The notes under the pieces: generated by a model
What the model saw: the letters and a program-made list of their open reading frames with translations, nothing else
Databases searched by the model: none
What the model was told of the DNA's origin: nothing
Position numbers and translations under genes: made by a program
From: an uncultured SAR86 cluster bacterium
GTDB taxonomy: Bacteria; Pseudomonadota; Gammaproteobacteria; Magnimaribacterales; D2472
Assembly: GCA_902556355.1 (NCBI GenBank)
Contig: CACDVW010000012.1
Coordinates: forward strand, 1-36,784
Reading direction: 5' to 3'
Length of the DNA stretch: 36,784 bases
In this document: positions 1-36,784 of the stretch, piece after piece
Layout: each line of letters starts with the position of its first letter
Position numbering within the stretch: the first letter of the stretch is position 1

Positions 1-1
1 T

Positions 2-913
2 GAGATTTCACAGCTTCTAAGTGATGCATCATTCATTTTATATGATAAAAAATTTGTTCAGAAATCAAGCTTGCTCAGCAAATTTACTGACTATAAACCC
101 ATCAAGAAACAAAACCCAATTTATCCAACTCAGATGCAAAATAGAGGAAAAATGGGCTATGTTATTGTTGAGTATGACATCCTTACAAACGGAAGAACTG
201 CTAATCATAATGTTTTTAAAGGCATGTGTGGAGATCCTACCAACCCCAAAGCAAAATATGTTCCATGTCGTTTTTTTGATCGCTCAACTTTACAAGCCGC
301 AAGAAAACTAGAATATAAACCAACAACATATAATCAATCTCCAATTATTTTTAAAAAGGCCAAACATAGGTTTACTTATATAATGGATCTACCATTGGAT
401 GAAGTTTATAGCGGTGGAAGTGCTTATCAAGAGTTGCTCTCAAGAATTGATGCTAATGATTTAGAAAAATCGCTGTCAATAGCAAATAAGAATCTAAAAA
501 AAGATCCCTTATTTGTATACCAAAAGGCAAGAATAGCCTGCATTCAGAACAGATATTTAGAATGTATCGACTTGTTAAATGATTTTGATAACAAAATTCT
601 AGAACAAGACAAACAAGTTTCAGAGGTTATCCATGTGACGTCATTCACTATGCTTATATATGCATTATTTAATCTTAATAGATATGATGAGATTATTGAT
701 TTAGAGGAGTTTTATTTGCCATATGCCAGAGAACAAAAAAATTATAAAGATGTTCTAGCTGTAACCAACCTTTACATAGCAGCTGCATATATTAATTTAG
801 GAAATCTGCAAAAAGGTATTTATTACATGGCTCTTGCAAGCAAAAATACAACATTAAATTCTGAAAAAGAATTCATAGACTCATTTATAGAAAAGATATC
901 TAGCTATTTATAG
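2..913 (+). CDS. TonB C-terminal-domain protein with TPR-like tail (5' partial)
   Basis: The reading frame is open to the left edge of the window, so the true start lies outside; 303 residues are visible. Visible residues of about 38-110 look like a TonB C-terminal domain: a P-x-YP lead-in, then RGKMGYVIVEYDI, NGR, FDRSTLQAARKLEYKP. An insertion between the strands is flanked by two cysteines 13 residues apart, which could form a disulfide if the protein is periplasmic. The rest (about visible residues 140-300) is helical and TPR-like, with repeated A/Y/L patterns such as LFVYQKARIACIQNRYLE and YIAAAYINLGNLQKGIYYMA. A TonB_C domain normally sits at the extreme C-terminus, so following it with helices is unusual. 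It could act as an energy transducer or as a periplasmic scaffold; no partner genes are visible. It converges on the next gene with a 14-base overlap. Confidence 0.7.
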   Translation, partial: EISQLLSDASFILYDKKFVQKSSLLSKFTDYKPIKKQNPIYPTQMQNRGKMGYVIVEYDILTNGRTANHNVFKGMCGDPTNPKAKYVPCRFFDRSTLQAARKLEYKPTTYNQSPIIFKKAKHRFTYIMDLPLDEVYSGGSAYQELLSRIDANDLEKSLSIANKNLKKDPLFVYQKARIACIQNRYLECIDLLNDFDNKILEQDKQVSEVIHVTSFTMLIYALFNLNRYDEIIDLEEFYLPYAREQKNYKDVLAVTNLYIAAAYINLGNLQKGIYYMALASKNTTLNSEKEFIDSFIEKISSYL

Positions 914-1415
914 ACCCAGACCACTTTGTAGGTTTGTAATTTAATTCATCTGATTTAAGAATAATTATTCCATGAAGTTTTCTTAGGTCAGATATTTTCA
1001 TATCAAGATAGTTTTCAGGCATTTGAAAGGGCCATTTTTTTTTCATTTTACGAGTTCTGAAGAAAACCTTTCTTTTAATGGAAAGAGTATTCCAATAAAG
1101 GCCTAAAAAACCCTTGATTCCTAATTCACTCATCAGTCTTTTTTGAAGGTCCTTGATTTGTGGAAGCTTTGCATAGCTAAGAAGATATCTCCATTTAAAA
1201 GAGGAGCCCCATAGGACCCATGTATCTAATATAGCCTCCTGGTCAATTGATATATCAAGACCAAAAATTACATGCGTACAATCATGGTCGCGTAATAGGT
1301 ATCCAGATTCTGAGCTATCCTTTATTATTTCTTTTGATTCAGGAAAAGATTGGTAATAGCATTCTAATCCTTCTCTTAAGGTTAATTCACAATCTTGCTT
1401 TTGGTATTCAAGCAC
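900..1415 (-). CDS. Coq4-like ubiquinone biosynthesis protein
   Basis: This 171-residue protein carries HDCTH at residues 44-48 and a glutamate at 60, which fits the HDxxHx11E metal-binding motif of the Coq4 family. The preceding LREGLECYY segment also resembles Coq4 proteins. Coq4 is needed for coenzyme Q synthesis in eukaryotes and many bacteria and has been linked to C1 decarboxylation/hydroxylation of the quinone ring. It begins with GTG and overlaps the end of engB by 8 bases, so translation is probably coupled. The C-terminal third is basic (KRKVFFRTRKMKKKW) and less recognisable. Four ubiquinone genes (ubiK, ubiJ, ubiB, ubiE) lie elsewhere in this window, which fits the assignment but does not prove it. 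Confidence 0.6.
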   Translation of the reverse strand: MLEYQKQDCELTLREGLECYYQSFPESKEIIKDSSESGYLLRDHDCTHVIFGLDISIDQEAILDTWVLWGSSFKWRYLLSYAKLPQIKDLQKRLMSELGIKGFLGLYWNTLSIKRKVFFRTRKMKKKWPFQMPENYLDMKISDLRKLHGIIILKSDELNYKPTKWSGSINS

Positions 1416-1992
1416 TTGAAAAGTTTAGTATTTCCTTAGATAGCTTGTCAAAACCGGTGATATCTTTTGAAGATACTGTTATAGCTTCGACACCAACCAT
1501 ATTTTTATTTACTTGAGAAAGGGCTTTATTTTTTTGATTGTTGGAGAGTTTATCGCTTTTGGTTAATACAGGAATGAAAGGAACATTCTCACCATTACAT
1601 AAGCTAATCATATCTTTATCACGATCTTTTAGTGGGTGTCTGATATCCATAAAAATAACAACAGCTCTTAGGGACTCTCTTCTGGCAAAGTATTCCTCTA
1701 GAAGAGGGGCCCAGTCCTTTCTTTTATATGAGCTAGATTTCGCAAAGCCATATCCTGGCAAGTCTACTAACTTAAGAGAATCATTTACTTTAAAAAAATT
1801 AATTTCAGTTGTTCTTCCTGGAGTCTTGCTAATTCTTGCCAATTTTGGGTTGCCTGTTAATGCATTAAGAGCGCTCGATTTTCCAGCATTAGATCTTCCT
1901 GCCAAAAGAATCTCATCACCCACATCTTCTGGTAAGTTTTTATACTTGGTTACCCCAAGCATGAATTTTGTATCTTTAAAAAGGTTTTTCAT
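1408..1992 (-). CDS. engB: Ribosome biogenesis GTPase YihA/EngB
   Basis: EngB is a TrmE-Era-EngA-like GTPase needed for large-subunit ribosome assembly. The 194-residue protein has the usual length. It shows the P-loop GRSNAGKSS near residue 32, a switch region around KTPGRTTEINFF, the G3 motif DLPGYG and the G4 motif TKSD. The start is an ATG, with the family's expected F(M/L)xGVTKxxNLPED segment just after it. It lies divergent from cytochrome c4, a linkage also found in Pseudomonas-type genomes. The Coq4-like gene follows with an 8-base overlap. Confidence 0.95.
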   Translation of the reverse strand: MKNLFKDTKFMLGVTKYKNLPEDVGDEILLAGRSNAGKSSALNALTGNPKLARISKTPGRTTEINFFKVNDSLKLVDLPGYGFAKSSSYKRKDWAPLLEEYFARRESLRAVVIFMDIRHPLKDRDKDMISLCNGENVPFIPVLTKSDKLSNNQKNKALSQVNKNMVGVEAITVSSKDITGFDKLSKEILNFSSA

Positions 1993-1999
1993 TTAATCG

Positions 2000-2028
2000 T
2001 TTATATCATACCAACCTATGTTTATAAT
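2000..2028 (+). promoter_or_regulatory. Candidate sigma70-type promoter for cytochrome c4
   Basis: A perfect TATAAT lies at 2023-2028 in the 67-base space between engB and the cytochrome c4 start at 2060. A weak -35 candidate (TTTATA at 2000-2005) sits 17 bases upstream. The predicted start near 2035 leaves a leader of about 25 bases. No clear Shine-Dalgarno sequence precedes the ATG. AT-rich spacers produce such boxes by chance, so this is tentative. Confidence 0.4.
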
Positions 2029-2059
2029 ACACATCACAAAGACACACTTATTTAGTTTT

Positions 2060-2725
2060 ATGAAATCATTTTTGATATTAATAGCTTCTTTTGGTTTAGC
2101 GTTTAATACCTATGCAGCTGAGAAATCACTTAGCTCGGAAGATATGCCTAAAGGGTTTGAGACAGGAGATGCTTCTGCTGGCTCATCTCTTGTTGAGTCA
2201 TGTGTTGCATGCCATGGCACAGATGGTAATAGCATAAACACTGATTGGCCTAAGCTGGCAGGACAAAATCAAAAGTATTTATACGAACAGTTAAAATATT
2301 TTAAAAGCGGCGAAAGAAATAATGCTTTAATGATGTCAGTTACACCATATTTACAGTCTTTAAATGAGAAAGACTTATTGGATATAGCAGCTTTTTATAG
2401 TTCAAATATATCTACTGGTGGCCAGGCAAAAAATGATACAGAGTTGCTTGAGCTTGGAACAAAGTTATATAGATTTGGTGACATTAAAAAGCAAATACCT
2501 GCATGTACCTCATGCCACTCTGTTTATGGTGATGGTAATAATTTAGCAAACTATCCTTCAGTTGCAGGTCAACAAGTTGGATATTTAGTATCATCTTTGA
2601 AGGCATATAGGTCTAAAGAAAGAAATGCTGGTGAACAATCTTTAGTTATGCAATCTATAGCTGAGAACCTAACTGATAATGAGATAGATGCATTAGCTAA
2701 CTATATGCATGGGTTATATAAATAA
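2060..2725 (+). CDS. Diheme cytochrome c4
   Basis: This is a periplasmic diheme c-type cytochrome that carries electrons toward terminal oxidases. It has 221 residues: a signal peptide (MKSFLILIASFGLAFNTYA) then two similar halves, each with one heme site (CVACH and CTSCH) and later conserved motifs (KLAGQNQKYLYEQLKYFKSGER and SVAGQQVGYLVSSLKAY) with distal Met candidates (MMSV, VMQS). I chose the ATG at 2060 because the upstream in-frame ATG would add a non-signal extension. The stop codon overlaps the ATG of dsbA (TAATG). The engB-c4-dsbA order is typical of gammaproteobacteria. Confidence 0.92.
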   Translation: MKSFLILIASFGLAFNTYAAEKSLSSEDMPKGFETGDASAGSSLVESCVACHGTDGNSINTDWPKLAGQNQKYLYEQLKYFKSGERNNALMMSVTPYLQSLNEKDLLDIAAFYSSNISTGGQAKNDTELLELGTKLYRFGDIKKQIPACTSCHSVYGDGNNLANYPSVAGQQVGYLVSSLKAYRSKERNAGEQSLVMQSIAENLTDNEIDALANYMHGLYK

Positions 2726-3345
2726 TGAATTTTTTAAACAAGGTACTTCAATTTTCGTTTATAGCAATTTTTACTATAACAATAAGTGCTGAATATAAAC
2801 TTGGTAGAGATTACAAATTAGTAAGCAACCCATTGCCAGTTAAGAAAGATGGGATAGTTGAGGTAACAGAGTCTTTTTGGTATGGGTGCTATGGCTGTTA
2901 CTCTTTTGAGCCCGTTGTAAATGACTGGGCTTCCAAACAAGAATCACATGTAAAATTTAGAAAAATGCCAGTCTCATGGGGCCCGGTCCATAAATTACAT
3001 GCAAAACTCTATTACACAATTGAATCTCTAAAGCTTGACCCATCAACTCATTCAGCAGTCTTCGTTACTATGCATAAAGAAGGCAATATGCTTCAAAGAG
3101 AAAGTAGTGTAAAAAACTTTCTATCAAAGTTTGATGTGGCGCCAGAGATTACAGAAAAATATTTAAGTTCTTTTTCTATTAATCAGCGAATAAACAGGGA
3201 TGCAAAACATGCTAAGCAGCTATTATTAACTTCTACTCCTATGATAGTAGTGGACGGCACATACATTATTGAAAATAGAGGATCTTTTGCAGATATGCTT
3301 AAAGTTGCTGATTATGTTATTGAACTTCAAAGACCAAACTCTTAG
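2725..3345 (+). CDS. dsbA: Thiol:disulfide interchange protein DsbA-like (CYGC active site)
   Basis: DsbA is a periplasmic dithiol oxidase that introduces disulfides into exported proteins. The 206-residue protein has a signal peptide (about residues 1-21), a conserved FWYGC...CYSFEP active-site region with cysteines 55 and 58, and the cis-proline loop TSTPMIV with Pro172. The total length fits the family. The dipeptide between the cysteines is Tyr-Gly, whereas most DsbA proteins have Pro-His; this dipeptide sets redox potential. The gene starts on the last base of the cytochrome c4 stop codon, so the pair is translationally coupled, as in related bacteria. A monoheme cytochrome follows 7 bases later. 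Confidence 0.88.
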   Translation: MNFLNKVLQFSFIAIFTITISAEYKLGRDYKLVSNPLPVKKDGIVEVTESFWYGCYGCYSFEPVVNDWASKQESHVKFRKMPVSWGPVHKLHAKLYYTIESLKLDPSTHSAVFVTMHKEGNMLQRESSVKNFLSKFDVAPEITEKYLSSFSINQRINRDAKHAKQLLLTSTPMIVVDGTYIIENRGSFADMLKVADYVIELQRPNS

Positions 3346-3352
3346 GAATAAT

Positions 3353-3751
3353 ATGAAAAATAAATACTACTTATATATCTTACCTTTATGTGCAATATTT
3401 CTTTTTAATGGCAAAAAATATGATGAATCTGTCATAGAAAGAATACACCTTAATGTGAATATATGTCTTGAAGGTCAAGAGTGTGGTGAAGTTGCTGCTG
3501 TCGCAGATGCAGGAACAGGATCAAAAGGAACTAAGCTCTACGCTGGTTGTATTGCATGCCATGGCGCAAAAGGTGAAGGTGGAATTGGACCTTCATTCAA
3601 AGGTCAGAAAAGTGACTATATTGCAGCAGCTCTCAATGAATACAAAAACAATATTGAAAGAGGCCCGCAAAGTGCACTTATGTATGCTCAAGCAGCAGCA
3701 CTTTCTGAAAGTGACATAAAAGAGTTATCAAAGTATATAGTTACTCTTTAG
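3353..3751 (+). CDS. Monoheme class I cytochrome c (c5/c553-like)
   Basis: This 132-residue exported protein has a short N-terminal hydrophobic segment (YYLYILPLCAIFLF), an Ala/Gly-rich linker, and one heme-binding site CIACH. It then has GIGPSFKGQKSDYI and a Met-containing axial-ligand region (SALMYAQAAALSESDIKELSKYI). The start at 3353 was chosen because it gives a plausible signal/anchor and has AGGAAT just upstream; a longer frame opens inside dsbA. The signal segment lacks a clear cleavage site, so it may remain membrane-anchored. It probably shuttles electrons together with cytochrome c4. It converges on ubiK with an 11-base overlap. Confidence 0.85.
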   Translation: MKNKYYLYILPLCAIFLFNGKKYDESVIERIHLNVNICLEGQECGEVAAVADAGTGSKGTKLYAGCIACHGAKGEGGIGPSFKGQKSDYIAAALNEYKNNIERGPQSALMYAQAAALSESDIKELSKYIVTL

Positions 3752-3980
3752 TTTTATTCTCAAGATCAATTATTCTTTTTTCTAAGTTATCAGCCAACCT
3801 TTCTAAAGCTGTATATTTTGATTTAGAAATATAACCACTTTTTTCAATTAGCTTTTCTGTTTCAGGCCCAATAACTTTTTGTAAGTTTTGTAAAAAATCA
3901 GAGGGCAAGATATCTTTAACAACACTCATTTCTTTTTTAAGAATATTAATTATGGCTTTTGAAAGCTCATCTTGATTCAT
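3741..3980 (-). CDS. ubiK: Ubiquinone biosynthesis accessory factor UbiK (YqiC/BMFP family)
   Basis: This 79-residue protein matches the UbiK/YqiC family: an N-terminal helix ([13 protein letters not shown]), a central KVIGPETEKLIEKSGYISKSKY segment, and a C-terminal coiled coil (TALERLADNLEKRIIDLE). UbiK forms a trimer with UbiJ that supports aerobic ubiquinone synthesis; UbiJ is encoded at 19603-20100 here. The ATG at 3980 was chosen over an upstream TTG because TTGAGGAAAAAT gives it a Shine-Dalgarno sequence. It overlaps the end of the HAD phosphatase gene by 14 bases and ends the long leftward operon. Confidence 0.85.
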   Translation of the reverse strand: MNQDELSKAIINILKKEMSVVKDILPSDFLQNLQKVIGPETEKLIEKSGYISKSKYTALERLADNLEKRIIDLENKTKE

Positions 3981-4677
3981 ATTTTTCCTCAATAATTTTC
4001 GCTAAACCTTGCCAATCGTAAAATTGATTAGGCTTTTCAAAATCTTGTTTCCACAAAGCTCTCGTATTATTAAACCATAAGACCTCTATACCAAGAGCAT
4101 GTGCGCCAAAAATATCATTAATCTGATGATCTCCTATATGAAGCATTTCACTATATTGAAGGTTGGGAATATGGCTCTTAGCTAATTCAAAATGTGATTT
4201 ATTGGGTTTGCTATCTTGTGCTTCAAGAGAGCTAATTGAAAATTTAAAATATTTTCCAATTGATAGTTTATAAATATCTGCATTGCCGTTAGTAAGGACT
4301 CCAAGCATATAATTTTCTGACAGAGTTTTAAGAGCACCTTCCACACCAGGAAATAATTCAATCTCATGTCTTTTTTTAAGAAAATAGGCAAATGCTTCTT
4401 CCGCAAGTTTTGTAATATCATTATCAGATGCAAGGCCCTTGATTTTTTCTTTAAAAATCTCAATTCTAAGTTTACCTATATCCCACGCGATACTTTTATC
4501 TTTCTTTATCAGAGTTTCTCTTAGTTGGAGAAAATCATTTAAGTCTCCCCATTCAATTGTTCCAACCCTATCTTCAATCCATTCTCTAGTTTTAATTTCA
4601 GCATTGGTTATTGTTGGTTTGTTATCCCAAAGTGTGTCATCAAGATCAAATGTAATCATCTTAATTTCATTAGTCAT
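3967..4677 (-). CDS. yigB: HAD-superfamily phosphatase, YigB-like
   Basis: A HAD subfamily IA hydrolase of 236 residues. Motif I is DLDDT at residues 11-15 with the nucleophile Asp11 and Asp13, motif II is TNG, the motif III Lys lies in the SKPN region, and motif IV is [11 protein letters not shown]. It sits directly downstream of xerC, as yigB does in E. coli, where the enzyme dephosphorylates FMN and a riboflavin-pathway intermediate. Substrate is inferred from position and similarity, not from specific residues. Its ATG overlaps the xerC stop (ATGA). Confidence 0.82.
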
Positions 4678-5570
4678 TTTTTCGCTCTTGGATGCGCTTG
4701 ATCATAAATCTTAACAAGATGTTGATAGTCTAATTTAGTATATATTTGGGTTGTAGATAATGAGCTATGTCCTAATAATTCTTGTATAGTTCTAAGATCG
4801 CCACTGGATTCTAACATGTGAGTGGCAAAGCTATGTCTTAACATATGAGGGTGAATTGGAGGCAGGCCTTGCTTTAATGCTAATCTTTTTAATCTTAATT
4901 GTATGCTCCTAACTGTTAATCTTGAACCTTTTAAATTTATGAACAGGGCACTAGATTTATCAGAGTACTTAGAACGTTCTAAAATCCAATTTTCTATAGC
5001 GGCCTTCGCATATCTACCAATTGGGACCAACCTGGTTTTAGATCCTTTGCCCAAAACTCTTAGAAAAGACATTTCTTCTTCGAAGTCCTCTAAATTAATA
5101 TTTGCAGCCTCTGAAACCCTTAATCCTGATGAGTACATTAATTCAACAATTGCCAGATCACGCATTTCAAGAGAATCAGTTGGTTTAAAATTTAGTAACT
5201 GACTGACATCTTCAGGTGACAACACTTCAGGTAGATAACTGGGAGCCTTTGGTGCTGTAATTAGGTCAAAAGGTGATGAGTCAATTAAAGAATTTTTTCT
5301 AAGAAATTTAAAAAAACCTTTTGCAGATGAAAGATGTCTTTGGATGCTTCTAGGATTATTCTCTAAAGCATAAAGACTTCCAAGCCATCCAGAGCATACT
5401 GAATCATCGATGTCATAGTAGGTGGATATATTTATAGACTGTAAATATTTAGATAATTTTTTTAGATCTCTTTGATAAGAACTAGAAGTATTTTTTGAAA
5501 GATTTTTAACTTCAGAAATATAATTTATATAAAGCTCTATATCTTTATTAACAAAATATTTTTCAGGCAT
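4674..5570 (-). CDS. xerC: Tyrosine recombinase XerC
   Basis: XerC, with XerD, resolves chromosome dimers at dif. The 298-residue protein has an N-terminal SAM-like core-binding domain and a C-terminal catalytic domain. Catalytic residues counted from the chosen ATG are Arg151 (SSGLRVSEA), a Lys in GKGSKTR, His242 and Arg245 ([14 protein letters not shown]), His268 ([12 protein letters not shown]) and nucleophile Tyr277. The C-terminal DQAHPRAKK matches XerC proteins rather than XerD. The ATG at 5570 overlaps the end of the DUF484 gene by 8 bases; a TTG four codons upstream is the alternative start. The dapF-DUF484-xerC-yigB order is the classic gammaproteobacterial one. Confidence 0.93.
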
Positions 5571-6201
5571 TAAGGCTGTCAATCGATTGGAATTTTTTTT
5601 CTAAGATATCTCTTATATATTCTATAAAAGTTGTATCCTCATCTCCAAGATACCTAGTTCTCTCATAGCTACCAAGCTTAAGTAAACCTATCTCTGATTT
5701 ATTAACTAAAACAGCTATAGCCAATGACTCAATCTTCTTATCATTAAACAAGAACTCCATTTTTTCATTGGAAAAAGATCCACAATGAATAGCACCTTTA
5801 TGAAAAGACATACCAGTCTTTTGTTCAATATCATCTATTTTTGAATTGGAATAAAAATCTAATTGACAGTTATTTACGTTAAAACTTTTTTTAAAATCAT
5901 TTTGAACAGTATTTATAATCTCATTCTTATCTAAAGCTTCTAGAATAGACAAAGTGAGCTCTTTAGACTTGTTAAATAAATCTTCATTTAACTGTGCTGT
6001 TTGAATAAAAGAAGTTAAAAGATTCATTAAGTCTTTCTGCTCATCTCTGAGCTTATTAATTTGTCGTTCAAGCAGGGATGATGCAGAGCTTGATGAATCT
6101 TTAAATTTCATCTCACTAAGAAGAGATTCTCTTGATTCAAAAAAATCTATATTGTCGAGTAAAAATAATTCGACATCTTTTGAGTTTAATTTTTTAGACA
6201 T
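5563..6201 (-). CDS. DUF484 family protein (GAF-like)
   Basis: This 212-residue protein lies between dapF and xerC, the usual place for DUF484 proteins. It has an N-terminal helical segment ([17 protein letters not shown]), a coiled coil ([20 protein letters not shown]), and a GAF-like C-terminal domain ending in [19 protein letters not shown] and [19 protein letters not shown]. Function is unknown; the family is often annotated as GAF-containing and tied to recombination only by gene position. It overlaps both neighbours by 8 bases. Confidence 0.82.
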
Positions 6202-6967
6202 CTATATTTCCTGAATATATATATTTAGCTGGTCCCATCATTTCTATATTAGCATTATTTTTTTTAATAAAATTGAGTTCTCCTCCAGGAGATATAGTCT
6301 TAAATTTATTTTTAATACACAAAGATGTAACCGCTAAAGCAGCCGATCCACAAGAAAATGTTTCACCAACACCGTTCTCATAAGTTCTCATTTCAGCAAT
6401 ATTCTTTGATACTTTGTATATTGATAAATTAAACCCAAAAGGCTTTATTAATTTTTCAAGATTTTTATATATTGAATCTAAGTCTTTCTTTTTTATTGAG
6501 GGCGATTTAATGCATAGATGCATATTCCCTGCATCCACCAAATCAAATTTATCTGAAATTAATTTTGCAAGTTTTGAATGAAGCTTAGTATCTATATATG
6601 GTGATGGTATTTCTAGTAATGCCTTAACTTGATTTTTAAAAGGCTCACATAATACATGCCTGTTTTTAGTTTTAAAAATAATAGATTTTTTTGGAGCATA
6701 ATTATTACGCCAGACATATGAAGCAGCACATCTTATTCCATTAAGACACATTGAAGCTTCACCGCCATCGGCATTAAAAAACCTTATTGAAAAATCAAAA
6801 CTATCCTTTGTGGGCGGACCAATTAGAATTACTTGATCAAAACCAATACCAAAATTCCTATCTGATAGTATCTTAATTTTTGATTTTGATAATTTATAAG
6901 TATTTTCTATTGAATTAATAACAATAAAATCATTGCCATTACCATGCATCTTATCAAAATTAATCAT
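6194..6967 (-). CDS. dapF: Diaminopimelate epimerase, divergent active site
   Basis: DapF interconverts LL- and meso-diaminopimelate for lysine and peptidoglycan synthesis. The 257-residue protein begins MINFDKMHGNGNDFIVI, a clear DapF start. It retains both catalytic cysteines, Cys74 and Cys206. Several usually invariant residues differ: CGNG is CLNG, GNPH is GNMH, the ERGxGET motif reads ENGVGET, and CGSGACA reads CGSAALA. It is also slightly shorter than the common length of about 275. The frame opens 24 codons upstream inside lysA, but the ATG at 6965-6967 is the homologous start and overlaps lysA by 8 bases. Position beside lysA strongly supports the role; the substitutions leave some doubt about exact specificity. 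Confidence 0.85.
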   Translation of the reverse strand: MINFDKMHGNGNDFIVINSIENTYKLSKSKIKILSDRNFGIGFDQVILIGPPTKDSFDFSIRFFNADGGEASMCLNGIRCAASYVWRNNYAPKKSIIFKTKNRHVLCEPFKNQVKALLEIPSPYIDTKLHSKLAKLISDKFDLVDAGNMHLCIKSPSIKKKDLDSIYKNLEKLIKPFGFNLSIYKVSKNIAEMRTYENGVGETFSCGSAALAVTSLCIKNKFKTISPGGELNFIKKNNANIEMMGPAKYIYSGNIDV

Positions 6968-8198
6968 TTTCAATCTTTTCCTTTTCAAGAAGATCATCAA
7001 GAGTTTCTCTTTGTCTAATGATCTTAGATTGATCTCCATCGATAAGAATTTCGCAGGCTTTTGGTCTTGAGTTGTAATTTGATGCCATTACAAAACCATA
7101 AGCACCAGCATTTTTAACAACAATCAAATCATCCTCATGTACATCAAGAGATGCATTCTTTGCTAGAAAATCTGATGATTCACATACTGGGCCAACAACA
7201 TTCCATTTTTTTAAATTATCTTTTTTATCTTTTACATTGCATATATCATGATGAGCTTTGTAGAGCGAGGGTCTCAAAAGATCGTTCATAGCAGCATCAA
7301 CAATCAAGAAATTATCTTTGATGTATTCAACCTTGGTTAGAAGAACTCCTGCATTTGCAGATATACTTCTCCCGGGCTCTAATATTAATCTTTCTTTTCT
7401 GTTTTTGAATTTATCTTCAAGACACGAGATAAGATCTAAAGGTGAGGGCGGGACTTCATTTTCATATGAAATACCTAGACCTCCTCCAAGGTCTAAAAAC
7501 TCTAGTGAAATATCAAAATTTTCTAATTCATCTGCTAACTCAAAAATTTTATCAGCTGATTTCATAAACCCGTCAAGATCTAATATTTGCGACCCAATGT
7601 GACAGGCAAGTCCAACTATTTTGAGATTTTTTGACTGGTGAGCATATTTGCACAAATCAATAACCTTTCTTGTGTCAGAAATTCCAAATTTGTCACCTTT
7701 TCTACCGGTAGTTATATAGTCATGTCCGCCTGAATCAATGTCAGGGTTAATTCTTATTGAAATTGGTGCTGGAGATTCAATGTCATCGGCAATTTTTTCA
7801 ATTCTGTAAAGCTCAGATTCAGACTCAACATTAAAAGACAAAATGCTACTATTAATTGCTTGTTGTATTTCACCCTTTGTTTTGCCTACTCCAGAAAAAA
7901 TAACCTTCTTTGGATCTGCGCCAATAGATAAGACTCTATGAAGTTCTCCACCAGATACAATATCAAACCCACAACCAGCATCTTTAATAATCTTTAATAT
8001 TGATAAGTTGCTAAGTGATTTAACTGCAAAACAGGCGAGGTTTCTAGTATTTGTAAATGAATTTACATATGCTTTAGCATTCTCTTCTATAGTTTTTTTT
8101 GAATAAACATATGAGGGCGTGCCATGTTTTTCTTCAAGCACTGAAAGATCAACGCCTTCACAATGTAGGATGTCATCTATGTATTTAAATGCATTCAT
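6960..8198 (-). CDS. lysA: Diaminopimelate decarboxylase
   Basis: LysA decarboxylates meso-diaminopimelate to lysine with PLP. The 412-residue protein is a fold-type III enzyme. The PLP lysine is Lys60 in FAVKSLSN (commonly AVKAN), and other motifs are HIGSQI, DLGGGLGI, EPGRSI and GPVCESSDFL with the second active-site cysteine, then GAYGF. The length is normal. The ATG overlaps the lptM stop (ATGA), and the 3' end overlaps dapF by 8 bases, giving the coupled lptM-lysA-dapF cassette typical of gammaproteobacteria. Confidence 0.95.
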   Translation of the reverse strand: MNAFKYIDDILHCEGVDLSVLEEKHGTPSYVYSKKTIEENAKAYVNSFTNTRNLACFAVKSLSNLSILKIIKDAGCGFDIVSGGELHRVLSIGADPKKVIFSGVGKTKGEIQQAINSSILSFNVESESELYRIEKIADDIESPAPISIRINPDIDSGGHDYITTGRKGDKFGISDTRKVIDLCKYAHQSKNLKIVGLACHIGSQILDLDGFMKSADKIFELADELENFDISLEFLDLGGGLGISYENEVPPSPLDLISCLEDKFKNRKERLILEPGRSISANAGVLLTKVEYIKDNFLIVDAAMNDLLRPSLYKAHHDICNVKDKKDNLKKWNVVGPVCESSDFLAKNASLDVHEDDLIVVKNAGAYGFVMASNYNSRPKACEILIDGDQSKIIRQRETLDDLLEKEKIEND

Positions 8199-8302
8199 TG
8201 TATTTTCGTAACAAAGTATGAATTAACTAATGGGCCTTTTACACCACAGCTAGATAAAGAAACCAAGATTAGCAAACTAAATATAATTTTGATTAAATTC
8301 AT
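8195..8302 (-). CDS. lptM: Small lipoprotein LptM (YifL-like)
   Basis: A 35-residue ORF starts at the ATG 8300-8302 and ends in TGA overlapping the lysA start. It encodes a hydrophobic signal (LIKIIFSLLILVSLSS) and a lipobox cysteine at residue 19 followed by GVKGPL, matching the CGLKGPLY signature of LptM/YifL. In E. coli LptM helps mature the LPS transporter LptD, and yifL sits directly upstream of dapF. The protein is very short, but lipobox, CGxKGPL motif and synteny agree. No Shine-Dalgarno sequence is visible; a strong inverted repeat ends two bases before the ATG. Confidence 0.82.
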   Translation of the reverse strand: MNLIKIIFSLLILVSLSSCGVKGPLVNSYFVTKIQ

Positions 8303-8303
8303 A

Positions 8304-8338
8304 GTGCGTATTATGGGCAATTATGCCCATAATTGCAC
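8304..8338. repeat. Strong inverted repeat between ahcY and lptM
   Basis: A perfect 10-base inverted repeat (ATTATGGGCA at 8310-8319 and TGCCCATAAT at 8324-8333, four-base loop) is extended by an outer GTGC/GCAC pair at 8304-8307 and 8335-8338. It lies 9 bases after the ahcY stop and ends just before the lptM ATG on the minus strand. Neither side has a T-run, so it is not a standard intrinsic terminator. It could stabilise the metK-ahcY mRNA 3' end, attenuate read-through into lptM-lysA, or bind a regulator. Confidence 0.7.
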
Positions 8339-8347
8339 AAATTAAGA

Positions 8348-9742
8348 CTAATATTTGTAGCTTTCTTCTTTAAATGGACCTTCTTGAGGAACGTTGATGT
8401 AATCAGCTTGATCTTTGGTCAGCTTAGTTACTACACCTCCAAAACCAGCAACCATCAACGAGGCAACCTCTTCATCAAGTTTTTTAGGAAGAACTTCTAC
8501 AGTAATCATTTCTGCTTTTCTATCTTCGTCATTGATATTAGCAAAACCCTGTTTGAATAAATGTATTTGGGCCAACACTTGGTTTGCAAAAGATCCATCC
8601 ATAATTCTACTTGGATGGCCAGTTGCATTACCGAGGTTTACCAATCGACCTTCTGCCAAAAGTATTATGTAATTTTTACTTGAGAGGTCTGGTGTTCCAT
8701 CGGGTTTTGTATCTCTAAAAATTCTATGAACCTGTGGTTTAATCTCATCCCAATAGAATTCATCTCTTAAAAAAGCTGTATCTATTTCATTATCGAAATG
8801 ACCAATATTACAAACAACAGCAGTATTTTTTAGGGTAGTTAACATTGCTGAATCACAAACATTCACATTACCAGTTGTAGTAACTACTAGGTCAATATCA
8901 CCCATGACCTGCATATTTATATCTTCAGGATTTCTTGTAACAACGCCATCTTTATAACAGGAAACAACTGCGAAACCATCCATGCACGCTTGCATGGCAC
9001 AAATTGGATCTGATTCAACAACACTTACAATCATTCCTTCTTGTGCAAGGCTGGCTGCGGAGCCTTTACCTACATCACCATAACCTATTACTAAACCTTT
9101 CTTGCCTGATAACAACATGTCAGTACCTCTTTTGATCGCATCATTAAGACTATGTCTACAACCATATTTATTATCATTTTTTGCTTTAGTTACTGAATCA
9201 TTAACATTAATTGCTGGAATTTTAAGCTCACCTTTTTCAAGCATTTCTTTTAGTCTGTGCACCCCGGTAGTTGTTTCTTCTGAAACTCCATGAATATTTT
9301 CTAGCATATCTGGAAATTTTGCATGAACCATAGATGTAAGATCACTACCATCATCAAGGATCATATTTGCATCCCATGGCTTACCGTCTTTACAAATAGT
9401 CTGCTCTATACACCATTCGTATTCTTCTTCAGTTTCACCCTTCCATGCAAATGTTGGTATTCCCTTTGCTGCCATTGCAGCAGCAGCATGGTCTTGTGTA
9501 GAAAAAATGTTACAAGATGACCATCTTAATTCAGCTCCAAGATCTACAAGAGTTTCCATTAAGACAGCTGTCTGGATTGTCATGTGTATGCACCCCATAA
9601 TTTTTGCACCAGCAAGTGGTTGCTCGTCACGATACTTATCCCTTAAAGCCATTAATGCCGGCATTTCATTTTCAGCTAACGAAATTTCTCTTCTGCCAAA
9701 TTCAGCAAGATTAATATCTGCTACTTTATAGTCATTTTCCAT
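8348..9742 (-). CDS. ahcY: Adenosylhomocysteinase
   Basis: AhcY reversibly hydrolyses S-adenosylhomocysteine to adenosine and homocysteine, completing the methyl cycle begun by MetK next door. At 464 residues it is the long bacterial form. It shows [16 protein letters not shown] near the start, [15 protein letters not shown], the NAD-binding [21 protein letters not shown] and the usual tail DQADYINV...YKY with terminal tyrosine. AAGGGA 13 bases upstream of the ATG serves as the ribosome binding site. It follows metK by 25 bases, so the two are almost certainly one transcript. Confidence 0.97.
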
Positions 9743-9767
9743 TTTTAATTTCCCTTTTTAATTTTTT

Positions 9768-10922
9768 TTATTGTGCAATGTCTGCAGCTTTATCAGTTTT
9801 TTCCCAAGAAAGATCAATATCTGATCTTCCAAAATGCCCGTAGGCAGCAGTTGGCAAATATATGGGCCTCTTTAAATCAAGCATATTAATTAAGCTTTTA
9901 GGTCTTAAATCAAACTCTTCTTCAACTATTTTCACAATAGCTTCCTTAGAAATTTTCTCACTATTAAATGTTTCAACATGTATAGATGTTGGTTTTGCAA
10001 CACCGATAGCATATGAGACTTGAATCTCACAATAGTCAGCAAGTCCGGCTGCAACTATATTTTTTGCTACATATCTCGCTGCATAGGCTGCAGACCTATC
10101 AACCTTAGATGGATCTTTGCCAGAGAAAGCTCCACCACCGTGTCTAGCCATACCTCCATAGGTATCAACAATAATTTTTCTACCTGTTAGTCCACAATCA
10201 CCAACAGGACCCCCAATAACAAATTTACCTGTTGGATTAATATATATATTTGTAGTGTCTAAAAGCCACTCTTCTGGAACTATAGGCTTTATAATTTTTT
10301 CCATGACTTCAGATTTTATTTCTTCTTGTGTTACGTCTTCATCGTGCTGTGTTGACAAGACCACGGCTGATAAGCCTTCAATAGTTTTTCCGTCATCAGA
10401 GTAAATTACACTAACCTGACTTTTAGCATCAGGTCTAAGCCATGAAATTTCCCCACTTTTCATTACATCAGCCTGTCTCTTTACTAGTTTGTGAGATAAA
10501 TCTATTGGAAGAGGCATAAGGGAATCAGTTTCTTTACATGCGTAACCAAACATTAACCCTTGGTCACCAGCACCTTGTTCTAAGTTTTCTCCTTCACCTT
10601 CAGTGACACCTTGAGAAATGTCTGGTGATTGCTCGAATACGAGATTAGTAAATTCACATGTATCGCCATTGAAGCCATACTCGTCATTATTGTATCCAAT
10701 ATCGTTAATTGTTTTTCTGACAATTGGTTCAAGATCAGGACTACCCAAAGAAGTAATTTCTCCAGCAATATAGACCATGTTATTTTTGATCATGGTTTCA
10801 CATGCAACTCTACTATTAGAATCTTCTGCTAAATAAGCATCTAATATTGCATCTGAAATTTGATCGCAAACTTTATCTGGATGTCCTCCTGAAACTGATT
10901 CCGATGTGAAAATATAACTCAT
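9768..10922 (-). CDS. metK: S-adenosylmethionine synthetase
   Basis: MetK makes SAM from methionine and ATP. The 384-residue protein has the expected length and motifs: [21 protein letters not shown] at the N-terminus, the [12 protein letters not shown] signature, [21 protein letters not shown] and [22 protein letters not shown] lies close upstream of the ATG as a strong ribosome binding site. It heads the leftward operon and is divergent from tkt, as in Pseudomonas-type genomes. The leader of about 100 bases shows no SAM riboswitch that I recognise. Confidence 0.97.
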
Positions 10923-11032
10923 TTAATTCTCTCCAATATACTTAAAGGTGTAATGCAAAGTACGTTTTTTTTGACAAAAACTATGTGTAAAAAAAAGATA
11001 AATCACGTGTAAGTGTATTTTATAGTAAAAAG

Positions 11033-11061
11033 TTATATTTAATCTATTAATTTACTGTCAA
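11033..11061 (-). promoter_or_regulatory. Sigma70-type promoter for the metK-ahcY operon
   Basis: On the minus strand a perfect TTGACA (11056-11061) is followed after 17 bases by TATAAC (11033-11038), an almost consensus sigma70 promoter. Transcription would start near 11026, giving a leader of about 100 bases before the metK ATG. The leader contains a CACGTG palindrome (11004-11009) and poly-T/poly-A stretches. It is the clearest -35/-10 pair in the tkt-metK spacer. Confidence 0.65.
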
Positions 11062-11102
11062 TACTATTATTATTTATTTAATTTCTAATAAATGGAAAAA
11101 AA

Positions 11103-13094
11103 TTGGAACACTCCGAATCTATAAACGCCCTAAGATTTCTTTCTATAGACGCTGTACAAAAAGCTAACAGTGGCCACCCAGGAATGCCAATGGGAATGGC
11201 TGAAATTGCAACAGCATTATGGAAAAATCATTTAAACCATAATCCATTAAACCCTCATTGGTTCAATAGAGACCGTTTTGTTTTATCCAACGGTCATGGA
11301 TCAATGCTTCTCTATAGCTTATTGCATTTAACGGGATATGAGATTTCGATGGATGATCTTAAAGATTTTAGAAAATTAAAATCTAAAACTCCCGGTCATC
11401 CTGAGTATGATCTTGATTGTGGAGTTGAAACTACTACAGGACCATTAGGTCAGGGGATTGCTAATGCTGTTGGAATGGCAATTTCAGAAAAAATACTTTC
11501 GGCTGAATTTAATTCTAAGGAACACTCGCCTATTAATCATTTTACTTATGCATTCTTAGGTGACGGTTGTCTTATGGAAGGAATATCTCATGAAGCATGT
11601 TCTTTTGCTGGGACACATAATTTAGGAAAACTAATCTGCTTTTATGATCAAAATGGAATCTCAATTGATGGAGAGATAGAAAATTGGTTTACTGATGATA
11701 CTGTAATGAGATTTGATAGTTATGGTTGGCAAACCATAGAAGTCGATGGTCACAACGTTGAGGAAATAGATCAGGCAATTATTGCTGCAAAAAATGAGAC
11801 TGAAAAACCAACTATGATTTTCTGTCGAACAACAATTGGTTTTGGCTCTCCAAATAAATCTGGAACATCAGATGTTCATGGCGCCCCTCTCGGCGAAGAA
11901 GAAATTGTAAAAACTAGAGAAGCTCTTGGATGGGAATATGCGCCGTTTGAATTACCGCAGTCAATTTATGATTTTTGGGATCAAAAATCTAAAGGAACTA
12001 GTTTAAATGAATCATGGAATGCTGAAATGGAGGCATATAAAACAAGCAATCCTGAAAAGCACGAAGAGTTAAAAAGAAGAATTGCTTCTAAGATGCCAGA
12101 AGATTTCGATAAAAAATTCATTGATTTTCTTAATCAATGTGATTCAGAAAATACTTCAATGGCAACAAGAAAAGCATCTCAGGTATGCTTAGACTTTTTT
12201 GTCAAAGAGCTTCCAGAACTTGTTGGAGGATCAGCTGATCTTACTCCTTCAAACAATACTTTTACCAAATCAAGCTCAACATTTTCAAATGAAAATCCTT
12301 CCGGCAATCACATAAATTATGGTGTTAGAGAGTTTGGTATGTCTGCAATTATGAATGGTATGGTTTTGCATGGTGGTATCAAGCCATATGGAGCAACTTT
12401 CCTTGTATTTACTGACTATGCTAGAAATGCTGTAAGACTATCTGCACTAATGGGGTTACCAGGCATATTTGTATATACGCATGACTCCATAGCTCTTGGA
12501 GAAGATGGCCCCACCCATCAACCTGTAGAGCACTTAGTTACACTAAGATCTACTCCAAATCTTTATAATTGGAGACCTGCAGACCTTGTTGAGACATCAA
12601 TTGCTTGGAAAAATGCTGTCATTTCTGAAAGCTCTCCTACATGCCTAGTTTTAAGTAGACAAAATACCAGTGCTATTAGCAGAACCAAAGAACAGATAGA
12701 CGCAATTGAGAATGGAGGTTACCTAATAAAAGAAGACGGAGATGCAACTCTCTCATTAATTGCATCTGGAAGTGAGTTACAGCTAGCCCTAGACGCATCA
12801 GATGTTTTGTTAAATGAGCATGGGATTAAAACTAATGTCATTTCAATGCCATGTCTTGATGTATTTTTAGAACAAGGCGATGATTATCAATCAAAGGTCA
12901 TTAAGCCTGACCTGCCAGCGCTTGTTATTGAGTTGTCGCATCCTAACTCTTGGTACAAAATATTAAATAAGGGTGACAAAGTCCTTGGCATTGAGTCCTT
13001 TGGTGAGTCTGCTCCTGCTAATGTTTTGCTTGAGCATTTTGGTTTCACAACTGCAAATGTTGTTGAGTTATCAAAATCATTAGTTAATGATTAA
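11103..13094 (+). CDS. tkt: Transketolase
   Basis: Transketolase transfers two-carbon units between sugar phosphates using thiamine diphosphate. The 663-residue protein matches TktA closely: SIDAVQKANSGHPGMPMGMA, RDRFVLSNGHGSMLLYSLLH, ETTTGPLGQGIANAVGMA, the ThDP motif GDGCLMEG, and the pyrimidine-domain segment YTHDSIALGEDGPTHQPVEH. The start is TTG at 11103, since there is no in-frame ATG at the homologous position; TGGA at 11093-11096 can serve as its ribosome site. It overlaps pgk by 8 bases. In many gammaproteobacteria epd lies between tkt and pgk; here it is missing. Confidence 0.96.
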   Translation: MEHSESINALRFLSIDAVQKANSGHPGMPMGMAEIATALWKNHLNHNPLNPHWFNRDRFVLSNGHGSMLLYSLLHLTGYEISMDDLKDFRKLKSKTPGHPEYDLDCGVETTTGPLGQGIANAVGMAISEKILSAEFNSKEHSPINHFTYAFLGDGCLMEGISHEACSFAGTHNLGKLICFYDQNGISIDGEIENWFTDDTVMRFDSYGWQTIEVDGHNVEEIDQAIIAAKNETEKPTMIFCRTTIGFGSPNKSGTSDVHGAPLGEEEIVKTREALGWEYAPFELPQSIYDFWDQKSKGTSLNESWNAEMEAYKTSNPEKHEELKRRIASKMPEDFDKKFIDFLNQCDSENTSMATRKASQVCLDFFVKELPELVGGSADLTPSNNTFTKSSSTFSNENPSGNHINYGVREFGMSAIMNGMVLHGGIKPYGATFLVFTDYARNAVRLSALMGLPGIFVYTHDSIALGEDGPTHQPVEHLVTLRSTPNLYNWRPADLVETSIAWKNAVISESSPTCLVLSRQNTSAISRTKEQIDAIENGGYLIKEDGDATLSLIASGSELQLALDASDVLLNEHGIKTNVISMPCLDVFLEQGDDYQSKVIKPDLPALVIELSHPNSWYKILNKGDKVLGIESFGESAPANVLLEHFGFTTANVVELSKSLVND

Positions 13095-14235
13095 ATTATC
13101 CTCATTAAAAAATATTACCAATAAAAATCTTGTTATAAGGGTTGATATGAACGTCCCTATCAAGGAGGGACATGTTCAAGACTTAACTAGAATAAAGGCA
13201 TGTCTTCCAACTATAAGATATGCTTTAGACCAGGACGCAAAAATTTTATTAGTAAGCCACCTTGGAAGACCCACAGAAGGTTTGTACGAAGAAATCTTTT
13301 CCTTAAAACCAGTTGCCAAAGCAGCATCAGAGATTTTTGGTCAGGAGGTAGAAGTAGTTAAATCTATTGAAGATCCTGCAATTTTTCAAGGAAATTCCAG
13401 TATCCAATTACTTGAAAATATAAGGTTTTTTGAAGGAGAAAAAGCAAATACTAAAGAGTTAGGAGAGAAGCTTGGCAATCTTGGAGATCTCTATGTCTTT
13501 GATGCGTTTGGAACCTCTCATAGGGAGCAGGCATCCACCCATTCATCTATTATTCATTCAAATGCAGCATGCTCAGGAATCCTGTTAGAACAAGAAATCG
13601 ATGCACTTACTAAAGCATTAAACAATACTCAAAAGCCCTATACCGCTATCATTGGCGGTGCAAAAGTTTCAACAAAATTAGAACTTATTAAGAATATTAA
13701 CTCTAAGGCTGATCACTTTATTGTTGGCGGAGGGATAGCTAATACTTTTATCAAAGCTGCAGGATATGAGGTAGGTCAATCTCTTATAGAGGAGTCCATG
13801 ATTGCTATTGCAAGGGAACTTTTAGATAAGGGAAAAGTAATACTGCCAGAAAAAGTCATTACCTCAGAGACTTTTGAAGGTAAAAATATCAGTGAAAAAA
13901 ATATTTCTGATGTTGGCATCAATGAAATGATTCTGGATCAACTTGTTAGTCAAGAAATTCAAAACATAGTTTTAAGTTCAAAAACTATTTTATGGAATGG
14001 GCCATTAGGAGTTTTTGAAAATGATTATTTTTCAAAGGGAACAGAAGAACTATCTAGAGAAATTGCAAAATCAGATGGTTTTTCAATAGCAGGGGGCGGA
14101 GAGACTCTATCTGCTATCAACAAATTTATAAACAAAGATGATGTATCATATTGTTCAACAGGCGGAGGAGCTTTTCTTGAATTTATGGAAGGAAAAGATT
14201 TACCATCTATACAGGCTTTAAAAGCTAAAATATGA
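13087..14235 (+). CDS. pgk: Phosphoglycerate kinase
   Basis: PGK interconverts 1,3-bisphosphoglycerate/ADP and 3-phosphoglycerate/ATP. The 382-residue protein has VIRVDMNVP, SHLGRP, LLENIRFFEGE, FDAFGTSHREQAST, the GGAKVSTK hinge/nucleotide region, WNGPLGVFE, and the late SIAGGGETLSA and STGGGAF motifs. These cover both domains, and the length is typical. ATG overlaps the tkt stop, implying coupling. The fba start is 16 bases downstream. Confidence 0.96.
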   Translation: MIKLSSLKNITNKNLVIRVDMNVPIKEGHVQDLTRIKACLPTIRYALDQDAKILLVSHLGRPTEGLYEEIFSLKPVAKAASEIFGQEVEVVKSIEDPAIFQGNSSIQLLENIRFFEGEKANTKELGEKLGNLGDLYVFDAFGTSHREQASTHSSIIHSNAACSGILLEQEIDALTKALNNTQKPYTAIIGGAKVSTKLELIKNINSKADHFIVGGGIANTFIKAAGYEVGQSLIEESMIAIARELLDKGKVILPEKVITSETFEGKNISEKNISDVGINEMILDQLVSQEIQNIVLSSKTILWNGPLGVFENDYFSKGTEELSREIAKSDGFSIAGGGETLSAINKFINKDDVSYCSTGGGAFLEFMEGKDLPSIQALKAKI

Positions 14236-14251
14236 AGATAGGGAGATAGTA

Positions 14252-15265
14252 ATGTCATTAAATACTTTAGAAGAAATAGCATCTTATATTGTCTCAGACG
14301 GCAAGGGTATCCTCGCTGCTGATGAGAGCAATCCAACATGCGGTAAAAGATTCGACAGCATTGGGGTTGAGTCTAATGAGGATAATAGAAGAGATTATAG
14401 AGAAATGTTATTTAGATCTTCAGGCATGAAAGATAATATCGGTGGCGTAATTCTTTTTGATGAGACTATTAGACAGAATGCTAAGGATGGAACTTCTCTC
14501 GTTGATATTATTTCTAATCAAGGCGCCCTTCCTGGAATTAAAGTTGATAAAGGGCTTCAGCCTTTTGGTGATTTAGATGAGACAGTAACTGTTGGCTTAG
14601 ATGGCTTAGATGAAAGATTAAAAGAATATGTTTCTATGGGAGCAAAATTCACTAAGTGGAGAGCTGTTATAAAAATTGGTGATGGTATGCCAACCCAAGA
14701 ATGCATTGACGCTAACATGAAGGCATTGGCTGATTATGCAAAAATTGTCCAAGATAATGGAATGGTTCCTATGGTTGAGCCAGAAGTGTTGATGGATGGC
14801 TCTCACTCAATTGAAGATTGTTATGATGCATCAGATAGATCCTTGAAATCACTCTTTAAACATCTCGCCGATAATGAAGTAAATATAAAAGGAACAATAT
14901 TAAAACCAAACATGGTTACATCAGGTTCAAGCTGTAATCAGCAAGCTGATATCGATGAAGTTGCAAGAAAAACATTGGATTGTTTAATTGCCAACGTTCC
15001 TTCAGAGCTTCCTGGAATTACTTTTTTATCTGGAGGTCAATCTGATATTTTGGCAACTGCGCATTTAGATGCCATGAATAAAATAGGTGGGTTTGAATGG
15101 AAATTAAGTTTTTCATATGGAAGAGCACTTCAGGCTGCTGCACTTAAAGCATGGGGTGGTAAGCCAGAGAATATGTTCATTTCTCAAGATGCTTTATCCC
15201 ATAGAGCTAAAATGAATAAACTTGCTTCTCTCGGAGAATGGGATCAAGGCTTAGAAGACGCATAA
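14252..15265 (+). CDS. fba: Fructose-bisphosphate aldolase, class I (eukaryote-type)
   Basis: This 337-residue enzyme is a Schiff-base class I aldolase, not the zinc-dependent class II enzyme usually found behind pgk in gammaproteobacteria. Class I marks are GKGILAADES near residues 17-26, TKWRAV at 134-139, VEPEVL with Glu176 and Glu178, the Schiff-base Lys218 in TILKPNMV, and LSGGQSD and SYGRALQ in the C-terminal half. AGGGAG lies 6-11 bases upstream of the ATG. It cleaves fructose 1,6-bisphosphate in glycolysis or joins trioses in gluconeogenesis. Non-orthologous replacement within the operon is inferred. Confidence 0.94.
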   Translation: MSLNTLEEIASYIVSDGKGILAADESNPTCGKRFDSIGVESNEDNRRDYREMLFRSSGMKDNIGGVILFDETIRQNAKDGTSLVDIISNQGALPGIKVDKGLQPFGDLDETVTVGLDGLDERLKEYVSMGAKFTKWRAVIKIGDGMPTQECIDANMKALADYAKIVQDNGMVPMVEPEVLMDGSHSIEDCYDASDRSLKSLFKHLADNEVNIKGTILKPNMVTSGSSCNQQADIDEVARKTLDCLIANVPSELPGITFLSGGQSDILATAHLDAMNKIGGFEWKLSFSYGRALQAAALKAWGGKPENMFISQDALSHRAKMNKLASLGEWDQGLEDA

Positions 15266-15268
15266 AGA

Positions 15269-15706
15269 TTGATTTCTTTAGCTCAAAGAGTCCTAGAGGC
15301 GAAAGTACATATTGATAATAAAGAATTTTCGTCAATAGGAAGCGGCCTATTGGTTTTAGTCTGTATCGAAGATTCTGATACAAATGAATCTATAGCTAAG
15401 ATGTCAGAAAAGCTTCTCAACTTTAAAATGATTGATGGTTCAAAAGGCATAACTTCTCGTTCATTAAAAGATTCAAAAGAAGAAGTTTTGATAGTAAGCC
15501 AATTTACTCTTTCAGCAATAACCAATAAAGGAAACAAACCAACATTTCATAAAGCCGCCAAGCCGGATAAAGCAAAATTAATGTATGATAAATTTGTAGA
15601 TCTTTTTAAAAAAGAACATCAGTTCGTAAAAGAGGGGAAGTTTGGCGCATCAATGAATATATCATCGATAAATAAGGGACCAGTAACATTTAATTTTAAA
15701 ACTTAA
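15269..15706 (+). CDS. dtd: D-aminoacyl-tRNA deacylase
   Basis: DTD removes D-amino acids (and glycine) from mischarged tRNAs. The 145-residue protein has the family length and both signature motifs: SQFTL at residues 77-81 with the catalytic-site Gln/Thr, and NKGPVT at 135-140 carrying the cross-subunit cis Gly-Pro. The start is TTG at 15269, three bases after the aldolase stop; it aligns with the usual MxxLxQRV N-terminus, and there is no ATG nearby. In the latter motif Lys replaces the common Asp. It appears to be co-transcribed with the glycolytic genes. Confidence 0.93.
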   Translation: MISLAQRVLEAKVHIDNKEFSSIGSGLLVLVCIEDSDTNESIAKMSEKLLNFKMIDGSKGITSRSLKDSKEEVLIVSQFTLSAITNKGNKPTFHKAAKPDKAKLMYDKFVDLFKKEHQFVKEGKFGASMNISSINKGPVTFNFKT

Positions 15707-15713
15707 TTTAATT

Positions 15714-16295
15714 ATGAAAAATATATCAGTTTTTTGTGGAGCTCATGAGGGTAACAATCCTAGATATGCTGAAGATGCGAAAAAGATTGGAGAAATTCTT
15801 GCAGCAAAAGGCATCAATGTTGTTTTTGGTGGTGGAAATGTAGGTCTTATGAAAATAGTTTCAGACGCAGCTCTTGATAATGGGGTAGACGCCATTGGAA
15901 TTGGCTTAGAATCTTTACATAATCTTGAGTTAGTGAACCCAAGATTAAAAAATCAAATAATTACAAAAACCTTATTAGATCGAAAAGATGAGTTTATGAA
16001 AAGATCAGATGCATTTATAGTGCTTCCTGGTGGCGTGGGATCTTTGGATGAGTTAGCTGAGATAATGGCTAACAACCAGCTTGGACTTATCAACAAGCCA
16101 GTGGGACTTCTTAATACCGAGGGATATTATGACCATTTGCTAGCATGGATGAAAAAGGCAGTTGAAGAAGATTTTATAACACAAGCAAATTTTAATGATT
16201 TAATAGTCTCTTCTTCGTGTGAAGATTTAGTAAATCTTATTATTGAAAATCAAAGACCTGACAATGATGATTGGACGAAAAGATTGGGTCTTTAA
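15714..16295 (+). CDS. LOG-family protein (nucleoside 5'-monophosphate phosphoribohydrolase-like)
   Basis: A 193-residue Rossmann-like protein of the LOG/lysine-decarboxylase-like family. It has GGGNVGLMKIV near residue 39, DRKDEFMKRSDAFIVLPGG with Arg90/Lys91, and PGGVGSLDEL at 105-114; the family signature is PGGxGTxxE, so Ser replaces Thr. Characterised members release the base from cytokinin riboside monophosphates or AMP-like nucleotides; older annotation as lysine decarboxylase is wrong. It starts 8 bases after dtd with no visible ribosome binding site and converges on the next gene with a 4-base overlap. Confidence 0.9.
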   Translation: MKNISVFCGAHEGNNPRYAEDAKKIGEILAAKGINVVFGGGNVGLMKIVSDAALDNGVDAIGIGLESLHNLELVNPRLKNQIITKTLLDRKDEFMKRSDAFIVLPGGVGSLDELAEIMANNQLGLINKPVGLLNTEGYYDHLLAWMKKAVEEDFITQANFNDLIVSSSCEDLVNLIIENQRPDNDDWTKRLGL

Positions 16296-16996
16296 TCTCT
16301 AGTTGTTAAGATTTTCTCATCCGAGAAGCGATACATCATATTTCTATAAACGCATATATCAGTAATATTATCCGGAGTTCCACTTGGTATGCAGCGATAA
16401 TTTGTAGAGACTCTTATGTTGTCGTGTATTGGGAGAACCTTGTGCCATAGATGCCCATGTAATATGGCAAGAGACCCTTTGCTTGGCTCAATAATTACCT
16501 CATGCCCTATCTCATTACCAAAAGAATCTGAGGGTATTATTCCTTTCTTGTGTGAGCCTGGAATTAAGACTAGCTCGCCACCTGTTGATTTATTAATATC
16601 CATTGTATAAACAAGTCTGTTGAGGTTATAGATTTCTTTATTTTCAGGATTACAGTCTTGATGCCATGCTTGTCCATTTGATGACTTATTGCTAAACATT
16701 ATCATGCTGTACAAAGACTTCCATCCACTACCAAGTATTTTTTCTGTAATCTTTTGCAATCTTTGGTCATCTTCAACAATATTAAAAATTGTTTCTCCCT
16801 CAAGCTGAGGAAACCATGGAATAACATCCGTGTCTGATTTTTCTATGAAAGTCATGTCATGTTTGTATTCAGTATCTTTTTTAAAATGACTAAGAATTTT
16901 CTGATGATAGCTATCCATCAAATTCCCATCAAAGAAATTTTCAATGTAAATGTAGCCATCTTCCTTAAACCTTTTTGAAAGATTCTCAATATCCAT
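16292..16996 (-). CDS. Phytanoyl-CoA dioxygenase (PhyH) family protein
   Basis: A 234-residue Fe(II)/2-oxoglutarate-dependent oxygenase. The double-stranded beta-helix ligands are visible: His112 and Asp114 in WHQD, the distal His185 in HLWHKVLP, and Arg195 in NIRVSTNY as the probable 2-oxoglutarate carboxylate contact. The substrate is unknown; PhyH-like enzymes act on acyl-CoAs, ectoine, phosphonates and many small molecules. It occupies the end of the tatABC transcript, where E. coli has tatD, and its ATG overlaps the tatC stop (TAATG), so it is co-translated with the Tat genes. Confidence 0.88.
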   Translation of the reverse strand: MDIENLSKRFKEDGYIYIENFFDGNLMDSYHQKILSHFKKDTEYKHDMTFIEKSDTDVIPWFPQLEGETIFNIVEDDQRLQKITEKILGSGWKSLYSMIMFSNKSSNGQAWHQDCNPENKEIYNLNRLVYTMDINKSTGGELVLIPGSHKKGIIPSDSFGNEIGHEVIIEPSKGSLAILHGHLWHKVLPIHDNIRVSTNYRCIPSGTPDNITDICVYRNMMYRFSDEKILTTRD

Positions 16997-17700
16997 TAAA
17001 TTTTATCCTTTGAAATTAGCAATCCTAATTCAAAAAGAAGCCACATTGGGATGGCTAAAAATAACTGAGAAAAAACATCTGGCGGTGTTAGAATCATTCC
17101 TAAAATAAAAAATAACACAATTAAGTATGGTCTCGCCTTCTTTAATTTCTCTTTCTTTGCAATACCAGATCTTATTATTAGGTATGTTGCTACTGGCATC
17201 TCAAAAGCAACTCCAAAAGCAAAAGTAACCTTAAGAACAAAATTTAAATATTGACTTATATCAGTCATAACAACAATTGAATCAGGAGCAGAGTTAATAA
17301 AAAAACTAAAGATAATCGGACATACAACGTAATATGCAAAAGCCACACCTGCGACAAATAAAAAAATTGTTGATGTCATTAAGGGAAGAACTAAGCTTTT
17401 TTCATTTTTATAAAGGCCCGGAGACATAAAGAGCCACATCTGATAGAAGAAATAAGGCATGCTCAGTAATAGCGCCACAAATAGAGTTAATTTTATAGGC
17501 GCCATAAATGGCGAGCTTACTCCAGTAGCAATCATTGAGCTGCCACTAGGCAAAACAGACATCAGTGGTGATGCCACAAAAGAATATATTTCTGAAGCAA
17601 ATGGCAATCCGATAATGGTAAGAACCCCCATACAAATTAATGTTTTAATCAATCTAGATCTAAGTTCTATTAGATGAGATGAAACTGAGCTGCTATTCAT
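16996..17700 (-). CDS. tatC: Sec-independent protein translocase TatC
   Basis: TatC is the polytopic receptor subunit of the twin-arginine translocase. The 234-residue protein has the conserved HLIELRSRLIKTL N-terminus, several hydrophobic spans (six expected), the periplasmic-loop YQMWLFMSPGLY.NE segment, FAFGVAFEMPVATYLI, and LTPPDVFSQLFLAIPMWLLFELG at the end. I chose the ATG at 17700 rather than an in-frame TTG six codons upstream; the ATG overlaps the end of tatB by 8 bases. Confidence 0.95.
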   Translation of the reverse strand: MNSSSVSSHLIELRSRLIKTLICMGVLTIIGLPFASEIYSFVASPLMSVLPSGSSMIATGVSSPFMAPIKLTLFVALLLSMPYFFYQMWLFMSPGLYKNEKSLVLPLMTSTIFLFVAGVAFAYYVVCPIIFSFFINSAPDSIVVMTDISQYLNFVLKVTFAFGVAFEMPVATYLIIRSGIAKKEKLKKARPYLIVLFFILGMILTPPDVFSQLFLAIPMWLLFELGLLISKDKI

Positions 17701-17941
17701 CTTTCTTTTTTTTCTCAAAGCCTTCTAATTCTTCCATCCGCATTTCATTAAAAACATCTTTTTTAATATCGTCAGCACCAATATCTTGTTCGAAGTTATT
17801 TTTAAATTCAGAAAACTGATTTTGAATTTTTTTATAAAATTTTAAGAGATTCTTGACAAGCTCAGGCAGCCTCTCGGGGCCAATAACTAATAATCCTATG
17901 ATTAGGATAATAGCAATTTCTAAAAAACCAATCTGAAGCAA
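17693..17941 (-). CDS. tatB: Sec-independent protein translocase TatB
   Basis: An 82-residue single-span membrane protein: MLQIGFLEIAIILIIGLLVIGPERLPELVKNL has the TatB signature (F-x-E, hinge GPERLP). It continues into an amphipathic helix and an acidic/charged tail that is shorter than in E. coli TatB. It starts at TTG three bases after the tatA stop. TatB with TatC forms the receptor for twin-arginine signal peptides. Glu8 and the GPxRLP hinge distinguish it from TatA. Confidence 0.93.
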   Translation of the reverse strand: MLQIGFLEIAIILIIGLLVIGPERLPELVKNLLKFYKKIQNQFSEFKNNFEQDIGADDIKKDVFNEMRMEELEGFEKKKKDE

Positions 17942-17944
17942 TTG

Positions 17945-18115
17945 TTAATCTTGTTTGTTGTCTTCTTTATCTTCTTCTTTTACAGCCTTTTTAAAGCTTT
18001 TTAGGCCCGAGCCAAGGTCAGATCCCAAAGTCTTTAATTTGCCACTACCAAAAATTAAAAGCACCACAACTAAAATGATTAGAAGTTGCCAAATACTTAT
18101 TCCACCTAAGCCCAT
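17945..18115 (-). CDS. tatA: Sec-independent protein translocase TatA
   Basis: A 56-residue ORF translating as [18 protein letters not shown]... with the [23 protein letters not shown] amphipathic helix that defines TatA, and a short charged tail. TatA oligomerises to form the passage used by folded Tat substrates. Its ribosome site AGGAGA overlaps the end of ubiB, and ATG lies at 18113-18115. It is short compared with E. coli TatA (about 89 residues), mostly by loss of the disordered tail. Order tatA-tatB-tatC is standard. Confidence 0.95.
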
Positions 18116-18124
18116 ATAAATCTC

Positions 18125-19606
18125 CTATGTGAGCAATAAAAAAGCACCACACCCTAATATTATACCTATTAGAAAGAAACTTATGATGTATTTTTGTTTT
18201 TGCAGATCCATCTCCATCTTATGGATTTTTTCCTCATACGATCTTCTATTTTTGGAATAACCTCTAATTTCGTCCAAGGTTTCATATATAAAGCTAGGCA
18301 TTTCAGAAGCCTTCATTATTAATTCGTCTTTATTCTCTAAAATATAATCTTTTATTTTTAACGGATTAAATTGCTCTTTAAGCCAATTATCAAGGTATGG
18401 CTCAGCTATTCCCCAAAAATCTAGTTGAGGGTATATTTGGCGACCCATTCCTTCAATATGTATAAGAGTTTTTTGAAGTAAAACTAATGATGGCTGAAGC
18501 GATAATCCAAAAGGTCTAGTGCCTTGAAATAGATATAAGAGCAGTTTACCAAATTCAATTTCTGATAAAGGTTTTTCAAATATTGGTTCACAACAAGCTC
18601 TGAGAGTATTTTCAAGTTCTATTTGGTTTGAATTTGGGTTAACCCATTCTGAGCTTATAAATAACTGAGCCAGAGATTTATAATTTTGCTTGATTACAGC
18701 CTGAAGCATTCTTGCAAGAATATATCTTTCATCATTAGAAAGAGAACCGCTTATCGCACAGTCGATTGCTATATATCCTGGCTTTTCAGGATTTTCTTTG
18801 GAAACAAATATGTTTCCTGGATGCATATCCGCATGAAAAAAGTTATCGCGAAATACTTGGTTAAGAAAAATCATGACACCGTTTTCTGCCAATCTTTTTT
18901 TATCTATATTAAATTTCTCAATGGTCTCAATATCCGTACAAGGTATTCCATCGATCTCCTCTAATACCATTACCTTTGAAGTGGTTAAGTCCCAATATAC
19001 TTCAGGAATATATAATTCTTCAGAGCCCACAAAGTTTTTTCTGGTAAGGTTTGTATTAGCAGCTTCTAGCCTTAAATCTAATTCACGTAGAATCGTATTT
19101 TCATAATCTTTTACTACTTCAATTGGTCTTATTCTATCGCTCTCAGAATAAAGATATGTACAAACTTTTGCAGCAGATTTTAAAAGCCTGAGATTCTTCT
19201 TAACTTCTTTTTCAATATTTGGCCTTAAAACTTTTACAACAATTTTTTTACCATCTTTAAGTTTTGCAGAATGAACTTGCGCTAATGATGCAGCAGCCAT
19301 TGGCACTTCGTTGAAATCATCAAACAGATCATTAATTGAATTGCCTAGTTCTTTTTCTACAATTTTTTTAAGCTCTTTAACTGAAAAAGGCTTGCAGCTA
19401 TCAGTCAGGCTTTGAAGTTCTTTTGCAGTGTCTATATCTAGAATATCTGTTCTAGTAGAGAGCAATTGACCAAATTTAATAAAAATTGGCCCTAGTGACT
19501 CAAGGTATTTTGCAGCTTTTTCACCATTAGGATTCATAAAGATTTTGAACCTAATGCCTAAAGCTATCATCTTTAAGCCTTGAAAAATTATTATTAAGAA
19601 ATTCAT
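18125..19606 (-). CDS. ubiB: Ubiquinone biosynthesis kinase-like protein UbiB (ABC1/ADCK family)
   Basis: UbiB is an atypical kinase/ATPase of the membrane needed for ubiquinone synthesis. The 493-residue protein has the KxGQ motif (KFGQ, 44-47), the Ala-rich loop AAASLAQVH (104-112), a putative Lys125, HADMHPGN (258-265), the metal-site IDC (281-283) and one C-terminal hydrophobic span (YIISFFLIGIILGCGAFLLL). It is about 30 residues shorter at the N-terminus than E. coli UbiB. After IDC it reads AISG where E. coli has GIVG. Its ATG overlaps the ubiJ stop. Confidence 0.94.
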   Translation of the reverse strand: MNFLIIIFQGLKMIALGIRFKIFMNPNGEKAAKYLESLGPIFIKFGQLLSTRTDILDIDTAKELQSLTDSCKPFSVKELKKIVEKELGNSINDLFDDFNEVPMAAASLAQVHSAKLKDGKKIVVKVLRPNIEKEVKKNLRLLKSAAKVCTYLYSESDRIRPIEVVKDYENTILRELDLRLEAANTNLTRKNFVGSEELYIPEVYWDLTTSKVMVLEEIDGIPCTDIETIEKFNIDKKRLAENGVMIFLNQVFRDNFFHADMHPGNIFVSKENPEKPGYIAIDCAISGSLSNDERYILARMLQAVIKQNYKSLAQLFISSEWVNPNSNQIELENTLRACCEPIFEKPLSEIEFGKLLLYLFQGTRPFGLSLQPSLVLLQKTLIHIEGMGRQIYPQLDFWGIAEPYLDNWLKEQFNPLKIKDYILENKDELIMKASEMPSFIYETLDEIRGYSKNRRSYEEKIHKMEMDLQKQKYIISFFLIGIILGCGAFLLLT

Positions 19607-20100
19607 AAATTATTAACAGCCTCAAGTCTATCAAGTCTTATGGATAGATCTCTAAATTTAGACTGGAGCTCATTTTTTTTATTATACTGGTTTGTTGTAA
19701 ACAATTTTTCTTTTGCAAGATAGGCTAAAACAGCAGGCACATTTCCAAAATATTTATCTATTAAAAATACAATATCAATATCAGATTTTAAGATTGCATT
19801 AATCATTAAAATTGCTTTTTCATTATCACCGTAGATAATTTCTTTTTTAATTTTTTTTGAAAGAATTAAATCAAGCACTTCTTTGATTGAAGATCGTATT
19901 TCAAAATCTATATGTGAAGTTTTTTCAAAAGAAATGTTCTTACTATTTTTGTCTAGGCTAAAGTAAATATTTTTGTGACCCTTTAAGGATAAAAGGAAAC
20001 TTATTGGATAAATTTGGATCAGCTTATCTCGAGCAACCGGAGAGGCGTTTTCAATGTCATTTATGGTGTTATTTATTATTTTTAACAAGTTATTCGTCAT
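19603..20100 (-). CDS. ubiJ: Ubiquinone biosynthesis accessory factor UbiJ (SCP2-like)
   Basis: A 165-residue weakly conserved protein between ubiE and ubiB, exactly where UbiJ lies. It has an SCP2-like lipid-binding region (YFSLDKNSKNISFEKTSHIDFEIRSS and IIYGDNEKAILMINAIL), then a KYFGNVPAVLAYLAKE segment and a C-terminal coiled coil (LQSKFRDLSIRLDRLEAVNNL). UbiJ binds the lipid quinone intermediate in the Ubi complex and pairs with UbiK. Start ATG 20100 (MTNN) was chosen; two upstream ATGs would deepen the overlap with ubiE. Identification relies on position plus the coiled-coil end. Confidence 0.82.
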   Translation of the reverse strand: MTNNLLKIINNTINDIENASPVARDKLIQIYPISFLLSLKGHKNIYFSLDKNSKNISFEKTSHIDFEIRSSIKEVLDLILSKKIKKEIIYGDNEKAILMINAILKSDIDIVFLIDKYFGNVPAVLAYLAKEKLFTTNQYNKKNELQSKFRDLSIRLDRLEAVNNL

Positions 20101-20830
20101 ATGCCACATGTATCGAAACAATGCCGTTAAGGAGATTGTAAAATTTACAATTACTGAATCCGGCTTCTATTATCATTGATTTTAATGTTTCTTGATCAGG
20201 ATGCATGCGAATAGATTCTGCAAGGTATTGATAGCTATCAGAGTCATTTGCAAGCATAGAACCAAGCTTGGGAAGAACATTGAATGAATACCAGTCATAG
20301 ATTTTAGAAAAAATAGGATTTAAAGGTTCAGAAAACTCTAGAACAAGCAGCCTGCCATCTTTTTTAAGACATCTTCTCATTTCTTTGAGGCCTTTTTCTT
20401 TATTTGTAAAATTTCTCAAACCAAATCCAATTGTGATTACATCAAAAGCATCATCATTAAACGGGATTTCTTCTCCACTGAGTTGACAGAAATGACAATT
20501 AGCATAAAAGCTTTCATTAATTGCTCTATCTCTGCCCTCTGAGAGCATGTCCATGTTGATATCTGTCATGTATATCTCAGTTTTGGGAAAGTCTTTGGAA
20601 ATTAGCTTTGCAATATCCCCAGTTCCGCTTGCTATATCTAGAACACTGTCTTTATCTGAAATAGCGGCAAGCTCAACTAGAATCATTTTCCACAGTCTAT
20701 GCATGCCAAATGACATAGCATCATTCATGATGTCGTAGTTTTCTGCAACAGAAGAAAAAACCCCACCAACATGGGAGCTTTTATCTTTTTCGTCTACCTC
20801 TTTGTAACCAAAATGAGTTTTTTTATTCAT
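20090..20830 (-). CDS. ubiE: Ubiquinone/menaquinone biosynthesis C-methyltransferase UbiE
   Basis: UbiE C-methylates the demethoxyubiquinol (or demethylmenaquinol) ring using SAM. The 246-residue protein has VFSSVAENYDIMNDAMSFGMHRLWK near the start, SAM motif I (LDIASGTGDIAKL), GFGLRNF, LEFSEP and the C-terminal FYNLLNGIVSIHVAYDE. Length and order are standard. The ATG at 20830 overlaps the rsgA 3' end by 8 bases, joining it to the translational chain rsgA-ubiE-ubiJ-ubiB. Confidence 0.96.
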   Translation of the reverse strand: MNKKTHFGYKEVDEKDKSSHVGGVFSSVAENYDIMNDAMSFGMHRLWKMILVELAAISDKDSVLDIASGTGDIAKLISKDFPKTEIYMTDINMDMLSEGRDRAINESFYANCHFCQLSGEEIPFNDDAFDVITIGFGLRNFTNKEKGLKEMRRCLKKDGRLLVLEFSEPLNPIFSKIYDWYSFNVLPKLGSMLANDSDSYQYLAESIRMHPDQETLKSMIIEAGFSNCKFYNLLNGIVSIHVAYDE

Positions 20831-21695
20831 CGTTAAGTACGCTATCTCTAAATTTAATGAAATTATTGTATCTACTTTGACTTATTTCACCATCATTAAG
20901 TTTTTTTATGACATTACAACCTTTATTGTTTATATGATTGCAGTCATTAAACTCACATTCTTTTGAAGATGCATATATTTCTTTAAAACCAGCAATAATT
21001 TGATTTGTTTTCCATCCAGATATTGGGAGGTCCCTAACTCCTGGAGAATCAATAATTTGAGTGTTTGCATTAACCTGATATAGCGTTGAGATAGATGTCG
21101 TATGCACGCCTTGATTGTTTGAGAGCGTGTTTGTTTTGATCTCCTTGCCTGTAATTAATGAAGTAAGAGTTGATTTTCCTGCACCAGAGTTACCAACAAA
21201 TAGAGCACATTTATGTTTCAAATAGTTTTGAAGGAGATCTATGTTTGTATTTTCTTTTGCAGAAATACTAAAGGTTTGAATATCAAGGCTTTTATATAGA
21301 TTTATTTGCTTCAAATAAGCTTCATCATGATTAAGATCTGATTTATTACAAATAACAAAAGGCTCAATACCTGATAATAATGAAGTTAATATCCACTTAT
21401 CAATAAATTCAGCAGTAGTTTTGGGTTTTGGTGTTACCAATATGCCTACATGACTAAGGTTGGCAGCAATATTTTTGTATTTTATTCCATCCTTTTTTTG
21501 CAAAAGCGATTTCCTATCTTCTCTAGATAAAATTACTCCCTTAGTCTCTTTGCTATCTTGTAATATTTCAATTTCAACCACATCTCCAACAATAATGTCT
21601 TTTATTCCAATACATGGGATGTCTTTTTTGTCTGTACGAACCAAACAGCTATTTGAGTAAAATTCTATTACTAAACCAGTTTGAACTTTTTGCAT
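20823..21695 (-). CDS. rsgA: Ribosome small-subunit GTPase RsgA
   Basis: RsgA (YjeQ) is a circularly permuted GTPase that checks late 30S assembly. The 290-residue protein has an OB-fold N-terminus (GLVIEFYSNSCLVRT). The GTPase motifs follow in permuted order: G4 NKSD, then P-loop GNSGAGKSTL, then G3 DSPGVRDL. The C-terminal zinc knuckle is CEFNDCNH...GC. Start ATG 21695 (MQKVQTGLV) was chosen over an ATG six codons upstream because it matches family starts. It is divergent from orn, a common pairing. Confidence 0.95.
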   Translation of the reverse strand: MQKVQTGLVIEFYSNSCLVRTDKKDIPCIGIKDIIVGDVVEIEILQDSKETKGVILSREDRKSLLQKKDGIKYKNIAANLSHVGILVTPKPKTTAEFIDKWILTSLLSGIEPFVICNKSDLNHDEAYLKQINLYKSLDIQTFSISAKENTNIDLLQNYLKHKCALFVGNSGAGKSTLTSLITGKEIKTNTLSNNQGVHTTSISTLYQVNANTQIIDSPGVRDLPISGWKTNQIIAGFKEIYASSKECEFNDCNHINNKGCNVIKKLNDGEISQSRYNNFIKFRDSVLNDE

Positions 21696-21736
21696 AATAA
21701 GCACAAAATACACTAAAGGAAGAAATATAAAAAGTT

Positions 21737-22288
21737 ATGAAGAGCTTACAATCAAAAGATAATTTAGTCTGGCTTGACCTAGAGATGACCGGTCTTGACC
21801 CTGAAAAAGAAAGAATCATAGAAATTGCTACATTAATTACAGACTCTCAACTTAATATTTTAGCTGAGGGACCAAATTTGATAATAACCCAACAAACCTC
21901 TTTGCTAGATCAAATGGACGAATGGAATCAAAACCAGCATGGATCATCAGGTTTGATAGACGCTGTAAAGAAAAGCTCTATTACTGAACAGATGGCTGAA
22001 ATAGAAACATTAGACTTTGTTTCAAAATACGTTGGCCCAAATCAATCACCCATGTGCGGAAATACAGTTTCGCACGATAGAAGATTTTTAGCTAAATATA
22101 TGCCTAGATTAGAATCTTATTTTAATTATAGGCATATAGATGTATCTTCTTTTAAAGAAGCCGCAGTTAGGTGGATGAATGAGGCTCAAGTATATGAGAA
22201 GGAGGGTTCTCATAGAGCTATGGGAGATATTAAAGAGTCTGTTGCAGAATTGAAATTTTATAAAAATCTTTTTTTACCAGAGGGCTAA
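21737..22288 (+). CDS. orn: Oligoribonuclease
   Basis: Orn degrades RNA dinucleotides and so also clears pGpG from c-di-GMP turnover. The 183-residue DEDDh exonuclease has Asp14 and Glu16 in LVWLDLEMTGL, Asp114 in TVSHDRRF, His159 and Asp164 in SHRAMGDIKES, and the typical DVSSFKE segment. It is divergent from rsgA with 41 bases between starts and abuts the DUF1820 gene tail to tail with no gap. Confidence 0.96.
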   Translation: MKSLQSKDNLVWLDLEMTGLDPEKERIIEIATLITDSQLNILAEGPNLIITQQTSLLDQMDEWNQNQHGSSGLIDAVKKSSITEQMAEIETLDFVSKYVGPNQSPMCGNTVSHDRRFLAKYMPRLESYFNYRHIDVSSFKEAAVRWMNEAQVYEKEGSHRAMGDIKESVAELKFYKNLFLPEG

Positions 22289-22615
22289 TTAATCTTTTTT
22301 ATTTAAAGGTTGAATGTTTAATGGAAACGGACTTACCTGTCCTTTGTTTTCCTTGATCTTTGCTTCTCCAGTCTCTTTTACTTCATCTATTCTTATAATC
22401 GCATTCATAGGAATATAACTTCTTTGAACATCTGAAAATTCATTTTTGAGTTTTTCTGATGATGGGTCTACAACTAGTTGTTTGTCTTTATTGAATATAT
22501 AATTCTCAACCTCAATGAAACCGTACATATCGCTTTGAAAAATTTGTTTTGCAAAAACTTCATATACTTCGCCAAGTTGCATGAAAATTATCTTGTAAAC
22601 ACTTTTAGATTTCAT
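22289..22615 (-). CDS. DUF1820 family protein
   Basis: A 108-residue protein with the DUF1820 pattern: VYKIIFMQLGEVYEVFAKQIFQSDMYGFIEVE, VVDPSSEKLKNEF, and RSYIPMNAIIRIDEV near the C-terminus, ending in a short Pro/Ser stretch. Function is unknown; it is a small cytosolic protein seen in many gammaproteobacteria. The start at 22615 is fixed by the conserved N-terminus. Only 13 bases separate it from the divergent miaB start. Confidence 0.85.
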   Translation of the reverse strand: MKSKSVYKIIFMQLGEVYEVFAKQIFQSDMYGFIEVENYIFNKDKQLVVDPSSEKLKNEFSDVQRSYIPMNAIIRIDEVKETGEAKIKENKGQVSPFPLNIQPLNKKD

Positions 22616-22628
22616 AATACTTAATTAT

Positions 22629-23969
22629 ATGGGTACGAAACTTTATATTAAAACCTATGGCTGTCAAATGAACGAATACGATTCGGACAAGACCGTAGAT
22701 ATTTTAAAAGAAAAAAAAGGAGTAGAACTAACAAATGATGTTAAAGACGCAGACATCATTCTTCTGAATACATGCTCTATAAGAGATAAGGCTGAATCAA
22801 AAGTTTATTCAGAACTTGGAAGGCTCAATAAACTTAAAGAGAAAAATCCAAACTTAAAAATAGGTGTTGGTGGATGTGTTGCAACTCAAGAAGGCAGCAA
22901 TATAAAAAAACGTGCTCCTTATGTTGATCTTATATATGGCCCTCAAACCCTTCATAGGGTCTCTGATTTGCTGGACATTGACCCTAACAAGGGCATCAAA
23001 GCAATTGATATAACTTTTCCAATTGAAGAAAAATTTGATTCTTTGCCAAAACCAACTACAGGTGGCCCCTCAAGCTATGTTGCTATTATGGAGGGCTGTT
23101 CAAAATATTGCTCTTTTTGCGTTGTTCCCTATACCAGAGGTGATGAGGTTAGTAGAAAACCTGAGCAAATTTTTGATGAGGTTGCTCGCCTTGCTGAGCA
23201 AGGAGTAAGTGAAATTACATTTTTAGGACAAAATGTAAATTCATACAAAATGCCATATAAGGATAGAATTTTAAGGTTGTCAGACCTCATAGAGATAACA
23301 AGTCATATTGATGGTATCGAAAGAATTAGGTATACAACTTCTCATCCATTAGATATGACAGATGATTTAATTGAGGCATATCAATATATACCACAATTGG
23401 TGAGTCAACTTCACTTACCGGTGCAATCAGGATCAAATAAAATTCTAGAGAAGATGAAAAGAAATTACACAATAGATATTTTCCATAATGCAGTTCAAAG
23501 AATTAAATCTTTCAGACCAGATTTGAGGGTTTCATCTGATTTTATTGTAGGATTTCCTGGTGAATCTCATGATGATTTTATGGAGACCGTGGATTTGGTT
23601 AATGAGATAGAATTTGATTCTTCTTTTAGTTTTATTTATTCCAAGAGACCTGGAACTCCTGCCTCTAAATTAGAGGATATGACCCCATTAGAGGAAAAGA
23701 AAGAACGCCTTAACACACTTCAAGACAGGCTGAACCATTTTCATAGAAATCATAGCAAGAGTATGGTTGGTAGTATTCAAAGATGCCTAGTGACCGGCAT
23801 TGCAAAAAAAAGATCAGATCAACTCCAGGCAAGAACAGAATGTAATAGAGTTGTAAATTTTGATCTTGAAAATATAGGTTTTATAGGAAAACTAGTAGAC
23901 ATAGAGATTACAGAGGCATTATCCTATTCTTTATTAGGCACTTTGCATAATCCAAGAGGTAAAATTTAA
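22629..23969 (+). CDS. miaB: tRNA-2-methylthio-N6-dimethylallyladenosine synthase MiaB
   Basis: MiaB is a radical-SAM methylthiotransferase that converts i6A37 to ms2i6A37 in tRNA. The 446-residue protein has the N-terminal auxiliary-cluster cysteines Cys12 (TYGCQMN), Cys49 (NTCSIR) and Cys83 (GGCVA), the radical-SAM CxxxCxxC at 157-164 (CSKYCSFC), VVPYTRG, HLPVQSGSN, and a C-terminal TRAM-like domain. The ATG at 22629 is the only start that preserves the first motif. It heads the miaB-phoH-ybeY-corC-lnt cluster seen in E. coli. Confidence 0.97.
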   Translation: MGTKLYIKTYGCQMNEYDSDKTVDILKEKKGVELTNDVKDADIILLNTCSIRDKAESKVYSELGRLNKLKEKNPNLKIGVGGCVATQEGSNIKKRAPYVDLIYGPQTLHRVSDLLDIDPNKGIKAIDITFPIEEKFDSLPKPTTGGPSSYVAIMEGCSKYCSFCVVPYTRGDEVSRKPEQIFDEVARLAEQGVSEITFLGQNVNSYKMPYKDRILRLSDLIEITSHIDGIERIRYTTSHPLDMTDDLIEAYQYIPQLVSQLHLPVQSGSNKILEKMKRNYTIDIFHNAVQRIKSFRPDLRVSSDFIVGFPGESHDDFMETVDLVNEIEFDSSFSFIYSKRPGTPASKLEDMTPLEEKKERLNTLQDRLNHFHRNHSKSMVGSIQRCLVTGIAKKRSDQLQARTECNRVVNFDLENIGFIGKLVDIEITEALSYSLLGTLHNPRGKI

Positions 23970-23975
23970 AAATTA

Positions 23976-24959
23976 ATGCAAGAAACTCAAACCGCTTTAA
24001 GAAACATCTCTTTAAAACCATCTAATGCAGAAAGAATAGCCCTATTTGTTGGAGAGCTTAATGGTAATTTAAAGCTTATAGAAAAAAGTTTTTCAGTAAA
24101 AATTTTTCATAAGGGCGATGAGGTAAAAATAACTGGTAACGAAAAAGATATTAAACACGCTTCCGATGCAATTTTGGATTTATATAATCTAACAAAGAAA
24201 AATATTGAAATTAGTAAAGAAGCCGTCCACTTAACAATTCAATCACATCTGAACTTGAGCCTATCAAAAAAACCTGAGGTTATTGATACAGATATCCAAA
24301 TAAGAACACCAAAAAAGATCGTCAGGCCAAGAGGTGGTAATCAGCAGAGCTATATAAAAAATATAAATAAATATGAGATTAATTTTGGCATTGGCGATGC
24401 TGGAACTGGTAAAACTTATATAGCTGTAGCAGCGGCTGTAGAGGCTCTTCTTAGTGATAAAGTTCAGCGCATAGTATTAATTAGACCAGCTGTAGAAGCT
24501 GGTGAGAAGCTTGGTTTTTTACCTGGCGATCTCTCACAAAAAGTTGACCCTTATTTAAGGCCTCTATATGACGGATTGTATGAGATGTTAGGCATTGAAA
24601 AAACAACTAAGTTAATTGAAAAAGAAGTAATAGAAGTTGCTCCTCTTGCTTATCTGAGAGGACGAACACTTAACAATTCTTTTATCATCATGGATGAAAG
24701 TCAAAATACAACTGTTGAGCAAATGAAGATGGTTCTAACAAGAATAGGCTTTGGTTCACAAGCAGTTATTAATGGTGACTTGACTCAAATTGATTTACCT
24801 AAACACATTACTTCAGGCCTTGATCATGTTATCAATGTTTTGAAGGAAACAGATGGTATCGGTATTACTAGATTTTCTTCAAATGATGTGGTGAGACACC
24901 CTCTTGTTAGAAAAATAATTGATGCATATAAAAAATTTGAATTAAATATAAATAAGTGA
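23976..24959 (+). CDS. ybeZ: PhoH-like ATPase (YbeZ)
   Basis: A 327-residue PhoH-family protein: an N-terminal KH-like part (residues 1-75), then the ATPase core with Walker A GDAGTGKT (140-147), RPAVEAGEKLGFLPGD, and Walker B IIMDESQN (Asp240-Glu241), ending VVRHPLVRKIIDAY. In E. coli YbeZ acts with YbeY in rRNA and small-RNA handling. It starts 7 bases after miaB; its stop overlaps the GTG start of ybeY (GTGA). Confidence 0.94.
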   Translation: MQETQTALRNISLKPSNAERIALFVGELNGNLKLIEKSFSVKIFHKGDEVKITGNEKDIKHASDAILDLYNLTKKNIEISKEAVHLTIQSHLNLSLSKKPEVIDTDIQIRTPKKIVRPRGGNQQSYIKNINKYEINFGIGDAGTGKTYIAVAAAVEALLSDKVQRIVLIRPAVEAGEKLGFLPGDLSQKVDPYLRPLYDGLYEMLGIEKTTKLIEKEVIEVAPLAYLRGRTLNNSFIIMDESQNTTVEQMKMVLTRIGFGSQAVINGDLTQIDLPKHITSGLDHVINVLKETDGIGITRFSSNDVVRHPLVRKIIDAYKKFELNINK

Positions 24960-25402
24960 GCTTAATAATTTCTCTAGATGAGGGCATTGATATTGAAAAG
25001 CCCCTCAATAATAAATTAAATAAGGTTGTGTCCACAATTCTTGACCAAGAGAAAATGTCTGATTGCGTTATAAATCTTCGCTTATTGAATGACAAGGAAA
25101 TGAAAAAATTAAATATGCAATTTCGTCAAAAAGATAAAACCACAAATGTATTATCTTTTCCAAATGACGATATTTCAGTAAAACAAACAAAAAATATTGG
25201 CGATATTGCAATTAGTGTTGAATATGTGAAAGCGGAAGCTAAAAAAGAAGGAAAAACTTTTGATGATCATATTATTCACATGTTGGCTCATGGTGTATAT
25301 CATATACTTGGATATGATCATGAAAATAATGAAAATGCTGTGATCATGGAAAACAAAGAAATACAAACTTTAAAAAAAATAAATATTAGTAATCCATATT
25401 AA
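24956..25402 (+). CDS. ybeY: Endoribonuclease YbeY
   Basis: YbeY is a zinc-dependent endoribonuclease for 16S rRNA 3'-end maturation and 70S quality control. The 148-residue protein has NVLSFPND and the metal-binding HMLAHGVYHILGYDH motif (HGxxHxxGxDH; Tyr in place of the common Leu). It begins with GTG overlapping the phoH stop by four bases. The corC ATG follows immediately after its stop. Confidence 0.93.
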   Translation: MSLIISLDEGIDIEKPLNNKLNKVVSTILDQEKMSDCVINLRLLNDKEMKKLNMQFRQKDKTTNVLSFPNDDISVKQTKNIGDIAISVEYVKAEAKKEGKTFDDHIIHMLAHGVYHILGYDHENNENAVIMENKEIQTLKKINISNPY

Positions 25403-26257
25403 ATGAATCAAAATTTAGATAGCGACGACAGTCACCCTCCTTCGGGATTCTTATCAAAAATAAAAAAATTTTTTAGAAATCCATTTTTTATTAAGACTCA
25501 ATCTGTTTCTGAGGTCACAGACTTCCTAAAAGATGCTGTTGACCTTAATATCATTGATAAAGAAGCAGAATCCATTGCTAACAAAGCTATAAGACTTGGT
25601 AATACAACAGTCAAAGAAATAATGGTTCCTAAAGTTGATATGGTGACATTTGGAATTGATGAAGAAATTAACGCCATTATAGAAAAGATCATTGCGTCTG
25701 GTCATTCTAGATATCCCGTATTAGGGCAGGAAAGGGATGAAGTAAAAGGTATTTTGCTTGCAAAAGACATGTTGCCTAAAATTTATGGTGGAATTGAAGA
25801 ATTTAGCCTGTCTGAAATGCTACGAGACGCAAATGTAGTCCCTGAAACCAAAAAAGCTGATTCATTGCTTGAAGAGTTCAAGAAAGATAGATCACATCTT
25901 GCTGTTGTCATTGATGAATATGGAACTATATCGGGACTAGTTACCATCGAGGACATCCTTGAGGAGTTAGTGGGTGAAATTGAAGACGAACACGATATTG
26001 ATGAAGAAGAAATAATTAAAATATCACAAAATATCTATACAGCAGATGCTAAGGTTGAAATTGAAGACTTCACAGAGTTTTTTAATCTAAATATAGATTC
26101 TCTAGAGATCGATGCAGAAACATTGGGTGGATTTATTATTAGCGAATTAGGGGTGCTCCCTAAAAAAGGTGACGTTGTAAAAATTGAAAATCTATCCATC
26201 AAAGTTACCCATGCTGATGACAGAAAAATAGATAAAGTTCAGATAACAAAATCTTAA
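25403..26257 (+). CDS. ybeX: CorC/YbeX family transporter-associated protein
   Basis: A 284-residue soluble protein with two CBS domains (about 65-195: TTVKEIMVPKVDMVTF, HSRYPVLGQERDEVKGILLAKD, HLAVVIDEYGTISGLVTIEDILEELVG) and a C-terminal CorC_HlyC domain (ADAKVEIEDFTEFF, ETLGGFIISELG, KGDVVKIENLSIKV). It lacks the DUF21 membrane domain of the larger relatives. Linked to Mg/Co resistance and, in recent work, ribosome function. It starts directly after ybeY and overlaps lnt (TAATG). Confidence 0.94.
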   Translation: MNQNLDSDDSHPPSGFLSKIKKFFRNPFFIKTQSVSEVTDFLKDAVDLNIIDKEAESIANKAIRLGNTTVKEIMVPKVDMVTFGIDEEINAIIEKIIASGHSRYPVLGQERDEVKGILLAKDMLPKIYGGIEEFSLSEMLRDANVVPETKKADSLLEEFKKDRSHLAVVIDEYGTISGLVTIEDILEELVGEIEDEHDIDEEEIIKISQNIYTADAKVEIEDFTEFFNLNIDSLEIDAETLGGFIISELGVLPKKGDVVKIENLSIKVTHADDRKIDKVQITKS

Positions 26258-27723
26258 TGGCCCTCAAGCAATATTTCGCTGCATTCATGTTTGGGCTTAT
26301 TGGAATTTTTGCCTTTGCGCCCTTCTCCATCAAGCCACTGATATTAGTATCATATGCATACTTAATAAGATCTATATTATTTGAAAATAACTATACATTT
26401 AAGAAATTAATATCTTGGGCAATTGGTCATTGGGGTTTTGGAATGTCATGGTTAATAGTAAGTGTTTACTATTATGGAAAAACAAGTATATTAATATCTC
26501 TTATTATTTTTATTCTATTAACTTTATTCCTTACACTATGCTTTGGATTACCTTTAATAGCATTAAAATACAGATTATTTAGTGGTAAGGCGAAGTCTAA
26601 ACATTTAAAAATTTTTTCTATTGCAAGTCTTCTAATTTTGTTTGAATTATCAAGATATTATTTATTAAATGGGGTTCCGTGGTTAATTCCAGGAACTGTT
26701 TTTCTTGATACACCACTTCATGCAATTTATTCTCATGTTGGAGTTACAGGGGGCTCTTTCATTGTTTATCTCATAGCTACTTCAATAGCAATTTTATGGG
26801 AGCATAGATATAAAATATTTTTTGGATCTTTGGTATTATTTATTCCAATAATTGAAAAAAACGAAAGTACTGAATTCGATCTTAACGTTTCAATAATTCA
26901 ACCCTCCTCCGACCCATTTCAAAAATATAATCTTGGTTATAAGTCATATATTGAAAATAATATTCTTGATCTGATAAAAGAAACCTCAGCAGAATCTCAA
27001 ATGATTGTGCTTCCTGAAGCAGAGCTTCCATATTCTTTAAATTCAAATGATTTTAGTCAGTTTATTAATAAAATTAATAAAAAAGATAAAGAAATAATTA
27101 TGGGTGTTTGGAATATTTACGATAAAACTCTCTTTAACTCATTAATCAACGTTAATACTAACGAAATCTATAATAAAAGACATCTAGTGCCATTTGGTGA
27201 ATATATACCCTTCACAAGCTCATTAAGAGGCCTAATAGATTTTTTTGATATGCCCATGTCAAATGTATCTCATGGCAGCAGTAATCAGAATAATATTCGA
27301 ATTAACAGTATAGGTGGGGTAAGCTTCTCACCGCTAATTTGTTTTGATGTAGCTTTTGGAAATACTGTAAGAAAAAGCAACATTAGTTCTAATTTTATGA
27401 TTAATGTTAGCAATGACACTTGGTTTGGGAAATCAATGGGCCCATATCAGCATCTAGCAATAACAAGAATTAGAGCTATTGAAAATAATAAATGGATTAT
27501 AAGAGCTACCAATGATGGAATTTCAGCAATAATAACTAATAATGGAACAATTGTTGATAAATTAGATAAAAATATCTCTGGTGTAATTAATTCTGGTATT
27601 AATTTTACTTATAAAAGAAGCCTATATAATATTTTTGGACACTATATTCCATTTATTTTGGCTTTAATAATGGTTTTAACATCGTTTATAATTGATTTAT
27701 GCTCAAAAAGAAAAAAATATTAA
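26257..27723 (+). CDS. lnt: Apolipoprotein N-acyltransferase
   Basis: Lnt adds the third acyl chain to lipoproteins in the inner membrane. The 488-residue protein has several N-terminal transmembrane spans (residues 1-200), a periplasmic nitrilase-like domain, and a C-terminal span. The likely catalytic triad is Glu254 (VLPEAELP), Lys307 (YNKRHLVPFGEY) and Cys362 (PLICFDVAF). GVPWLIPG and the NVSNDTWFG segment also match. Its end overlaps the L,D-transpeptidase start by 25 bases. Confidence 0.95.
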   Translation: MALKQYFAAFMFGLIGIFAFAPFSIKPLILVSYAYLIRSILFENNYTFKKLISWAIGHWGFGMSWLIVSVYYYGKTSILISLIIFILLTLFLTLCFGLPLIALKYRLFSGKAKSKHLKIFSIASLLILFELSRYYLLNGVPWLIPGTVFLDTPLHAIYSHVGVTGGSFIVYLIATSIAILWEHRYKIFFGSLVLFIPIIEKNESTEFDLNVSIIQPSSDPFQKYNLGYKSYIENNILDLIKETSAESQMIVLPEAELPYSLNSNDFSQFINKINKKDKEIIMGVWNIYDKTLFNSLINVNTNEIYNKRHLVPFGEYIPFTSSLRGLIDFFDMPMSNVSHGSSNQNNIRINSIGGVSFSPLICFDVAFGNTVRKSNISSNFMINVSNDTWFGKSMGPYQHLAITRIRAIENNKWIIRATNDGISAIITNNGTIVDKLDKNISGVINSGINFTYKRSLYNIFGHYIPFILALIMVLTSFIIDLCSKRKKY

Positions 27724-28238
27724 CATTATTGCTGTTCTCAGTAATTTCATATGCTGAAAGTGCCCATATTGAAGTTGATATATCTGAACAGAGACTATAT
27801 TTGATAGAAAACAGCCTAATCAAAGCTTCTTATCCAATCTCAACATCTAAATATGGAGAGGGTAGCATTGAAAATTCATTCAAAACACCGCTTGGGAAAC
27901 ATTCTATTAAAGAGATGATTGGTGAAGAAGCAGAGATAAACACTATATTTACTTCAAGAATAAATACTAAGAGATCTGCAACTATAATTGATCAGTTTGA
28001 AGATACCGATAATGACTATGTTACATCCAGAATAATGTGGCTAGATGGCGAAGAGGATGGTTTAAACAAAGGTGGGAATGTAGACTCTTTTCGAAGATAC
28101 ATATACATTCACGGAACCCATGAAGAGGGATTAATAGGCACAAAAGCATCACATGGCTGCATTAGAATGTTCAATTATGATGTAATTGAATTATTTAATT
28201 TAGTAAATATTGGGACAAAAGTTCTAATTAGAGCCTAA
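27699..28238 (+). CDS. Exported L,D-transpeptidase (YkuD domain)
   Basis: A 179-residue protein with a signal peptide (about residues 1-20) and a YkuD domain. The catalytic motif IHGTHEEGLIGTKASHGCIRM contains His138, His152 and Cys154. Such enzymes make 3-3 crosslinks in peptidoglycan or attach lipoproteins to it. It lies after lnt, outside the usual E. coli cluster, and its reading frame starts inside lnt, so it belongs to the same transcript. No peptidoglycan-binding domain is present. Confidence 0.92.
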   Translation: MLKKKKILTLLLFSVISYAESAHIEVDISEQRLYLIENSLIKASYPISTSKYGEGSIENSFKTPLGKHSIKEMIGEEAEINTIFTSRINTKRSATIIDQFEDTDNDYVTSRIMWLDGEEDGLNKGGNVDSFRRYIYIHGTHEEGLIGTKASHGCIRMFNYDVIELFNLVNIGTKVLIRA

Positions 28239-28260
28239 CGCCCCAAATTGTACATACCTA

Positions 28261-30441
28261 CTAAAAGTTGCCTGCAACTGAGGACATAGCAAAATTAAGT
28301 TTTTCTTTTCTATCGTCCCCTGAAGGCGCAACATTTAGCTTTTCTCCACTTTGTGCAAGTTTTATTAGTAATTCACTAGGTTTGTATGCATCATTTCCAG
28401 TAATTTCATGATATTTCTTTAATTTATCAACAACAACGTCTAAGCCCATAGCATTGGCATGATGCATTGGCCCACCTCTCCATATTGGAAAACCATAACC
28501 ATTAATATAAACAACATCTATATCCGCTGCTCTCTGGGCTACACCCTCTGACAATATATCAGCTCCTTCATTAATAAGAGCTAAGATACACCTGTCAGTA
28601 ATTTCTTCATCTGAAATTTCTCTTCTTGTAAAACCATTCTCTGAAGAAATCTTTTCATAGACTTCTTCGTTTTCTGGAGCAGGGTTAGGAGCTCTTGAGC
28701 CTTCACTATAGTTGTAATAACCTTTGCCGTTTTTTTGACCAAATCTATCGTTATCACATAAATAATCTCCAATCTTTGCATGAAGTGGGGATTCAACACC
28801 GCTAAGCTTTCTTGCTCTCCAGCCAAGATCAAGACCAACTAAATCCATCATTCTAAATGGGCCCATATTTAATCCAAATGATTCTATAGCTTGATCAATT
28901 TGATGGGGAAGGGCACCCTCAAGAAGAAGCATATTAGCCTGTGCTGTGTAATTAAAAAGCATCCTATTGCCAATAAAACCTGGTGCATTAAGAGATACTA
29001 CCGCAGCTTTTTTTATCTTCTTACTAACTGTCATTACACTAGCTAGTGTTTCGTGAGATGTCTTTTCTCCACGAACTACTTCTAACAATCTCATGATATT
29101 AGCTGGACTAAAGAAGTGAGTACCTACTACCTTATCAGGCCTTTTAGTTACTGATGCTATTGCATCTACATCTAATCCAGATGTGTTACTTGCAAGTATT
29201 GCATTTTCATTAGTATGCTCATCAAGATTTTTAAAGATTTCTAATTTTAAATCTAGATTTTCATATACAGCCTCGATTGCAATATCGACATCATGTAAAT
29301 CTTTATATTCAAGGCTTGATGATATTAGTCCAAAAACCATATCTTTTTGCTCGGGCGTCATTCGGCCCTTGCCAACCATAAAGTCATAATTTTTTTCTAT
29401 TACAGAAAGACCTCTTTTCAAATTTTCTTCATCTTGATCAATTATATGGACTGGAATTCCTGCATTAGCAAAACACATAGCAATACCTCCACCCATAGTT
29501 CCTGATCCAATGATTCCAGCTTTTTTAATATCCATTGAAGGGGTGTCGGCAGGAACATCTGAAATTTTTGATGCAGCTCGCTCTCCAAAGAATATATGAA
29601 TCATTGCTTCTCTTTGCGGGTGCATTAGGCACTCAACAAATAACTCTCCTTCTTTTTTTAAGCCTTCATCAAAATCATCAAGATTTATAGCAGCCTCAAC
29701 ACATTTAATGATTTGACCAGGGGCAAATTGGCCCTTTCTTGCCTTAGCTGCCAAAGCTTGCGCCTCAACTAAAACATTTTCTGATCCTCTTGCTTCGATC
29801 ATTTTTTCATTAAGATCACGAACTTTAGGGTGGTTAGAGCCTTCTTTTGCCTTTTCTTTAGCAAATTGAATAGAATCTTCTACAACATTATCAGACAGTG
29901 AGTCTACAATTCCCATATCTAAAGCTTTTTTGGCAGGTATATGTGCTCCTGTAAGCATCATTTTAAGCGCTTCTGAAGGGCCAGCCAACCTAGGAAGTCT
30001 CTGTGTTCCACCTCCACCAGGTAAAAGGCCTAAATTTACCTCAGGTAGACCAACAAATGCTTGTTTAGAGGCTATTCTGTAGTTACAACAAAGCGCAGTT
30101 TCAAGTCCACCACCAAGAGTTATACCATTAATAGCAGCTACCAAAGGCTTGGAACAATACTCCATGCTTTTAAATACGTCATTTAAGCTATGTCCGCTCA
30201 TATTTCCACCAAATTCAGAAATATCTGCTCCAGCTATAAATGCTCTTCCTTTACCTGTAACAACTACACCAACAACATCATTATCAGCCTCTGCTTTAGC
30301 AATGCCTTCAAAAAGACCATTCCTAACACCCTCACTCAGAGGATTCACAGGGGGGTTATCTACAGTTAAAAGCGCAACGCTATCAACAATTTCATAGTGG
30401 ACTGTTCCTTTCAATTTATACTCCGTAAATAAATTAGACAT
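28261..30441 (-). CDS. Bifunctional enoyl-CoA hydratase/3-hydroxyacyl-CoA dehydrogenase
   Basis: A 726-residue fused beta-oxidation enzyme. The N-terminal crotonase domain (residues 1 to about 190) has NPPVNPLSEGVRNGL, the oxyanion segment AFIAGADISEFGG and LLPGGGGTQRLPRLAG. The second half has the NAD-binding GSGTMGGGIAMCFANAG, then NTSGLDVDAIA, THFFSPANIMRLLEVV and NAPGFIGNRM. The GGGGTQR form resembles the peroxisomal/EHHADH-like family more than E. coli FadB, and no fadA thiolase gene is adjacent. A TATAAT on the minus strand (30444-30449) lies only 3 bases before the ATG. Confidence 0.93.
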   Translation of the reverse strand: MSNLFTEYKLKGTVHYEIVDSVALLTVDNPPVNPLSEGVRNGLFEGIAKAEADNDVVGVVVTGKGRAFIAGADISEFGGNMSGHSLNDVFKSMEYCSKPLVAAINGITLGGGLETALCCNYRIASKQAFVGLPEVNLGLLPGGGGTQRLPRLAGPSEALKMMLTGAHIPAKKALDMGIVDSLSDNVVEDSIQFAKEKAKEGSNHPKVRDLNEKMIEARGSENVLVEAQALAAKARKGQFAPGQIIKCVEAAINLDDFDEGLKKEGELFVECLMHPQREAMIHIFFGERAASKISDVPADTPSMDIKKAGIIGSGTMGGGIAMCFANAGIPVHIIDQDEENLKRGLSVIEKNYDFMVGKGRMTPEQKDMVFGLISSSLEYKDLHDVDIAIEAVYENLDLKLEIFKNLDEHTNENAILASNTSGLDVDAIASVTKRPDKVVGTHFFSPANIMRLLEVVRGEKTSHETLASVMTVSKKIKKAAVVSLNAPGFIGNRMLFNYTAQANMLLLEGALPHQIDQAIESFGLNMGPFRMMDLVGLDLGWRARKLSGVESPLHAKIGDYLCDNDRFGQKNGKGYYNYSEGSRAPNPAPENEEVYEKISSENGFTRREISDEEITDRCILALINEGADILSEGVAQRAADIDVVYINGYGFPIWRGGPMHHANAMGLDVVVDKLKKYHEITGNDAYKPSELLIKLAQSGEKLNVAPSGDDRKEKLNFAMSSVAGNF

Positions 30442-30479
30442 GCATTATACATAAAAAATAAGCATATTTATCCTTATAA

Positions 30480-30498
30480 AATCGCACATTTAGCGATT
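30480..30498. repeat. Short palindromic element, candidate operator
   Basis: AATCGC (30480-30485) and GCGATT (30493-30498) form an inverted repeat with a 7-base AT-rich centre, between the divergent acyl-CoA gene and the small-RNA promoter. The size and symmetry fit a dimeric repressor site, for example of a GntR/FadR-like regulator, but no regulator is identified and a single copy is weak evidence. Confidence 0.35.
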
Positions 30499-30533
30499 AT
30501 TTGGAGTAATTTAAATTTATTTTATAAAAAGTA

Positions 30534-30561
30534 TTGATAATATAATATAAATATATATAAT
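30534..30561 (+). promoter_or_regulatory. Sigma70-type promoter of the small structured RNA
   Basis: TTGATA (30534-30539), a 16-base spacer and a perfect TATAAT (30556-30561). The predicted start, about 7 bases beyond the -10 box, falls at 30568, exactly the first base of the TGTCAGCA stem of the downstream RNA. The surrounding sequence is very AT-rich, so alternative -10 boxes (30541-30546) exist; the coincidence with the RNA 5' end supports this one. Confidence 0.6.
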
Positions 30562-30567
30562 AATGCA

Positions 30568-30642
30568 TGTCAGCACTCCTCTCCCCCTATTAGATTTGCT
30601 GACACTCTGGAATCATATGGAGGGCTCAGTCCCTCCATTTTT
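30568..30642 (+). ncRNA. Candidate novel small RNA or attenuator leader (about 75 nt)
   Basis: The segment folds into two perfect hairpins. Stem 1 pairs TGTCAGCA (30568-30575) with TGCTGACA (30597-30604) around a 21-base pyrimidine-rich loop beginning CTCCTCTCCCCC. Stem 2 is the terminator (30617-30638). The predicted promoter starts transcription at the first base of stem 1, so the unit promoter-hairpin-linker-terminator is complete in 110 bases. The local GC is far above the flanks. The C-rich loop can pair with Shine-Dalgarno-like GGAG sequences, as in C-loop small RNAs. Alternatively it is an attenuated leader for the small membrane ORF and glutathione peroxidase gene behind it. I do not recognise it as a known family. 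Confidence 0.6.
30617..30642 (+). terminator. Rho-independent terminator
   Basis: ATGGAGGG (30617-30624), a six-base loop, and CCCTCCAT (30631-30638) form a perfect 8-bp GC-rich stem followed by five Ts (30638-30642). It lies upstream of the ORF at 30659, so it either ends the small RNA or attenuates read-through to that ORF and the peroxidase gene. Confidence 0.75.
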
Positions 30643-30658
30643 AATTAAGAATTATAAA

Positions 30659-30745
30659 ATGAGTAAATATAAAGAATTTTTTGAAACTGTAATTTTAGTA
30701 AGTGTTTTTGTGATCTCTGTTCTTGCAATAGGCCCAATAGCTTAA
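30659..30745 (+). CDS. Hypothetical 28-residue single-span membrane peptide
   Basis: Directly after the terminator an ATG opens a 28-codon frame: a charged N-terminus (MSKYKEFFE) followed by one hydrophobic span (TVILVSVFVISVLAIGPIA). The frame is also open upstream to an ATG at 30563, but that longer version would run through both RNA hairpins and is unlikely. The ribosome site is poor (AAGAAT). The peroxidase start is 27 bases downstream. I do not recognise the peptide. It could be a real small membrane protein or chance coding in AT-rich DNA. Confidence 0.4.
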   Translation: MSKYKEFFETVILVSVFVISVLAIGPIA

Positions 30746-30772
30746 TCGCCATTAAATATATATAATTTTTTA

Positions 30773-31300
30773 ATGAAAAAAATCTTGTTCAGCTTTTTTT
30801 GTTTTTTCGTTGTTCAAAATATTCATGCCTGTCCGAATCTTCTTAATTCTGATATGCGAATACTAGATTCTGCAGAATCACAAAATTTATGTGCATATGA
30901 AGGCAAGACATTGCTAGTGGTTAACGTCGCCAGCAGATGTGGTTATACCTATCAATATTCCGGTCTTCAAAATCTTTATGAAAAATATAAAGATAATGAC
31001 TTTGTAGTTTTGGGTGTTCCATCAAGAGATTTCTTTCAAGAATATTCCAAAGAAAGTGCTGTGGCTGAGTTTTGTTCCACTGAATACGGCGTTGAATTTC
31101 CTATGTTCGCAACAGTAAAAGTAAGAGGGAAGAAGGCGCACCCTTTTTATAAAAAATTAAAAGAGGAATCTGGTGTTGAGCCAACATGGAATTTTAATAA
31201 GTATTTAATTTCAAAAGAGGGAAGAGTTGTTTCAACATTTAAATCTGGCGTGAAGCCAGATTCTCTTGAGTTAATTTCTGCAATCGAAGAAATACTTTAA
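30773..31300 (+). CDS. Exported glutathione peroxidase-family protein
   Basis: A 175-residue thiol peroxidase with an N-terminal signal peptide (about residues 1-19, ending NIHA). The peroxidatic cysteine is Cys56 in NVASRCGYT; the QYSGLQNLYEKY, EFCSTEYGVEFPMF and WNFNKYLI segments are typical of the family. The usual CNQFxxQEPG segment is replaced by PSRDFFQEY, so the conserved Gln is missing at its normal place. Most bacterial homologues are cytosolic; export suggests a role against periplasmic peroxides. It converges on rpiA with 2 bases between stop codons. Confidence 0.88.
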   Translation: MKKILFSFFCFFVVQNIHACPNLLNSDMRILDSAESQNLCAYEGKTLLVVNVASRCGYTYQYSGLQNLYEKYKDNDFVVLGVPSRDFFQEYSKESAVAEFCSTEYGVEFPMFATVKVRGKKAHPFYKKLKEESGVEPTWNFNKYLISKEGRVVSTFKSGVKPDSLELISAIEEIL

Positions 31301-31302
31301 TA

Positions 31303-31941
31303 CTAGCTGGATACTAAAACTTTCTTGGGCTTGTTAAAAGCAAAGATTCCGTTATCTACAACCCCAGGAATGTTATTAAGCAAAGCCTCTATCGCTTCTG
31401 GGTTTGATATATCAAAATCTTTGATATCCAATATTTCATTACCTTGGTCGGTAATAAAACCAGCCCTATATATCGGCGTTCCTCCCATAGAGACAATTTT
31501 TCTTGCAACTAAGCTTCTACTTTCTGGAAGAACCTCTACAGGCAATGGAAAAGCTCCAAGCTGTGACACTAGTTTTGTTTCATCAACAATACATACAAAT
31601 TCATTGGAAGCAGACGCAACGATTTTCTCTCTTGTATGAGCACCGCCACCTCCCTTTATTAGCTCATAATTTGGAGAAACTTCATCAGCACCATCTATGT
31701 AATAGGCAATATCCATAACATCATTTAGATTAAAAACCTCAATACCTTTTTCATTTAATAAGTTCGAAGATGCTTCCGAGCTTGATACCGCACCAGCAAA
31801 TAAATTTTTATATGCACCAAGTTCTTCTATAAAAAAATTTACAGTAGAGCCAGTTCCAATACCCAAAATCATTTCAGGATGAAGTTTATCTTTAATATAA
31901 TCTATTGCTTGTTTAGCAACATTTATCTTTGAGCTACTCAT
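31303..31941 (-). CDS. rpiA: Ribose-5-phosphate isomerase A
   Basis: RpiA interconverts ribose 5-phosphate and ribulose 5-phosphate, feeding the transketolase encoded at 11103. The 212-residue protein has GIGTGSTVNFFIEEL (27-41), YIDGADEV (81-88) and KGGGGAHTREKIVA (96-109) with the catalytic glutamate. The ATG at 31941 was chosen because the longer frame adds a non-homologous MLFFLYYTD. It is divergent from ilvA with 39 bases between, an arrangement also seen in Pseudomonas. Confidence 0.95.
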   Translation of the reverse strand: MSSSKINVAKQAIDYIKDKLHPEMILGIGTGSTVNFFIEELGAYKNLFAGAVSSSEASSNLLNEKGIEVFNLNDVMDIAYYIDGADEVSPNYELIKGGGGAHTREKIVASASNEFVCIVDETKLVSQLGAFPLPVEVLPESRSLVARKIVSMGGTPIYRAGFITDQGNEILDIKDFDISNPEAIEALLNNIPGVVDNGIFAFNKPKKVLVSS

Positions 31942-31980
31942 ATCTGTATAATACAAGAAAAATAACAATAGATAATTATC

Positions 31981-33525
31981 TTGAGATTAAAAATAAAGAA
32001 AACAGGTTCTTTTAAGAACTCTAAAAGATATATAAAGCTAATTGAAAATGCATCTGTATATGATGTAGCAATAAACTCGCCCATAACATTTGCACCTAAT
32101 CTATCTCTAAAAGAAAAGAATAAAATCTTTTTAAAAAGAGAAGATTTACAACCAATTTTTTCTTTTAAAAATAGAGGAGCTTATAACAAAATAATCAATT
32201 TATCTGATTCTGAAAAGAAGAGGGGTGTTATAGCTGCCTCAGCGGGTAATCATGCACAGGGAGTTGCAAGTGCTTGTAAAAAATTGAAAATAAAGTGCAC
32301 TATTGTAATGCCTATAACAACACCTGAGATAAAAATTAAAGATGTAAAAAGGTTTGGCGCAAAAATAATACAGCATGGTGACGATGTAAATACAGCTTTA
32401 CATGAGGCAAAATCTTTATCAAAGAAAAAGAAATTAACCTTTGTCCATCCCTTTGATGACCCTTATACAATTGCTGGTCAAGGAACTATTGGTAAAGAAA
32501 TTCTTGAGGATGATAATCATTATGATGCTATATTTGTTCCAGTTGGAGGCGGGGGAATTTTAGCTGGTGTTTCTTCGTGGATTGCTCAGCACAACAAAAA
32601 AATCAAGATAATTGGAGTGGAAGTAGAGGACTCAGCTTGTTTTACAGAAGCAATAAAAGCTAATAAAAGGATTACGCTCAAAGAAGTTGGTTTATTTGCA
32701 GATGGCGTAGCAGTATCTCAAGTTGGTAAAAATAATTTTGATGTTTTAAAAGAATGTGTAGACGAGGTTATAACAGTAACAGTAGATGAGGTTTGCGCTG
32801 CTGTAAAAGATATATTTGAAGATACTAGAGTGCTATCAGAGCCAGCGGGAGCACTTGCCTTAGCTGGACTAAAAGTTTATTCAAAGAAAATTAAGGGTAA
32901 AAATTTATTAGCTATTAGTAGTGGTGCTAATGTTAACTTCCAAAGATTGAACTTTATTGTTGAAAGATCTGAGCTTGGTGAAAATAGAGAAAAAATACTT
33001 AGTATAAAAATACCGGAACAACCAGGAAGTTTTTTAAATCTCTCCAGAATATTTGGATCATCGTTAATAACCGAGTTCAATTATAGAAAATCAGATCTAA
33101 ATGATGCATATGTTCTTGTCGGTGTTAGAACAAAGACTGATAAATCATATCAAGCCATAAAAAATAAATTAAAAAAATCAGGCTTTGCCTATAAAGACCT
33201 TACAAGAAATGAGATTTCTAATGACCATCTACGACATATGGTGGGAGGAAGAATCAATCAAAAAGGTCATAAAAATGAGAGAATTTTTCGAGGCGAATTT
33301 CCTGAAAAGCCAGGAGCTCTTTTAACATTCTTAGAAAAATTTGGTAGCAACTGGAACATATCATTATTTCATTATAGGAATCTTGGATCAGCATTCGGAA
33401 AAATATTAATTGGAATAGAAGACAGCAATTCGAACAAGTTACATCTTATCAAACACCTTAATAAGACAGATACTATATTTATTGAAGAGACTTCTAATAA
33501 AGCCTATAAAGATTTTTTAAAATAA
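31981..33525 (+). CDS. ilvA: Threonine dehydratase (biosynthetic)
   Basis: IlvA deaminates threonine to 2-oxobutyrate in isoleucine synthesis. The 514-residue protein has the PLP lysine Lys63 in SFKNRGAY, SAGNHAQGVA, the phosphate-binding VGGGGILAG, and two C-terminal ACT-like regulatory domains (about 340-420 with KIPEQPGSFLNLSR, and 430-510 with GEFPEKPGALLTFL). The two regulatory domains indicate the isoleucine-inhibited biosynthetic form. It starts at TTG 31981. A TATAAT at 31947-31952 lies upstream. Its stop abuts the DUF5916-like gene stop with no gap. Confidence 0.95.
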   Translation: MRLKIKKTGSFKNSKRYIKLIENASVYDVAINSPITFAPNLSLKEKNKIFLKREDLQPIFSFKNRGAYNKIINLSDSEKKRGVIAASAGNHAQGVASACKKLKIKCTIVMPITTPEIKIKDVKRFGAKIIQHGDDVNTALHEAKSLSKKKKLTFVHPFDDPYTIAGQGTIGKEILEDDNHYDAIFVPVGGGGILAGVSSWIAQHNKKIKIIGVEVEDSACFTEAIKANKRITLKEVGLFADGVAVSQVGKNNFDVLKECVDEVITVTVDEVCAAVKDIFEDTRVLSEPAGALALAGLKVYSKKIKGKNLLAISSGANVNFQRLNFIVERSELGENREKILSIKIPEQPGSFLNLSRIFGSSLITEFNYRKSDLNDAYVLVGVRTKTDKSYQAIKNKLKKSGFAYKDLTRNEISNDHLRHMVGGRINQKGHKNERIFRGEFPEKPGALLTFLEKFGSNWNISLFHYRNLGSAFGKILIGIEDSNSNKLHLIKHLNKTDTIFIEETSNKAYKDFLK

Positions 33526-35808
33526 CTAATACTTTAATCTAAACTTGATTGAATATACTTCGTCTGAAGGATTGTTCCATGGTTGATTAAAAATTTCAGA
33601 TTTAGAATAATCTTCATCTTCATCATAACTGGTTCCACCTTTTGAATACACAAGATACAAATAGGATAGAGGGGCAATTTCGTACTTATATCTTACTTGA
33701 AAAGAAACAACACCTTGAGTAAATGGCTTTATCAAGTCATCTGATTCATATAAGTAGCCACCATTATCAGAAATTAAGCTTTGTGGATTATCTGCCTGAA
33801 GTGCAATAAATTGACTTTTTAATCTTATTTCATGCTTATTCCCACTAAACCAATTCAAGCCTATGGAGACAGTGTCTTGCTCAGAGTCATACAAACCAAA
33901 TTTATTATCCTCAGTCCATATCAGCCATTCATTTTCTTTTCGAACTCTGTACCCTATATTTATTTTTAGATTATCATTTGGGAAATATGAGCCTGCTATC
34001 TTATAGAACTCTCTTTTGTAGCCATCAGAGTTCCAAGAGTTATATTTATCTCCTTTTTCAAAACTAATTCTCCAATCGTAGGTCCAAAATTTATAATTAA
34101 TTGCTTCAAAATCTAATGTTATATTTTTTTTCTTTTTGATTTTTATAAATGGAAAATCAGGATTCTTTCTGGTTATTGTTGTATTTTTCCCTGAGGTTTT
34201 AATGCCAAAATCAAACTTAAGTTTTGATGTGTCCTTAAAGGTAATTTCATTTTTTTGATCAATTCTAATAGGATTTGAATTCCCATTTGTGTCGGCATCA
34301 TAATTAAAGTCAACATTCATATCAATTTGATCTAAAGGTGACTCTTTTGAAAAGTTTATTTGCTTTAACCCCCCACCAAGACCAACATGAATCCAATCTG
34401 CTCTTCTGAGATAACCAAAGTCATTTAACTGAAAATTTTCATCAAAATATAAGATGCTTCCGGATATATAAGAAAAATTTGAAGGCTGATAGTTAAATTG
34501 AGATCTATAACCAAATCTAGAGTCATCGTCTTTTTCAGAAAAAAGCAGATCTGTGAAATAAGTTAATTGATCTGATTTTACATTTACATAGTCAATTACA
34601 CTAACGCTTGCTGTTTTGTTGTTAAAACTATCATCAACATGGGTAAGCATATATCCAAGCGTTTTGTTACCCAGGTCGGTTCTTGATCTAAGGGCATAAA
34701 AGTTTCTTCCTACTGAAAAGGACTCATCTGTTTCTCTTGCAGCAAAGAATCCTAGTTCTGTTTTTCCTGTTTTTTGTGAATACCTCAAAGCATAATCTAT
34801 GTCTGAATAATTTTTCTTTGAATTTTCACACTCATCAATATTCTCCTCTTCCAAACATTTATAGCTTGGGGCCGAACCAATTCTTCTAGTATTCATAACC
34901 GTATAACGATCATAGTTATTAATATTAAACAGGGATTGATTTTCATTAAAAAAGGCTCTTTTCTCAGAATAGAAAGTTTCTTGAGCTGAAAAATTTATCA
35001 CAACATCATCACTCTCAGCCTGACCAAAATCTGGATTAAATGTTGCATTAATTTGCTTACCTGTTCCTGAGTTATAGAAAATTTCAGCACCTGTTTTGTT
35101 ATCCTCGAATTTTGTAACTGAATTTTGATTCGAAGACACATATGGAAAAAAGTTTAATTTTGATTTTGTATAGTTAGCAACTTCTAAGGAATCTAGTTTC
35201 TCAAAAAAGTCTGGTCTGCTAGCCATTGACCCTGAGCTGCTTAACCAAACCTGTTCTTTGGCTTTATAACGCAAGACGGAATAATTTATTGTTCTTTTAT
35301 CTCCTACAGGTTGATTCATCAGAACAAGATTCCATGGTAAATAAAATTCAGAGACCCAATATCCATCATGCCTTTTGGTTTTTGCTATCCAATCTCCATC
35401 CCAATCTGTTTTGAAATCGCCTGTTTTAATTTTGATAGCATCAAACAAAGAATCTCCAAGATTTACAGCTAAAATATAAGCCTTATTCCCGTCGCCATCA
35501 AAATCAATATTAATGGAGTTTTTATCACTCAATGATGTCATTTCATCTCTCAAGGTCTTTTTAGATAACATTGATGAATTACTTTGTTTGTTAATGAAAC
35601 CTGCATAAATTCCATCTTCATTTGAAAATATATATACCAGCGTTTCACCCTCTGACTTTTGTAGATTAAATGGAGAAGTTTGATAAAACTCGCTAATAGA
35701 AAAGGCATTTGCCCACTCAGGCTCATCTAGAACTCCATCAATAACTATAGACTCAGCTTTCATTAGAATCGTCGAAAATAGAAGGGTAGTTAAAAAGAAC
35801 CTTTTCAT
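33526..35808 (-). CDS. DUF5916-type outer-membrane protein with CBM9-like domain
   Basis: A 760-residue exported protein: signal peptide (about 1-18), then a family-9 carbohydrate-binding-like domain (IDGVLDEPEWANA, IYAGFINKQ, DWDGDWIAKTKRHDGYWVSEFYLPW). A long beta-rich region follows with the DUF5916 hallmark around FNPDFGQAESD and FYSEKRAFFNENQSLF. Alternating aromatic strands continue to a terminal SIKFRLKY, consistent with an outer-membrane barrel ending in an aromatic residue. Function is unknown; relatives are common in marine bacteria and often considered surface proteins for polymer use. It follows the 5-FCL gene by 19 bases. Confidence 0.82.
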   Translation of the reverse strand: MKRFFLTTLLFSTILMKAESIVIDGVLDEPEWANAFSISEFYQTSPFNLQKSEGETLVYIFSNEDGIYAGFINKQSNSSMLSKKTLRDEMTSLSDKNSINIDFDGDGNKAYILAVNLGDSLFDAIKIKTGDFKTDWDGDWIAKTKRHDGYWVSEFYLPWNLVLMNQPVGDKRTINYSVLRYKAKEQVWLSSSGSMASRPDFFEKLDSLEVANYTKSKLNFFPYVSSNQNSVTKFEDNKTGAEIFYNSGTGKQINATFNPDFGQAESDDVVINFSAQETFYSEKRAFFNENQSLFNINNYDRYTVMNTRRIGSAPSYKCLEEENIDECENSKKNYSDIDYALRYSQKTGKTELGFFAARETDESFSVGRNFYALRSRTDLGNKTLGYMLTHVDDSFNNKTASVSVIDYVNVKSDQLTYFTDLLFSEKDDDSRFGYRSQFNYQPSNFSYISGSILYFDENFQLNDFGYLRRADWIHVGLGGGLKQINFSKESPLDQIDMNVDFNYDADTNGNSNPIRIDQKNEITFKDTSKLKFDFGIKTSGKNTTITRKNPDFPFIKIKKKKNITLDFEAINYKFWTYDWRISFEKGDKYNSWNSDGYKREFYKIAGSYFPNDNLKINIGYRVRKENEWLIWTEDNKFGLYDSEQDTVSIGLNWFSGNKHEIRLKSQFIALQADNPQSLISDNGGYLYESDDLIKPFTQGVVSFQVRYKYEIAPLSYLYLVYSKGGTSYDEDEDYSKSEIFNQPWNNPSDEVYSIKFRLKY

Positions 35809-35827
35809 AATATATATATTTTATATA

Positions 35828-36400
35828 TCAGTTATATGAAAGTATACGAGACTCTGTCACAACTTTGTCATATCGCAAATCATGTAGCTCGGCTAGATTT
35901 TTAGACAGTATTTGATAGTCATAACCAAGACCAATAATTAATGGCTTTCTGTGATTGCTACCTATAAGACTAGAAAGAGCTCTATCAAAATAGCCTCCAC
36001 CATACCCAATTCTAAAACCATTAACATCCACACCAACAAAAGGAATAAACATAGCATCAAAAAAATGGGGTTCTAAATATTCTTTATTATCTACTTCAGT
36101 AATTCCATATTTATTTTTACTTAAAGAATATTCACTAGTATATAAATTAAATTTCATTATTCGATCTGGAAAAATTTTTGGCATATAAATATTGTGTGAG
36201 TATTTAGCAAGCTCTTGAAGAAGTAGATTTGTTTTTATCTCTTGCTTATAAGGAAAGTAGAGCAATACGTTTTTCATTTTTGATAGATCTAGACTTTCAA
36301 TTATATTTTTTTGAACTTGAGTATTTAGTTGATCTATAGATTGAGAAGAAAGAGTGAGCCCCTGCTCAAGAAGTGATTTTCGAATTTTATCTTTCACCAT
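35828..36400 (-). CDS. ygfA: 5-formyltetrahydrofolate cyclo-ligase
   Basis: Converts 5-formyl-THF to 5,10-methenyl-THF with ATP. The 190-residue protein has VLLYFPYKQEIKTN, YMPKIFPDRIMKF, the nucleotide/substrate loop FVGVDVNGFRIGYGGGYFDRAL and LIIGLGYDYQI. The ATG at 36400 was chosen over an in-frame TTG at 36421 that would run into the 6S RNA region. In gammaproteobacteria ygfA directly follows ssrS and is co-transcribed with it, as here. Confidence 0.92.
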   Translation of the reverse strand: MVKDKIRKSLLEQGLTLSSQSIDQLNTQVQKNIIESLDLSKMKNVLLYFPYKQEIKTNLLLQELAKYSHNIYMPKIFPDRIMKFNLYTSEYSLSKNKYGITEVDNKEYLEPHFFDAMFIPFVGVDVNGFRIGYGGGYFDRALSSLIGSNHRKPLIIGLGYDYQILSKNLAELHDLRYDKVVTESRILSYN

Positions 36401-36419
36401 AAATTGCGCCGAGGCTAAC

Positions 36420-36588
36420 AAACCAAATCACCGCCATGTGTTTTACCTGAACCGAAAGGTCAGGTGGTGAATTTCTTATCAAATCAGGCTTCCCTATATA
36501 GGTATTGCACAACAATGATAGTGGAATATCACCTATTTAATAGTATCGGTTCAAATTTAATAACACATTAGCGAATGAACCAGAATGT
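36420..36588 (-). ncRNA. ssrS: 6S RNA
   Basis: The spacer between zapA and ygfA is the standard place of 6S RNA, which binds sigma70 RNA polymerase holoenzyme in stationary phase. On the minus strand the ends pair into a long closing stem: TCA-(T)-TCGCT-(A)-ATGTGT (36563-36578) with ACACAT-GGCGG-TGA (36428-36441). An internal hairpin pairs ACCTGACC with GGTTCAGGT (36445-36465), preceded by TTCACC as in E. coli, and an apical ATAGGT/ACCTAT helix lies within the long arm. The 5' part has GAACCGATA, matching E. coli GAGCCGATA. Ends are approximate. Confidence 0.85.
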
Positions 36589-36594
36589 AAAGAA

Positions 36595-36600
36595 AGTATA
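36595..36600 (-). promoter_or_regulatory. Candidate -10 box of the 6S RNA gene
   Basis: TATACT on the minus strand lies 7 bases before the 5' end predicted from the 6S closing stem, which is the right spacing for a -10 element. The -35 region is poor (TTTTAT at 36618-36623). Confidence 0.4.
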
Positions 36601-36625
36601 GGATATATAAGTATTTAATAAAAGA

Positions 36626-36784
36626 TTATTTTTCTAAAGCTAGATCAATTTTTTTTATGATCGATGATAGATCTACTTGAGTATCGTTACTCTTTTCATT
36701 TGGATTAGACATGAGCTTATTAGCAAGAGTAAGACCGGCTATTATTAATGCGTTATTTTTATCATTTATAGCATCGAGTTCAGA
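36626..36784 (-). CDS. zapA: Cell division protein ZapA (C-terminal part)
   Basis: The last 52 codons of a gene run off the right edge: SELDAINDKNNALIIAGL, then TLANKLM and a coiled-coil-like end (VDLSSIIKKIDLALEK) before TAA at 36626-36628. The D-xx-xxAL-IAxLxLANxL pattern matches the ZapA helical region, and the zapA-ssrS-ygfA order is the conserved gammaproteobacterial one. ZapA promotes FtsZ bundling at the Z-ring. The N-terminal part is outside the window. Confidence 0.75.
   Translation of the reverse strand, partial: SELDAINDKNNALIIAGLTLANKLMSNPNEKSNDTQVDLSSIIKKIDLALEK

Follow-up and report, generated by a model that had tools for sequence, protein, structure and literature searches.

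Positions 30534–30642 of the window (the whole stretch of 36,784 nucleotides analysed, which is contig 12 of a 1.07-Mb SAR86 genome rated 75% complete) are, judged from sequence, one copy of a conserved SAR86 RNA gene without Rfam family. The explanation that we favour, with a probability of roughly 0.6, is that this unit encodes a trans-acting small RNA (sRNA) of ~75 nt that blocks Shine–Dalgarno sites independently of Hfq, and that a leaky terminator also feeds a microprotein and a glutathione peroxidase (Gpx). In this proposal, one promoter type would drive the sRNA, its second (once third) copy, and a pseudoazurin operon. Hairpin 1 would offer a single-stranded C-rich loop able to pair in the cell with G-rich ribosome-binding sites and to block translation with no requirement for Hfq. 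In the gpx-linked copy, leakage through the terminator would allow the same promoter to supply the membrane microprotein and Gpx, and the inducing signal would presumably be of a redox or metal kind. SAR86 bacteria are among the most abundant bacteria of the surface ocean, and a conserved multi-copy RNA with few promoter partners offers a starting point for studying regulation in this order of streamlined Gammaproteobacteria, in which no Hfq was detected.

All parts of the unit lie on the + strand. The promoter block (30522..30561) comprises TTATAAA (30522–30528), TTGATA (30534–30539), a conserved TATAA in the spacer, and TATAAT (30556–30561), with 16 nt between TTGATA and TATAAT by direct reading. 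This block was defined from a logo of 77 distinct promoters, in which A/T-rich blocks lie ~10–12 bp apart, from −11 to the −10 hexamer, and it also precedes a second copy of the RNA and the pseudoazurin operon. From the promoter position, the transcript would start at 30568, where the 5' arm of hairpin 1 begins. This arm, TGTCAGCA (30568..30575), pairs at 8/8 positions with the 3' arm TGCTGACA (30597..30604), enclosing a C-rich loop of 21 nt (30576..30596) that begins with CTCCTCTCCCCC, contains the core CTCCTCTCCCCCTAT, is nearly invariant among copies, and is the presumed pairing site. The linker CTCTGGAATCAT (30605..30616) leads to an intrinsic terminator, ATGGAGGG-CTCAGT-CCCTCCAT (stem-loop 30617–30638; whole 30617..30642), with an 8-bp stem, a 6-nt loop, and a T tract. 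An ORF for a single-span membrane microprotein of 28 aa (30659..30745) starts 16 nt past the T tract and is followed by gpx (30773..31300), which encodes a glutathione peroxidase family protein (PF00255, E 4e-27).

Thus, the promoter, hairpin, loop, and terminator described in the sequence-only reading are all in place, apart from the five Ts given for the terminator, a number reached only by counting the last paired T, since the unpaired Ts are four (30639–30642). The contrast that it had pointed out between the unit and its AT-rich flanks is equally real, with a GC content, in stretches of 40 nt, of 42–50% over the unit vs 5% at 30520–30559 and 10% at 30640–30679. Likewise, the absence of a recognised family was borne out by Rfam 15, which left the unit unmatched when the window was searched at the gathering threshold and gave only five sub-threshold chance matches in a loose search of 30400–30800. 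The only Rfam match of the window is a 6S RNA (RF00013, 60.7 bits) at 36416–36589 on the − strand. The unit's promoter is the best of the list for a 3-kb region (11/12 matches), which holds 8 promoter-like sites vs 11.0 in shuffles and 1 terminator-like site vs 1.6, and the fold z-score of the unit is −2.6, with 6/200 shuffles equally good. As such parts are no commoner than in shuffled DNA, a single copy proves little and the proof has to come from relatives.

A DNA search of 61 genomes recovered the unit from 34, its own genome included. A covariance model built from 40 copies and run on 203 genomes of the order (E ≤ 0.01) matched 115 of them, namely 95 of 107 in the family of the window (f1), 16 in f4, 4 in f3, and no genome of f2 among the matches listed, the absence from f2 and f3 being that seen by this model, which a diverged relative there may have escaped. 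The four f3 matches, when read, were ordinary terminators without the loop, as was a third covariance match in the own genome. The f4 matches were weak, and the 11 places read out of 16 all carried a variant on the same plan, in which stem and terminator are changed (GTCAGT-CTCTCCTCTCCCCC-...CTGAC or CTGGC, followed by a GGGGC...GCCCC hairpin). The sequence-only reading had staked itself beforehand on the conservation of stems and loop in relatives, which is what the f1 genomes and the covariation described below display. Moreover, an exact-pattern scan of 84,980 species genomes yielded 71 loci, 68 of which are confirmed by a promoter, a terminator, or the microprotein ORF, although the scan cannot measure the conservation of the loop because the pattern required it. 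TTGATW lies upstream in 65 of these 68 loci and a terminator is visible in 65, the remaining three being cut by the locus edge, and their record titles name SAR86, marine gammaproteobacterial metagenome-assembled genomes, and one vague Proteobacteria record. The other three loci (L114, L119, and L134), outside SAR86, and the sole match on a viral contig (L175) have neither promoter nor unit and were set aside as chance; viral contigs scanned with gpx likewise gave no relative.

Among 40 distinct sequences, 13 of the 16 pairs changed on both sides (7/8 in hairpin 1 and 6/8 in the terminator) and pairing was kept in 93.6% of the alignment cells, a figure lowered by two visibly misaligned rows (L022 and L028) in an alignment that mixes paralogues and close relatives. 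The observed covariation score was reached by none of 500 shuffles, and shifting the partners by 1–3 columns abolished the signal. The loop is predicted to be unpaired (mean 0.83, and 1.0 for CCCCCUAU), and its core CUCUCCCCCUA varies little while stems and terminators vary. It is not fully invariant: CUCCUCCCCCUAU occurs in one genus, the 5' edge varies in others, one gpx-linked copy (L103) reads TTCTTACCCCTAT / UUCUUACCCCUAU, and a third type of copy carries CUCCUCUCCCUAU. The unit thus presents an accessible C-rich loop on a stable stem, with its own promoter and terminator, as Shine–Dalgarno-targeting sRNAs do.

Of the 37 f1 genomes in the DNA search, at least 14 contain two or more copies that were read; the copies are designated A (gpx-linked), B (exonuclease-side), and C (alternative-oxidase-side). 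Copy B ends against an opposite-strand exonuclease I-type gene (PF08411) in three genera (L002, L022, and L045), and no plausible downstream gene on the own strand was seen in the 13 copies B read. In the own genome, the pseudoazurin gene lies upstream of copy B, the two being separated by an opposite-strand tRNA-Val, and little of the common promoter is left in two copies B (L100 and L101). Copy C was seen in a single genome, arranged divergently with an alternative oxidase gene (PF01786), and is followed only by a remnant of 11–13 codons resembling the start of the microprotein, so that the RNA would have outlived the ORF there. The fact that second copies are mostly free-standing beside the exonuclease gene argues for a trans-acting RNA.

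The promoter motif appears to be nearly private to these RNAs and the pseudoazurin operon. Within the own genome, allowing ≤2 mismatches, it was found at sRNA A, sRNA B, the pseudoazurin operon, and one poor site, against one match of the reversed control. In 18 further genomes, at ≤1 mismatch, there were 36 matches vs 1 in the control, of which 24 belong to sRNA genes and 10 to the pseudoazurin operon (6 of them read and 4 assigned through its first small ORF). The other 2 are single-mismatch sites without clear role, one of them being located, by eye, at the start of a Rieske-like ORF. Pseudoazurin was identified above cut-off by TIGR02375, and in one genome (G021) an alternative oxidase (PF01786, E 8e-74) is encoded behind it. 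In this operon (L222 and L230; also L002 and L207), the same promoter motif is followed, ahead of pseudoazurin, by a pair of conserved membrane ORFs of small size (~60 and 51 aa), neither of which had a family above cut-off.

The nature of these partners brings to mind a specific version of the favoured explanation, in which the sRNA would be a Fur- or iron-controlled iron-sparing RNA analogous to RyhB, FsrA, or IsrR. Fur was found in 57 of 61 genomes, and pseudoazurin, the alternative oxidase, and a thiol-type peroxidase could replace heme-iron proteins. Moreover, the promoter contains ATAAT-nn-ATTAT halves reminiscent of Fur boxes. However, these halves are spaced by 2 nt and not by 1, the dyad is not strictly kept, and the canonical Fur-box matches (42 vs 23 in the control, per strand) had, among those inspected, no clear tie to the sRNA promoter or to iron genes. 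Nitric oxide, copper, or oxygen as the signal would be compatible with the same genes, and we hold iron control to be doubtful as the specific signal.

The gpx-linked copies have a second peculiarity, as an ORF of 27–35 aa starts 5–23 nt past the terminator in all 65 readable loci and a gpx motif follows within 1.1 kb downstream in 50 of 68. For the microprotein, a comparison of the 40 loci of exactly 28 codons (37 distinct sequences, 666 pairs) gave a mean pN/pS of 0.37, which shows that the ORF is translated and under purifying selection; searches of Pfam and NCBIfam gave no match for it. There is no room for a second promoter before this ORF, which implies read-through or the processing of a longer transcript. 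This arrangement would also be explained if the RNA were a mere leader of the microprotein–gpx operon, i.e., a cis-acting attenuator in which hairpin 1, linker, and terminator set the read-through in response to a ligand, a protein, or a ribosome, an alternative that the sequence-only reading had itself raised. In the 65 readable loci, the gpx-linked copies indeed lie upstream of the gene that would be controlled and within one transcript, as an attenuator should, and a linker of the CTCTGGAA type is common in the f1 leader copies and missing from copies B. Nevertheless, not all copies are leaders, since copies B end against a gene of the opposite strand, and the leaders of f4 have no linker. 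When the 3' arm of the terminator is kept from pairing, the best alternative structure of the three sequences folded loses 7.6 to 11.1 kcal/mol in stability and leaves hairpin 1 and loop unchanged, and the keeping of an unpaired C-rich loop across families would be left unexplained. The attenuator stays alive for the gpx-linked copy, where the ORF begins right past the terminator, and leaves the free-standing copies B without explanation; as an account of the whole RNA, we judge it unlikely. That the RNA mainly binds a protein or sponges another RNA, instead of covering ribosome-binding sites, would fit a short, structured, multi-copy RNA with GGA in the linker and terminator stem of the leader copies, but the linker GGA is missing in copies B and the conserved single-stranded part is C-rich, and we regard this as very improbable.

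A trans-acting sRNA in these bacteria would presumably operate without the usual helper protein. The Hfq profile (PF17209) matched none of the 61 genomes of the SAR86 order, including 31 of high quality, although a much diverged Hfq could escape this profile; in the control, 5 of 14 genomes matched, E. coli among them. Missing Hfq is unusual for Gammaproteobacteria, in which RyhB and PrrF are Hfq-requiring small RNAs tied to respiratory and metal metabolism. The SAR86 RNA is unlike RyhB and PrrF in that it has no Rfam match and that the Hfq required by RyhB-type sRNAs was found in 0 of 61 genomes of its hosts. The CcsR RNAs of Rhodobacter, like the SAR86 RNA, carry a C-rich loop motif.

By analogy, the sRNA most likely works like IsrR, FsrA, or RoxS. 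For the C-rich-loop RNAs of low-GC Gram-positive bacteria, it is reported that G-rich stretches seldom occur outside Shine–Dalgarno sites and that Hfq is not always needed (PMC9410917; PMC4409812). IsrR from Staphylococcus aureus shares with the SAR86 RNA its C-rich loops, an AT-rich genome, Hfq independence, and pairing with Shine–Dalgarno sites, the last two being predictions in SAR86 (PMC9410917). However, IsrR is reported as an RNA of 174 nt with three C-rich regions and demonstrated Fur boxes in a Firmicute (PMC9410917), whereas the SAR86 RNA has one loop and ~75 nt, is multi-copy, and acts as the leader of a microprotein operon. RoxS/RsaE (PMC4409812) and FsrA (PMC9410917) are similar in having C-rich regions able to pair with Shine–Dalgarno sites and a redox or iron setting, which is presumed for SAR86, and they differ in phylum, structures, and promoters (ResDE and Fur, respectively). 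According to the authors of the IsrR paper, the C-rich Shine–Dalgarno-targeting RNAs have no homology among them (PMC9410917). In the CcaF1–CcsR1-4 system of Rhodobacter sphaeroides, one promoter also yields a small protein and small stem-loop RNAs, but the account given has the protein first and tandem RNAs after it, release by RNase E, and an RpoH promoter (PMC10253847), unlike SAR86, where the RNA comes first with its own terminator and the copies are dispersed. The main text of a Red Sea metatranscriptome start-site study has no mention of SAR86 (PMC5069720), and the titles and abstract beginnings of papers on SAR86 with small RNAs, or on SAR86 with TonB and Hfq, disclosed neither such an RNA nor other work on regulatory RNAs of SAR86.

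Regarding targets, the sequence-only reading of a regulatory RNA stands as far as a short RNA gene is concerned, its C-rich loop being conserved, and falls short in the targets that it named, metK and fba. The GGAGAG before metK and the GGGAGA before fba are present, and their pairing with the loop (−10.5 and −12.1 kcal/mol) ranks third and first, respectively, among the 45 ORFs of the window. In relatives, the longer match drifts and what persists is a GGAG core (16 of 20 metK and 18 of 19 fba leaders), so that both behave as ordinary strong ribosome-binding sites and are not convincing as special targets. Across 399 genes, made up of those in the window and a 36% sample of the genome, the share of start codons with a strong loop partner is 12.5%, vs 10.1% with shuffled loops; as 9 of 60 shuffles do as well, the excess is not significant. 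A CsgG-family protein, a TonB-dependent receptor, an aldehyde dehydrogenase, and an AMP-binding enzyme are among the strongest partners. The long complement AGGGGGAGAGG (≤1 mismatch, six genomes) occurred 26 times vs 26 for the reversed pattern, with 9 of the 26 being sRNA genes. Exact ATAGGGGGA occurred 24 times vs 18 in the control, with 9 of the 24 again being sRNA genes; of its 15 non-sRNA sites, 5 directly precede a start codon, and Plug-domain receptors account for 3 of these 5.

The G-run sites of TonB-dependent receptors are best described as the leading candidate targets. TonB-dependent transporters are reported to dominate the SAR86 transporter pool (PMC11582366) and would form a meaningful target class. 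Twelve genomes gave 183 Plug matches, of which the receptor survey covered 160; 7 without usable start were dropped, leaving 153, some of which are orthologues of each other and so not independent. Among genes with a clear ribosome-binding site, to which the comparison is confined, runs of ≥4 Gs precede 39 of 68 f1 receptors (five genomes) vs 20 of 126 other genes (p = 4e-9), a background drawn from the own genome only, with start-codon rules that are similar but not identical in both sets and a few starts that look wrong. Within the own genome alone, the test is weaker, with 5/9 receptors vs 20/126 genes (p = 0.011). G-runs also precede 15 of 32 receptors in f2 plus f3, where no sRNA was found, and 11 of 26 in f4. 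Their equal frequency in f2 and f3 indicates an old habit of SAR86 receptors rather than a mark of the sRNA. Ribosome-binding sites with ≥4 Gs are unusually common before TonB receptors in all four SAR86 families sampled (L311–L470).

It may be the dinucleotide before the G-run, and not the G-run itself, that differs between families. In a post hoc comparison, one of five motifs tried, UAGGGG, which matches CCCCUA of the loop, marked 17 of the 68 f1 receptors vs 1 of the 32 in f2 plus f3 (p = 0.01) and 4 of the 126 other genes (p = 7e-6); in f4, the count was 4 of 26. Among sites with a G-run, UAGGGG was found in 17 of 39 for f1 vs 5 of 35 for f2, f3, and background together (p = 0.01; p = 0.09 against the background alone). 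A broader and more tentative proposal, which we would regard as possible rather than probable, is that SAR86, without Hfq, uses a multi-copy C-rich-loop RNA as a brake on TonB receptors, that one promoter code couples this brake to a set for alternative electron transfer and defence against peroxide (pseudoazurin, alternative oxidase, and Gpx) and to the read-through microprotein, and that the receptor sites of f1 are tuned to the loop through UAGGGG. A cultured SAR86 isolate is now described (PMC11582366), so that expression and targets can be tested.

The loop letters CTCCCCCTATA also recur elsewhere in the own genome (contig C20, around 8355; L310 ~1450–1560, − strand), in another hairpin that, together with a strong terminator, is found 26 nt past the stop of an ORF that resembles, by eye, an ammonium transporter; this is perhaps a second, 3'-UTR type of C-rich RNA.
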